Positions 1 through 64,000 of a DNA stretch of 64,000 nucleotides are shown here, piece after piece. The stretch covers positions 310,001-374,000 of the forward strand of contig JALHQA010000002.1 in NCBI GenBank assembly GCA_022842205.1. Reading direction: 5' to 3'. Origin of the DNA: Hyphomicrobiales bacterium (GTDB lineage Bacteria; Pseudomonadota; Alphaproteobacteria; Rhizobiales; Methylopilaceae). Positions within the stretch are counted from its first letter, which is position 1, and each line of letters starts with the position of its first letter. Under the pieces are notes generated by a model. That model worked only from the letters and a program-made list of their open reading frames with translations, searched no databases and was not told the origin of the DNA. Made by a program: the position numbers and the translations under genes.

Positions 1-1
1 G

Positions 2-238
2 CGCCGCGCGCCGCGGCTGCGCACCATCAAGGGCGCCAGCCTTGTCCTGCCCGGCAGCGGATCGACCTTCTCATGCGTCATGCGCAACATGTCCGAGACC
101 GGGGCGCTCGTGGAGCTGCCGTCCACCATCGGCGTGCCGCAAGCCGTGACGCTGAGAACCGACGACGGGATGCTGGAACGCGAATGCACAGTGGCATGGC
201 GCACCGAGACCCGACTCGGTTTAGCATTCACGGACTGA
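2..238 (+). CDS. PilZ-domain-like protein, C-terminal part (5' end outside window)
   Basis: Open frame from base 2: RRAPRLRTIKGASLVLPGSGSTFSCVMRNMSETGALVELPS...VAWRTETRLGLAFTD*; the R..R...GA, N-SE-GA-VE and W-LGLAF pattern is PilZ-like. Confidence 0.75.
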   Translation, partial: RRAPRLRTIKGASLVLPGSGSTFSCVMRNMSETGALVELPSTIGVPQAVTLRTDDGMLERECTVAWRTETRLGLAFTD

Positions 239-270
239 ACCGCCGGAACGCCCGGCCCGGGAGCAACGAC

Positions 271-678
271 ATGGATCCCGCCCTCGTCCAGTGGCTCACC
301 GCCTGGCAGGCCGCGATCAACGCGCGCGACTATGCGGGCGGCGCCGCGCTCTTCGCCGAGGATGTGATCGCCTTCGGCACCTACAGCGACGCCATGCACG
401 GGCGGGCCAACCTCGTCGAACGCCAGTGGCGCGAGATGTGGCCCTATATCCGCGACTTCCGCTTCAGCCTCGACGAGACGGCGGTGCTGGACGACGGAAA
501 TTCCATCTGCGTCCTCATCTGCCCCTGGACCTCGCTTGGCATCGCCCCGGACGGAGCGACCTTCCCCCGTGCCGGGCGCTGCACAATCGCCCTGCAACGA
601 ACCAAATCCGGCCTCCGGGCCCGACACACCCATTTCTCCATGGCCACGGGCTCGATCGCCCGCATCAAGGCTGCCTGA
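271..678 (+). CDS. SnoaL/NTF2-like nuclear transport factor 2 fold protein
   Basis: MDPALVQWLTAWQAAINARDYAGGAALFAEDVIAFGTYSDAMHGRANLVERQW; internal ATG of the 73..678 ORF. Confidence 0.65.
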   Translation: MDPALVQWLTAWQAAINARDYAGGAALFAEDVIAFGTYSDAMHGRANLVERQWREMWPYIRDFRFSLDETAVLDDGNSICVLICPWTSLGIAPDGATFPRAGRCTIALQRTKSGLRARHTHFSMATGSIARIKAA

Positions 679-724
679 AACATCTGTTGCGGATTCTGCA
701 CCACCCGGTGTAGAGACCCCCGCC

Positions 725-1594
725 ATGGCCGACACATTCGCCAGTCTCGTCGATCGCATCCGCGCCCGGTTTGTCGATCTCTCCCCGCAGCAGCGGGTCG
801 CAGCGGCATTCGTGCTGAAACGGCCGGAAGAGGTCGCGATCGTCTCGATGCGGACCCTGGCCGCGAATGCCGGCGTCCAGCCCGTGACCTTCGTCCGCCT
901 CGCGCGCACGCTGGGCTTCGAGGCCTGGGAGGATTTCAAGGAACCGTTCATCGAGCGGATGCGGGCAGCGCCGGCCTTTTATTCCGACCGCGCCCGAAAG
1001 CTCACGGGAACGCCGCCGGCGGAATTGCATCTCAGCCATATCAAGACGCTGGAAGCGACGCAGGCGCTGAACGACGCCGCGGTCTTCAACGCCGCCGCCG
1101 AGGCGTTCGAACAGGCCAAGCGCGTTTTCGTCGCCGGCTTCCGCGCCTGCTTCGGCCCGGCCCACGCCTTCGCCTATGTCTATCAGCTCTTCCGCCCGGA
1201 CGTCGTGCTGCTGTCGGGCATGGGCGGCGGCCTGGAGGCGGAACTTCGCGCGGTCGAGGAAGGCGATACCGTCTGCATAATCGGCTTCCGACCCTATTCC
1301 CGCGAAAGCGTGACCGTCGCGGAACATGCGACCCGGCGCGGCGCCACCGTGATCGCCATCACCGACAGCCCGCTGGCGCCCTTCGCGCGCGAAGCCAAGA
1401 TTGTGCTGACATTTTCGACCGAGGGGCCGAGCCTTTTCCCATCGCTGGTCTCGGCATGGGCCATCGCCGAGCATCTGCTCGACACCCTCGTCTCGCGCGG
1501 CGGCGAACCGGCCCTGGAACGGCTGAAATCCGCCGAGGCCCAGTTGCAGGCGCTCGGCGTGTTCGTGCCGGCGTATGGACCGTCCGACAACTAA
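725..1594 (+). CDS. MurR/RpiR family transcriptional regulator (HTH + SIS domain)
   Basis: RIRARFVDLSPQQRVAAAFVLKRPEEVAIVSMRTLAANAGVQPVTFVRLARTLGF, followed by a SIS-like sugar-phosphate domain. Confidence 0.85.
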   Translation: MADTFASLVDRIRARFVDLSPQQRVAAAFVLKRPEEVAIVSMRTLAANAGVQPVTFVRLARTLGFEAWEDFKEPFIERMRAAPAFYSDRARKLTGTPPAELHLSHIKTLEATQALNDAAVFNAAAEAFEQAKRVFVAGFRACFGPAHAFAYVYQLFRPDVVLLSGMGGGLEAELRAVEEGDTVCIIGFRPYSRESVTVAEHATRRGATVIAITDSPLAPFAREAKIVLTFSTEGPSLFPSLVSAWAIAEHLLDTLVSRGGEPALERLKSAEAQLQALGVFVPAYGPSDN

Positions 1595-1634
1595 AAGTAT
1601 TTATCGCCGGAACAATGTGGGTTAGAATTGCGCC

Positions 1635-1781
1635 ATGTTCCGGCTGGTGGTCGTTATTCTGATCGTGCTGATGGGAGACTGGGTCTTCCTTGGCGGCGAG
1701 CTGGTCGTGCGCCCCCTCATCCACTGGACCGAGGCCGGCGCCGATTACGTCGCCGACCTCGTTTTCAGTTTCGTGGGATAG
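1635..1781 (+). CDS. small hydrophobic protein, 48 aa
   Basis: ATG ORF MFRLVVVILIVLMGDWVFLGGELVVRPLIHWTEAGADYVADLVFSFVG*; fills the gap exactly up to the convergent gene. Confidence 0.4.
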   Translation: MFRLVVVILIVLMGDWVFLGGELVVRPLIHWTEAGADYVADLVFSFVG

Positions 1782-2729
1782 TCAGAGCGGCTTCAGCCCG
1801 GCCTCGATTTCCGCACGGCGCGGTTCGAGGAAAGGCGGCAGCGCCAGGCTCTCGCCAAGCGACTCAAGCGGCTCGTCGGCGGTGAAGCCCGGCCCATCCG
1901 TCGCCAGTTCGAACAGGATGCCGTTCGGCTCGCGGAAATAATACGAGCGGAAGTAATAGCGCTCGACCTCTCCGGAGTTCGGCAGACGCGTCGGCTGGAT
2001 GCGCTCCGCCCAGGCCGTCAGAGCCGCCTTGTCCGGAACCCGGAAGGCGACGTGGTGGACACCGCCCGCGCCATAGCGCGTTGCCGGAAGCCCCGGCTGC
2101 ACCGCGACGTGAAGCTCGGCCGCCGCCCCGCCCGGCCCCATCTCGAAGACGTGGACGGTATCAGAGGCGTTGTCGGGATGGGCGTATGTACCCGCCTTGC
2201 GCATGTTCATCACCTCGGTGAGCAGTTGCTCGGTGCGGGTGATGTCCGGCACGCTCATGACGATCGGGCCGAGACCGCGGATCTGGTGCTCCGCCGGCAC
2301 CGGGCTTTTCGCCCAAGGCTTGGGCGCTTCCGCCTTCCCGTCGGCCGTGATGGCAAGGCGCTGGCCTTCGCCATCGGCGAACCACAGCGCCTTGCGGCCA
2401 GCCTGCTCCACCTCCATCACCTCGACGCCCGCATCCGCAAGACGCGTTTTCCAGTAGTCGAGGCTTTCCGGCGCGACACGCAGCCCGGTTCGCGAGATCG
2501 AATGCGTACCGTGATGCTCCGGCGCGGCAGGAAAATCGAAGAAGGTCAGGTCGGAACCCGGCGTGGCTTCGCCGTCGCCATAAAACAGGTGGTAGGACGT
2601 GACGTCGTCCTGGTTCACCGTCTTCTTGACGAGCCGCATGCCCAGCGTGCCGGTATAGAAGCCGAGGTTCTCCTTGGCCTTTGCTGTAACGGCACTCAGG
2701 TGGTGAATGCCGGTCAGTTCGAGTGACAT
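1782..2729 (-). CDS. VOC family ring-cleaving dioxygenase / glyoxalase-type protein
   Basis: [42 protein letters not shown]..., two VOC modules. Confidence 0.88.
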
Positions 2730-2818
2730 TTTTCGTGTTCCCCACCGGCTCCATGCCGGTTCGACGCAGATGTAGGTGTGCGCACAAAGTGCGCGCTAGA
2801 GACACCGGTGTAACCGGC

Positions 2819-3367
2819 CTATCTCTCCTGGTCGCGGCCCGCTTCGAACAGGAACCACATCCGCCGTTCGGCCTCGTCGATCCAGTTTTCGATCAGGCTC
2901 TCTGTTGCGACATCGTCGTGCTCGTCGCACAGATCGTGCACTTCGCGCAGACGGGCCACCATCGCCTTGTTGTCCTCGCGCAGCTCCGCGAGCATCGTCG
3001 ACGGGGTGACGAAATCGGCATCGTTGTCCAGCACGCGCTGCAGGCGCGAGATATGGCCGACCGAACGGATCGTCGTGCCGCCGAGCTTGCGTACGCGCTC
3101 CGCCATGTCGTCGGTCGCCGCGAGAATCTGCGCCGCCTGCTCGTCGAACATCAGGTGGTAGTCGCGAAAATGCGGTCCGCTCACATGCCAATGGAAGTTC
3201 TTTGTTTTGAAATAGAGGGCGAACGTATCCGCCAGCAGAGCATTCATCGCTCCCGCAATGTCCTTCGTCGCATTGTCGCCAAGGCTGTTCGGCGTCGCGA
3301 GATCGGCGGTGCGACGCGCTTTGACGGATGCGGATGCTGATTTCTTGGACTTCTTGGCCTTGGCCAT
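2819..3367 (-). CDS. dps: Dps family ferritin-like DNA-binding protein
   Basis: LLADTFALYFKTKNFHWHVSGPHFRDYHLMFDEQAAQILAATDDMAERVRKLGG, the Dps ferroxidase signature. Confidence 0.9.
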   Translation of the reverse strand: MAKAKKSKKSASASVKARRTADLATPNSLGDNATKDIAGAMNALLADTFALYFKTKNFHWHVSGPHFRDYHLMFDEQAAQILAATDDMAERVRKLGGTTIRSVGHISRLQRVLDNDADFVTPSTMLAELREDNKAMVARLREVHDLCDEHDDVATESLIENWIDEAERRMWFLFEAGRDQER

Positions 3368-3445
3368 GACTGCTTCTCCTGTGCTCCCCGAACATTACTT
3401 CGGTCGGCAAGGCTGGCAATCAACCCTTTGGCACGGCCTGCGACG

Positions 3446-3895
3446 TTATTTCAGGATGGTGTTCGCGGTGCCGGGCGGCCCCTGATCGATGACAAGGAGC
3501 CGCACGGTTTCCCGCCCCACCGTCTGGCCGGAATGCCAGGCGTCGAGCATTTCGACGATGAAATCACCGGGCCCGTATTCGAAGCTCTTGATGCCGTCGC
3601 CGGTGGTGACCTTCAGACGACCGGCGAGCACATAGGCGTAGCGAGGGTGCGGATGCTTGTGGACCGGCAGCACGGCGCCCGGTGGAATCTCATAGGAGAG
3701 CACCGTCACCTCCGCGGCGCCCTCCGGCAGCCGGATCTGCTGGCCGAGCGCGGTCGTCGTGCCCGAGAAGAGCTTCGTGACGACGGGCTTTGCAGGCACC
3801 GCCGCCGCTTTCGGCATATCCGGCGGGGAGGCCATGTCCGCACATGCCGCGGAAGCGGTGAAGACCAGAATTGTACCGAGAGCAAAGCGTTTCAT
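3446..3895 (-). CDS. secreted cupin-domain protein
   Basis: Signal peptide MKRFALGTILVFTASAACA; cupin motif PGAVLPVHKHPHPRYAYVLAGRLKVTTGDG. Confidence 0.8.
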   Translation of the reverse strand: MKRFALGTILVFTASAACADMASPPDMPKAAAVPAKPVVTKLFSGTTTALGQQIRLPEGAAEVTVLSYEIPPGAVLPVHKHPHPRYAYVLAGRLKVTTGDGIKSFEYGPGDFIVEMLDAWHSGQTVGRETVRLLVIDQGPPGTANTILK

Positions 3896-3939
3896 GGCGT
3901 CCCCCAACGCGAACGCCACGTTAAGCAGATTCGCGCCGC

Positions 3940-4833
3940 TCAGTCGTCGATTGGCTGGAGACTTTTCAGATAAGCCGCCATCGCGGCGCGGTCGGCTTCC
4001 GGAAGCTGGCCTGTATTGGCGATGACGCGCGCCATCTCGCCGCCGGCGACATCGCCGTCCGGCGTCGTGCCGTCGGCAAGGAAGAAGGTGAGGTCTTCCT
4101 CCGTCCAGTCGTCGAGACCGCCCTTCCCCGGCGTGAGATTCGGCGCCTCGTCTCCGTCCGGCAGTTCGCCGCCGCCCATGCGCCGGCTGGCTACGATGCC
4201 GCCGGTCATATCCCGCGGACTGTGGCACTCGGCGCAGTGGCCAAGCGTCTCGACCAGATAACGGCCGCGTGCCAGCGGCTCGGGCATATCGGCAGCGTCG
4301 TGCGAAGGGCCGGGAAAATGAAGCAGCTTCCACAGGCCCATGCCGCGCCGGACCAGCGCGAGATCAAGCGGGAAATCATGTCCCGACGGCACATTGGCCG
4401 ACGGCGCTAACGTACGGATGAAGGCGTGGAGATCGCGCACATCCTCGGGCTTCATGCCCTGATAGGAAGTGTAGGGAAACGCCGGATAGTAATGCCGGCC
4501 GTCCGGCGAGACGCCCTTCAGCAAGGCCGCGGCGAACTGCTCGCCTGTCCAGCGGCCGATGCCGTGGTCGGGGTCGGGCGAGATGTTCGGTGCCGTGAAT
4601 GTCCCTGCCGGGCTCTCGATCCCAAGGCCGCCGCCAAGCAGAAGCTTGTCGGGCTGGCCCGGCGTCGCATGGCAGGAGGCGCAGCCACCCGCCAGGAACA
4701 CGACCCGGCCGTTGGCAAGATCGGGCGCGCCGGAATTCTGGGCCGGCACCGCCGCCTCCGGCTCGGTCAAAACCCAAAAAAGGGTGAACCCGGCAATCGC
4801 CAAGGCAATCAGAATAAAGACAAATTTCCGCAC
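3940..4833 (-). CDS. membrane-anchored diheme c-type cytochrome
   Basis: N-terminal TM and two CxxCH motifs (GGCASCHATPG, GHCAECHSPRD). Confidence 0.9.
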   Translation of the reverse strand: MRKFVFILIALAIAGFTLFWVLTEPEAAVPAQNSGAPDLANGRVVFLAGGCASCHATPGQPDKLLLGGGLGIESPAGTFTAPNISPDPDHGIGRWTGEQFAAALLKGVSPDGRHYYPAFPYTSYQGMKPEDVRDLHAFIRTLAPSANVPSGHDFPLDLALVRRGMGLWKLLHFPGPSHDAADMPEPLARGRYLVETLGHCAECHSPRDMTGGIVASRRMGGGELPDGDEAPNLTPGKGGLDDWTEEDLTFFLADGTTPDGDVAGGEMARVIANTGQLPEADRAAMAAYLKSLQPIDD

Positions 4834-4919
4834 GACCCTCTCTCCGTGCGGCGAAAGCTAATCCGCCGCCATGGCACAACGCCAATCACGATGCGGCAAG
4901 CCCACGCCTTGTTTCTGCC

Positions 4920-4936
4920 TATATCGGACCGATATA
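4920..4936. promoter_or_regulatory. perfect palindrome, candidate PadR operator
   Basis: TATATCGG-A-CCGATATA, about 26 bp upstream of the padR-type ATG, in the divergent gap with the cytochrome c gene. Confidence 0.55.
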
Positions 4937-4962
4937 TACCGGACTGAAACAGGGCAATCCCG

Positions 4963-5550
4963 ATGAACATCCGCACCATCTGTCTGGCGATCCTCGCCCA
5001 TGGCGAGGCGTCCGGCTACGACCTCAAGAAAAACTGGGAGGACGGACCGTTCTCCTATCTCGGCGGCGCGAGCTTCGGCTCGATCTATCCGGCTCTTGCC
5101 AGGCTTGAGCAGGACGGGCTGATCAAAAGCCGCGAGGAGACGCAGCCCGGCAAGCCGGCACGCCGTGTCTACGCGCTCACGGAGGCCGGCCGCGAGGCAT
5201 TCGTGGCCGAGATGAGCGTCACGCCCGAGAAGGACATCTTCCGCTCGCATTTCGGCATCATCGCGCTGTGCACCCCGTTTCTGCCGCGCGAGACCATCGC
5301 GCGCGCCATCGACGAGCGTCTGAAGCAGCAGCGCACGGAGATCGCGCAGCTTGAGCCGCTGATCGAACAGGAGCAGCACCGCTCCGTCGGCTGGCTGCTG
5401 GAATGGGGCATCGCCCAGTTCAAGAACGAGGTCGCCTTCATCGAAGCGAACCGCGAGCGGCTGGAAGTCCTCGCCGGATCGACAAAGCCCGGCGACCGCC
5501 GCGAGATCTGCGGCATCGCCCATACGGATTCAACACAGGCCGCCGAGTAA
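4963..5550 (+). CDS. PadR family transcriptional regulator
   Basis: LAILAHGEASGYDLKKNWEDGPFSYLGGASFGSIYPALARLEQDGLIKSREE winged helix. Confidence 0.92.
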   Translation: MNIRTICLAILAHGEASGYDLKKNWEDGPFSYLGGASFGSIYPALARLEQDGLIKSREETQPGKPARRVYALTEAGREAFVAEMSVTPEKDIFRSHFGIIALCTPFLPRETIARAIDERLKQQRTEIAQLEPLIEQEQHRSVGWLLEWGIAQFKNEVAFIEANRERLEVLAGSTKPGDRREICGIAHTDSTQAAE

Positions 5551-5557
5551 GTACATC

Positions 5558-6724
5558 ATGCGCCGTTACCTGATCATCGCCGCTGTTGCAGGCGTTGCCG
5601 TTGTGCTTGGCGGCGGCTTCTTCCTCTTCGGCAACACAAGCGACAATGCCGGTGCCGAAGAGGATGCGGCGCTCGAACGCCGCGCGCCAACGGTTACGGC
5701 CGTGCGCGCGGAGCGGCGCGAGATTTCCGAGGAAGTTCACGTTTCCGGCACGCTGGTGCCGCGCGAGGAGATCCTCGTCGGACCCGAGATCGACGGACTG
5801 GCGGTGACGGAAATCCTCGTCGAGGAAGGCGACCGCGTTCAGAAGGGTCAGGTTCTGGCTCGGCTGTCGCGCTCGGCGATCGAGGCCGAAGCAGCCCAGG
5901 CCGAAGCCGCGGTCGCCCAGGCCAGCGCGCAGATCGCCGAGGCCGAGGCAAGCATCCTGGAGATGCGCCAGGCGCTTGAGCGCGCCGAGACTCTCATAAA
6001 ATCGAAAACGGTCAGCCGGGCGGCTTACGACCAGCGGCTTTCGGCCTTCCAGGTCGCGGAAGCGCGGCTGAACGCCGCCAAGCACAATCTGAAAGTCGCC
6101 GAAGCGCAGCGCGATCAGGTCGAGGTACGCCTCGCGCGCACCGAGATCAAGGCGCCTGAAGGCGGCCTTGTCAGCCGCCGCACGCTGAAGATCGGCGCCA
6201 TCGCCGCCGGCGCGGACGAGCCCGCCTTTCGCATCATCGAAGGCGGCGCGGTCGAGCTTCAGGCCGATGTGATCGACGCGACGCTGGCGCGCCTCCAGAC
6301 CGGACAGGCGGTGCGTGTCAGTACCACGGGTTCGAGCACGCCGCTGGAAGGCACGATCCGGCTTATTTCCCCCGAAGTCGATTCCACGACGCGGCTCGGC
6401 CGCGTGCGTGTGGCGCTGCCGCTCGACGCCAAGGTGACCATCGGCTCGTTTGCCTCCGGCGTTGTCGAAGTCGGCCGCCAGACCGGCGTCACCGTTCCGA
6501 TTTCCGCCATCACGAGCACCGACGGCGAGGACAAGGTTCAGGTGATCGTCGACAACAAGGTGATCACGCGCGATGTCGAGATCGGCCTGCGCTCGGCGTC
6601 CCGCGCCGAGGTGACGTCGGGCCTTGAGGAAAATGAACTTATCGTGGCGCGCGCCGGATCGTTCCTGCGGGACGGCGATGCCGTGACGCCGATTGAAGCG
6701 AATGCGGCGGAGGCCTCCAGGTGA
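5558..6724 (+). CDS. RND efflux periplasmic adaptor (membrane fusion) subunit
   Basis: N-terminal TM, lipoyl/hairpin VHVSGTLVPREEILVGPEIDGLAVTEILVEEGDRVQKGQVLARL; overlaps next gene (GTGA/ATGA-type). Confidence 0.92.
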   Translation: MRRYLIIAAVAGVAVVLGGGFFLFGNTSDNAGAEEDAALERRAPTVTAVRAERREISEEVHVSGTLVPREEILVGPEIDGLAVTEILVEEGDRVQKGQVLARLSRSAIEAEAAQAEAAVAQASAQIAEAEASILEMRQALERAETLIKSKTVSRAAYDQRLSAFQVAEARLNAAKHNLKVAEAQRDQVEVRLARTEIKAPEGGLVSRRTLKIGAIAAGADEPAFRIIEGGAVELQADVIDATLARLQTGQAVRVSTTGSSTPLEGTIRLISPEVDSTTRLGRVRVALPLDAKVTIGSFASGVVEVGRQTGVTVPISAITSTDGEDKVQVIVDNKVITRDVEIGLRSASRAEVTSGLEENELIVARAGSFLRDGDAVTPIEANAAEASR

Positions 6725-9700
6725 GACTGAATATCTCGGCGGCCTCCATCAAGAGGCCCATTCCCGGCATCGTCCTGTTTGTCGTGCTGACGATCCTCGG
6801 CCTCTTCGCGTTCGCCGAGCTTCCCATCACGCGCTTTCCGAACATCGACATTCCGCTCGTTCAGGTTTCGGTGAGCGAGTCCGGTGCCGCTCCATCCGAG
6901 CTTGAATCGCAGGTGACGAAGCGCATCGAGGACTCGGTCGCGAACCTTGTCGGCGTGAAACATGTGATGTCGACCGTGTCGGACGGCCTCTCCTCGACCG
7001 TCATCGAATTCCAGCTCGAGACCGACACAGACCGCGCCGTCAACGACGTCAAGGACGCGATCGCCAAGATACGCGCGGAGCTGCCGCGCACGATCGAGGA
7101 GCCGGTCGTCAACCGCATCGACGTCGAGGGACAGTCCATTGTTTCCTTCGCCGCCCAGTCGCCCGGCATGACGCTGGAGCAACTGTCCTGGCATGTCGAC
7201 GACGTTGTCATCCGGCAATTGCAGGCGCTGAAAGGCGTCGGCCGCGTGCAGCGCATCGGCGGCGTCGACCGAGAAATCCGCGTCGAGCTCGATCCCGACC
7301 GGCTGATGGCGCTTGGCGTGACAGCCGCCGATGTCAGCCGGCAGGTGCGCGCCATCAACACCGACCTCGCCGGCGGGCGCGGCCAGATCGGCGGCCAGGA
7401 ACAGACGATCCGCACGCTCGCCAATGCGCGGACGCTGGAAAACCTTCGCGACATGAAGATCTCGCTGTCGAACGGCCGCGAGGTGCGCCTGTCGGAACTC
7501 GGCGAGGTGAACGACACGGCGGAGGAGCCGCGTTCCTTCGCGCGTCTCGACGGCCAGCCGGTCGTTTCCTTCAACGTGTTTCGCACCAAGGGTGCAAGCG
7601 ATGTCGCCGTCGCTGACGAGGTCGATGCAAAACTCAAGGAAATGCAGGCGGCAAATCCAAACGTAACCTTCTCGAAAATCGACGACTCGGTCAGCTACAC
7701 CGAGGGCAACTACGAAAGCGCAATGCACACGCTGCTCGAAGGCGCGGTGCTGGCAATTCTCGTTGTCTTCCTGTTTTTGCGGGACTGGCGCGCCACGCTC
7801 ATCGCCGCCGTCGCGCTGCCGCTTTCCATCATTCCCGCCTTCTTCCTGATGGACCTGATGGGCTTCTCGCTCAATCTCGTCAGCCTTCTCGCATTAACGC
7901 TGGTGACCGGCATTCTGGTCGACGACGCCATCGTCGAGATCGAAAACATCGTGCGCCATATGCGCATGGGCAAATCGCCCTATCGCGCGGCGATGGAAGC
8001 CGCGGACGAGATCGGTCTCGCCGTCATCGCCATCACGTTCACGATCGTCGCGGTGTTCGCACCGGTATCGTTCATGGGCGGTGTCGCGGGCCAGTATTTC
8101 TCGCAGTTCGGCCTGACCGTCGCCGCCGCCGTCCTGATCTCTCTCTTCGTGGCCCGCCTCATCACACCGCTGATGGCCGCGTATTTCCTGCGTCCGCACA
8201 AGCATGTCGAGGAAAAGGACGGACGCATCATGCGGGCCTATGTCCGCGCGCTGGACGTATCGCTGAAGCACCGCTGGCTGACGCTGATTGTCGGCATCGG
8301 AATTTTCGCAGCATCGCTCGTCGCCAATTCCTTCATGCCGACCGGCTTCATGCCCACGGAGGACTCCTCGCGTATTGTCGTGCAGGCAGAACTGCCGCCC
8401 GGCGCAAGGCTCGAAGATACGCGGGTCGTGTCCGACAAGCTCACTGCGCGACTGAAAGAGTTGCCTGAAGTCGAGACCGTGTTCGTTATGGGCGGCACGA
8501 CCCCGACCGGCACGCTGGAACTGCGCAAGGCCGCGCTGATCCTCCGCCTGACACCGAAGAACCAGCGCGACCGCTCCCAGAAGGAAGTCGAGGCGCATGT
8601 CGCCAGGATCGTGTCCGAAGTGCCGGACGTGCGCTCGTGGTACGTCAACGAACGCGGCGAGCGAGAGCTGTCCATCACGCTGACCGGTCCCGACCACGTG
8701 GCGCTGAACGAAGCCGCCGCATCGCTCGAAAACGAGATGCGGCGCGTGCCGCAATTCCTGAACGTGGCACCCTCTACCGGTCTGTCGCGACCCGAACTCG
8801 TGGTAAGCCCACGCCTCGACCGCGCCGCCGATCTCGGCATCACGACGGACGCCATCTCGGAAACGATCCGTGTCGCGACCATCGGCGATGTCGACGCCAA
8901 TCTCGCCAAGCTCAACACCGGCGAGCGGATGATCCCGATCCGCGTGCAGTTGCGCGAAGATGCGCGCACCGATGCAGGCCTTCTTAAATCCTTGTCCGTA
9001 CCGGCCGGTAACGGCCGCTCGGTGCCTCTCTCGGCGGTGGCCGATGTCGGCTTCGGCGAAGGCCCCTCTTCCATCGACCGTTACGACCGCCAGCGCCGCG
9101 TTGTGCTCGGCGCCGACCTGACGGGCGGCATGCAGCTCGGCGACGCGGTTAACGCCGTGCTGGAACTGCCGACCGCCAAGGCGCTGCCGCAGGGCGTGCG
9201 GATCGTGCAAAGCGCCGACGCAGAGATCATGAACGAGGTGTTCGAAGGTTTCGCCAAGGCCATGGGCGCCGGGATCATGATGGTGCTTGGCGTTCTGGTG
9301 CTGCTGTTTGGCGGCGTTTTCCAGCCGATCACCATTCTGGCGTCGCTGCCGCTGTCCATCGGCGGTGTCATCATTGCGCTGATGCTGACTGGCAACGCGA
9401 TCTCGATGCCGGTCGTCATCGGCATCCTGATGCTGATGGGCGTCGTGACAAAGAACGCAATCATGCTGGTCGATTTCGCGGTGGAGGCCGAATACAAGGG
9501 CGTGCCGCGCGACGAGGCCATCATCGACGCCGGACGCAAGCGCGCGCGGCCCATTGTCATGACAACGATCGCGATGATCGCGGGCATGATCCCCTCCGCG
9601 CTCGGCATCGGCCAGGGGGGCGAGTTCCGCGCGCCAATGGCGATCGCGGTGATCGGCGGCCTTGCAGCATCGACCGTGCTGTCGCTGATGTTCGTGCCCA

Positions 9701-9837
9701 GCTTCTATACGATCATGGACGATGTCGGCGTGTGGGTATCGAGGAAGCTCGGCCGCTTTGTCGGTCCGACCGAAGACCTTGATGCCGAGGATGCGGCGAA
9801 CGCGCATCGCCGTGAACTGCGGGAAGCGGCGGAATAG
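6721..9837 (+). CDS. efflux RND transporter permease subunit (AcrB-like)
   Basis: 1038 aa; PITRFPNIDIPLVQVSVSESGAAPSELESQVTKRIEDSV and RARPIVMTTIAMIAGMIPSALGIGQGGEFRAPMAIAVIGGL. Confidence 0.96.
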   Translation: MRLNISAASIKRPIPGIVLFVVLTILGLFAFAELPITRFPNIDIPLVQVSVSESGAAPSELESQVTKRIEDSVANLVGVKHVMSTVSDGLSSTVIEFQLETDTDRAVNDVKDAIAKIRAELPRTIEEPVVNRIDVEGQSIVSFAAQSPGMTLEQLSWHVDDVVIRQLQALKGVGRVQRIGGVDREIRVELDPDRLMALGVTAADVSRQVRAINTDLAGGRGQIGGQEQTIRTLANARTLENLRDMKISLSNGREVRLSELGEVNDTAEEPRSFARLDGQPVVSFNVFRTKGASDVAVADEVDAKLKEMQAANPNVTFSKIDDSVSYTEGNYESAMHTLLEGAVLAILVVFLFLRDWRATLIAAVALPLSIIPAFFLMDLMGFSLNLVSLLALTLVTGILVDDAIVEIENIVRHMRMGKSPYRAAMEAADEIGLAVIAITFTIVAVFAPVSFMGGVAGQYFSQFGLTVAAAVLISLFVARLITPLMAAYFLRPHKHVEEKDGRIMRAYVRALDVSLKHRWLTLIVGIGIFAASLVANSFMPTGFMPTEDSSRIVVQAELPPGARLEDTRVVSDKLTARLKELPEVETVFVMGGTTPTGTLELRKAALILRLTPKNQRDRSQKEVEAHVARIVSEVPDVRSWYVNERGERELSITLTGPDHVALNEAAASLENEMRRVPQFLNVAPSTGLSRPELVVSPRLDRAADLGITTDAISETIRVATIGDVDANLAKLNTGERMIPIRVQLREDARTDAGLLKSLSVPAGNGRSVPLSAVADVGFGEGPSSIDRYDRQRRVVLGADLTGGMQLGDAVNAVLELPTAKALPQGVRIVQSADAEIMNEVFEGFAKAMGAGIMMVLGVLVLLFGGVFQPITILASLPLSIGGVIIALMLTGNAISMPVVIGILMLMGVVTKNAIMLVDFAVEAEYKGVPRDEAIIDAGRKRARPIVMTTIAMIAGMIPSALGIGQGGEFRAPMAIAVIGGLAASTVLSLMFVPSFYTIMDDVGVWVSRKLGRFVGPTEDLDAEDAANAHRRELREAAE

Positions 9838-10563
9838 TCAGGCGAATGCAGCCCAGAGCATCGACAGGCCAGCGACAAGCAGCATCGCGTCCAGCGCGTT
9901 CTCAAACGCGCGCGTCGACATGCGCAGCAGAAGCGAACGTCCCATAAGCGCCCCCGCCATTACAGCCGCGCCGACAAGCAGACCCTTTGCAAAGATCGGA
10001 AGCGGCAGCGCACCCGCCTGGTAGAAAGCCGCGATCTTGCCGACAGAAACGACAAGTGCACCGGCCGCCTCGGTCGAGATCAGCGCGCCCTTCATCAGGC
10101 CGAACGCGGCGAATATCGGAATGCTGACCGGCCCGGTGGACAGAGCGATGCCGGAGAGAAAACCGATTGCAAACCCGGCGAAGCCTAGCCCGGGCAGGCC
10201 AACGCTGATCCCGCGGGCTTCCAGCATCCTGTGCGTCGGGATCATCAGCAGGAAGAACGCTCCCAGCATCGCCGTGGCGAGATCCGGCGGGAGGACGAGC
10301 AGCGTATTGGCGCCGAGCGCCGCGCCCATCGCTCCCGGGATGGAATAGGCCAGAAAGGCGCGCCAGTTCACCTCTCGCCACCACGACGCGACCTTGGCGA
10401 TGTTTCCCATGAAGGCCGCGATGGCCATGATCGGCACCGCCTGCTGCGGACCGAACTGGAACACGAGGACAGGAAGAAGAATAACCCCTGCGCCTGTACC
10501 GATGATGCCGCTGAGACAGCCGGCGGCGAGGCCGCAGATCAGTATGAGCGCATAGATCGTCAC
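9838..10563 (-). CDS. TauE/SafE family sulfite exporter-type permease
   Basis: GLAAGCLSGIIGTGAGVILLPVLVFQFGPQQAVPIMAIAAFMGNIAKV. Confidence 0.88.
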   Translation of the reverse strand: MTIYALILICGLAAGCLSGIIGTGAGVILLPVLVFQFGPQQAVPIMAIAAFMGNIAKVASWWREVNWRAFLAYSIPGAMGAALGANTLLVLPPDLATAMLGAFFLLMIPTHRMLEARGISVGLPGLGFAGFAIGFLSGIALSTGPVSIPIFAAFGLMKGALISTEAAGALVVSVGKIAAFYQAGALPLPIFAKGLLVGAAVMAGALMGRSLLLRMSTRAFENALDAMLLVAGLSMLWAAFA

Positions 10564-10575
10564 TCGGCCTGCGCG

Positions 10576-11457
10576 TCAGTGTAGGCGTACATCTTCCTTC
10601 GTCTCATCCTCATCGGGCGGCGGCGAAACCGGCTCCGTCGGCTTCGGCTGAGCGGTCGCCATGCCGTATGCACGTGCCTGCCGCTGATAGCTCATGAAGG
10701 CAACCGGCATCAGCGCCAGATAGAGGATGACGCCGATGGTCAGAAATTCGAACGTGTAACTGACGAGAATTGCCGCAAAGAGAACGGTGATGAAGAAGAC
10801 GGGCACCACCATGTCGCGTGGAATGCGCGAGGCCGATTTCTTGAACGACCAGGTCGGCAGTTTCGACACCATCAACAGCGCAATGACGACGCAATAGACC
10901 AGCGAGGCGCCCGCGGTCAGCGTCGGCAGATTGAGCGTGCCGAGGTGCCCGAGATAGATCGGCAGCATCACGAGCAGCGCTCCGACAGGCGCCGGGACAC
11001 CGACGAAGAAGTCCTGCGCGTAGTCCGGCTTCGGCACATCGAGCGCGACGTTGAAGCGGGCAAGACGCAGCGCCGCGGCCACCGCGAACACGATGGAGCC
11101 AGCCCAGCCGAACGAGCCAAGTTCGTTCGTCGTGTAAAGGAACAGCAGCACCGCGGGGACGACGCCGAAATTGACGAAGTCGCACAGGCTGTCGAGTTCC
11201 GCGCCGAAGCGCGAAGTCCCTTTCAGAAGCCGCGCGAGCCTTCCGTCCAGGCCATCGAGGACGGCGGCGACAACAACGGCATAAACCGCAAGTTCCATCC
11301 GCCCTTCGATGCCCATTCGGATTGCGGTCAGGCCAATGCAGATCGCCAGCAGCGTGAGCAGATTGGGAATCAGCACCCGCACCGAGACCGCCCGGAAGCG
11401 GCGCGGCGGCTCGTTGCCGTCAGGATCGAAAGGCGAAAACAAGCGGTTCATGGGCAC
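10576..11457 (-). CDS. pssA: CDP-diacylglycerol--serine O-phosphatidyltransferase
   Basis: CDP-alcohol transferase motif DGLDGRLARLLKGTSRFGAELDSLCDFVNFG. Confidence 0.93.
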   Translation of the reverse strand: MPMNRLFSPFDPDGNEPPRRFRAVSVRVLIPNLLTLLAICIGLTAIRMGIEGRMELAVYAVVVAAVLDGLDGRLARLLKGTSRFGAELDSLCDFVNFGVVPAVLLFLYTTNELGSFGWAGSIVFAVAAALRLARFNVALDVPKPDYAQDFFVGVPAPVGALLVMLPIYLGHLGTLNLPTLTAGASLVYCVVIALLMVSKLPTWSFKKSASRIPRDMVVPVFFITVLFAAILVSYTFEFLTIGVILYLALMPVAFMSYQRQARAYGMATAQPKPTEPVSPPPDEDETKEDVRLH

Positions 11458-11505
11458 CTTCTAACGCATCTCCCTGCCATCCAACGCGCGAAACGGCCAA
11501 AATGG

Positions 11506-12207
11506 CTAATCCGTCCTGTACGAGGTCCGCGCAGACCCGCCCGACAACTCGGCAAGGATAGTTTCGCCGCCGACCGCCGTCTGGCCGACGGCGGCGACCG
11601 TCACCGCCCCCTTTGGCAGGTAGACGTCGAGCCGCGAGCCGAACCGAATGAGGCCGAAGCGGGCACCGGGCGCGATCTGGTCGCCTTCCCTGGCCCAGCA
11701 GACAATGCGGCGGGCGATCAGCCCCGCGATCTGCACCACCGCGACTTCGCTCTCGCCGCTCTTGATGATGAGACTGTTGCGCTCGTTGTCCTCGCTCGCC
11801 TTGTCGAGATCGGCGTTCAGGAATTTGCCCGGCCGGTAGGAAATACGCGTGATCGTGCCACCGACCGGCACGCGGTTCACATGCACGTTGAACACCGACA
11901 GAAACACCGAAATGCGCGTGCGCTTGTCGCGACCGAGGCCAAGCTCGGGAGGCGGCACCGCCTGATCGACCGCCGTGACGAGGCCATCCGCGGGCGAAAC
12001 CACGAGATTGGGGTCGAGCGGGATGACCCGCACCGGATCGCGGAAGAAATACGCGACGTAGACCGTGATGATGAACCCGATCCAGCCGAGCGGCTCCCAG
12101 ACCAGCATGAGCGCCAGCGCCGCGACGAACGCGATCGCGATGAAGGGATAGCCCTCGCGGTGAACCGGCGGGATGAATTTGCGGATTGAGTCGATGACGC
12201 TGAGCAT
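11506..12207 (-). CDS. psd: phosphatidylserine decarboxylase proenzyme
   Basis: [26 protein letters not shown]-terminal [14 protein letters not shown]; adjacent to pssA. Confidence 0.93.
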
Positions 12208-12273
12208 GGGGCGGAGGAGATAGCATGTTCCCTCCCTTCAAGGGAGTGAAAAACCGGCTTCCCTTACCTTCGG

Positions 12274-14253
12274 TCAGGCCAACCGGACGGTCTCCGGCAG
12301 CAGTTCCTCCGGCTCTTCCCCGTCGTCCTCGGTACCGGAGGCATCCGGCGGCGGGCTTTCCGCATCCGCCAAAGTGAGACGAGCCTGATCGGCCTCGCGC
12401 TGGCGGTTCCACATGCCGGCATATAGTCCGCCGGCGTCGAGCAGTTCGTTGTGCGTGCCGCGCTCGACAATGCGCCCGCCGGACAGCACGATGATCTCGT
12501 CGGCGTTGACGATGGTGGACAGCCGATGCGCGATGACGAGCGTGGTGCGGCCGCGCGCCATCTGCTCCAGTTCGTCCTGGATTTCCTTTTCGGTGTAGCT
12601 ATCGAGCGCCGAGGTGGCCTCGTCGAGGATCAGGATCGGCGGACCTTTCAGGATCGTGCGGGCGATGGCGACACGCTGCTTCTCGCCGCCGGAAAGCTTG
12701 AGACCGCGCTCGCCGACCTCGGTGTCGTAGCCCTTCGGCATCGACCGGATGAAACCATCGATCTGGGCCATGCGCGCCGCCTGCTCGATCTCGGCATCGC
12801 TCCCGTCCCAGCGTCCATACCGGATGTTGTAGCGGATCGTATCGTTGAACAGCACGGTATCCTGCGGAACCATGCCAATGGCATCGCGCAGGCTGTTCTG
12901 AGTGACGTCGCGTATGTCCTGACCGTCGATCAGGATGCGGCCGGAGGAGACATCGTAGAAGCGGAACAGTAGCCGCGAGATCGTGGACTTGCCTGCGCCG
13001 GAAGGCCCAACGATCGCGACCGTCTTGCCAGCCGGTATCTCGAGCGACACGCCCTTCAGGATTTCGCGGTCCGGCTCGTAGCTGAAATGCACGTTCTCGA
13101 ACGTCACCGTGCCCTGCACGACGTTCAGGGGCAGCGCGCCCGGACGGTCCTTGACCTCGGGGTCCTCGCCGAGAAGGCGGAACATCGCCTCGATGTCGGT
13201 GACGGCCTGTTTGATCTCGCGATACACCCAGCCCATGAAGTTCAGCGGTTGGTAAAGCTGGATCATCATGGCGTTGATCAGCACGAAATCGCCGACCGTG
13301 TTGTTGCCGGCGCGGATGTCGAACACCACCATGGCCATGCAGACAGCAAGGCCGATGGAAAAGATGACCGCCTGCCCGGCGTTGAGCCAGGATAGCGAGG
13401 TGTATGTCTTGACGGCCGACTTCTCGTAAGCGGCCATGGCGCGGTCGTAGCGCGCGGCTTCCCGCTCCTCGTTGCCGAAATATTTGACGGTCTCGTAGTT
13501 CAAGAGCGAGTCGATCGCCTTGGAGCTCGCATCCGTATCCTGCTCGTTCATCGCGCGGCGGATCGACAGACGCCACTCGCTCGCGAAATAGGTGAACGTC
13601 ATGTAGAACAGCACCATCGCCGCGATTGCGGCGGCGTAACGCCAGTCGAACTGCCACCACAGCACGCCGAGCACGAGCGCGAACTCGAACAACGTCGGTA
13701 CAACGGTCAGCATCGCCGTTCGGGTCAGGGTCTCGATCGCGTTGCGGCCGCGTTCGACGACGCGCGCGAGACCGCCGGTGCGGCGGCGCAGATGAAAGCG
13801 CAGGCTAAGCCGATGAATATGATCGAACACGCGCAGCGCCATGCGGCGGACAGCGTGCATGACGACCGCGGCCGTCAGCGCGTCGCGCATCTGCGCCGTG
13901 ACGACCATCAGAATGCGGCCAAGCCCGTACAGCGCCACCATTGCGACGGGCGCGCCGAGGGCAAACGCGACCCACGCATTGTCTGCCACGGGTTCCCGCC
14001 CGCCATCGATCAGCGTCAGCGCGTCAGTGGCCCATTTGAAGGCATAGGGAACGGCGATGGTGATGAGCTTGGTGGCGACGAGCATCACCAGCGCCAGCGC
14101 GATGCGCAGCTTCAGGTCCGGCCGGTCACCGGGCCACATATAGGGTTGCAGGTCGCGAAAGGCGCGAAAGAACGCCCCACCCTCGGCGTTCACAGCCGGC
14201 GCCGCGCCTTTATGGGCGCGCGCCACAGGCTGCACGCCGTTCTGAGATGTCAT
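12274..14253 (-). CDS. ABC transporter permease/ATP-binding protein, ATM1/HMT1-like
   Basis: Walker A VGPSGAGKST, signature LSGGEKQRVAIART, Walker B ILILDEATSALD; N-terminal region KLITIAVPYAFKWATDAL. Confidence 0.92.
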   Translation of the reverse strand: MTSQNGVQPVARAHKGAAPAVNAEGGAFFRAFRDLQPYMWPGDRPDLKLRIALALVMLVATKLITIAVPYAFKWATDALTLIDGGREPVADNAWVAFALGAPVAMVALYGLGRILMVVTAQMRDALTAAVVMHAVRRMALRVFDHIHRLSLRFHLRRRTGGLARVVERGRNAIETLTRTAMLTVVPTLFEFALVLGVLWWQFDWRYAAAIAAMVLFYMTFTYFASEWRLSIRRAMNEQDTDASSKAIDSLLNYETVKYFGNEEREAARYDRAMAAYEKSAVKTYTSLSWLNAGQAVIFSIGLAVCMAMVVFDIRAGNNTVGDFVLINAMMIQLYQPLNFMGWVYREIKQAVTDIEAMFRLLGEDPEVKDRPGALPLNVVQGTVTFENVHFSYEPDREILKGVSLEIPAGKTVAIVGPSGAGKSTISRLLFRFYDVSSGRILIDGQDIRDVTQNSLRDAIGMVPQDTVLFNDTIRYNIRYGRWDGSDAEIEQAARMAQIDGFIRSMPKGYDTEVGERGLKLSGGEKQRVAIARTILKGPPILILDEATSALDSYTEKEIQDELEQMARGRTTLVIAHRLSTIVNADEIIVLSGGRIVERGTHNELLDAGGLYAGMWNRQREADQARLTLADAESPPPDASGTEDDGEEPEELLPETVRLA

Positions 14254-14319
14254 ATCCGTTCCGAAAATCCTTGAATCCGGCCTTCATATAGGTTGCCGGA
14301 CGCCGCTGTGCGAGCGGCG

Positions 14320-15669
14320 CTAGCCGCCCGGCACAACGAAAATCTGGCCGGGGTAGATGCGGTCCGGGTCGCGGATCTGATCGGAATTGGCCTCGTAAAT
14401 CGTCGAATACCGCACGCCTGCGCCATAAAGCTGCCGGCTGATCTGCCAGAGATTGTCGCCGCGCTGGACTTGGAACGTCTCCACCTTCGATACCACAGGA
14501 TTGGCGGATGCGGTTGCCGCCGGCTCCTGCGGAACCGCCGGGGCCTGAGGCGCCACCGCCGTTTCCTGCGCTGGCGGCGGCGGAGAAGCGGGCTGCGCAG
14601 ACGGTTCCGAAGGCGCCGTTGCCGGAGCCGGAGCGGGCTTCCGGGGCACGGCCGCCACAACCGGCGCTTCAGGAGCGGAAGCCGCAGGCGCCGCCGGGGG
14701 TGAGGCAGGCGCTGCCGGGGATGCCGCAGGCGCCGGCGCCTTTGGCGCCGACGGCGGTGCGGGAGCCGGCGGCGGAGCCGATCGAGGAGCGGCGCTTTGG
14801 ACTTGAGGTGCTGGTGCTCGCGCCGGGCCGGACTGCGCCACCGTCGTCGTCTGCGAGGTAAACGGCACTTCCGCACGGGCGATTACTTTGCCGTCTGGAC
14901 CGGTCTGGTCGATGCGGACGCGGTATTCGCCCGCCGACAGCCCCTTCGAGACGGTCAGAGACCAGCGACCGTCGGGGCCTATGGTGGCTTCCGCCAGCGG
15001 CGCTTCATTCAGATAGATGACGGTTTTGCCGCCGGGCGGGCCGGAGCCCTGGACAAACAGCCGCCCGCTCTCCGCCTCCACAGCGCCTATCCGCAGTTGC
15101 GTATCGGCACCCGCCGGCGTCTGTACATAGCCGGGCACCTGCGACAGCGCGCCGGCATCGGGCCCTTCAGGGGCACCCGCCTGGACGACCTGCGAGGGCT
15201 TGCCGGGTTCGCCGACGACGACGAGAACTTCTCCCCGGCCCGGCTCGGGTACCGAAACGGTGACCGCTTGGCGGGAGCCGCCATCCGTGCTCCTGAGCAC
15301 CAGTTCGTGGCTGCCAGGCTGCAGCGGCGCAGGCATCAGGACAAATTCGCCAACTTCATTCGCCCTGGTGCGGTCGATAACCTTCCCGTTCGCAAGAAGC
15401 TCGATCTCGCTGCCGGGTGCGGCCCTGCCGGCCACGATGGCCTCCCCACCGGGCTCGACCCGCACAACATCAAAGGTCGGACGTGTCGCAGCCTGCTGGC
15501 CGGGCTGTTCCGGCAAGGGCGCGGCGGTGTTCGGAGCAGGTTCGGCGGTCACGGCGGCCGTCTCCGGAGCCGCAGCCTCGTTTCGTACGACCTGCCAGCG
15601 AGCAAACACCCCAAGGGCCACCGCCAGCAGGATGACAAGGCCAAATATGGCCAGGCGGCGCGCGTTCAT
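14320..15669 (-). CDS. LysM domain protein with N-terminal TM and Pro/Ala-rich linker
   Basis: MNARRLAIFGLVILLAVALG; C-terminal VQRGDNLWQISRQLYGAGVRYSTIYEANSDQIRDPDRIYPGQIFVVPG. Confidence 0.85.
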   Translation of the reverse strand: MNARRLAIFGLVILLAVALGVFARWQVVRNEAAAPETAAVTAEPAPNTAAPLPEQPGQQAATRPTFDVVRVEPGGEAIVAGRAAPGSEIELLANGKVIDRTRANEVGEFVLMPAPLQPGSHELVLRSTDGGSRQAVTVSVPEPGRGEVLVVVGEPGKPSQVVQAGAPEGPDAGALSQVPGYVQTPAGADTQLRIGAVEAESGRLFVQGSGPPGGKTVIYLNEAPLAEATIGPDGRWSLTVSKGLSAGEYRVRIDQTGPDGKVIARAEVPFTSQTTTVAQSGPARAPAPQVQSAAPRSAPPPAPAPPSAPKAPAPAASPAAPASPPAAPAASAPEAPVVAAVPRKPAPAPATAPSEPSAQPASPPPPAQETAVAPQAPAVPQEPAATASANPVVSKVETFQVQRGDNLWQISRQLYGAGVRYSTIYEANSDQIRDPDRIYPGQIFVVPGG

Positions 15670-15814
15670 GGTTCCAGCCCTCCGGATCGACGCAATGTTG
15701 TCGCCGTTAACCCTCATTGTCCCCGGGAAAGCAACAGGATCAAGTGGCGGAATTCCGACACCATCCCCAGATTAGGGGACAAGAGGAAAAACGAAGCGAA
15801 AGAAGAACAAGAAA

Positions 15815-16432
15815 ATGGGTCTTATAAAATCTGTATGTGTCTACTGCGGCTCGGGTCTGGGTCGCGATCCCCGCCACGAAGCCGATGCCCGCGCACTGGG
15901 CGAAATTCTCGCCAGGAACGATGTCGGTCTTGTGTATGGCGGCGGGGGTATGGGCCTGATGGGTACCGTGGCGCGCAGCGTGCTCGACAATGGCGGGCAT
16001 GTCACCGGCATCATTCCGGAATTTCTGATCAACCGCGAACGCATGCTCGACGACGTGCAGGAACTCATCACAGTCGAGGACATGCACACCCGCAAGCGCC
16101 TGATGTTCGAGAAGGCCGATGCCTTCGTGGCACTGCCGGGCGGCATCGGCACTCTGGAAGAACTCGTCGAACAGCTCACCTGGGCGCAGCTCGGGCGACA
16201 CAAGAAGCCGATCCTCGTCGCCAATCTGCACGGCTATTGGGAGCCCCTGCTCTCGATGCTTGAGCACATGACGGCACACGATTTCATCCGCGAGACGTTG
16301 TGGGTGCCCTACCTCATCACCGACCGGGTGGAAAACATCCTGCCGGAACTCGAGAAGGCGGCCGAGGACGTGCTCGAAGCCGGCGAAATGCCAAAGGTGG
16401 CCGTGGCCGGAACGACGTTGGGGAAGATGTAA
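15815..16432 (+). CDS. LOG family protein (cytokinin riboside 5'-monophosphate phosphoribohydrolase-type)
   Basis: VCVYCGSGLGRDP, VYGGGGMGLMG and PGGIGTLEELVEQLTWAQLG motifs. Confidence 0.92.
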   Translation: MGLIKSVCVYCGSGLGRDPRHEADARALGEILARNDVGLVYGGGGMGLMGTVARSVLDNGGHVTGIIPEFLINRERMLDDVQELITVEDMHTRKRLMFEKADAFVALPGGIGTLEELVEQLTWAQLGRHKKPILVANLHGYWEPLLSMLEHMTAHDFIRETLWVPYLITDRVENILPELEKAAEDVLEAGEMPKVAVAGTTLGKM

Positions 16433-16437
16433 TTACG

Positions 16438-16830
16438 ATGTCATCGACCGACGAAGAGATTGCCGACGCTACAACTAGAGCATCTCTTGATGATGTCGGA
16501 ATACGAAAATCCGTGGGTTATCTGCCTCGAAGAACTGTCCGGAGTGTTCTTGGAAAGCGTGTCGAAGAGGTTGCACATACCTTAATCGAACGCGGCCTTT
16601 CCGTGAGAATACTGTCTGAAGACGAATGCCCAATTCATACCGGCGTCCTCTTCGCCTTCGACCGCTCCATGGCCGAAAGGATCATCAAACAGCATGCAGA
16701 GGTTCTTCGACAAAAGAACTGGCCGCCCGATGTCGATCAGGTGATGACGCAAATCTCGACTGTCTGGTTCGAAATGGACGATCCGGCTATGCCGCTTATC
16801 CGCGATCTCTATAACGACACCACAGATTAA
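16438..16830 (+). CDS. hypothetical protein, atypical composition
   Basis: ATG 6 bp after LOG stop; MSSTDEEIADATTRASLDDVGIRKSVGYLPRRTVRSVLGKRVEEVAHTLIERGLSVRILSEDECPIHTGVLFAFDRS... Confidence 0.6.
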   Translation: MSSTDEEIADATTRASLDDVGIRKSVGYLPRRTVRSVLGKRVEEVAHTLIERGLSVRILSEDECPIHTGVLFAFDRSMAERIIKQHAEVLRQKNWPPDVDQVMTQISTVWFEMDDPAMPLIRDLYNDTTD

Positions 16831-16840
16831 TAGGCCGCCG

Positions 16841-18454
16841 CTACGGAGCAGGCGCGCCGCTCTTCACCAGCTTGTAGGTGATGGAATCCACCAGCGCCTG
16901 GAACGAGGCATCGATGATGTTTGGCGACACGCCGACCGTGGTCCAGACATCGCCGTCCCCGTCCGTCGACTCGATGGTGACGCGCGTGACGGCTTCGGTG
17001 CCGCCGTTGAGGATGCGGACCTTGAAGTCCGTCAGCCGGAGATCTGAAATATAGGGCTGATAGACGCCGAGGTCTTTCCGCAAGGCCACATCGAGCGCGT
17101 TGACCGGACCGTTGCCTTCGGCGACGGACATGCGGCTTTCGCCCCGCACGAGCAGCTTTACAACCGCTTCGCAAACCGTCGCCCATTCGCCCTTCGCATT
17201 CTGCCGGCGTTCGACAGAAGTGCGGAAACTGTCGATCTCGAAATAGGCTGGCACCGAGCCGAGCGTGCGACGCGCCAGAAGATCGAAGCTCGCCTCCGCC
17301 CCCTCATACGAATAGCCGGCATTCTCGCGATCCTTGACCACTTCGAGCAGCCGATCGAGCCGTGCGTCGTCTTTCGCGACGCTGATGCCGGCGCGTTCCA
17401 GCTCGGCCAGAAGGTTCGATTTTCCGCCCTGGTCCGACACCATGACGCGACGCTTGTTACCCACGGCTTCCGGCGGCACATGCTCGTAGGTGCGCGGATC
17501 CTTCAGGATCGCCGAGGCATGTATGCCCGCCTTGGTGGCGAACGCGTTGGCGCCGACATAGGGCGCATGTCGATTCGGATTGCGGTTCAGCATCTCGTCG
17601 AGCACACGCGATATATGAGTCAGGCCCTGGAGCCCCTCCGTCGTGACGCCGATGTCGAAATGCGCAGCAAATTCCGGCTTCAGCTTCAACGTGGGAATGA
17701 GTGTCGCGAGATTGGCGTTGCCGCAGCGCTCTCCGAGCCCGTTCAGCGTGCCCTGGATCTGGCGCGCGCCGGCCGCCACCGCCGCCAGCGAATTCGCGGC
17801 GGCGCAGCCCGTATCGTCATGGGCGTGGATGCCGAGATGCGTGCCAGGGATTTGCCTGCGGACATCCGAAACGATCTTGAACACCTCGTGCGGAAGCGTG
17901 CCCCCATTGGTATCGCACAGCACGATCCAGCGCGCGCCGGCTTCGTGCGCCGCCCTGGCGCACGCCAGCGCATAGGCCGGGTTGGCCTTGTAGCCGTCGA
18001 AGAAATGCTCACAGTCGACCATCGTCTCGCGGCCGGAGGTGACGCCAGCCGTGACTGTTTCGCGTATGGACACCAAATTCTCATCGAGAGTCGTGCCGAG
18101 CGCGACCTCGACATGGTAGTCCCATGTCTTGCCGACAAAGCACAGCGCGTCCGAATTTGCGTTGAGCACCGTCTGAAGGCCGGGATCGTTGGAGACCGAA
18201 CGCCCTGCCCGCTTGGTCATACCGAAGGCCGTGAAGCGCGCGGTGTCGAGAGTCCGCTTTTCGGAGAACAACGCCGTGTCAGTCGGGTTCGCGCCGGGAT
18301 AGCCGCCCTCGATATAATCGACGCCCAGCCCGTCGAGCAGACGCGCGACCTCGAGCTTCTCGTCCAGCGAGAAATCGACTCCCGCCGTCTGCGCGCCGTC
18401 ACGCAGCGTCGTGTCGAAGAGATAAAGCCTCTCCCTTACCGCGCCACTTCCCAT
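16841..18454 (-). CDS. cimA: (R)-citramalate synthase
   Basis: [53 protein letters not shown]-CoA lyase-like core plus LeuA allosteric domain. Confidence 0.92.
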
Positions 18455-19773
18455 GTCGAGCCCTCCGGGCCGTCCTTGATCGCGATGCCCTGTGCGGTCA
18501 GATGATCGCGGATGCGGTCGGCTTCCGCAAAATTCTTCGTCTTGCGCGCATGCAGGCGCTGCGCGAGCAACTGCTCAATCTCGGCCGCCGGTATCGACGG
18601 CTCGGGCGCGGTCGCCTTGCGCCAGGCGGCGAACTCCTGCGGCCGGAAGCCGAGGAAATCGAGCGTACCGGCGAGCGACTTCTTGCCGGCGGCGCCTTTC
18701 AGCGCGTGGATTTCCGCGATTGCCTTCGGCGTGTTGAGATCGTCGCACAGGGCTTCCAGTACGGCCGGCGCGGGCTTCGACTCGGCATGATCCGCGGCCG
18801 CGTCGAACCAGCCGGCCAGCGCCTTTTCCGCTTCCTGCAAATTCTTCAGCGTCCAGTTGATCGGCTGGCGGTAATGCGTGCCGAGCATAGCGAGGCGGAT
18901 GACATCGCCATGCCAGTCGGCAAGCAGTTCACCGATGGTGACGAAGTTGCCGAGCGATTTCGACATCTTCTCGCCCTCGACCTGCAGGAAGCCGTTGTGC
19001 ATCCAGACATTGGCCATGACGTTGTGGCCGAAGGCGCAGCAGGTCTGCGCGATCTCGTTCTCATGATGCGGAAACACGAGGTCGATGCCGCCGCCATGAA
19101 TGTCGAACACTTCGCCGAGATGCTTCCACGACATCGCGGAGCATTCGATGTGCCAGCCCGGACGGCCGCGGCCCCACGGGCTGTCCCAGCCCGGCAGGTC
19201 CGGCTCGGACGGTTTCCACAAAACGAAATCCATCGGGTCGCGCTTATAGGGCGCGACCTCGACGCGGGCTCCCGCCTCCATCTCGTCGAGCGAGCGATTG
19301 GCGAGCTTGCCGTAGTCCGGCATCGACGGGACGTTGAACAGCACATGGCCTTCCGCCGCGTAGGCGTGGCCGCGCGCGATCAGCATCTCGATCAGCGCGA
19401 TCATCTCGGCAATGTGTTCGGTGGCGCGCGGCTCGATGGTCGGCCGCAGCGTGCCCAGCGCCTCGACATCGGCGTGGAAGACCCGCGCGGTCTCTTCGGT
19501 CAGTTCGCGGATCGAGATGCCGCGTTCGGCGGCGCGCGCGTTTATCTTGTCGTCGACATCGGTGATGTTGCGCACGTAGGCGACGTTCTTCGGACCGTAG
19601 AGATGGCGCAGCAGCCGGAACAGCACGTCGAACACGATGACCGGTCGTGCATTGCCGATATGGGCGCGGTCGTAGACCGTTGGGCCGCAGACATAGAGGC
19701 GCACCCTGGCCGGATCGATCGGCGCGAAGGGCTCCTTCGCGCGGGTCAGGGTGTTATGAAGAGCAAGCGACAT
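18436..19773 (-). CDS. cysS: cysteinyl-tRNA synthetase
   Basis: [40 protein letters not shown]. Confidence 0.97.
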
Positions 19774-20044
19774 ATAAATCCCGTGGCTTTTGCCGGCCCC
19801 GGCAGTCGCGTCTCTCTCACATCAGACAGATACGGCCACGGCCAGCTTTCGAGCTAACCGCAAATAATAACGATCCGGATAAAGGCGGAGTGCTGGGCCG
19901 TCATGGGCGGGACAATGAGCAGCGCCCTTGGGCCCGTCAAGGGCATTCTCCCTCTGGGCAAGGCCCCTTCATCCACACTTAGGCCCGATTTTGGCGGTCT
20001 ATCCGATTTGGACCCTGGCCCCCGCGGGCGATAGATTGGACCCT

Positions 20045-21274
20045 ATGTTCAAAAAGATTCTGGCTCCGGCGCTCGGCATCGCCGTTCTCGCAACCGCCGC
20101 CGTGGCGCAGCAATACGGCCAGCCCCAGCAGCCGCAGACTTACCAGCCGCCCGGCGGACAGCAGGTGTCGCAGGCCTGCGTGCGCCTGGAGGCGCAGCTC
20201 GTCACGCTGAACAACCAGAACCAGACCGACCCGCAGAACCGGCAGATCGAAGCCGCCTACAACGAGCAGCGCGGCCAACTTGAGCGCATGACTGCACGGG
20301 CCCGCAACATGGGCTGCGGCCGCAATTTCCTGTTCGGACCCCGCCCTCCGGCAGAATGCCGTCCGTTGCAGAACCAGATTGACCAGACCAAGGACCAGGT
20401 CGACCGGCTGGAAGACCAGCTGCGCCGTGGACGCGGCGATCCCGGCCTGATCGAGGCACGGCGCCGCGATCTCATCACCGCTCTTGCCCAGAACCGCTGC
20501 GGTCCGCAATACGAGGCCGCCATGCCGCGCGAGCAGCGCGGCGGCCTGTTCGGCTTCCTGTTCGGCGGCGGCGGACGCCAGGGCGGCTTCCGCGACAATT
20601 ATCCGGGCGGTCCGATGGAAGGAACGCAAACGTCAACCTACCGCACCGTCTGCGTCCGTACATGCGACGGCTTCTTCTTCCCGGTCAGCTATGCAACGGT
20701 TCCGGCGCGCTTCGGCCAGGACGCAAATCAATGCCAGCGCACCTGCCCCGGCACGGAGGCGATGCTGTTTTCCTACCCGACGGGCGGATCGATCGACCAG
20801 GGCACAGCGACCAACGGCACGCCCTACACTTCGCTGCCGAACGCGTTCAAATACCAGACCGAGTATGTGAAGGACTGTTCGTGCAAGCCCGCCGGCCAGA
20901 GCTGGGAGCAGGCACTTGCCGGCGCGGACGACACTACGCTGCAGCGCGGCGACATCGTCGTCGACGAGGAACGTTCCCGCGCGATGTCGCAGCCGGCCGG
21001 CGGCGAAGTCAGCGTGAGCCCGGACGAAGCGGCGCGCGCCGCGCAGGACAACGCGTTGGTGGGCGAAGGCGTGGTGGAAGGCGCGGCCAATACCGAAGTG
21101 CCGCCCGGCTATGTGCCGGACCCGGCCGCGCAGACCGCCGAACCCTATTACGCGCCGCCGGGCCAGGGCGCGAACCCCTACTACGCACCGCCACAGCAGC
21201 AACAGGTGGCCCCGCCTCCTCAGCAGCAGCCGCGTCAGCCCGAGCGCGGATACGTACATCCGAACTTCAGGTAA
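20045..21274 (+). CDS. secreted DUF2865-type protein
   Basis: Signal peptide MFKKILAPALGIAVLATAAVAQ; YRTVCVRTCDGFFFPVSYATVPARFGQDANQCQRTCPGTEAMLFSYPTGG; Pro/Gln/Tyr-rich C-terminus. Confidence 0.8.
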   Translation: MFKKILAPALGIAVLATAAVAQQYGQPQQPQTYQPPGGQQVSQACVRLEAQLVTLNNQNQTDPQNRQIEAAYNEQRGQLERMTARARNMGCGRNFLFGPRPPAECRPLQNQIDQTKDQVDRLEDQLRRGRGDPGLIEARRRDLITALAQNRCGPQYEAAMPREQRGGLFGFLFGGGGRQGGFRDNYPGGPMEGTQTSTYRTVCVRTCDGFFFPVSYATVPARFGQDANQCQRTCPGTEAMLFSYPTGGSIDQGTATNGTPYTSLPNAFKYQTEYVKDCSCKPAGQSWEQALAGADDTTLQRGDIVVDEERSRAMSQPAGGEVSVSPDEAARAAQDNALVGEGVVEGAANTEVPPGYVPDPAAQTAEPYYAPPGQGANPYYAPPQQQQVAPPPQQQPRQPERGYVHPNFR

Positions 21275-21286
21275 TGCGCGCGACCG

Positions 21287-22948
21287 CTAGGTGTCGCGGA
21301 ACTTGTTGGTGATAGGATAGCGGCGGTCGCGGCCGAAATTCCTGCGCGTAACCTTCACGCCGGGCGCGGCCTGGCGGCGCTTGTATTCCGCAAGATAGAG
21401 CAGACGCTCGACCTTCTTCACGGTCTCGGCGTCGTATCCCTTCGCAACGATGTCAGCAACGCTGTGCTCGTTTTCGACGAGGCTTTGAAGAATGCCGTCG
21501 AGGATGTCGTAAGGCGGCAGCGAATCCTGATCCTTCTGGTTCTCACGAAGTTCCGCCGTCGGTGCCTTGGTGATGATGTTCGGCGGAATGACCTCGCCGT
21601 CCGGGCCGAGCGCGCCCGGCGGCTTCCACCGGTTGCGCAGTGCCGACAGGCGGTAGACCTGCGTCTTGTAGATATCCTTGATCGGATTGTAGCCGCCGTT
21701 CATGTCGCCATAGAGCGTCGCATAGCCGACCGACATCTCGGACTTGTTGCCCGTCGTCACAACCATCGGGCCGAACTTGTTGGACACCGACATCAGGATG
21801 GTGCCGCGCACACGCGACTGCAGATTTTCTTCCGTGATGCCGCGATTGGTGCCGCTGAACAGATCGGCCAGCGTCGCCTCAAAACCCTCGACCGGCTGCT
21901 CGATCGGCACGACGTCGTAGCGCACACCGAGAGCCTTGGCGCATCTGGCCGCATCCCCGAGGCTTTCCTCCGAGGTGAAGCGGTACGGCATCATGATGCA
22001 GTGCACCTTGTCCGCGCCGAGCGCATCCACCGCGATGGCGGTGCAGATGGCGGAGTCTATGCCGCCTGAAAGGCCGAGCACCACGCCGGGAAATCCGTTC
22101 TTGGTCACGTAGTCGCGCAGGCCGAGCACACAGGCGGCATAATCCGCCTCGTCGCCCTCCATGAGAACTGCTTTGGGGCCATCGCAACGCCAGGTCTTGC
22201 CGTCGCGCGTCCAGACATGGGTCGTCACGTCCTCAGCGAAGGTCGGCATCTGGAATGCGAGCGAGCAATCGCCGTTCAGCGCAAATGAACCGCCATCGAA
22301 GATCAGATCGTCCTGCCCGCACATCTGGTTTGCATAGAGAAGTGCAAGCCCGCATTGTGCGACGCGCGCGACCGCGATCTGGATGCGCTCGTCGGTCTTG
22401 TCCTGCCAATAGGGCGAGCCGTTCGGAACGATCAGCAACTCCGCGCCGGTTTCACACAGCGTTTCGATGACATCTTCCTGCCAGATGTCCTCACAGACCG
22501 GCACGCCGAGATGCACGCCCCGAAATTCGAGCGGACCGGCCAGTTCGCCCGCGACAAACACGCGCTTCTCGTCGAAAACGCCATAGTTCGGCAGATCGAC
22601 CTTGAACCGCGTGCCGGCGACCTTGCCGCCGTCGAGCAGCGCGACGGCGTTGTGCACGCCCTTCTCGCTCTTCCACGGGGTTCCGATCAGGACACCCGGC
22701 CCACCGTCCGCCGTATCCCTGGCAAATGTACGCACCGCCTCCTCGCAGGCCGCGACAAAGCTGGGCTTCAGGATCAGGTCTTCCGGCGGATAGCCCCCGA
22801 TATAGATCTCGGTGAAAACGATCAGGTCCGCTCCCCGCTTCGCCGCTTCGGCCCGCGCGACACGCGCTTTCGCCAGATTGCCAGCGATGTCGCCGACGAC
22901 CGGATTGAGCTGGGCAATGGCGATGGAGAGCGTTTGGGGGCGAGACAT
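21287..22948 (-). CDS. nadE: glutamine-dependent NAD+ synthetase
   Basis: N-terminal nitrilase domain; VVLGLSGGIDSAICTAIAVDALG PP-loop; TGNKSEMSVGYATLYGDMNGGYNPIKD. Confidence 0.95.
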   Translation of the reverse strand: MSRPQTLSIAIAQLNPVVGDIAGNLAKARVARAEAAKRGADLIVFTEIYIGGYPPEDLILKPSFVAACEEAVRTFARDTADGGPGVLIGTPWKSEKGVHNAVALLDGGKVAGTRFKVDLPNYGVFDEKRVFVAGELAGPLEFRGVHLGVPVCEDIWQEDVIETLCETGAELLIVPNGSPYWQDKTDERIQIAVARVAQCGLALLYANQMCGQDDLIFDGGSFALNGDCSLAFQMPTFAEDVTTHVWTRDGKTWRCDGPKAVLMEGDEADYAACVLGLRDYVTKNGFPGVVLGLSGGIDSAICTAIAVDALGADKVHCIMMPYRFTSEESLGDAARCAKALGVRYDVVPIEQPVEGFEATLADLFSGTNRGITEENLQSRVRGTILMSVSNKFGPMVVTTGNKSEMSVGYATLYGDMNGGYNPIKDIYKTQVYRLSALRNRWKPPGALGPDGEVIPPNIITKAPTAELRENQKDQDSLPPYDILDGILQSLVENEHSVADIVAKGYDAETVKKVERLLYLAEYKRRQAAPGVKVTRRNFGRDRRYPITNKFRDT

Positions 22949-22981
22949 GTGCCGTCTAGTTAGCGCGTCGCCCGCGGACCT

Positions 22982-24241
22982 TCAATGATGGCCGCACTCG
23001 TCGGCCCGACCGAGCAGAAACGCCCTTTCCCGTTCGTTGCGCGTCAGGGCCGCTGCGCGCTCGAATTCCGCCCGTGCCTCGGCCATACGGCCCGCCCGGA
23101 ACAGAAAATCCCCTTTCGCCGCCGGCAACGGCGCATAGGCTTTCAGCATCGCTCCATCGATCTCGTCGATCAGCCTCAGCCCCTCATCTGGCCCAAACGC
23201 CATGCTGTGGGCGACTGCGCGGTTGAGATCGACCACCGGCGATGGCATGACCTCGCGCAAGGCATCGTAGAGGGCCGCAATCCGGGTCCAGTCGGTATCC
23301 TCGGCCTTGCGCGCTCGTGCATGGCACGCGGCGAGCGCGGCTTGCAGGACGTAAGGGCCACGACCACCCAAGGCTTCGGCGCGCACCAGCGCGGCAAGTC
23401 CACGCCGGATCAGGAGTCCGTCCCAGCGCGCTCTGTTCTGCTGCGTGATGGGAATGAACGACCCGTCCGGACCCGTGCGCGCGGTAAGCCGCGAAGCCTG
23501 AATTTCCATGAGCGCGAGCAGCCCCAGAACCTCCGGCTCTCCGGGCAGAGCGGCGGCGAGAATGCGGCCGAGGCGCTGCGCTTCGGCGCAGAGTGCCGGA
23601 CGAATGAGGTCCTCGCCCGCTGTTGCCGCATAGCCCTCGTTGAAGATGAGATAGATGACTTCGAGTACGGACGCGATCCGCTCATTGCGCTGCTCGCCGC
23701 GCGGCACTTCGAAAGCCGCGCCGGAGTCTTGAAGCGTCTTCTTCGCGCGCACGATGCGTTGCGCGATCGTCGGCTCGGCCGACAGGAACGCGCGCGCGAT
23801 CTCGTCCGTCGAAAGCCCGCCGATCAACCGCAGCGTCAGCGCGGCGCGCGCATCCGCCGACAGCACGGGATGGCACGCGGTAAACATCAGACCGAGCAGT
23901 TCGTCGCCGAGATCGTCGTCAAGCGCGGCTTCGATCCGCTCCACCGTATCGTCGCGCTCGCTCTCGATATCGGCGCCGATCTCAGCGTGCTTGCGCGCGC
24001 GCATCCTGTCGTGGCGGAAGCCGTCCAGCGCACGGCGCTTGGCGGCGGCCATCAGCCACGCGCCGGGTTTTTCGGGAATGCCGGATTTCGGCCATTCGGC
24101 CAATGCTGTCACCAGCGCGTCCTGCGCCAGCTCTTCCGCGCGGTCTACATCGCGCACCAGGCGCGCGAGCCCTGCTATGAGCTTCGCGCGTTCGATGCGG
24201 AAAACGGTTTCGACGCTCTGGTGAGCTTCGTCTGCTGCCAT
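22982..24241 (-). CDS. ECF RNA polymerase sigma factor with long C-terminal extension (ECF42-like)
   Basis: LVRDVDRAEELAQDALVTALAEWP; region 4 DARAALTLRLIGGLSTDEIARAFLSAEPTIAQRIVRAKKTL; C-terminal AVAHSMAFGPDEGLRLIDEIDG extension. Confidence 0.9.
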   Translation of the reverse strand: MAADEAHQSVETVFRIERAKLIAGLARLVRDVDRAEELAQDALVTALAEWPKSGIPEKPGAWLMAAAKRRALDGFRHDRMRARKHAEIGADIESERDDTVERIEAALDDDLGDELLGLMFTACHPVLSADARAALTLRLIGGLSTDEIARAFLSAEPTIAQRIVRAKKTLQDSGAAFEVPRGEQRNERIASVLEVIYLIFNEGYAATAGEDLIRPALCAEAQRLGRILAAALPGEPEVLGLLALMEIQASRLTARTGPDGSFIPITQQNRARWDGLLIRRGLAALVRAEALGGRGPYVLQAALAACHARARKAEDTDWTRIAALYDALREVMPSPVVDLNRAVAHSMAFGPDEGLRLIDEIDGAMLKAYAPLPAAKGDFLFRAGRMAEARAEFERAAALTRNERERAFLLGRADECGHH

Positions 24242-24300
24242 GCTCCCCGCTTAGGAAGAAGCGGGGAACATGGCAAGCTGTGGCGGTCTCCAGGAAGCCG

Positions 24301-24726
24301 TCAGGCAGAGGCTGTGTTCGCCTCGCTCATGGCTGCGACGTCCATCCACGCCGGCTCGAACACATGGCCGTCCGGGTCCTCGAAAGTGCGTAGATACATG
24401 AAGCCCATATCCTGACGCTCGCGGATGTCAGCCTTCCCGCCGGCATCCCTGGCGGCCTCGACGATCGCGTCAACCTCTTCACGGCTGTCGCAGGACAGTG
24501 CGATCAGCATCGCCGTTGCCTTGTGGGCATCGGCAATCGGCTTCTTCAAAAAGGTCGAGAAATAATCATGCGTCAGGAGCTGGAAAGTGACGGCATCCGA
24601 CCAGACCATCGAGGCTGAATTGGCATCGCTGAACTGATCGTTCTTCCGGCAGCCGATCGCCTGATAGAAACGGGTAGCCGCGGCGAGGTCTCTCACCGGC
24701 AGGTTTACGAAAATCATCTTGGGCAT
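24301..24726 (-). CDS. VOC family protein
   Basis: MPKMIFVNLPVRDLAAATRFYQAIGCRKNDQFSDANSASMVWSD. Confidence 0.88.
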   Translation of the reverse strand: MPKMIFVNLPVRDLAAATRFYQAIGCRKNDQFSDANSASMVWSDAVTFQLLTHDYFSTFLKKPIADAHKATAMLIALSCDSREEVDAIVEAARDAGGKADIRERQDMGFMYLRTFEDPDGHVFEPAWMDVAAMSEANTASA

Positions 24727-24740
24727 CTGGCCCTCCTTGT

Positions 24741-24804
24741 GCCCCTGGCAGTGTCGGGGCGCCGTAGTGGATTGCTGGTGGCGGGCACGGCCAAGGCCGT
24801 GCCC
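24741..24804. repeat. two intercistronic hairpins, possible REP-like palindromic element
   Basis: GCCCC(24741-24745)/GGGGC(24756-24760), and GGGCACGGCC-AA-GGCCGTGCCC (24783-24804, 10-bp perfect stem). Confidence 0.5.
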
Positions 24805-24811
24805 CGAGGTG

Positions 24812-25234
24812 TCAGCGCTTTTCGAGCTTCTCCCGCGCCCGCTCATGCGGCGCCAGCGCTTCGGGCGTCGCGATGTCGTCGAAATCGGATATCTCGTAGA
24901 ACGGGCGGATTTCCAGCTCGCTCGGGCCGGGCATGGGGTTCGGGCAACGCTTGGCCCATTCCACCGCTTCGGCCATGTCCTTCACCTCCCAGATCCAGAA
25001 ACCGGCGACGAGCTCGCGCGTCTCGGCGAACGGCCCGTCGATAACGGAGCGCTTCGGCCCGTCAAACGCGATGCGCTTGCCCTGCGAGGACGGCTTCAGC
25101 CCGTCTCCATTCAGCATGATCCCGGCATTCACGAGCTCCTCGTTGAACTTGCCCATGGCCTCGAGCAGTTCCGTCGAGGGCATGATGCCCTGCTCGCTGT
25201 CTTCGGTTGCCTTAACGATCACCATCACACGCAT
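24812..25234 (-). CDS. YciI family protein with DGPF motif
   Basis: MRVMVIVKATEDSEQG...DGPKRSVIDGPFAETRELVAGFWIWEVKDMAEAVEWAKRCPNP; DGPF literal match. Confidence 0.9.
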   Translation of the reverse strand: MRVMVIVKATEDSEQGIMPSTELLEAMGKFNEELVNAGIMLNGDGLKPSSQGKRIAFDGPKRSVIDGPFAETRELVAGFWIWEVKDMAEAVEWAKRCPNPMPGPSELEIRPFYEISDFDDIATPEALAPHERAREKLEKR

Positions 25235-25282
25235 CGTTCTCTCCTTCGATTGGCGAGGCCCCATCGGCCTCTATGCCCTCAC

Positions 25283-25309
25283 GACGAACGGCCGCGGCCG
25301 GAATCGACA
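25283..25309 (-). promoter_or_regulatory. candidate ECF42-type promoter
   Basis: On the minus strand TGTCGA (25309-25304), 17-nt spacer, CGTC (25286-25283); about 48 bp upstream of the DGPF gene ATG. Confidence 0.55.
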
Positions 25310-25318
25310 CCTTCGAGC

Positions 25319-25342
25319 AAAAAAATCGCCCTGAAGAGGGCG
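25319..25342 (-). terminator. intrinsic terminator of the histidine phosphatase gene
   Basis: Minus strand CGCCCT-CTTC-AGGGCG-A-TTTTTTT. Confidence 0.75.
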
Positions 25343-25369
25343 GGCCCGGGAGATTCGATTTTCAGGAGG

Positions 25370-25966
25370 TCAGAATGCGATCCGCCCGATCGGTTCACCG
25401 CCCGCCAGCCCTGCTTTCAAGACCACCATCTCGCCGGAACGGGGGACCTCGCCGGTCAAAGCGGTAATGTTCACCTGATGGGTCACGAAAAGAACGACCT
25501 CATCGGGCCCGACCGACGCGACGGCCTGCCGGAAAGCCGCCGTCTGACTTTCCTCAGAACCGCGGCCGGCGAAGAACGAGTCAAGAAAAGGGGCCGGCTC
25601 CACTCTGCCAACATCCAGAAGGTCCGCCGTTTCAGATGCTCGGCACCAGCGGCTCGAAAGGATGCGCGTGACGGTTATGCCCGATTGGCGGATCGTGGCT
25701 CCGATGCGGCGCGCCTGTTCGCGCCCGCGGTCGTCGAGATTACGCTGGGTCGCGCAATCGCCAAGCGCGAAGGCTGGCGGGTCGCCGGTGCCGGGCGCGT
25801 TCGCGTGCCTCAGAAGCAGCGCATAGCCACCTTCACGCACCTTGTTCCAGATCGCATCGTCCGCGCGCGCGACCTGGCCTGCCGCCACGAGCACGACAAT
25901 CGTCAGAAGCCAGGGAAGCAGCCTTGGAGACATTCCACCTAAACGCATGTCGCGATATCGGATCAC
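25370..25966 (-). CDS. secreted histidine phosphatase family protein
   Basis: TM/signal; YALLLRHANAPGTGDP RHG-like motif; LSSRWCRASETADLL. Confidence 0.88.
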   Translation of the reverse strand: MIRYRDMRLGGMSPRLLPWLLTIVVLVAAGQVARADDAIWNKVREGGYALLLRHANAPGTGDPPAFALGDCATQRNLDDRGREQARRIGATIRQSGITVTRILSSRWCRASETADLLDVGRVEPAPFLDSFFAGRGSEESQTAAFRQAVASVGPDEVVLFVTHQVNITALTGEVPRSGEMVVLKAGLAGGEPIGRIAF

Positions 25967-25974
25967 TTCGAGAG

Positions 25975-26331
25975 TCAGGATGGCGACCTATTCAGAATCC
26001 TGAGCTTCTGCAGGGTCAGCACCGCCGCCTGGCGCACCTGTTTTTCGGTGACGAAGAATTCCGGATCTTCCGCCAGCACCTTCTTGTCGGTGGTGAAGCT
26101 GTCGAGCACCGAAAACATGTCGTGCAGGATGCGGCCGAGTTCCTCGTTGAGGTCGGGCTTCTCGGCGTCTGGTCCATGCAGATAGAGCTGGCGATACGCG
26201 GCCTGCAGCTCCGTCACGCCGATACGGTCGTAGACGTAGTCCTGCAGGAGCTTGAGGTAGCGCTCGCCGCGTATAAAGGCCGGGAGGGCAGCGCCCTCCC
26301 CGACCCGGCCGAATGGCCTGTCGCGCATCAT
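25975..26331 (-). CDS. hypothetical helical protein, weakly colicin D immunity-like
   Basis: [23 protein letters not shown]...[50 protein letters not shown]; 4-bp overlap with the upstream DAHP synthase gene. Confidence 0.6.
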
Positions 26332-27707
26332 TCCGCCGCGATGATCGGGCGTTCCTTGCCGCTACGCTCTTTCTTGAGCTGTTCGGCGAGGAGAAACGCC
26401 AGCTCGATCGCCTGCTCGGCGTTGAGACGCGGATCGCAGAAGGTGTGGTATCGGGCCGACAGATCGGTGTCCGAAATGGCGCGGGCGCCGCCCGTGCATT
26501 CGGTCACGTTCTGACCGGTCATCTCGATGTGGATGCCGCCCGCGTATGTACCCTCGGAACGATGCACCGCGAAGAAGTCCGTGACCTCTTTCAGGATGCG
26601 GTCGAACGGCCGCGTCTTGTAGCCGTTGGCGGTGATCGTGTTGCCGTGCATCGGATCGCACGACCACACCACCTTCCTGCCTTCGCGCTCCACCGCACGG
26701 ATGAAGCCCGGCAGAACCTCGCCGACCTTGTCCGACCCTGCGCGCACGATGAGCGTCAGGCGGCCCGGCTCGTTCTCCGGGTTCAGCAGATCGATCAGCT
26801 CGATCAGATTGTCCGGCTTCAGCGACGGTCCGCATTTCAGCCCGATCGGGTTCTTCACGCCGCGCGCGAATTCGATGTGCGCGTGATCCTTCTGGCGCGT
26901 GCGGTCGCCGATCCAGAGCATGTGCCCGGACGTCGCGTACCAGTCGCCCGATGTGGAATCGACGCGCGTCATCGCCTGCTCGAAGCCGAGCAGCAGCGCC
27001 TCGTGCGAGGTGTAGAAATCGGTCGTGCGCAGTTCGGGATGCGCTTCGGGGTCGATGCCGCAGGCGCGCATGAAGTCGAGCGACTCCGTGATGCGGTTGG
27101 CGATGTCCTGATAGCGGCCCGACTGCGGGCTGTCCTTGATGAAGCCCAGCATCCACTGGTGCGCGTGGTCGAGATTGGCGTAGCCGCCGGTCGCGAACGC
27201 GCGGATCAGGTTCAGCGTCGCCGCCGACTGCCGGTACGCCTTCAGGAGGCGCTGCGGATCGGGAATGCGCGCTTCCGGCGTGAACGCAGAATCGTTGATG
27301 ATGTCGCCGCGATAGCTCGGCAGCGTCACGCCGTCGATCGTCTCGCTGTCGGACGAGCGCGGCTTTGCGAACTGGCCGGCGACGCGGCCGACCTTCACCA
27401 CCGGCGAGGACGCCGCGAAGGTCAGTACCACCGCCATCTGCAGCATGACGCGGAAGAAGTCGCGGATATTGTCGGCGCGATGCTCGGCAAAGCTCTCGGC
27501 GCAGTCTCCGCCCTGAAGCAGGAAGGCCTCACCGGCCGAAACCTTGGCCAGCGCACGCTTCAGCTTCCGGGCCTCGCCGGCAAAGACGAGCGGCGGAAAG
27601 GTCGCAAGCTGATCCTCGACGCCCTTGAGGGCGGCTTCGTCCGGATAGCCCGGAACCTGGACAATCGGCTTCGATCTCCAGCTATCCGGCGCCCAACGCT
27701 CTGCCAT
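26328..27707 (-). CDS. class II 3-deoxy-7-phosphoheptulonate (DAHP) synthase
   Basis: [52 protein letters not shown]. Confidence 0.96.
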
Positions 27708-27829
27708 GACTACAAAAACTCCACTGAGGGCGGCAAACGGGCCGCGCCTTTCTGGCGGCTATATAGCTCCCGGAACGCGCCAGCGCAAAGCATGGCCGAG
27801 ATGCCTGTGCCGCCGTTGAAGCAGTGGTG

Positions 27830-28753
27830 TCACTTCCGGGCCACCACAGCGATGCCGAACAGGACGCCGCCGAACACCGCCGCGATGCCAAGCGCCTCGG
27901 GCCAGGCCGGCCAGCGCTGGTCCCAGATGAAGCCGTAGATCACGCCGAAGGCCGGCTCGCCGACATAGAGCTGGCCGGACAGGACCAGCGGCAGGCGCTT
28001 CGTGGCGATGATCCAGCACCAGGTCGCGAGCCAGCCGCCCAGAATGCCGGTCAGCGCCGCCCAGAACAGAAGATTCTCCGCCTCCGGCCAACTGAAGCCG
28101 ATCTCGGGGATATGGACGAGGCCGAACGGCCAGGCGGCAAACGCGAACAACACGATGCCAAGTCCTGCTCCGATGCCCTGAAGCCCGGTCCAGCCCATCG
28201 AGTTGATGTCCGGCATGTGATCGACGGCGCGCTCGTTGAGGATGCCATACGCGACCCAGGAGGCCACCGAACACAAGGCCGCCAGGACCCCGAACAGGAG
28301 TTCGCTGCGTGCCTGCGGCGTCGGCGCGCCGGCCAGGGCAAATCCGTTGACGAGCAGGAGGCCGGCCGCGATGAGGGCCAGCGGCACCGCGAGCGGGCGC
28401 CATTTCACATGACCGCCGAGATTGCCGGAAACGGCCAGAAAGATCGGCAGCAGTCCGCATACCAGCGCCGCGATCTGCGGCCCGGCATGGGCAACGGCAA
28501 TGACGAGAAAGCCGTAGAAAATGCTGTAGCCGAGAAAGCCGAGCCAGATGCCGTTGAGCGCTATCGCCGGTGTTAGCCCGCGAATGCGGCTGGCCGGAAT
28601 GAGAGCGAACACGGCAAGCGATGTCGCCGCGAACATCAGATAGCGCATCACCGCGAGATCGACGCCGGAATATGGCGCGACCCCGAGAGGCGCGATGAAG
28701 ATGAGCCCCCACAGGGCTCCGGTCAGAAGACCGGCGAGAATTCCGATGAGCAT
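27830..28753 (-). CDS. EamA/DMT family transporter
   Basis: Ten hydrophobic segments; LLTGALWGLIFIAPLGVAPYSGVDLAVMRYLMFA. Confidence 0.82.
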   Translation of the reverse strand: MLIGILAGLLTGALWGLIFIAPLGVAPYSGVDLAVMRYLMFAATSLAVFALIPASRIRGLTPAIALNGIWLGFLGYSIFYGFLVIAVAHAGPQIAALVCGLLPIFLAVSGNLGGHVKWRPLAVPLALIAAGLLLVNGFALAGAPTPQARSELLFGVLAALCSVASWVAYGILNERAVDHMPDINSMGWTGLQGIGAGLGIVLFAFAAWPFGLVHIPEIGFSWPEAENLLFWAALTGILGGWLATWCWIIATKRLPLVLSGQLYVGEPAFGVIYGFIWDQRWPAWPEALGIAAVFGGVLFGIAVVARK

Positions 28754-28789
28754 GATGACAGCGCAGACAAAGGGTGCGCGGCCGGGCCG

Positions 28790-29845
28790 TCAGTCGCTGT
28801 CCTGAACGATGACACCGTACCAGCCGAGGCCGCGATAGGTTTCATAGCCCGGCGTCGCATGAAACGCCACGAGCGCGCCTTCCGGCTCCTGATAATAGCC
28901 GCTCTGCCGGCCCTCAAGATTGAGCGCAAGGCGCTCGGACAGCATGCCCTCGCCGTCCGAAGCCGCAATCACCCGGTGGGATGCATCCACCAGCATGACC
29001 CTCGTGCGGGATTTTTCTTCCTTCGACAGCCGCACGCCTTCGACGATGATGCGGGCCTGCGGCGACCAGTCGAAATGCACCGCCAATACGCCAAGCGGCT
29101 TGCCGTGGGCCCGGCCGCCCTCGCAGACCTTGGCCGCATAGGTCGCGGTCATCGAGCTGTTCAGCACATGCTGCCGGGATATGTCGGCGACGCAATAGTC
29201 GTCGCCGCTGTGCAGCGCGATCGCATCGCGGAACCAGGATTCGCGCGACACATCGGCACCGGCGGCCTGATAGACGCCCGGACGGCCGTTGGCGAGCACG
29301 CGGCCGTTCATGTCGCATAGCCAGATATCGAGATAGACCGTATAGGCGCCGAGTATGACGGCGAGCCGCCCGCTCGCATAGCTCCGCGCCGCCTCGTCCG
29401 GAGACTGAGCGCAGGATACGAAAGCGGAATCCGTCGCCCACCAGCGCACGTCGCAGGTACGTTCGTACAGATTGCGGTCGATGATCTCGATGGCATTGAG
29501 CGCGAGATCCGCCAAGCGCGCGCCGCGCGCCTGCAGAGCCATGCTTTCGATCATGCGTTCGAGCTGAGAAACCTGGGCAACGACTTCCTCTTCGAGAGCT
29601 GTCGCCACCTGCTCCACCTCGCCGCCAACGCCGCGAACCTCCTGCGCGACGATGGAAAACCCCGCGCCGGCATCGCCGGCCCGCGCGGACTCGATCATCG
29701 CATTCAGGGCCAGCATGCGCATGCGGCCGGTGATCTTCTGGATTTCCTGGACCTTCTGCTTGGTCTGGGTATTGACGCGCCGCGTCAGCCCGGCCACATC
29801 GGCCAGCGACACCGGTTCCGAGCCGGGATCGTCCGTCGCAAGCAT
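28790..29845 (-). CDS. soluble chemoreceptor-like protein: short MCP signalling hairpin plus C-terminal Cache-like sensor region
   Basis: IQKITGRMRMLALNAMIESARAGDAGAGFSIVAQEVRGVGGEVEQVA hairpin tip; later WFRDAIALHSGDDYCVADISRQHVLNSSMTATYAAKV...GVLAVHFDW Cache-like; no obvious TM segment. Confidence 0.75.
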   Translation of the reverse strand: MLATDDPGSEPVSLADVAGLTRRVNTQTKQKVQEIQKITGRMRMLALNAMIESARAGDAGAGFSIVAQEVRGVGGEVEQVATALEEEVVAQVSQLERMIESMALQARGARLADLALNAIEIIDRNLYERTCDVRWWATDSAFVSCAQSPDEAARSYASGRLAVILGAYTVYLDIWLCDMNGRVLANGRPGVYQAAGADVSRESWFRDAIALHSGDDYCVADISRQHVLNSSMTATYAAKVCEGGRAHGKPLGVLAVHFDWSPQARIIVEGVRLSKEEKSRTRVMLVDASHRVIAASDGEGMLSERLALNLEGRQSGYYQEPEGALVAFHATPGYETYRGLGWYGVIVQDSD

Positions 29846-29911
29846 CTACCCGCACTCCCCCGCACGCGGCTGTCCACGCGTCAGATTGCGGAATTTTGGT
29901 AAATTTTCGCT

Positions 29912-31297
29912 TTAGATCGCGCCGCCAGGCGTCGGTACGTGCACCTTGTCCCGCATCGTGACGAGTTCCTCGGCAGCCGTCGGATGCACCGCGATGGTGC
30001 GGTCGAAATCAGCTTTCGTCGCGCCCATACCAACCGCGACGGCGGCGAGCTGGATCATCTCCCCCGCATCCTCGCCCAGGATATGGACGCCCAGAACCTT
30101 GTCCGTCTTGGCGTCGGCGACGATCTTCATGAAGGTCCGCTCCTGCCGCCGCGTCATGGTGTGCTTCAGGCTGCGGAAGCGTGCGCGGTAGACGTCGATC
30201 GGCATCATCTCTTCGCGCGCCGCCTCCTCCGTCATGCCGATCGTGCCGATCTCCGGCGTCGAAAACACCGCGGTCGCAACCAGCGCATGATCGACCGCCC
30301 AGGGCTTGCCGCCGAACAGACCGTCGGCCACCGCATGGCCCTCGCGGATCGCGACAGGCGTCAGGTTCACGCGGTCCGTCACATCCCCCACGGCGTAAAT
30401 GTTCTCGACATTCGTGCGGGAATTATTGTCGACCCTCACTTCGCCGGCCGCGCCAAGCTCGACACCGGCGCGCTCCAGCCCAAGGCCCTTTGTGTTCGGC
30501 ATACGGCCGGTGGCGAAAAACACGATGTCGAACTCGTCATCGTCGCCACTGACATACGTTACCTTGCGGCAGCCTGTCGGCGCCTCCTCGATCTTGGCGA
30601 TCGTGTTGTTCATCTTCAGCGTCACGCCCTCGGCCGCGAGCGCCAGCATCAGTTCGTCACGTAAATCCTCGTCGAAACCGCGCAGAATCTTCTCGCCGCG
30701 ATGAATCAGCGTCACCTCGGAGCCGAGGCGCTGGAACATGCAGGCGAATTCAACGGCGATGTAGCCTCCGCCGGCGATCGCGATGCGTCTGGGCAGTTCC
30801 TTGAGGTCGAACGCCTCGTTCGACGAGATCGCAAGCTCCGCTCCGGGAATGTGCGGCGCGACCGGGTGGCCGCCCGTCGAAACCAAGATGTATTTCGCCG
30901 TGATCTTCTTGCCGTCGGAAAGACGCACCGTATGGGCGTCTTCCAGCACCGCCCGGCTGGCATATTGCGTCACGCCCGAGCGTTCGAGATTGCGCGCATA
31001 GACCTCGGACAGCCGCGAGATTTCGCGGTCCTTCGCCTCGATAAGCCCGGTCCAGGAAAATTCCGGCTTCGTCGTCAGCGTCCAGCCATAGCCCGCCGCG
31101 TCGTCGAAAGCGTCATGGAAGCGGCTGGCCAGAACCATGATCTTTTTGGGCACGCAGCCGCGAATGACGCAGGTTCCACCTGTGCGGTATTCCTCGGCCA
31201 CTGCAACCTTGGCGCCATGTCCGGCCGCGATGCGCGCTGCGCGCACACCTCCCGAACCCGCACCCATGACAAAGAGATCGACGTCGAAATCGCTCAT
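29912..31297 (-). CDS. gor: glutathione-disulfide reductase
   Basis: VMGAGSGGVRAARIAAGHGAKVAVAEEYRTGGTCVIRGCVPKKIM redox-active CVIRGCVPKK; C-terminal GVHILGEDAGEMIQLAAVAV...HPTAAEE. Confidence 0.95.
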   Translation of the reverse strand: MSDFDVDLFVMGAGSGGVRAARIAAGHGAKVAVAEEYRTGGTCVIRGCVPKKIMVLASRFHDAFDDAAGYGWTLTTKPEFSWTGLIEAKDREISRLSEVYARNLERSGVTQYASRAVLEDAHTVRLSDGKKITAKYILVSTGGHPVAPHIPGAELAISSNEAFDLKELPRRIAIAGGGYIAVEFACMFQRLGSEVTLIHRGEKILRGFDEDLRDELMLALAAEGVTLKMNNTIAKIEEAPTGCRKVTYVSGDDDEFDIVFFATGRMPNTKGLGLERAGVELGAAGEVRVDNNSRTNVENIYAVGDVTDRVNLTPVAIREGHAVADGLFGGKPWAVDHALVATAVFSTPEIGTIGMTEEAAREEMMPIDVYRARFRSLKHTMTRRQERTFMKIVADAKTDKVLGVHILGEDAGEMIQLAAVAVGMGATKADFDRTIAVHPTAAEELVTMRDKVHVPTPGGAI

Positions 31298-31402
31298 GGC
31301 CCCCCGCCAGAAGGAGAAAGCGCACCCCCCTCGACTTCGCGGGGTGCAAGGAGTCAAGATATGGGCTGAATGGCGGAAATCGCCAAGCTTAGGGAGGAAC
31401 GT

Positions 31403-32356
31403 ATGCGCGTATTGTTCAAGGCCGCCGCCGGTATTCTGCTCGCGGCAGCCGCTGTACTGCCTGTTTCGGCGCAGGAACTTTCGATCATGGCGCCGGCGGG
31501 ACCCGGCGGCGGCTGGGACCAGACCGCCCGTTCGCTCCAGAACGCGCTGCAAACTGAGAAGCTCGCAACCAACGTCCAGGTCACCAACGTACCCGGCGCG
31601 GGCGGCACAATCGGCCTTGCGCAGTTCGTCAGCCAGAACAAAGGCAAGGCCGATGCGCTGATTGTCGGCGGCTATGTCATGGTCGGCGCCATCCTGACCA
31701 ACAACGCGCCGGTGACGCTCGATCAGGTTACGCCGATTGCCCGCCTCACGGGCGAGTACGAAGCGATCGTGGTGCCTACCTCCTCGCCGATCAAGACGAT
31801 GGGCGATCTCGTTGCCCAGCTGAAGGCCGATCCCGGCACGGTGAGCTGGGGCGGCGGATCTGCCGGCGGCACGGACCACATCACGGTCGGCCTGATCGCC
31901 AAGGCGGCCGGCGTCGATCCGACCAAGATCAACTACATCCCGTTCTCCGGCGGCGGCGAGGCTCTCGCGGCCATTGTCGGCGGCAAGGTTACGGCCGGCA
32001 TTTCCGGCTATGGCGAATTCGAGCAGCAGGTGAAGGCCGGCAAGCTGCGCGTGCTCGCCGTTTCCTCCCCGGAGCGTCTGCCGAATGTTGACGGTCCGAC
32101 GCTGAAGGAATCGGGCATCGACGTCGAAGTGCAGAACTGGCGCGGTGTCTGGGCCGCCCCCGACATCACCGACGAGCAGAAAGCCAGCCTGATCTCGATG
32201 ATCGAGAAGGTGAATGCTTCGAAAACCTGGCAGGACACGCTGGCGACCAAGGGGTGGGCAAACACCTTCCTCGCGGGCGATGCGTTTGCCGATGTGCTGA
32301 AGCAGGAGATCGAAAAAACGACCGCTGTCCTCAAGGAAATCGGTCTCGTTAAATGA
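31403..32356 (+). CDS. tctC: tripartite tricarboxylate transporter substrate-binding protein TctC
   Basis: Signal peptide; [54 protein letters not shown] upstream. Confidence 0.9.
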
Positions 32357-32841
32357 CGTCTCCGACGGAACGTGATGTGCGTACGCCGCCCGACAGGGCG
32401 GCGTACGCGGTCGCGGCATTGCTGGCGGTGCTCTCGGGCGTCATTGCATGGGACGCCGCACATATCAGCTCCACCGTTGCCTCCTATTCCCGCGTCGGCG
32501 CCGCCGCATTTCCCTATGCGATCGCGGGCCTTGTCATGGCCTGCGCCATCGGCACCGCGTTGGCCGCATGGCGAGGCGATTTCCCGGACCGGGAGCCTAT
32601 GGAATTCGGGCCGGTTGCCTGGATCATGGGAGGGCTCGTCGCCCAGATCGTGCTCGTCGGCTTCGCCGGGTTTTCGATTGCGACAGGGGTTCTGTTCGGC
32701 CTCACGGCTCGCGGCTTCGGCGGCAAGCCGCTGTGGCTTACGATACCAATCGGCATCGTGCTTTCCTTCCTGCTCTATGTGCTTTTCTCCAAGGGGCTTC
32801 AGCTCAGCCTTCCGCAAGGGCCGCTTGAACGGCTGATCTGA
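32353..32841 (+). CDS. tctB: tripartite tricarboxylate transporter TctB small membrane subunit
   Basis: Four hydrophobic segments, located between tctC and tctA. Confidence 0.85.
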   Translation: MTSPTERDVRTPPDRAAYAVAALLAVLSGVIAWDAAHISSTVASYSRVGAAAFPYAIAGLVMACAIGTALAAWRGDFPDREPMEFGPVAWIMGGLVAQIVLVGFAGFSIATGVLFGLTARGFGGKPLWLTIPIGIVLSFLLYVLFSKGLQLSLPQGPLERLI

Positions 32842-32850
32842 GGAATTTCA

Positions 32851-34356
32851 ATGGAAAGCTTCGACGCACTGCTTCTCGGCCTGTCGGTCGCCGTCCAGCC
32901 GCAAAATCTGTTCTACGCATTCATCGGCGTGCTGCTCGGCACCGCGGTGGGCGTTCTGCCCGGTATCGGCCCTGCCCTCACCGTGGCGCTTCTGCTGCCC
33001 GTGACGTTCAAGCTCGACCCCGGCGGCTCGCTGATCATGTTCGCCGGCATCTATTACGGCGGCATGTATGGCGGCTCGACCTCATCGATCCTGCTGAACA
33101 CGCCGGGCGAAAGCGCATCCATCATTACCGCGCTTGAAGGAAACAAGATGGCGCGCGCGGGCCGCGGCGGCCCGGCGCTGGCGACTGCAGCCATCGGCTC
33201 CTTCGTCGCGGGCCTGATAGCCACCATAGCTCTTACCTTTCTCGCGCCCTGGGTAGTCGAGATCGCGCTGAATTTCGGCCCGGCGGATTATTTCGCGCTG
33301 ATGGTGCTGGCCTTCACCACGGTTTCGGCGGCCTTCGGCGGATCCGCGCTGCGCGGGCTGACCGCGCTCTTCATCGGCCTGTCGCTGGGCCTTGTCGGCA
33401 TCGACTTGCAGACCGGCCAGGCGCGCCTTGCCTTCGGCGTGCCGGATCTGCTCGACGGCGTCGAAGTAACGACAACCGCGGTCGCGATGTTCGCGCTCGG
33501 AGAGACACTCTACATCGCAAGCCTCGGTTCCCGCATGCGTGAGACCATCGAACCCGTGCGCGGTTCGCTCTGGATGACGGCCCAGGATTGGGCGCGTTCG
33601 TGGAAACCGTGGCTGCGCGGAACGGCTCTCGGTTTTCCCATCGGCGCGCTTCCGGCGGGCGGCGCGGAAATCCCGACCTTTCTGTCCTATTCGGCCGAGA
33701 AGGCTCTATCGAAACACCCGGAAGAATTTGGCCACGGGGCCATCGAGGGTGTCGCGGGACCGGAAGCCGCCAACAACGCTTCCGCAGCCGGCGTGCTCGT
33801 GCCTCTGCTGACGCTCGGTCTGCCGACATCGGCGACGGCAGCCATGATGCTTGCGGGCTTCCAGCAATACGGCATCCAGCCCGGGCCGCTGCTGTTCTCG
33901 ACGAATGCGGACCTTGTCTGGGGTCTGATCGCGAGCCTTTTCATCGCCAATACGATGCTGCTCGTGCTCAACCTGCCGCTGATCGGCATGTGGGTGCGGC
34001 TGCTGTCGATTCCACGCCCGTGGCTTTACGGCGGCATTCTCGTTTTCGCGACTCTCGGTACACTCGGCGCCAACCCCTCGCAGTTCGAACTGGCCATGCT
34101 GGCGGCGCTTGGTCTGCTCGGCTTTGCGATGCGCTATTTCGATTATCCGGTCGCGCCCGTCATCATCGGCCTCATCCTCGGCCCGCTGGCGGAACAGCAG
34201 CTGCGCCGGGCGCTGGCGATCAGCCAGGGCGATCCCGCCGCGCTGTTCGAGAGCAGCATCGCCATCGGTATTTACGCTGTCTGCGCAATCGTTCTGTTCG
34301 GACCGGTTCTCTGGAAGCTCGTGCAGCGCAAAAACGGAAAAACCCTCCCCGCGTAA
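32851..34356 (+). CDS. tctA: tripartite tricarboxylate transporter TctA large permease
   Basis: [65 protein letters not shown]. Confidence 0.96.
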
Positions 34357-34371
34357 GCGGAGAGGGTTTTT
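34338..34371. terminator. intrinsic terminator, probably bidirectional, between convergent tctA and DUF2059 gene
   Basis: AAAAACCCTC-C-CCGC-GTAA-GCGG-A-GAGGGTTTTT: 10 bp, one mismatch, 4 bp, GTAA loop; stop codon TAA (34354-34356) in the loop. Confidence 0.88.
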
Positions 34372-34401
34372 GAAAACGGGCGTTCCGGAAGGGCTGAGAT
34401 C

Positions 34402-34911
34402 TTAGAGATCGTGGCCCTTCTCCTTCATTTCGGTGCGCAGGTTCGTCATCACATCGACGCTCATCTTGCGGGTCCATTCCTGCATGTGCTTGTAGCTTTC
34501 CTGCAGCACAGTCGGCAGTTCGGCGACCATCTTCTTGCCGGCCGGCGACTGATAGAAGCCGGCGATTTCTTTCAACTCGGCCTCGGTAAACTTCTGCGCG
34601 TAGACGACGGCGATGTTGTTCACCAGTTCCTCGTCCGCGGCCGCCATTTTCTTTGCAACTTCGACAGCGGCGAGATCGAGATCCGGCTGAAGCGTCGGCC
34701 GCGTGCGCAGAATGGTGTTCCGAGCGTCCGTCAGAAGTTTCGGGATCACATTGTCGAAGCTCTTCCGGGCGCCGGTGAAATCGAGAACGGCGCGAGCGAG
34801 CGCGATATGTTCAGGTGTCGGCTTGGCCGGCGCCTGGGCGAAGGCCGGGAAAGAAAGCGCGCACACGAGAAACGCGGCGAAGCCGTAGCGGGCAAAATTC
34901 ATCGAAAACAT
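34402..34911 (-). CDS. secreted DUF2059-type protein
   Basis: Signal peptide; VYAQKFTEAELKEIAGFYQSPAGKKMVAELPTVLQESYKHMQEW. Confidence 0.85.
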   Translation of the reverse strand: MFSMNFARYGFAAFLVCALSFPAFAQAPAKPTPEHIALARAVLDFTGARKSFDNVIPKLLTDARNTILRTRPTLQPDLDLAAVEVAKKMAAADEELVNNIAVVYAQKFTEAELKEIAGFYQSPAGKKMVAELPTVLQESYKHMQEWTRKMSVDVMTNLRTEMKEKGHDL

Positions 34912-34921
34912 CTCCGGAAAC

Positions 34922-35623
34922 TCAGGAAGAAGACCGCGCGATGTGCTCGACGCCGGAAGGACCGGCTACGAACGCCTCGCTGGCAAGGCCAATGAACAGC
35001 CCGTGCTCCACTACCCCAGGAACGGCTGCCAGTCCATTCGCCAATGCCTCCGGACCGGGGATTCGACCCAAGGCGGCGTCAAGGATGAAGTGGCCGGAAT
35101 CCGTGACCAAAGCATGGCCGTCCGGCCGCATGCGCAGCTTTATCTCGCCCTGGCAGCCAGCTTCGGCGATGACCCTGGCGACCGCCCTCGTTGTCGATTC
35201 AAGGCCGAACTGTATCACTTCGATGGGAAGTGGAAATGCGCCGAGCATCTCCACTTTCTTGCCTGCGTCCGCGATCACGACCATGCGCTTCGACGCAAAA
35301 GCCACGATCTTTTCCCGCAGCAGCGCGGCGCCGCCGCCCTTGATGAGCCTGAGTTCGGAGTCGATCTCGTCGGCACCATCGACGGTCAGGTCGAGTTCCG
35401 GCTCCTCCTCCAGCGTTGTGAGGGCGATGCCCGCATGTTTTGCAAGGCCACGGGTCGCTTCCGACGTCGGTACACCGACGACATCGAGGCCGGCCTTTAC
35501 CCTAGCACCGAGCAATTCGACAAAATGCGCCGCCGTGGAACCCGTACCGAGCCCCAGGCGCATGCCCGGACGCACGAGTTCGAGCGCGGCTTCCGCCGCC
35601 GCCCTTTTATAATTGTCGCTCAA
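34922..35623 (-). CDS. rpiA: ribose-5-phosphate isomerase A
   Basis: [49 protein letters not shown]. Confidence 0.96.
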
Positions 35624-37068
35624 TCCCCCAGCCCTCCGAGCATTACATATTTCAGCTCGGTGAACTCCTCGACACCATGGCGCGACCCCTCGCGCCCGAT
35701 ACCGGATTCCTTCACGCCACCGAACGGCGCAACCTCGGTCGAGATCACGCCCGCATTGACACCGACGATGCCGTATTCCAGCGCCTCGGCGACGCGGAAA
35801 ATACGCCCGACGTCGCGCGCATAGAAATAGGAAGCAAGGCCGAACTCCGTGTCGTTGGCGAAGCGGATAGCCTCTTCTTCCGTTTTGAAACGGAACACCG
35901 CCGCGACGGGGCCGAAGGTCTCGTCCTTGGCGATTTTCATGCTCTGCGTCACGTCCGACAGAACCGTGGGCTCAAAGAATGAGCGGCCGAGCGCGTGGCG
36001 TTTGCCGCCGAGCCTTACCTTCGCGCCTTTGTTCACCGCGTCCGCGATATGGTCTTCGACCTTCTCGACCGCGCTCTCGTTGATGAGAGGCCCCTGCTGG
36101 GTGCCCTCTTCAAGGCCATTGCCAACCTTAAGCGTCTTCGTCGCGACTATGAGTTTTTCGACAAACGCATCGTAGACGCCGTCCTGCACGTAGATGCGGT
36201 TCGCGCAGACGCAGGTCTGCCCCATGTTGCGGAATTTTGACTGGATTGCGCCCTGCACCGCCGCGTCGAGGTCAGCATCGTCGAACACGAGGAACGGCGC
36301 ATTGCCGCCAAGTTCGAGACCGACCTTCTTCACGCCATCAGCCGCCTGCTTCATCAACTGCTTGCCGATTTCCGTCGAGCCGGTGAAGGTGACGACGCGC
36401 ACTTTTGGATGCGTCGTCAGCACCTCGCCGATTGGACCGGACTTTCCTGTAATGACATTCAGCACGCCGTCGGGAATTCCGGCTTCCTCACCAAGCTGTG
36501 CCAGTGCGAGGGCAGTCAGCGGGGTCGCGCTGGCCGGCTTCACAACGGCCGTGCAGCCGGCGGCAAGAGCCGGACCCACTTTGCGGGTGATCATCGCGGC
36601 CGGAAAATTCCACGGCGTGATTGCGGACACAACGCCGGCGGCCTGTCGCAGAACGAGAATGCGCGAATTCGGCCATGGACTCGGGATCGTCTCTCCGTAG
36701 ATACGTTTTGCCTCTTCGGCATAGAATTCGACGAAGCCCGCGGCATATTCGATCTCGCCCCGGCTCTCTGCGAGCGGCTTGCCCTGCTCGCTCGTCATGA
36801 TGATCGCGAGATCTTCCTTGTTCTCTATGATCAGCTGGAACCAGCGGCGCAGGATTGCCGCGCGTTCCCTGGCGGTTCTGGCCGACCATGCCGGCAGCGC
36901 CGCCGCGGCGGCATCCACTGCGGCATTGGCTTCTTTGGCGCCGAACACCGGCACGCGGCTTACCGTCTCTCCGGTCGCCGGGTTTTTGATGGCGGCTTCC
37001 GGCGTGCCCGTCCATTTGCCGCCAATAAGGCAGGTGTCGCGCAACAGGTTGCGGTTCTGAATCATCAC
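35620..37068 (-). CDS. gabD: NAD(P)-dependent succinate-semialdehyde dehydrogenase
   Basis: [64 protein letters not shown]. Confidence 0.92.
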
Positions 37069-37135
37069 GTTGATTTATCCCAAAGCACGAGGCGGGCGGA
37101 TCGTTGATCGTCCCGGTCGGGAATGCGTCACATCC

Positions 37136-37516
37136 TCAGCGGGCTTGCGGCGTACAAACCACCCGTTCGGTGAGCACATAGCACACGCTGACCTCGCCGG
37201 TCCGCGTGTTGACCCGGAAAACGCCGCCCTCGCGTTCATGGTTCGAGCGGACCAATTCATAATCTCCCGGAATGGGTTGCGGGCCGCCGCCCTCGCCGGC
37301 CGGATAGCACAACGCCGCCCCGATCGTGCCTTCCTTGACCGCATACTGGCAGGCGCCCATCTCCCCGGTCAGACGATTGACGCGGTAGATCCGGTTGAGA
37401 TCTATCTGCGGCGCCGGGATGAAACGGTATTCCTGGGCGGCAGCAAAGCCGGTTTGTACCAATAATATCAAGGCCATACCCGAAATCAGGAAGCCGTGAC
37501 GTGAAAAGCGTATCAT
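37136..37516 (-). CDS. secreted hypothetical protein with two tandem cysteine-pair repeats
   Basis: Signal peptide; RIYRVNRLTGEMGACQYAVKEGTIGAALCYP and GVFRVNTRTGEVSVCYVLTERVVCTP. Confidence 0.7.
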   Translation of the reverse strand: MIRFSRHGFLISGMALILLVQTGFAAAQEYRFIPAPQIDLNRIYRVNRLTGEMGACQYAVKEGTIGAALCYPAGEGGGPQPIPGDYELVRSNHEREGGVFRVNTRTGEVSVCYVLTERVVCTPQAR

Positions 37517-37594
37517 GCCTCTATCCGTAGCGAGTCGCCCTGACCGGCGCCGATACTACCCGTCCTTCCTCGTCACCCAAACCCTTCGGACAGC

Positions 37595-38263
37595 ATGATC
37601 CCGCCTTCCTTTGTATTCGACCTCGATGGCACGCTGGCACACACCGCGCCGGACCTCGTCGGAGCGCTTAACGTAACGCTGGCGTTGGAAAATCTGCAGC
37701 CGGTCGTGCTGTCGGATGTTCATCAGCTGGTGGGGCGTGGCGCACGCGTGATGATCGAACGCGGGTTGAAACTTCGCAGCCATATCGTTTCGCCGGAACG
37801 TTTCGAGGAACTCGCAGCAGCGTTCTTTGCCCATTACGAGCTTCATATCGCGGATGAGTCGGTTGCGTATGACGGCGTGCCGGAGGTGCTCGACGCGCTT
37901 GCCGGCCAGGGCGCCATTCTCTCGGTGTGCACCAACAAGCCGGAGCGACTTTCGCTGCTCCTGCTCGATGCCATCGGCCTGCGTTCGAAATTCAAAGCCA
38001 TCTGCGGCGCGGACACTTTCGCCGTGCGCAAACCCGATCCGCTGCATCTGACAGGAACAATCGATCGCGCCGGCGGTAATCCCGCGCGTGCCATCCTCAT
38101 CGGCGACTCGCCGACCGACCGGGAGACGGCGAGGAACGCAGGCCTTCCCTGCATTCTGATGGACTACGGCTATACGGATGTTCCGGCGCATGAACTCGGC
38201 GCGGAAGCCGTGCTGTCAAACTTCAGGGATGTGCCGGACGCTGCTTATCGCCTCCTGAAATGA
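37595..38263 (+). CDS. gph: phosphoglycolate phosphatase, HAD family
   Basis: PSFVFDLDGTLAHTAPDLVGALN; KPDPLHL; ILIGDSPTDRETARNAGLP. Confidence 0.92.
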   Translation: MIPPSFVFDLDGTLAHTAPDLVGALNVTLALENLQPVVLSDVHQLVGRGARVMIERGLKLRSHIVSPERFEELAAAFFAHYELHIADESVAYDGVPEVLDALAGQGAILSVCTNKPERLSLLLLDAIGLRSKFKAICGADTFAVRKPDPLHLTGTIDRAGGNPARAILIGDSPTDRETARNAGLPCILMDYGYTDVPAHELGAEAVLSNFRDVPDAAYRLLK

Positions 38264-38265
38264 AG

Positions 38266-38289
38266 AGGGCCGGCGCATGCGCCGGCCCT
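38266..38289. terminator. perfect 24-bp palindrome, probable terminator between convergent genes
   Basis: AGGGCCGGCGCATGCGCCGGCCCT core; no strong T tract on either strand. Confidence 0.6.
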
Positions 38290-38318
38290 TCGCCAATCCC
38301 CAAGCCCCCGCCCTCGGA

Positions 38319-38903
38319 TCAGCGCAAAACAACAACCCGAGCGCCGACAGGCACGCGCTCGTAGAGGTCCGTCACATCGTCATTGGTCATGCGGAAACAG
38401 CCCGACGACACGGCCTGACCGATCGTCCACGGCTCGTTGGAGCCATGAATGCGATAGATGGTCGAGCCGATATAGAGAGCGCGCGCTCCGAGCGGATTGT
38501 TCGGGCCGCCCGGCATGAAACGCGGCAGATCGGGCCGGCGCTTCAACATCGCTTCCGGCGGACGCCAATCCGGCCATTCGCGCTTCATCGTAACCGAATG
38601 AGAACCGCCCCACTGGAAACCGTCGCGGCCAACGCCGATGCCGTATTTCAGCGCCTTGCCTTCGGGCTGGATCAGATACAGCCGGCGTTCGGTCGTGTTC
38701 ACGACGATGGTGCCAGGTTTGTAGCTGCCGGGCGCTTCCACAATCGTCTTCTTGACGGGCGAGCCGCCACGGCCGCCCGGATTGAACTTGTTGACGAGCG
38801 GCTGCTTCGTCATCGGATCGATCATGAAGCCCGCGTTGGTGACCGGCGGAAGTGCGACAGCCGCAGTCAGCGCAGCAACAGAGAGAAGAGCTAACAGGCG
38901 CAT
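38319..38903 (-). CDS. L,D-transpeptidase (YkuD/ErfK family)
   Basis: GTIVVNTTERRLYLIQPEGKALKYGIGVGRDGFQW; YRIHGSNEPWTIGQAVSSGCFRMTNDDVTDLYERV (HG...SSGCFRM). Confidence 0.93.
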   Translation of the reverse strand: MRLLALLSVAALTAAVALPPVTNAGFMIDPMTKQPLVNKFNPGGRGGSPVKKTIVEAPGSYKPGTIVVNTTERRLYLIQPEGKALKYGIGVGRDGFQWGGSHSVTMKREWPDWRPPEAMLKRRPDLPRFMPGGPNNPLGARALYIGSTIYRIHGSNEPWTIGQAVSSGCFRMTNDDVTDLYERVPVGARVVVLR

Positions 38904-39059
38904 CGTTGCCTCAATTGAATCTGTGGCGGAATCCGTTCGCGCCATAATCCGGATCGAAGACGGGTTTTCAATCCGCGGCATCCTAAAAACGGCGGTAGTG
39001 GGTCCGTTGGATGGCAAGTGTGGCGCGAGCGACACGCATTGGGGCGGCGGCGAGGATGG

Positions 39060-39131
39060 TGGGCGATACAGGGATTGAACCTGTGACCCCTCCCGTGTGA
39101 AGGGAGTGCTCTCCCGCTGAGCTAATCGCCC
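39060..39131 (-). tRNA. tRNA-Val (anticodon CAC)
   Basis: Minus strand GGGCGATTAGCTCAGCGGGAGAGCACTCCCTTCACACGGGAGGGGTCACAGGTTCAATCCCTGTATCGCCCA; full cloverleaf, TTCAATC T loop; CCA not encoded. Confidence 0.95.
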
Positions 39132-39184
39132 ATCCTGCTGCGGTTCGTATGGGCCGAGGGCGAAGCTGTCAAGCAACGCCTGAA

Positions 39185-39550
39185 TCAGCTGCGCGACAGG
39201 CCTTTTTCGGCCAGGGATTCCAGGTAGCGAGGCCAGATCTCGTCTCGCTCTTCAGCCAATTTCCGCAGATAAGGCCAGCTATAGATGCCGGTCGAATGGC
39301 CGTCGCTGAAGACGATCCTGACGGCATATGCCCCCACCGCCTGGACATCGCGGATCGTAACACTCTTCTTGCCGGGGACGGTGGTCTTCTGACTAGGTGT
39401 ATGCCCCTGCACTTCGGCACTTGGGCTTTCGACACGCAGATATTCCGCGTCGAGCATGTCCAACCGCCCGTCGTCCCAGACGACGCTGAGAACCCGCTTT
39501 TCGTCTGTCAGCTTGAGCTCGACCGGCCAGGCGTCCCGCGTCTGGTTCAT
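39185..39550 (-). CDS. DUF971 / GBBH-like N-terminal domain protein
   Basis: WPVELKLTDEKRVLSVVWDDGRLDMLDAEYLRVESPSAEVQGH...SDGHSTGIYSWPYLRKL. Confidence 0.85.
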   Translation of the reverse strand: MNQTRDAWPVELKLTDEKRVLSVVWDDGRLDMLDAEYLRVESPSAEVQGHTPSQKTTVPGKKSVTIRDVQAVGAYAVRIVFSDGHSTGIYSWPYLRKLAEERDEIWPRYLESLAEKGLSRS

Positions 39551-40965
39551 GGCGCCGCGGACCGCATGGTTTCCAACGGCTGGTCGCTCTCCCGCGACAG
39601 GGCGTCGAGATAATCGCGGCACCAGGCGGCGACGTCATGTTCGCGCAGTTTGGGCATCATGGAATTGTAGCGTTCGCGGCGGGCTTCGATGGGCATCGAG
39701 ATCGCGCGTCCAATAGCATTTGCCGTCGCTTCCGTATCGTATGGGTTCACGATCAAAGCGCCGTCCATTTCGCGGGCCGCACCCGCAAAGCGCGAAAGCA
39801 CGAGCACGCCGGGATTTTCCGGATCCTGAGCCGCGACGAACTCCTTGGCGACAAGATTCATCCCGTCACGCAGCGGCGTAACGAGACCCGCGCGGCCGAG
39901 ACGATAGAGACCCGCAAGCGCAGCGCGGGAGATCGTTTTGTTGACGTAGCGTATGGGAACCCAATCGACATCGCCGAACTGGCCGTTCACGCGGCCCGTC
40001 AGTTCAGCGATTTCCTTCTGCATGTCGGCATATTCGGGCACTTCGGAGCGCGACTTCGGCGTGATCTGCAGGAACGTAACTTTGCCCTTCGCGCTCGGGC
40101 TCATTTCGATGAAGCGCGAGAATGCTTCGATGCGCTGGCCGATGCCTTTCGAATAGTCGAGTCGATCGACCCCGATGACGAGATCGCGATCGTTGAGACT
40201 TTGCGCCGTGCGCTTGACGATGGGGTTCTTGCTCCCCTCCTCCGCCATCTTCTCGAAAACCTCGGTATCCAGCCCGATGGGAAACGCTCCGACCTGGAAG
40301 CGATGCCCGTAGCTCTCATACCAATTGTCTCCGAGAGATTTGCCGAAGCCCTCCCGGATCATGCAGCCGGCGAAATTCTCAACGTCGTAGTCCGTCTGCA
40401 AACCGACGAGATCGTAGGCCGCAACACCGCGCATGATGGTGTCATGAACGGGCAGCGTCGAAAGCACGTCAGCGGGCGGCCAGGGGATGTGATGGAAGTA
40501 ACCGATGCGGTTTTTTACGCCGATGTGCCGCAATTCGGAGGCCAGCGGAATCAGGTGATAATCATGCACCCAGATCAAATCGGTAGGCCGGATCAGCGGC
40601 GCCAGCAGCCGTGCAAAAGAGCGATTGACGCGGAAATAACCCGCCATGTCCTTACGCGAGAAATCCGTAAGGTCCAACCTGTAATGGCAAAGCGGCCACA
40701 GCGCACGATTGGCGAAACCTGCGTAGTATTCATCGACATCACGCCGGTTGAGATCGGCAACCGCGTACGTGATATTCCCGAAATCGCGGATTTCTAGCCA
40801 TTCGATCTCGCGCTCGCTGCTCGTCTTTCCGGACCATCCGAACCACAGGCCGCCATGCGCTTTCAACGCTGCCTCAAGCGCAACAGCAAGACCGCCGGCG
40901 GCAGCCGTCGAACCTTTCGTGGTCGGAACCGGAACCCGGTTGGAAACGACAATCAGACGAGCCAA
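39547..40965 (-). CDS. otsA: alpha,alpha-trehalose-phosphate synthase (UDP-forming)
   Basis: ARLIVVSNRVPVP..., IGYFHHIPWPP, DYDVENF; predicted TTG start at 40965 (no suitable ATG near the conserved N-terminus). Confidence 0.94.
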   Translation of the reverse strand: MARLIVVSNRVPVPTTKGSTAAAGGLAVALEAALKAHGGLWFGWSGKTSSEREIEWLEIRDFGNITYAVADLNRRDVDEYYAGFANRALWPLCHYRLDLTDFSRKDMAGYFRVNRSFARLLAPLIRPTDLIWVHDYHLIPLASELRHIGVKNRIGYFHHIPWPPADVLSTLPVHDTIMRGVAAYDLVGLQTDYDVENFAGCMIREGFGKSLGDNWYESYGHRFQVGAFPIGLDTEVFEKMAEEGSKNPIVKRTAQSLNDRDLVIGVDRLDYSKGIGQRIEAFSRFIEMSPSAKGKVTFLQITPKSRSEVPEYADMQKEIAELTGRVNGQFGDVDWVPIRYVNKTISRAALAGLYRLGRAGLVTPLRDGMNLVAKEFVAAQDPENPGVLVLSRFAGAAREMDGALIVNPYDTEATANAIGRAISMPIEARRERYNSMMPKLREHDVAAWCRDYLDALSRESDQPLETMRSAAP

Positions 40966-40981
40966 ATCCTGCTTTCCCTCT

Positions 40982-41767
40982 CTACGTCCGCGCCATCCGC
41001 GCCAGCCACTGCCGAACCGCGTCCGGATCGGCGATGCTTTCGTTTGCCTCGGTCGCTCTCTTGTCGCGTCCGACACGTATGGACCGTCCGCCGCGCGCAT
41101 TCGCGGTCCGGAACGCGGGCTCGTCGGTCCAATCGTCCCCGATAACCAGAGGCACACGGCCGAGATAGGGATCCTCCTCAAGAAAGGCGGAAACCGCGCG
41201 TCCCTTGTCCACCTTCGCGGGGCGGACCTCGACGACCATCTTGCCGGGCTGGATTTCAAGTCCCTCCCCGTCGGTTTCCACGAGTTCCCGTGCGAAGGCT
41301 TCGACATCCTCGCCGAGTGCAGGATTGAGCCGGTAGTGCACCGCCGCGGCGCGGCCCTTGTTTTCGAGCAAGAGCCCTTCATTGCCGGCCACGAATGCTT
41401 CCAGCGCCGCCAGAATGCGCGGCATCGCGGGATTTACGATGGTGCCCTTCATGGTGCCGTCAGGCAAACGCAACTCGGCGCCATGGACACCGGCGATGGG
41501 CAGCTTGAGCGGTACGAGCAAGCGGTCGATCACCGCAATCTCGCGGCCAGTCACGAGGGCGAGCGCTCCGCCGAGGCGTTCCCTCAGACGGGCGAGCACA
41601 TCCGGCAGATCCGGCGGGACAACCACCGCCTCCGGACTCGCGGCTATGTCCAGCAGAGTGCCATCGACGTCCAGAAACAGGGCCCAATTATCGAGATCGG
41701 CGGATGACAGGGGCTCCGGCAATTCGGGAACGGCTTCTGGATGTTTTGCACTCTCGGCAATGGTCAT
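40982..41767 (-). CDS. otsB: trehalose-phosphatase
   Basis: NWALFLDVDGTLLDIA; VEVRPAKVDKGRAVSAFL; VPLVIGDDWTDEPAF. Confidence 0.94.
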   Translation of the reverse strand: MTIAESAKHPEAVPELPEPLSSADLDNWALFLDVDGTLLDIAASPEAVVVPPDLPDVLARLRERLGGALALVTGREIAVIDRLLVPLKLPIAGVHGAELRLPDGTMKGTIVNPAMPRILAALEAFVAGNEGLLLENKGRAAAVHYRLNPALGEDVEAFARELVETDGEGLEIQPGKMVVEVRPAKVDKGRAVSAFLEEDPYLGRVPLVIGDDWTDEPAFRTANARGGRSIRVGRDKRATEANESIADPDAVRQWLARMART

Positions 41768-41911
41768 TTCGCCCTTTCTGAGAATCCAAGCCTAAGTCAC
41801 TGCCTGGATTAGAATAAGTAGAACGCTCAAGCCTGCGTCAAAGTTCTCCAGACAGATTCAGATTCAAATGTTCGGGCGGAAACGCACCGTTCGCAACCAC
41901 CCTGGTGAATC

Positions 41912-43009
41912 TTAGTTCACCACGATCCGCGGCGCGGGCCTTTGCCCGGTCCCCGACTCCAGCGACGTCCACACCATATCGGCTATGGCCGAATAGGCGC
42001 TGGCATGCTCGCCTGTCGGTTCGACGGCCACGACCGGGGTCCCCGCATCCGACAACTCGCGGATACGCGCATGCAGCGGAATTTCTCCGAGGAAGCGGAC
42101 GCCGAGCTCCTGGGCCTCTTTTTCCGCGCCGCCATGGCCGAAAAGATCGGTCCGCTCGCCGCAATGGGGACATTTGAAATAACTCATGTTTTCGATGACG
42201 CCCAAAATCGGCACATCGACCTTGCGGAACATGGCCACGCCGCGCCGCGCGTCGGCAAGGGCCAGATCCTGCGGCGTCGAGACGATCACCGCCCCGGCGA
42301 GGCGCACCTGCTGCGCCATGGTGAGCTGTGCGTCGCCCGTCCCCGGCGGCATATCGACGACGAGTACGTCGAGCGTGCCCCAATTCACTTCCTTCAGCAT
42401 CTGGGAGATGGCGCTCATGACCATCGGCCCGCGCCAGACCATCGCGGTGCTGGAATCGATCAGGAAGCCGATCGACATCAGCTTGATGCCGTAGGACATG
42501 ATCGGCTCGATCGTCTTGCCGTCGGAGGCCGGCTTGTGGCGGATGCCGAACAGCACGGGCATGGACGGTCCGTACACATCGGCGTCGAGCAAACCGACGC
42601 GAAGCCCCTTGGCCGCCAGCGCCAGCGCGAGATTGGCGGCGGTGGTGGACTTGCCGACACCGCCCTTGCCGGACGCGACGGCAATGATGTGGCGAACATC
42701 GAGCGAGGCCCCTGCTTTCGCCGCGGGTGCGGCGGACGGCGGTGCTGCGGAAGCCCCGGCGGCCCGCTCGCCCGTCAACGCAACAAGCGCATCCTTGACG
42801 CCCGGTATGGCTTTCACCGCGGCTTCGGCGGCGCTCCGGATTGTTTCGAGCGACCTTGCCTTATCGGGCGTCGTGAGAATTGCGAACGACACCCGGTCGT
42901 CGGCGATGACGATCTCAGAAATCTGTGGAGAGTCAGCGAGGCTGCCCCGCCCGTCCGGTGCCGGAACAGCGCCAAGCGCCCGCATTACATCGTCTCTGGA
43001 AACAGCCAT
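41912..43009 (-). CDS. Mrp/NBP35-type P-loop ATPase, iron-sulfur carrier
   Basis: HIIAVASGKGGVGKSTTAANLALALAAKGLRVGLLDADVYGPSMP; VIENMSYFKCPHCGERTDLFG. Confidence 0.95.
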   Translation of the reverse strand: MAVSRDDVMRALGAVPAPDGRGSLADSPQISEIVIADDRVSFAILTTPDKARSLETIRSAAEAAVKAIPGVKDALVALTGERAAGASAAPPSAAPAAKAGASLDVRHIIAVASGKGGVGKSTTAANLALALAAKGLRVGLLDADVYGPSMPVLFGIRHKPASDGKTIEPIMSYGIKLMSIGFLIDSSTAMVWRGPMVMSAISQMLKEVNWGTLDVLVVDMPPGTGDAQLTMAQQVRLAGAVIVSTPQDLALADARRGVAMFRKVDVPILGVIENMSYFKCPHCGERTDLFGHGGAEKEAQELGVRFLGEIPLHARIRELSDAGTPVVAVEPTGEHASAYSAIADMVWTSLESGTGQRPAPRIVVN

Positions 43010-43144
43010 GTCACCTCATAAGGGGATTTGCGGGGCACCATAATCACGAAGCGGCGACGGTCAATTGGAGAGGCTTCAAAAACTATTGTGCCGAGGGAGG
43101 TTCTGCCTAAGAGTTACACCGGATCGTGTTAGAGGCAGCAACAC

Positions 43145-43924
43145 ATGCGCCTTCCGGGAATCGCCTTTATCTCCATCGTCTTGATGTTCGGTGTAACCCC
43201 GAGTTCAGCGCGCGACGCCGGCACGCTCCGGATTGGCGTTACCACGAACTACCCGCCTTTTGTGTATGTCGACGACAACAACCTGATGCAGGGATTCGAG
43301 ATCGACATAGCAAACGCTCTGTGCATGCAAATGAAGGTCAAATGCGAGTTCGTGCGGGAAGAATGGAGCGACATGATCCCCGCGCTGATAGCCAACCGCT
43401 ACGACGCAATCATGTCCTCCATGTCGATCACAAAGGAACGCAAACAGCACATCGATTTCTCCAAACACTATTACCAGTCGCCGGCGAGTTTCACAGCCCG
43501 CAGGGAGAGCAATATCCGCGACACAAGTCCGAAGGGAATGGCTGGCCGGGTCATTGGCGCCACCGTCGGCACCATCCATCAGCGTTATGCGGAGGAAGTG
43601 TATGTGCCGGCAGGCGCAAGGCTGAAAGTGTACACCACGCAGCCGGAAGCCCAGCTCGAACTTGAACGCGGTTTCGTGGATGCAATCCTTACCGACAAGA
43701 TCGGCGCCTATGAGTGGCTGACCACCGGTGAAGGCAGCAAATGTTGCAGCTACGCCGGCGAAGACCTGACCGACCCGGCCTATATCGGCGAGGGCGTCGG
43801 CGTCGGCCTCCGCAAGGGCGAGGAATCGCTGAAAGCCCGGATCAACGACGCGATCGATGCGATCGTCGCCAACGGTACATACCGTAAAATAAACAATAAA
43901 TACTTCCCATTCAGGATTTATTAA
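43145..43924 (+). CDS. periplasmic amino-acid-type substrate-binding protein (solute-binding family 3)
   Basis: LRIGVTTNYPPFVYVDDNNLMQGFEIDIANALCMQMKVKCEFVREEWSDMIPALIANRYDAIMSSMSITKERKQHIDFS. Confidence 0.92.
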   Translation: MRLPGIAFISIVLMFGVTPSSARDAGTLRIGVTTNYPPFVYVDDNNLMQGFEIDIANALCMQMKVKCEFVREEWSDMIPALIANRYDAIMSSMSITKERKQHIDFSKHYYQSPASFTARRESNIRDTSPKGMAGRVIGATVGTIHQRYAEEVYVPAGARLKVYTTQPEAQLELERGFVDAILTDKIGAYEWLTTGEGSKCCSYAGEDLTDPAYIGEGVGVGLRKGEESLKARINDAIDAIVANGTYRKINNKYFPFRIY

Positions 43925-44030
43925 GTGTTCCGGACCGGACGGTTTCAGCATCTAAACGTACCGTCAACCATATCGGTGAGTCCGACCTTAAGGTTTTCAA
44001 ATTCAGATACAGTCACATCTGATTTGAACC

Positions 44031-45638
44031 ATGACGCACGACGTTCAAAAGCCCCTTGCGACCAGCACCGGCGACGCATTGCTTGCGGCGGACGATGCCG
44101 CATGGACAATGAACGAGATTCGCCGCCGCCTCGCCGAGGAAACGAGCGACGAAACCCTGCGCGCGCGCGAAAAGCGCCGCCATGTCAGCCAGAAGGTTCG
44201 TGAAGCACGCGAAAAGCTGACATCCACGACAGGTACACGCCCGGCCTTCGACGCAGAGCTGACCCGTCTGTACGCGCAAAACCGATACACCGCCGCCTAT
44301 GCGATCCTCGCGCTCGAAATCGCCGTCGCCGGCACAATGAGCCTCTGGCTGTCGTTCTTCACCACCGCGGTCTGGCTTCTGGCGGTACTCGCTTTTCACG
44401 GCCTGATACTCCTGCAGGCTCATCGCTTCCTGCGACAGGCCTCGCCTGAAATCAGCCTGAAAACCTGGCGTCAGCGCTTCGCTGCCGCCGAATTCGCACA
44501 TGCCACAACATTCGCGCTGATCGTTCCGCCGCTGGCGTTTGTACAAAATGACAGCGCGCGCATCTTCCTCGTGTTCGCGATGCTGCTGATCGTTGCGATC
44601 CGTACAATGCTGTCGGCGAGCCTGCCACCGATCGTCTATGCGGGCTCGCTGCCCATCACGTTCGCGATCGCCGGCTTCTTCCTGCTGATGGACGACCCGG
44701 CATTGCGCATGGTCGCGATCATCGCGCCGCTTGCGCAGGTGTTCTTCGTTCTGCTCGGCCAGCGGCTCTTCCGCACATCGCTGATGACCCTGCAATACCG
44801 GGCCGAGAAAGATGCGCTGATCGCCGAGCTCGAACAGGCCAAATCGAACTCCGACGAAGCGCGCCGGCGCGCCGAGACCGCGAACGTCGCCAAATCGCGA
44901 TTCCTCGCGACGATGAGCCACGAACTGCGCACGCCACTCAACGCCATTCTCGGGTTTTCGGAGGTTCTGAAGAGCGAGGTTTTCGGGCCGCACGCCAACC
45001 CGACCTATCGCGAATATGCCGGCGATATTCATTCGAGCGGCGAACATCTGCTCACGCTGATCAACGAATTGCTTGATCTGTCGCGCATCGAAGCTGGCCG
45101 CTACGAACTGAACGAGGAAGCCGTCAACCTGACCTATGTCGTGGACGATTGCCGGAACCTGCTGAAGCTGCGCGCCAAGAATCGCGGCATCACCATTCTG
45201 CACGCGTTCGAGTCCAACCTGCCGATGCTGTGGGCGGACGAACGCGCGATCCGCCAGATCACCCTGAACCTGCTGTCCAACGCCATCAAGTTCACGCCGC
45301 AAGGTGGCGAGATCACCTTGAAGGTCGGAGCGCTGGAGAATGGCGGGCAATATCTTTCCGTGCGCGATACCGGCCCCGGCATTCCGGAAGACGAAATTCC
45401 CGTCGTGCTGTCCTCGTTCGGCCAGGGAACGCTGGCGATCAAGACCGCCGAACAGGGTGCAGGCCTCGGCCTGCCGATCGTGCAGGGCCTGACGGATCTG
45501 CACGGCGGCACGTTCGAACTGAAGAGCAAGTTGCGCGAGGGAACCGAGGTGACGGTCTCGTTCCCCGCTTACCGCGTCGTCACGGCGCTCGCCCCCGTGA
45601 CTGCCGAGCCGGAACCGCTGATCCGGCGCAAGGCGTAA
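44031..45638 (+). CDS. membrane sensor histidine kinase (DivJ/PleC/PdhS-like HisKA type)
   Basis: VAKSRFLATMSHELRTPLNAILGFSEVLKSEVFG; HATPase NLLSNAIKFTPQGGEITLKV...GAGLGLPIVQGLTDLHGG. Confidence 0.9.
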   Translation: MTHDVQKPLATSTGDALLAADDAAWTMNEIRRRLAEETSDETLRAREKRRHVSQKVREAREKLTSTTGTRPAFDAELTRLYAQNRYTAAYAILALEIAVAGTMSLWLSFFTTAVWLLAVLAFHGLILLQAHRFLRQASPEISLKTWRQRFAAAEFAHATTFALIVPPLAFVQNDSARIFLVFAMLLIVAIRTMLSASLPPIVYAGSLPITFAIAGFFLLMDDPALRMVAIIAPLAQVFFVLLGQRLFRTSLMTLQYRAEKDALIAELEQAKSNSDEARRRAETANVAKSRFLATMSHELRTPLNAILGFSEVLKSEVFGPHANPTYREYAGDIHSSGEHLLTLINELLDLSRIEAGRYELNEEAVNLTYVVDDCRNLLKLRAKNRGITILHAFESNLPMLWADERAIRQITLNLLSNAIKFTPQGGEITLKVGALENGGQYLSVRDTGPGIPEDEIPVVLSSFGQGTLAIKTAEQGAGLGLPIVQGLTDLHGGTFELKSKLREGTEVTVSFPAYRVVTALAPVTAEPEPLIRRKA

Positions 45639-45697
45639 GCTAAGTCTTTCCCGGCATGACAGGTCTCGCGTATCGTCCGGCGCTCGTGGAGCCGGAT

Positions 45698-45982
45698 ATG
45701 AACAAACCTTATGCCTGGATCGCCCTCGCCATTGTCGCGGCTGGAATCACCATCGTCGTCCTTGCCGACATATTCGGCACGATCGGAACCGCTCGCGGAG
45801 ACCAGATCGTCTCGCTCGTCGCAGCCATGGCGCTTCTGGTGTTCGTCGGCGGCGGGGCGCTGGGCGCTTACCAGGGACGCGGCACGATGTTCCTGCAGCA
45901 TGTCGCGATCTGGCTCGGCCTGATCGCGGTATTCGTGCTGCTCTACAATTATCGCCACGCGCTGGGCTTCAGCTTCGACTAG
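45698..45982 (+). CDS. small membrane protein resembling only the N-terminal membrane part of TIGR02281-type clan AA aspartic proteases
   Basis: MNKPYAWIALAIVAAGITIVVLADIFGTIGTARGDQIVSLVAAMALLVFVGGGALGAYQGRGTMFLQHVAIWLGLIAVFVLLYNYRHALGFSFD*. Confidence 0.6.
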   Translation: MNKPYAWIALAIVAAGITIVVLADIFGTIGTARGDQIVSLVAAMALLVFVGGGALGAYQGRGTMFLQHVAIWLGLIAVFVLLYNYRHALGFSFD

Positions 45983-46824
45983 GCGAAGTGCTCGAGCAGA
46001 ACCGCCGTCAGAAAACGCGTGCCCATCAGGATCAGGAACACGCCGAGCGCCAGTTCAAGCTGGCGCTGTGTAAAGGCATGCGCGATGCGCACGCCGAGCG
46101 GCGCGACCAGCATGCTGACGGGGGCGATGAGCAGCGCGCCGATGAGCGACACATAGCCGATCGACAAGGCCGGAAGCCGCGCCATTTCCGGCCAGCCGGC
46201 AATGATGAAACCGAGGGCGCCCGGAATCGAGATCATGACGCCGACCCCCGACCCCATGGCAATTCCCTGCAGCATCGTGCGGCCGTGCACGACGAACACA
46301 AGCGTCGCCAGAGAGCCGCCGCCGATGCCGACCAGTGACGACAGGAGGCCTATAAACCCGCCATAGATGCTTGTGCCGACCGGCCCCGGAAGCTCGTCGT
46401 ACACCCGCACGGCCTTGCTGCCGAGAAACAGCATCTGCGCACCGAGCGTAACCCCGAAAAGACCGAAAACCACTTCGAGCGCCACCGCAGACGAGAACGC
46501 GGCGATAATCGCGCCTGTCACTACGCCGGCGATGACCGGAACGGCCCACTGCTTCAGAATCCGCATATCGACCGCCCCGCGCCGCTTGTGCGCGAGGAAG
46601 GAGCGGATCGAGGTCGGGATGATGATGGCAAGCGATGTGCCGACGCACAGATGCATCCGGATGTCTTCCGGAACGCCCAGAATCCCGAAGAGATAATAGA
46701 GCACCGGCACGATGATGGCGCCGCCGCCGATGCCAAGCAGGCCGGCGAGCAAACCCGTCGCCACGCCGCCCGCAAGCAGGACGGCGGCGAGGACGGCCAG
46801 TTCTTCGAGGGGAATCCCGAACAT
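45979..46824 (-). CDS. TauE/SafE family sulfite exporter-type permease
   Basis: GVATGLLAGLLGIGGGAIIVPVLYYLFGILGVPEDIRMHLCVGTSLAIIIPTSIRSF. Confidence 0.9.
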   Translation of the reverse strand: MFGIPLEELAVLAAVLLAGGVATGLLAGLLGIGGGAIIVPVLYYLFGILGVPEDIRMHLCVGTSLAIIIPTSIRSFLAHKRRGAVDMRILKQWAVPVIAGVVTGAIIAAFSSAVALEVVFGLFGVTLGAQMLFLGSKAVRVYDELPGPVGTSIYGGFIGLLSSLVGIGGGSLATLVFVVHGRTMLQGIAMGSGVGVMISIPGALGFIIAGWPEMARLPALSIGYVSLIGALLIAPVSMLVAPLGVRIAHAFTQRQLELALGVFLILMGTRFLTAVLLEHFA

Positions 46825-46890
46825 GTGCAGCGCTTGTCGCGCCGCGCGGACGGCGACGCAAGTGAGGCGATCTGATGCTTTCGGTTAGTT

Positions 46891-47952
46891 CTACGCGGCC
46901 TCGGCGGTGGGAACGTCCCGGACCAGCGCCAGAGCATCGGCCAGGACCTCGGCCCCCGCCCTCGGCTTGACCGCCGCCGTCGCGAGATGACGGCGGAAAG
47001 CGCGCGCGCCCGGCTGGCCCTGGAAAAGGCCCAGCATGTGGCGGGTGACGTTAGAAGCCTTGCCGCCCTGTGCGACGTGCGCGTCGATATAAGGGAGCAT
47101 GCTTTCGGCGGCCGCACGGATGCTGGCGAAGGGTGCGTCCCCGCCGAACAGGCGCGCATCGACGTCGCACAGCAGGCCGGGATTCTGATAGGCGGCGCGG
47201 CCGATCATGACGCCATCGACATGGCGAAGATGTTCTTCCACTTCATCGAGCGTTTCGATGCCGCCGTTCACGGCTATCGGCAGATCCGGCAGCCGCTGTT
47301 TCAGACGCCAGACGCGCGCATAATCGAGCGGCGGTACATCGCGGTTTTCCTTGGGCGACAGGCCCTGCAGCCACGCCTTCCGGGCATGAACGACAAGCGC
47401 GTCCATGCCGGCGGAGACCGCGGCATGCGCCAGTTCATCCAGCGCGGGGCCGGTATCCTGATCGTCGACGCCGATGCGGCATTTGACGGTGACGGGGATA
47501 TCCACCGCCCTCTTCATGGCCTCGACGCAGCGACCGACAAGCGCCGGTTCGCGCATCAGACAGGCGCCAAAACGCCCGTCCTGCACCCGGTCAGACGGGC
47601 AGCCGACATTCAGGTTGATTTCGGCATAGCCGAACCCGGCCGCAATCCTGGCCGACGCCGCGAGATCGGCTGGGTCCGAACCACCGAGCTGGAGCGCCAC
47701 GGGCTGTTCCTCGGACGAAAATCCGAGCAGCCGCTCGCGCGGGCCATGCAGCACGGCGCCGGTGGTGACCATCTCGGTATAGAGCCGCGCATGCCGGCTG
47801 AGGCGGCGATGGAAGACGCGGCAATGCCGGTCGGTCCAGTCCATCATCGGCGCCACGGAAAATTTGATAAGGTCTTTCAATAACTTGCCTTCAGCGATGC
47901 GGCGAATTCGATGCCTTATCTGGCCTTCCAACCCTTTTTCCGCAAGCAACAC
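46891..47952 (-). CDS. dusA: tRNA-dihydrouridine synthase A (start uncertain)
   Basis: FSVAPMMDWTDRHCRVFHRRLSRHARLYTEMVTTGAVLHG; INLNVGCPSDRVQDGRFGACLM. Confidence 0.94.
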   Translation of the reverse strand: MLLAEKGLEGQIRHRIRRIAEGKLLKDLIKFSVAPMMDWTDRHCRVFHRRLSRHARLYTEMVTTGAVLHGPRERLLGFSSEEQPVALQLGGSDPADLAASARIAAGFGYAEINLNVGCPSDRVQDGRFGACLMREPALVGRCVEAMKRAVDIPVTVKCRIGVDDQDTGPALDELAHAAVSAGMDALVVHARKAWLQGLSPKENRDVPPLDYARVWRLKQRLPDLPIAVNGGIETLDEVEEHLRHVDGVMIGRAAYQNPGLLCDVDARLFGGDAPFASIRAAAESMLPYIDAHVAQGGKASNVTRHMLGLFQGQPGARAFRRHLATAAVKPRAGAEVLADALALVRDVPTAEAA

Positions 47953-48036
47953 AACGGATTTCTGGTCTCAAAGGGGCTATTCCGGAAAGGCTTCGGCCCC
48001 TAAGTACGAGACACATCCCGTTCCAGGAGCCTTGCC

Positions 48037-50667
48037 TTGCGGTCTGAAGAGCCTCGCGCCGTTCGTCTGTCCGAATATCGTGTCACCGATTACCTGATCG
48101 AGCATGTCGACCTCGATGTGGTGCTGGACGGCGACGAGGCGGTCGTAACTTCGGTTCTCACACTGAAGCCGAACCCGGCCGGACGGGCCGGAGCTCCACT
48201 GGTTCTCGACGGCGACGAACTGAAACTCGACGCTCCTCTCCTGCTCGACAACGAAAAGCTCCCATCCGACGCCTTCAGCGAGACGCCTGACGCTCTGACG
48301 CTCCACGCGCCGCCGCAACGCGAATTCCGCCTGCGCGCGGTGACGCGGCTCAGACCCGCCGACAACACCAAGCTGATGGGGCTTTATCGTACCGGGAGCG
48401 CATATTGCACCCAGTGCGAGGCCGAGGGCTTCCGCCGCATCACCTATTTTCTCGACCGGCCCGACGTTCTATCGACCTATCGCGTGCGGATAGAGGCCGA
48501 CAGAAAGATCGCGCCGGTCCTGCTGTCGAACGGCAACCCGGTCGATGCGGGCGAGATGACGGGTGGGCGTCATTACGCGATCTGGGAAGACCCCCATCCC
48601 AAGCCGAGCTACCTCTTCGCGCTCGTCGGCGGCGATCTCGGCGTGGTGAAAGACGGTTTCACCACGATGTCAGGCCGGAAGGTCGATCTTGCGATCTATG
48701 TCAAGCATGGCAAGGAAGGCCGCGCCGCCTATGCCATGGACGCGCTGAAGCGTTCGATGAAATGGGACGAGGACGTGTTCGGCCGCGAATACGATCTCGA
48801 CGTTTTCAACATCGTTGCCGTGTCGGACTTCAACATGGGCGCGATGGAGAACAAGGGCCTCAATGTCTTCAACGACAAATATGTTCTGGCGAGCGGCGAA
48901 ACCGCCACCGACGGAGATTATTCCGGCATCGAGGCGGTGATCGCGCACGAATATTTCCACAACTGGACCGGCAACCGCATCACCTGCCGCGACTGGTTCC
49001 AGCTCTGCCTGAAGGAAGGGCTGACCGTGTTCCGTGATCAGGAGTTCACCGCCGACATGCGCTCGCGGCCGGTGGAGCGGATTTCGGATGTGCGTACGTT
49101 GCGTGCCGTACAGTTTCCCGAGGATGCCGGGCCGTTCGCGCATCCGGTGCGTCCGGAGACCTATCGCGAGATCAACAATTTCTACACGGCGACGGTCTAT
49201 GAAAAGGGCGCCGAAGTCATCCGCATGCTGAAGACGCTGATCGGCGCGGAAACCTTCCGGCGCGGCATGGATATCTATTTCGAGCGCCACGACGGCCAGG
49301 CCGCGACGATCGAGGAATTCATCGCCTGCTTCGCCGATGCCTCGGGCCGCGATCTCTCGCAGTTTCTGCTGTGGTATTCGCAGGCCGGCACGCCGGATGT
49401 GGCGCTGTCGTCCAACTGGGACGAGGCCGCGGGCACCTACACGCTCAACGTCGTGCAAACGGTTCCGAAGACACCGGGCCAGAACGTCAAGCTGCCAATG
49501 ACGATTCCGCTCGCCTTCGGGCTGCTCGACGCGGAAGGGCGCGATCTCAATATCGCAGCCGACAGCGGCGAGACCAATCTTCTTGTTCTGACGCGCAGCG
49601 AGCACAGCTTCACGTTCACCGGCCTCAAGACCCGGCCAGTGCCCTCGATCAATCGCGGGTTCTCGGCACCGATCAAACTCACCGACGACCTGACGGAGAG
49701 CGACCTTCTGTTCCTCGCGCGCCATGACGGCGACGCCTTCAATCGCTGGCAGGCGCTGCAATCGGCGATGACGCGCGTTCTCGTGCGCTCGGTGCAGGCG
49801 ATTCGTACGGGCGGAAGCGCCGTGCGGGAGCCCCGGCTCGAGGAAGCGCTGGCCGGCGCCCTCGCCCATCCCGACCCCGCCCTGCTCGCGCAGCTTCTCA
49901 TGCTGCCAAGCGAAACGGACATCGCCCGCGAGATCGCGACCGATGTCGATCCCGACGCGATTCACGAAGTGCGCCTCGCGCTGAAGTGTGCGGTGGCGGC
50001 CCATATACGAGAACCCCTGAGTCAAATTTACGCAGGCCTGAACGACAGCGGCCCCTATTCGCCGGATGCGCAAAGCGCCGGACGGCGGATGCTGCGGAGC
50101 GTCGCGCTCGATCTTCTGTGCGCCGAGAAGGACGAAGATGCCGCGAAGCTGGCGCACGCGCATTACACGAGCGCGAACAACATGACGGACCGCATGGCGG
50201 GCCTCGCTGTTTTGTCGGTGATCAACCTGCCGGCTCGCGAAGAGGCGTTCGCGCATTTCCATCGCCGCTACGCGGGCGATGCGCTCGTGCTCGACAAGTG
50301 GTTGGCGTTGCAGGCCTCCATCCAGGAATCCGGAACGCTGGACCGCGTGAAGCACCTGATGACGCAGCCGGTGTTCTCGATGAGCAATCCCAATCGTGTG
50401 CGCTCTCTGATCGGCGGTTTTGCCTCGGGCAACCCGACGCAGTTCAACCGCACGGACGGCGCGGGATTCAACTTCCTCGCCGACGTCGTGATCGAGCTCG
50501 ACCCGATCAATCCGCAGGTCGCGGCACGTCTTCTTGGCGCATTCCGCAGCTGGAAGGCGCTGGAACCCGTACGCCGGACGCAGGCGGAAGCAGCGTTGAA
50601 GCGAATCAGGGACAGCGAACGTCTGTCACCGGACGTTTCGGACCTCGTTTCGCGCGCGCTCGCCTAA
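48037..50667 (+). CDS. pepN: aminopeptidase N (M1 family), TTG start
   Basis: FNMGAMENKGLNVFNDKYVL; VIAHEYFHNWTGNRITCRDWFQLCLKEGLTVFRDQEF. Confidence 0.96.
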   Translation: MRSEEPRAVRLSEYRVTDYLIEHVDLDVVLDGDEAVVTSVLTLKPNPAGRAGAPLVLDGDELKLDAPLLLDNEKLPSDAFSETPDALTLHAPPQREFRLRAVTRLRPADNTKLMGLYRTGSAYCTQCEAEGFRRITYFLDRPDVLSTYRVRIEADRKIAPVLLSNGNPVDAGEMTGGRHYAIWEDPHPKPSYLFALVGGDLGVVKDGFTTMSGRKVDLAIYVKHGKEGRAAYAMDALKRSMKWDEDVFGREYDLDVFNIVAVSDFNMGAMENKGLNVFNDKYVLASGETATDGDYSGIEAVIAHEYFHNWTGNRITCRDWFQLCLKEGLTVFRDQEFTADMRSRPVERISDVRTLRAVQFPEDAGPFAHPVRPETYREINNFYTATVYEKGAEVIRMLKTLIGAETFRRGMDIYFERHDGQAATIEEFIACFADASGRDLSQFLLWYSQAGTPDVALSSNWDEAAGTYTLNVVQTVPKTPGQNVKLPMTIPLAFGLLDAEGRDLNIAADSGETNLLVLTRSEHSFTFTGLKTRPVPSINRGFSAPIKLTDDLTESDLLFLARHDGDAFNRWQALQSAMTRVLVRSVQAIRTGGSAVREPRLEEALAGALAHPDPALLAQLLMLPSETDIAREIATDVDPDAIHEVRLALKCAVAAHIREPLSQIYAGLNDSGPYSPDAQSAGRRMLRSVALDLLCAEKDEDAAKLAHAHYTSANNMTDRMAGLAVLSVINLPAREEAFAHFHRRYAGDALVLDKWLALQASIQESGTLDRVKHLMTQPVFSMSNPNRVRSLIGGFASGNPTQFNRTDGAGFNFLADVVIELDPINPQVAARLLGAFRSWKALEPVRRTQAEAALKRIRDSERLSPDVSDLVSRALA

Positions 50668-50833
50668 ACGTACACACCGCCAAGAGATTCTTCCGACTCC
50701 GCTTTTGTCACGCCGGTAAACAAAGCGTAAAGCCGGGCTGGACAAATCACCCATGAGTGATTCAAATCCTTCTGACCCGCTGCTGTTGGTGTCGCCGGGT
50801 TCGGGGAAAATCGCCTGATTTTGGGGGGCACTC

Positions 50834-56024
<5,191 letters not shown>

Positions 56025-56028
<4 letters not shown>

Positions 56029-57422
56029 TCAGACGCCTCGCCCCGTTCGCGCGGGAGTTCGATTATCACTTTGAGCCCCGGCGCGTTGTCCGCCAGGTCC
56101 AGTGTTCCTCCATGCAGGCGCGCGATGGCGTTGGCAAGGCTGAGACCGAGGCCGGAGCCGGGCCGCGTGCGGCTCGACTCGAGGCGCACGAAACGCTCCA
56201 GCGCCCGGGCCCGGTTGTCGGCGGGAATACCCGGCCCGTTGTCGGCGACGACGAAGCGCACGCGATCGCCGTCGCCCTCGGCCGCGAGCGAGATCGTGCC
56301 GCCGGACGACCCTTCGGCCACGCCGTATTTGATGGCATTGTCCGCGAGATTCGCGAGCGCCTGGCCGATCAGCTCGCGATTGCCGTGGACCACCAGGTCC
56401 GGCGCGGCGCGGATGTCGAGCTTGAGGCCTGCTTCCTCCGCCGATGGCTCGTACAGCTCGGCGACGCTCTCTACGATCTCGCCCGCATTCACGGACGACA
56501 TCGCCTCGCGGGCAGCGCCGGATTCGGCGCGCGCGATGAGCAGCATCGTGTTGAAAGTGCGGATGAGCGCATCCGACTCCTCGATAATGCGGTCGAGCGT
56601 CGCGCGATAATCCTCATCGGTCCTAGCGCTGCGCAGCGCCTCCTCGGCGCGATTGCGCAGGCGCGTCAGTGGCGTCTTGAGATCGTGCGCGACATCGTCG
56701 GTGACCTGACGCAGTTCCGACATCAGTTCGCCGATGCGCTCCAGCATCTGGTTTGTGGAGAGCGCGAGTCGGTCGAACTCGTCGCCGCTGCCGTTGACGG
56801 GTATGCGGCCGGAGAGATTGCCGGCCATGATGGTGCGTGTCGTGTCGGTCATGCCGTCGAGGCGGACGAGAACGCGGCGCGCGAGAATGAGACCGCCCGC
56901 AAGCCCGACGAGGATGACGAGCGCAAGCCCGCCGAGAATCGTACTTGCGAGAATTTCGGCGAAGCGGTTTCGTTCCGACAGATCGCGGCCGACGAGAAGA
57001 CGCGAGCCGTTCGGAAGCCTCTCCAGACGCACGAGAGCGGGCGCCGGGCCTTCATTGGCGCCAAGCCGCGTGTATTGCGTTTCCCGTATACCGGTCTTGT
57101 CGAGAACATCCGGCGGCAGCGTACCGACATTTCCTGCCAGGGGCGCACCGTTCGGCGCGGTGACGATGTAGAGGAAGGAACCCGGCTGGCTGGCGCGCTC
57201 GGCAATGGCCTGCAGCATCCCGAGAAAACCGTCGGAGCGATAACGTTGCATGAGATTCTCGGCCTCGGCATCGACCATCGCAGCAACCTGTTCCTGGACC
57301 ACGCGTCCGGATTTCCAGACGACATATCCAAGGCCAAGACCCGCAGCCAGAACGAACACGGCCAGAAGGCCGAGCGCCAGCTTGAACGCGGTCGTGCGGA
57401 AAAGTTTAACGAGCGCCGTCAC
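56025..57422 (-). CDS. two-component sensor histidine kinase
   Basis: HAMP region; DDVAHDLKTPLTRLRNRAEEAL; HATPase LADNAIKYGV...GSGLGLSLANAIARLHGG. Confidence 0.94.
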
Positions 57423-58086
57423 GGATCATGTATCCGGCACCGCGGACGGTGTGCAGCAGCGGCGTGTCCTGCCCCTTGTCGATCTTTGAACGGAGCCGCG
57501 AGATATGGACATCGATCACATTGGTCTGCGGATCAAAGTGATAGTCCCAGACATTCTCGAGCAGCATGGTGCGGGTGACGACCTGCCCGGCATGGCGCAT
57601 GAGATATTCGAGAAGGCGGAATTCGCGGGGCTGCAGAACGATGGGATTGTTGCCCCGGACGACCGTATGGGCAAGCCGGTCTAGCTCAAGATCTCCGACC
57701 TTGTAGACCGTTTCCGCGGCATTCGGCGCGCCGCGGCGGCCCAGTGCCTCGATGCGCGCAAGCAATTCGGAGAAGGCATAGGGCTTGGTCAGATAGTCGT
57801 CGCCGCCGGCGCGCAGGCCCGCAACGCGGTCATCGACCTGGCCGAGCGCGGAGAGGATAAGCACCGGAGTCCTGACCCCCTCGCCCCTGAGACGGCCAAT
57901 GACCGAAAGCCCATCGAGTTTCGGCAGCATCCGGTCCACGACCAGCACGTCGTAGGGGTTGGTGGAGGCCTGCGCATAACCGTCCTCGCCGTCCACGGCG
58001 TGGTCCGGAACATGGCCCGCTTCTCGCAGCGCTTTCACAAGATAGGCGGCGGCTTCGCGGTCGTCCTCAATCAGAAGGATGCGCAT
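57406..58086 (-). CDS. OmpR/PhoB-type winged-helix response regulator
   Basis: MRILLIEDDREAAAYLVKALREAGH; VLVVDRMLPKLDGLSVI; C-terminal VIDVHISRLRSKIDKGQDTPLLHTVRGAGYMI. Confidence 0.95.
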   Translation of the reverse strand: MRILLIEDDREAAAYLVKALREAGHVPDHAVDGEDGYAQASTNPYDVLVVDRMLPKLDGLSVIGRLRGEGVRTPVLILSALGQVDDRVAGLRAGGDDYLTKPYAFSELLARIEALGRRGAPNAAETVYKVGDLELDRLAHTVVRGNNPIVLQPREFRLLEYLMRHAGQVVTRTMLLENVWDYHFDPQTNVIDVHISRLRSKIDKGQDTPLLHTVRGAGYMIRDGAR

Positions 58087-58115
58087 GGCCGTTTCATACA
58101 TGATCGCGAGTGCGG

Positions 58116-58153
58116 AAAAAATGAACGGCGGGCGCCACGATGGCCGCCCGCCG
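58116..58153 (-). terminator. probable terminator/attenuator between degP and the response regulator gene
   Basis: Minus strand CGGCGGGCGG-CC-ATCGT-GG-CGCCCGCCG-TTCATTTTTT. Confidence 0.7.
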
Positions 58154-58176
58154 CTCCGAAAAGACCTTCCGAGAGG

Positions 58177-59748
58177 TTAACCCTTCTTGACGGGGATGGC
58201 CACGTAACGCGCGTTGTCGCCGGTCTTCACCCGGAAGGTCACGAAGCGCGCATTGTCCTTCTTGGCGGATTCGATGGCCGCCGAGACGTCACCGGGCTCC
58301 GAAACCGCCTTGCCGCTGACATCGAGAATGATGTCGCCGACGCGGAGCTTGTCGGCCAGCGAGCTTTCTTCGCCGATGCTGGCAACTGCGACGCCCTTGC
58401 CGTCCTCGGACCTTTCGAGCTCGATGCCGAGATCGCCTAGGCTCGATGGTTTGGCCTTTTCAGGCTCCTTGGCACCGCCCTTGCTGTCCGAACCGAGATT
58501 CGCGACATCATCCGGGCGCTTGCCCAGCTCGACCGTAATGTCCCGCTCGGCGCCGTCACGCCACACCTTGAGCTCGGCATCGACGCCGGGCTTCAGCGTG
58601 CCGACCATACGGGTCAGTTCGCGCGGGTCGGCGACCTTCTGACCGTTCAGGGACAGGATGACGTCCTGGTTCTTGATGCCGGCCTTGGCTGCCGGGGTGT
58701 TGGAATGGACTTCGGCGACGAGGGCACCGTCGGTCCCATCGAGGCCGATGGCTTCCGCCATGTCCTTCTCGACCGGCTGAATGCCGACGCCGAGCCAGCC
58801 GCGAGTGACCGAGCCGTTTTCGCGCAGCGAGTCGACAACACTGGCAACGACATTCGACGGAACCGCAAACGCGATGCCGACATTGCCGCCGGACTGCGAA
58901 TAGATCGCGGTGTTCACGCCGACGACCTCGCCCTTGAGGTTGAAGGTCGGACCGCCGGAATTGCCACGGTTCACCGCCGCATCGATCTGCAGGAAGTCGT
59001 CATAGGGACCGGAGCCGAGATCACGGCCGCGCGCCGAGACGATTCCGGCCGTCACCGTACCGCCGAGTCCGAACGGGTTACCGATGGCAACGACCCAGTC
59101 GCCAATGCGCGGTACATCGCCTGAGAGGCTCACGAAGGGGAAATCATTGCCTTTGTCGACTTTCAGCAGCGCCAGATCGGTCTGCGGGTCCGTACCGACA
59201 ACCTTGGCATCGAAGGTGTCGCCGCTATCGGTGACGAGTTCCACTTCCTCGGCATCTTTGACGACGTGATTGTTGGTTACGACATAACCGTCAGCCGAGA
59301 TGAAGAAGCCGGAGCCCTGCGCCTGGCCAAACTGGCGCGGACGGTTCGGACCGCGGCCCTTCGAGCCGTCTTCGCCCTGCTGTCCGTATTCCTCGAAGAA
59401 GCGGCGCAGCGGATGGCCTTCCGGCAGATCGCGGAAGAAGCCCGGCATCTGACCATCGAAGGACGATGTCTCGCGCGCCGTCTTGACGCGCACGGATACG
59501 ACTGCCGGCTTAACCGTTTCGACGATATCGGCAAAGCCGATCTGGTCCTGCGACGGCTGCGACCGCGCCAGATTGTTGTCCTTGCTGAGATTCTGCGCCT
59601 GGACGATCTGGGCGTTGGCGGGCGTCGGGTTCGAAATGACCGCCTCACCGGCCAGCACGCCTGCCATGCCGACGGCAAACACGGATGCGAGGAGAAGGCT
59701 CTTGCGGCGAGCCAGGGACCGGACGGGTCGTTCGGATTGCTGATTCAT
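58177..59748 (-). CDS. degP: DegP/Do family serine endoprotease
   Basis: GSGFFISADGYVVTNNHVV; TDLALLKV; QIDAAVNRGNSGGPTFNLKGEVVGVNTAI; two PDZ regions. Confidence 0.96.
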   Translation of the reverse strand: MNQQSERPVRSLARRKSLLLASVFAVGMAGVLAGEAVISNPTPANAQIVQAQNLSKDNNLARSQPSQDQIGFADIVETVKPAVVSVRVKTARETSSFDGQMPGFFRDLPEGHPLRRFFEEYGQQGEDGSKGRGPNRPRQFGQAQGSGFFISADGYVVTNNHVVKDAEEVELVTDSGDTFDAKVVGTDPQTDLALLKVDKGNDFPFVSLSGDVPRIGDWVVAIGNPFGLGGTVTAGIVSARGRDLGSGPYDDFLQIDAAVNRGNSGGPTFNLKGEVVGVNTAIYSQSGGNVGIAFAVPSNVVASVVDSLRENGSVTRGWLGVGIQPVEKDMAEAIGLDGTDGALVAEVHSNTPAAKAGIKNQDVILSLNGQKVADPRELTRMVGTLKPGVDAELKVWRDGAERDITVELGKRPDDVANLGSDSKGGAKEPEKAKPSSLGDLGIELERSEDGKGVAVASIGEESSLADKLRVGDIILDVSGKAVSEPGDVSAAIESAKKDNARFVTFRVKTGDNARYVAIPVKKG

Positions 59749-59858
59749 GGGTCACTCTTCCTCTTGAGATGCGGGAGGCGTCGGTCCGCCTCTTCGGCAA
59801 GAGAAATGGGCGTTCGCGCCTTACGGCTCCATGTCCCGAACATTAAAAGTTGGCAATG

Positions 59859-60311
59859 TTACGCGTCGCGCCTGAGGATAGCGTCCAACTTTTTCTGTTC
59901 TTCAGCCGTCAGTTCCTCGCGAGCACCCTGCCGTTCGCGGCGGGAGGCCCCGAGCGCAAACACGACGCCGAGTAGCAACACGGCCACGGGCCCAGCCCAG
60001 AGAATCAGTGTGCCGCCGCTGAGGCGCGGCTTGAGCAGAACGAACTCGCCATAGCGATCCACCAGGAAGTCCTTGATGTCCTCTTCGCTATCGCCCGCCG
60101 CGACGCGCTCACGGACCAGCGCGCGCAAGTCCTTCGCCAAAGGTGCATCCGAATCGTCGATCGACTGGTTCTGACAGACCATGCAGCGCAGCTCACGAAA
60201 GAGCTCGCGCGCCCGCGCTTCCTGTGCCGGATCGGGCAATGCGCCGCTCGCGTCGTAGGCAAAGGCGGGAACTGCCAGCAGCAGAAGAAAGATCAGGGCA
60301 ATCCGGCGCAT
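59859..60311 (-). CDS. ccmH: cytochrome c-type biogenesis protein CcmH/CycL
   Basis: ARELFRELRCMVCQNQSIDDSDAPLAKDLRALVRERVAAGDS; RCxxCQNQ motif. Confidence 0.95.
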   Translation of the reverse strand: MRRIALIFLLLLAVPAFAYDASGALPDPAQEARARELFRELRCMVCQNQSIDDSDAPLAKDLRALVRERVAAGDSEEDIKDFLVDRYGEFVLLKPRLSGGTLILWAGPVAVLLLGVVFALGASRRERQGAREELTAEEQKKLDAILRRDA

Positions 60312-60315
60312 CGCC

Positions 60316-62295
60316 CTACTCCGCCGGCTGCAGACGCGCGCGTGCGGGACGTGGGGCGCCGACACGGAGGCGACGATCGGCCAGCGAAATCAGCCCGCCG
60401 AACGCCATCAGGACAGGACCTATCCAGATCAGGAGAACGAGCGGCTTCCATTCGGCGCGCACGGCCACCGCGCCGTCGGTTTCCTGAAGTTCGCCGAGCG
60501 AGACGTAGAGCTGGGAGAAGCCAAACGTCACAAGGCCGGCTTCAGTGGTCGTCATTTGCCGCACCGCGAAGACGCGCTTCGACGACTCGACCTCCGTAAC
60601 CGCGACACCGGATTGCCGCAGCGTAAACCGAGCGACAAAATCCTGATAATTTGGACCGTTGCGAAGGCCGGTCTCCGTCAATACCAGGCTTTTTCCGGCG
60701 ACTTCCATCGCCTGCCCGGCACGCATCATGTCGATACGCTCGATACTCCATGCCGTCGCGGCGGTCACGCCGAGCAGGGTTAGTCCCAGACCGCAATGCG
60801 CGAAGGCTGCGCCCCAGCTCGCGCGCGGCAAGCCTGCGGCGCGACGAAGGGTATCGCCCGGCGAAACACGGAAAAGCTGGGTACGTTCCACGATTTCGGC
60901 GAACGCGCCGACAATGACGAACAGCGCGATGGCAACGGCAAACGGCGCCAGCAGCGGACCGCCTTGCTCCACGTAGAAGGCGACAGCACCCGCTAGCAGG
61001 GCCGCGCCCGCCGCGTACCACAGCCGCTGCGCCGCCCAGTAAAGATCGCCGCGTTTCCACGCGAGCAAGGGGCCGAACGGCACGGCGCAGAGAAGCGCAA
61101 GCGCGAGCGGGCCGAAGGTCGCGTTGAAATACGGTGCGCCGACCGAAATCTTGCCGCCCGTCGCCGCCTCGAGCGCGAGCGGATAGAGCGTGCCGACGAG
61201 AACCGTCGCGGTCGCGGTCGTGAGCAGGATGTTGTTCAGCACGAGCGCGCCCTCGCGCGAGACCGGCGCGAACAGCCCGCCCTGCTTGAGCCCGCCCGCA
61301 CGGAGCCCGAAGAGTGCGAGCGAGCCGCCGACAAAAACTGCGAGAATGACGAGGATGAAAAGACCGCGCTGCGGATCGACGGCGAAGGCATGAACCGACG
61401 TCAATACGCCGGAACGCACGAGGAAGGTACCGAGCAGCGACAGCGAGAAGGTGAGAATGGCAAGAAGGATGGTCCAGACTTTCAGCGCCTCGCGCCGTTC
61501 CATGACGAGCGCGGAATGCAGCAGCGCTGTTCCGGCAAGCCACGGCATGAAGCTGGCGTTTTCAACCGGATCCCAGAACCAGAAGCCGCCCCAGCCGAGT
61601 TCGTAATAGGCCCAGTAAGAGCCCATCGCGATGCCGAGCGTAAGGAAGAGCCATGCCGCCAGCGTCCACGGGCGCACCCAGCGCGCCCATGCGGCATCGA
61701 TGCGTCCTTCAATCAGCGCCGCCACTGCAAAGGCAAAGGCAATCGAGAAGCCGACATAACCGAGATAAAGCAGCGGCGGATGGACAGCGAGGCCAATGTC
61801 CTGCAGCAGCGGATTGAGATCCTGACCTTCGAGCGGCGCCGGATCGACGCGGACGAAGGGATTGGACGCGATCAACAGGTAAAGAAGGAACGCGATGGCG
61901 ACCCAGGCCTGCACCGCCAGCACATCGGCCTTGAGGCGTTGCGGAAGATTGCGCCCGAAAAGCGCAACGGCCGCGCCGAAAATCACGAGAATGAGAGCCC
62001 ACAGGAGCATTGAGCCCTCATGGTTTCCCCACACGCCGGTGATCTTGTAGATGAGCGGTTTCGCGGAGTGCGAATTTTCGACAACATTCAATACCGAGAA
62101 GTCGGATGTGACATAGGCGTTCGTCAGCGCCGCGAACGCCAGGGACACGAATATAAGCTGCCCGATCGCCGTGCCATCGGCCACCTGCATGAGCGTCGCA
62201 TCGTTCCGCCGCGCGCCCCAGAACGGAACGACGCCTTGTATGCACGCCAGAACCAGCGCCAGAACCAGCGCGTAGTGGCCGATCTCGGCGATCAC
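60316..62295 (-). CDS. ccmF: heme lyase CcmF/CycK
   Basis: [50 protein letters not shown]. Confidence 0.97.
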
Positions 62296-62729
62296 CGGAC
62301 GTCGCTCTTCCAGTGGCCCTGCTGTTTCAGCGTATCGGCCACTTCCTTGGGCATGTAGTTTTCATCGTGCTTGGCGAGCACATGGTCGGCGCGGAACGTG
62401 CCGTCGGTGGCGAGACTGCCTTCGGCCACCACGCCCTGCCCTTCGCGGAACAGATCCGGCAGGAGGCCCGCATAGGCGACGATGATCTTGTTGTTGCCGT
62501 CCGTCACCTCGAAGCGGACATCGGGGCCCTGCCGGTTGACGCTTCCCGGCTCGACGAGGCCGCCGAGCCGCAATCTTTTGCCCGGTTCGGGCGGATTCTG
62601 GACGATCTCGGTCGGCCCGTTGAAGAACACGATCGTGTCGTTCAGCGCTGTCAGTACCAGCGCCGCTGCAGCCGACAGAACGACGCCTGCAACACCAATC
62701 AGAACAAGACGCCGGCCCTTGCGGGTCAT
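62292..62729 (-). CDS. ccmE: cytochrome c maturation protein CcmE/CycJ
   Basis: [44 protein letters not shown] with heme-binding HxxxY. Confidence 0.96.
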
Positions 62730-63823
62730 GCCGGTTTTTCCTCCAGACCAAGCCCGATCAAAAGATCAGAAATACGCCGCAAGATTTTATCATCGCTTGC
62801 AAAAACTGTCCTGGCGTTAGCCGCGGCGGCCTTCGCCTTGTCCGCTTCTCCGAGCATCGCCCAGGCGCGGATCAGCCGGAGCTGGCCGCCAGCGTCCTGC
62901 GGTGCATTCTTCAAGCGCGCCTCAAGGCCCTCGACCATGCCGCGTATCGTCGCGAGCCGCTGGTCGGGGTTCACACCTTCGAGAGCAGCGGGATCAACCG
63001 CAGGCGCCTTGCCATCATCGCCAAGCGCGGTACGGGCGAGAGCCTCCCTCACCATCGGCACATAGGCGGCATCGGTGCCCGCCTCGGCCAGCAGCCTTCT
63101 ATATATGTCGGCGGCCGCCTCCCGGTCGCCCGCCTGTTCCGCCGCCCCGCCGAGATAGAAGCGTGACCGCGCATCCTTCGGATCGAGGGCCACCGCCCGT
63201 TCGAACGCTGCCTTGGCCTCCGGAGAAACCTTCCCCTGCGCGGCAATAACCAGCGATTCGCCGCGACCGGCTTCGCGCGCCGCAGTGGCGCCGAGCAGCC
63301 GGATTGCATTTGCATAGGCCTCGGCTGCCTTGCCGGGCTGGCCGGCCCGCAGGTACACCGGCGCCAGAACATCCCATCCCTGCCCATCGTCAGGACGACG
63401 CGCGAGTTCAGACTCGACGCGCGAGATCAGGGCCACCAGCGATTCATCCTCTATGCGCCGTTCTGCCAGCGGACGATCGGACAGGTCCGGCCGACCGAGC
63501 GACAGGTATATCCCGCCGGCCAGCAAAGGCAGCGCGACCAGCGCCAGAACGGCCACCATTCGCCGCCGCGCGGTCGAGGACTGTGCATTTTCGGGAGCTT
63601 TCTCTGAAATCGCGATGAGGCGGCGCGCGACTTCCACGCGAGCGGCCTCGGCCTCGCTGCCGCCGATTGCGCCGCGGGCGAGATCCCGGTCGATTTCGGC
63701 AAGCTGGTCGCGGTAAACCGCGGCTTCACCGGCGGCCACGCGCCCCTCGCGGCGCCTCGCTAGCGGAACGAGGACAGCGAGAACCGCGACCCCGGTCAAA
63801 AGAATGAAAACAAGCCCTGTCAT
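62726..63823 (-). CDS. ccmI: c-type cytochrome biogenesis protein CcmI/CycH
   Basis: [40 protein letters not shown]-like repeats; overlaps ccmE. Confidence 0.94.
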
Positions 63824-64000
63824 GGGGATCGTCTAGCACAAACCCGTCTTGGGCCCAGCTTGGGCTGTTGATCGCGGTCAACCGTCCTCTTCCACGGCTC
63901 GGGAGGGGTCGCTAGTGTCCAACCGAACCCAGCGGTGATCTCCGCGCCACTTCCAAGGCTTCCGCCGACCGATGCGACGACCGACCCGCCGCTACTCCTT

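Follow-up and report, generated by a model that had tools for sequence, protein, structure and literature searches.

The signalling hairpin of the E. coli receptors has 18 heptads in each arm, and the smallest described class of MCPs has 12. Known cytoplasmic MCPs are devoid of a transmembrane segment; among the soluble receptors, those of the TlpD/CZB type combine a full-length signalling hairpin with a C-terminal zinc-binding CZB domain. The signalling part thus lies ahead of the sensor, providing a precedent for the reversed order of the protein described here, which differs from the TlpD type in its very short hairpin and in a dCache domain apparently coupled through its N-terminal helix. 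The canonical dCache MCPs, such as PctA, Tlp3 and Mlp24, share with this protein the dCache fold and the MCP tip sequence; however, here the order of the two parts is reversed, the protein is cytosolic, and transmembrane segments, HAMP and methylation region are all missing. Cache families have been described as principally extracellular, and in ordinary receptors the extracellular Cache domain signals via its C-terminal helix and TM2, the C-terminal transmembrane helix being its only output (Upadhyay et al. 2016, PMC4822843). In two strains of Methylobacterium, MtpA, also a cytosolic MCP without transmembrane segment, acts in taxis, the signal associated with it in M. aquaticum 22A being formaldehyde, which implies that soluble receptors can signal in this group; as far as a comparison by description goes, an MCP domain alone has been reported for MtpA (PMC10613068, PMC12202990). 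Actinobacteria possess stand-alone intracellular dCache_1AM proteins that are paired with a transcription factor, where the dCache is likewise repurposed for the cytosol, but without an MCP hairpin (PMC10104139). There are thus precedents for soluble MCPs, for sensors placed at the C-terminus of a receptor and, in one case, for an intracellular dCache; what appears to be new, as our searches of the open-licence literature returned no description of this architecture, is a minimal tip driven from behind by a cytosolic dCache.

The coding sequence (28790..29845, minus strand), delimited by reading of the open reading frame and by its orthologues, lies in a stretch of 64,000 nucleotides, hereafter the window, and produces a soluble protein of 351 amino acids. 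Identity is 69–75% within the genus and 55–59% in the next genus. Translation starts at the ATG at 29845, preceded at a distance of 9 nt by a Shine-Dalgarno-like GGGGAG (29855..29860, minus strand), read from the sequence and presumably acting as such; an in-frame TAG (29846..29848, minus strand) abuts the start codon, so that an N-terminal extension with a hidden signal peptide or transmembrane segment is ruled out. Within the protein, neither a signal peptide nor a convincing transmembrane segment was found; hydropathy over 19 residues peaks at 1.53, at residue 161, which belongs to the Cache fold. A scan for promoters and terminators gave nothing above chance on the strand of the gene.

The N-terminal part carries a match to MCPsignal (PF00015) at residues 25–103, corresponding to profile positions 29–110 of 172, with a score of 56.4 bits that exceeds the Pfam cut-off of 34.6 and an E-value of 4.2e-15, far beyond chance. 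From this match, PDB tip matches, reading of the arms and the structural model, a minimal signalling hairpin was delimited at residues about 14–108 (29522..29806, minus strand). In these ~95 residues the two arms measure about 44 and 47 residues, i.e., ~6–7 heptads each and about 14 heptads in total, against at least 24 in canonical MCPs. Sequence comparison places the hairpin tip at residues 45–69, LALNAMIESARAGDAGAGFSIVAQE (29639..29713, minus strand), which by homology would be the part docking on CheA/CheW. Two PDB entries, 3ur1 and 4jpb, which we take to be CheA/CheW complexes, contain receptor-tip chains that residues 28–97 match in sequence with E about 1e-9; these chains, of 85 and 90 residues, are close in length to the whole signalling part of the protein. 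A full-length hairpin with methylation helices was not found, the PF00015 match covering only the profile segment given above, nor was a HAMP domain detected by Pfam; the CheR-binding tail is absent as well, the C-terminus reading LGWYGVIVQDSD. Residues 78–79 were considered as a methylation-type pair and rejected, lying too close to the tip, at about 20 residues from it.

The dCache domain spans residues about 110–348 (28802..29518, minus strand), as delimited by Pfam, alignment and model, and opens with a continuous N-terminal helix. The match to dCache_1 (PF02743) at residues 117–316 is under the cut-off (22.7 bits versus 45, E 8.3e-5), and other relatives score 28–35 bits. A Foldseek search with the modelled Cache part matched DctB, PctA and Mlp24 at probability 1.00 and also CtaA, and the ligand-binding domains of DctB and PctA were among the top PDB structure matches of the model, which confirms, at the level of a predicted structure, a double-Cache fold with a long N-terminal helix for the C-terminal part. 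These results agree with the initial annotation, made from the DNA alone, which had described a soluble protein without obvious transmembrane segment or signal peptide, a recognisable MCP tip within residues ~25–85, a short (~100-residue) signalling region at the N-terminus and a remainder resembling a Cache sensor; its proposal of a cytoplasmic receptor of reversed architecture with a minimal hairpin is supported. The features that it had named as contrary to this proposal, a transmembrane segment or a full-length MCP domain, were looked for and neither was found.

The Cache part is best conserved at DRNLYERTCDVRWWATD (residues 123–139), and among 66 family members W204, F205, Y236, F258, D259, W260 and the end TPGYETYxGLGW are near-invariant. 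The universal amino-acid-sensing dCache_1 domains carry a motif of the RxWY type; here W204 and F205 are kept, while position 202 carries E in 35 of the 66 members but R in only 4, so the motif is not present. Sensing of redox state or metals via cysteines was rejected, since C145 and C177 are not conserved and C131 occurs in 86% only; redox sensing suggested by a neighbouring glutathione reductase gene was also discarded, this neighbour being limited to close relatives. The general expectation is that the dCache ligand would be an intracellular metabolite, and no ligand is proposed here with confidence.

The AlphaFold monomer, built on an alignment of 27 members, has a mean pLDDT of 88, with most of the Cache part above 90. 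In the models, the N-terminal helix of the Cache runs unbroken into the C-arm of the hairpin; the hairpin turn itself is absent, residues 14–127 being drawn as a single straight helix, and the same holds for residues 18–131 of a relative (L116). If both models were right on this point, the N-terminal part would be a straight coiled coil and the protein a rod-like dimer. Both are, however, monomers from shallow alignments and hence not decisive on the turn, and three observations argue against the rod: glycines 57, 60 and 62 are near-invariant at the position of the canonical turn; in three relatives of one genus (L016, L017 and L019), two residues are missing exactly there (AGQ--TGF); and the region is homologous to receptor-tip chains solved as hairpins. 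A straight coiled coil is thus very improbable, and the straight helix is read from these sequence features as an artefact of monomer prediction, although it remains the chief structural doubt about the hairpin. In members of the genus with the deletion, R55, equivalent to R388 of Tsr, is His.

Of 18 genomes from its taxonomic family, 12 carry a full-length relative, and at least 583 relatives were found in public genomes; the best 80 of these belong mostly to Bradyrhizobium, the others to Chelatococcus, Rhodoplanes, Asticcacaulis, Nisaea, Pseudokordiimonas and further genera. A class-wide alphaproteobacterial sample contained 37 carriers in 385 genomes (E below 1e-25). The family reaches Betaproteobacteria, and copies are located on plasmids of Burkholderia, Caballeronia, Paraburkholderia and also Methylobacterium, the genus of MtpA; four of these plasmid copies are annotated as "methyl-accepting chemotaxis protein", a label that RefSeq gives to some members. 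The rarity implied by the initial annotation is thus contradicted; Alphaproteobacteria commonly carry such proteins, some of them annotated, which the same annotation had held to be contrary to its proposal, but the existing labels are silent on the architecture. The order hairpin followed by dCache is constant in all members that were read, and lengths in the non-redundant set are 307–374 amino acids, as called. One copy on a Rhizobium plasmid (L121, around 8000–8882) appears to be frameshifted within the hairpin tip, where no gene is annotated, and is probably a pseudogene, while at three other loci (L162, L188 and L112) a second copy lies close by, as a tandem duplicate.

Conservation of the tip was counted on the 66 members, which are non-redundant at 80%. 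N48, E52, R55, G57, G60, G62, F63, V66, A67 and E69 are found in 94–100% of them; in our own mapping, the Tsr equivalents are N381, E385, R388, G390, G393, G395, F396, V399, A400 and E402. The R/K at the position of Tsr 394 is changed to A in 14 of the 66 members, and the sequence stands clearly apart from the six full MCPs that this genome encodes. The AxQTN segment on the N-side of canonical tips, including the position of Tsr F373, is replaced in most members. The changes at Tsr 394 and in AxQTN count against a sensor of the chemoreceptor type. This segment makes the trimer contact, and its alteration, with the other core residues kept, would be expected if the protein were a modulator or decoy of the array, whose tip occupies positions of CheA/CheW or of the receptor trimers and whose loaded dCache lowers array activity or cooperativity. 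The short arms, insufficient for methylation and perhaps also for stable trimers of dimers, point in the same direction, as does the presence of other MCPs in every carrier checked. Yet nine divergent members that fall outside the large clade containing the window protein keep a canonical tip, as judged on a tree with a midpoint root only, and small fragments of Tsr are reported to signal even when they lack the methylation segments (Ames et al. 1996, as listed in PMC3570549). On balance, a modulator or decoy is an unlikely explanation, and direct signalling is preferred.

A gap of 36 bp separates the coding sequence from a downstream gene on its strand (27830..28753, minus strand), which codes for an EamA-family transporter recognised by Pfam and adjoins the gene at another locus (L039) too; co-transcription of the two genes is possible. 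The EamA, glutathione reductase and DAHP-synthase neighbours are retained in close relatives only, and no partner is conserved in the neighbourhoods across the family, the largest cluster of neighbours being a short-chain dehydrogenase family that comes mostly from the Bradyrhizobium locus. At 4 of 55 diverse loci (L166, L169, L185 and L186) a gene for an Amt-like ammonium transporter, identified by eye from the sequence, is present within a few genes. On two Methylobacterium plasmids (L120 and L123) the gene is found near GGDEF and EAL genes, together with several MCPs in L120, suggesting plasmid signalling islands. An orphan gene of this kind, with GGDEF/EAL genes nearby on plasmids, could also code for a regulator outside chemotaxis, in which the hairpin is reused as a module for dimerization or protein binding, an alternative already considered in the initial annotation.

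The distribution of the chemotaxis machinery, on the other hand, disfavours such a regulator. CheA is present in 37 of the 37 alphaproteobacterial carriers as compared with 169 of the 385 sampled genomes of the class (44%); the hypergeometric value of 5e-15 ignores shared ancestry and is to be read as a strong association, not as an exact probability. CheW-domain proteins were found in all 69 carriers checked, each of which has at least two MCPsignal matches. Thus CheA or CheW accompanies the gene in every carrier examined. The genome of the window has one CheA (contig C4) and six full-length MCPs, all on other contigs than the window, and among the matches listed two CheW-domain proteins are also on C4; the lack of che genes in the window, pointed out in the initial annotation, fits this arrangement. 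Two carriers (G325 and G401) have just 2 and 4 MCP matches in all and represent simple systems for the study of a role in the array.

Proteins of 862–880 amino acids with two related Cache domains were also identified, all coded on minus strands (L200:829-3468, L194:226-2865, L195:1083-3716 and L199:2409-4994); by Pfam, three of the four have a C-terminal CheW and none an MCP match, and no che genes were seen among the neighbours of the two Cache-CheW genes checked. Their Cache domains are 27–34% identical to the one described here and are likewise tied to an array-docking module, but the C-terminal CheW replaces the N-terminal tip, two Cache domains are present instead of one, and the protein is about 880 amino acids long. 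That related Cache domains are joined to array-docking modules of two kinds speaks for an input to the array and, together with the CheA distribution and the conserved tip residues, makes a role outside chemotaxis highly unlikely.

The reading that we favour, and consider likely, is that of a soluble sensor of the chemoreceptor type, whose tip docks on CheA/CheW and is driven via the N-terminal helix of the dCache; the family, widespread, apparently undescribed and always accompanied by the chemotaxis machinery, probably relays an intracellular signal into that machinery. The N-terminal ~95 residues would correspond to the membrane-distal tip of an MCP, docked on CheA/CheW in an ordinary array, while the cytosolic dCache would bind a small intracellular molecule or sense a state. 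Binding would move or twist the N-terminal helix of the dCache at the dimer interface; since nothing follows the Cache at its C-terminal end, this helix is the sole covalent route for output, and its movement would pass into the C-arm of the hairpin and change the activity of CheA. With methylation helices, HAMP and CheR tail absent, the protein should be incapable of self-adaptation and would act as a cytosolic input of fixed gain beside the normal receptors. More tentatively, it may belong to a widespread class of cytosolic dCache proteins that provide the array with an adaptation-free input from metabolism, either through an N-terminal mini tip or through a fused CheW.

If signalling is true, the protein shows how little of a chemoreceptor suffices for the control of CheA, that the cytosol is a place where a dCache can function, pushing through its N-terminal helix, and that arrays accept inputs incapable of adaptation by methylation. 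Being small and soluble, it makes the structure of a full-length receptor and its reconstitution practical. As Bradyrhizobium and other soil and plant bacteria commonly have the protein, it may represent a general metabolic input to taxis.
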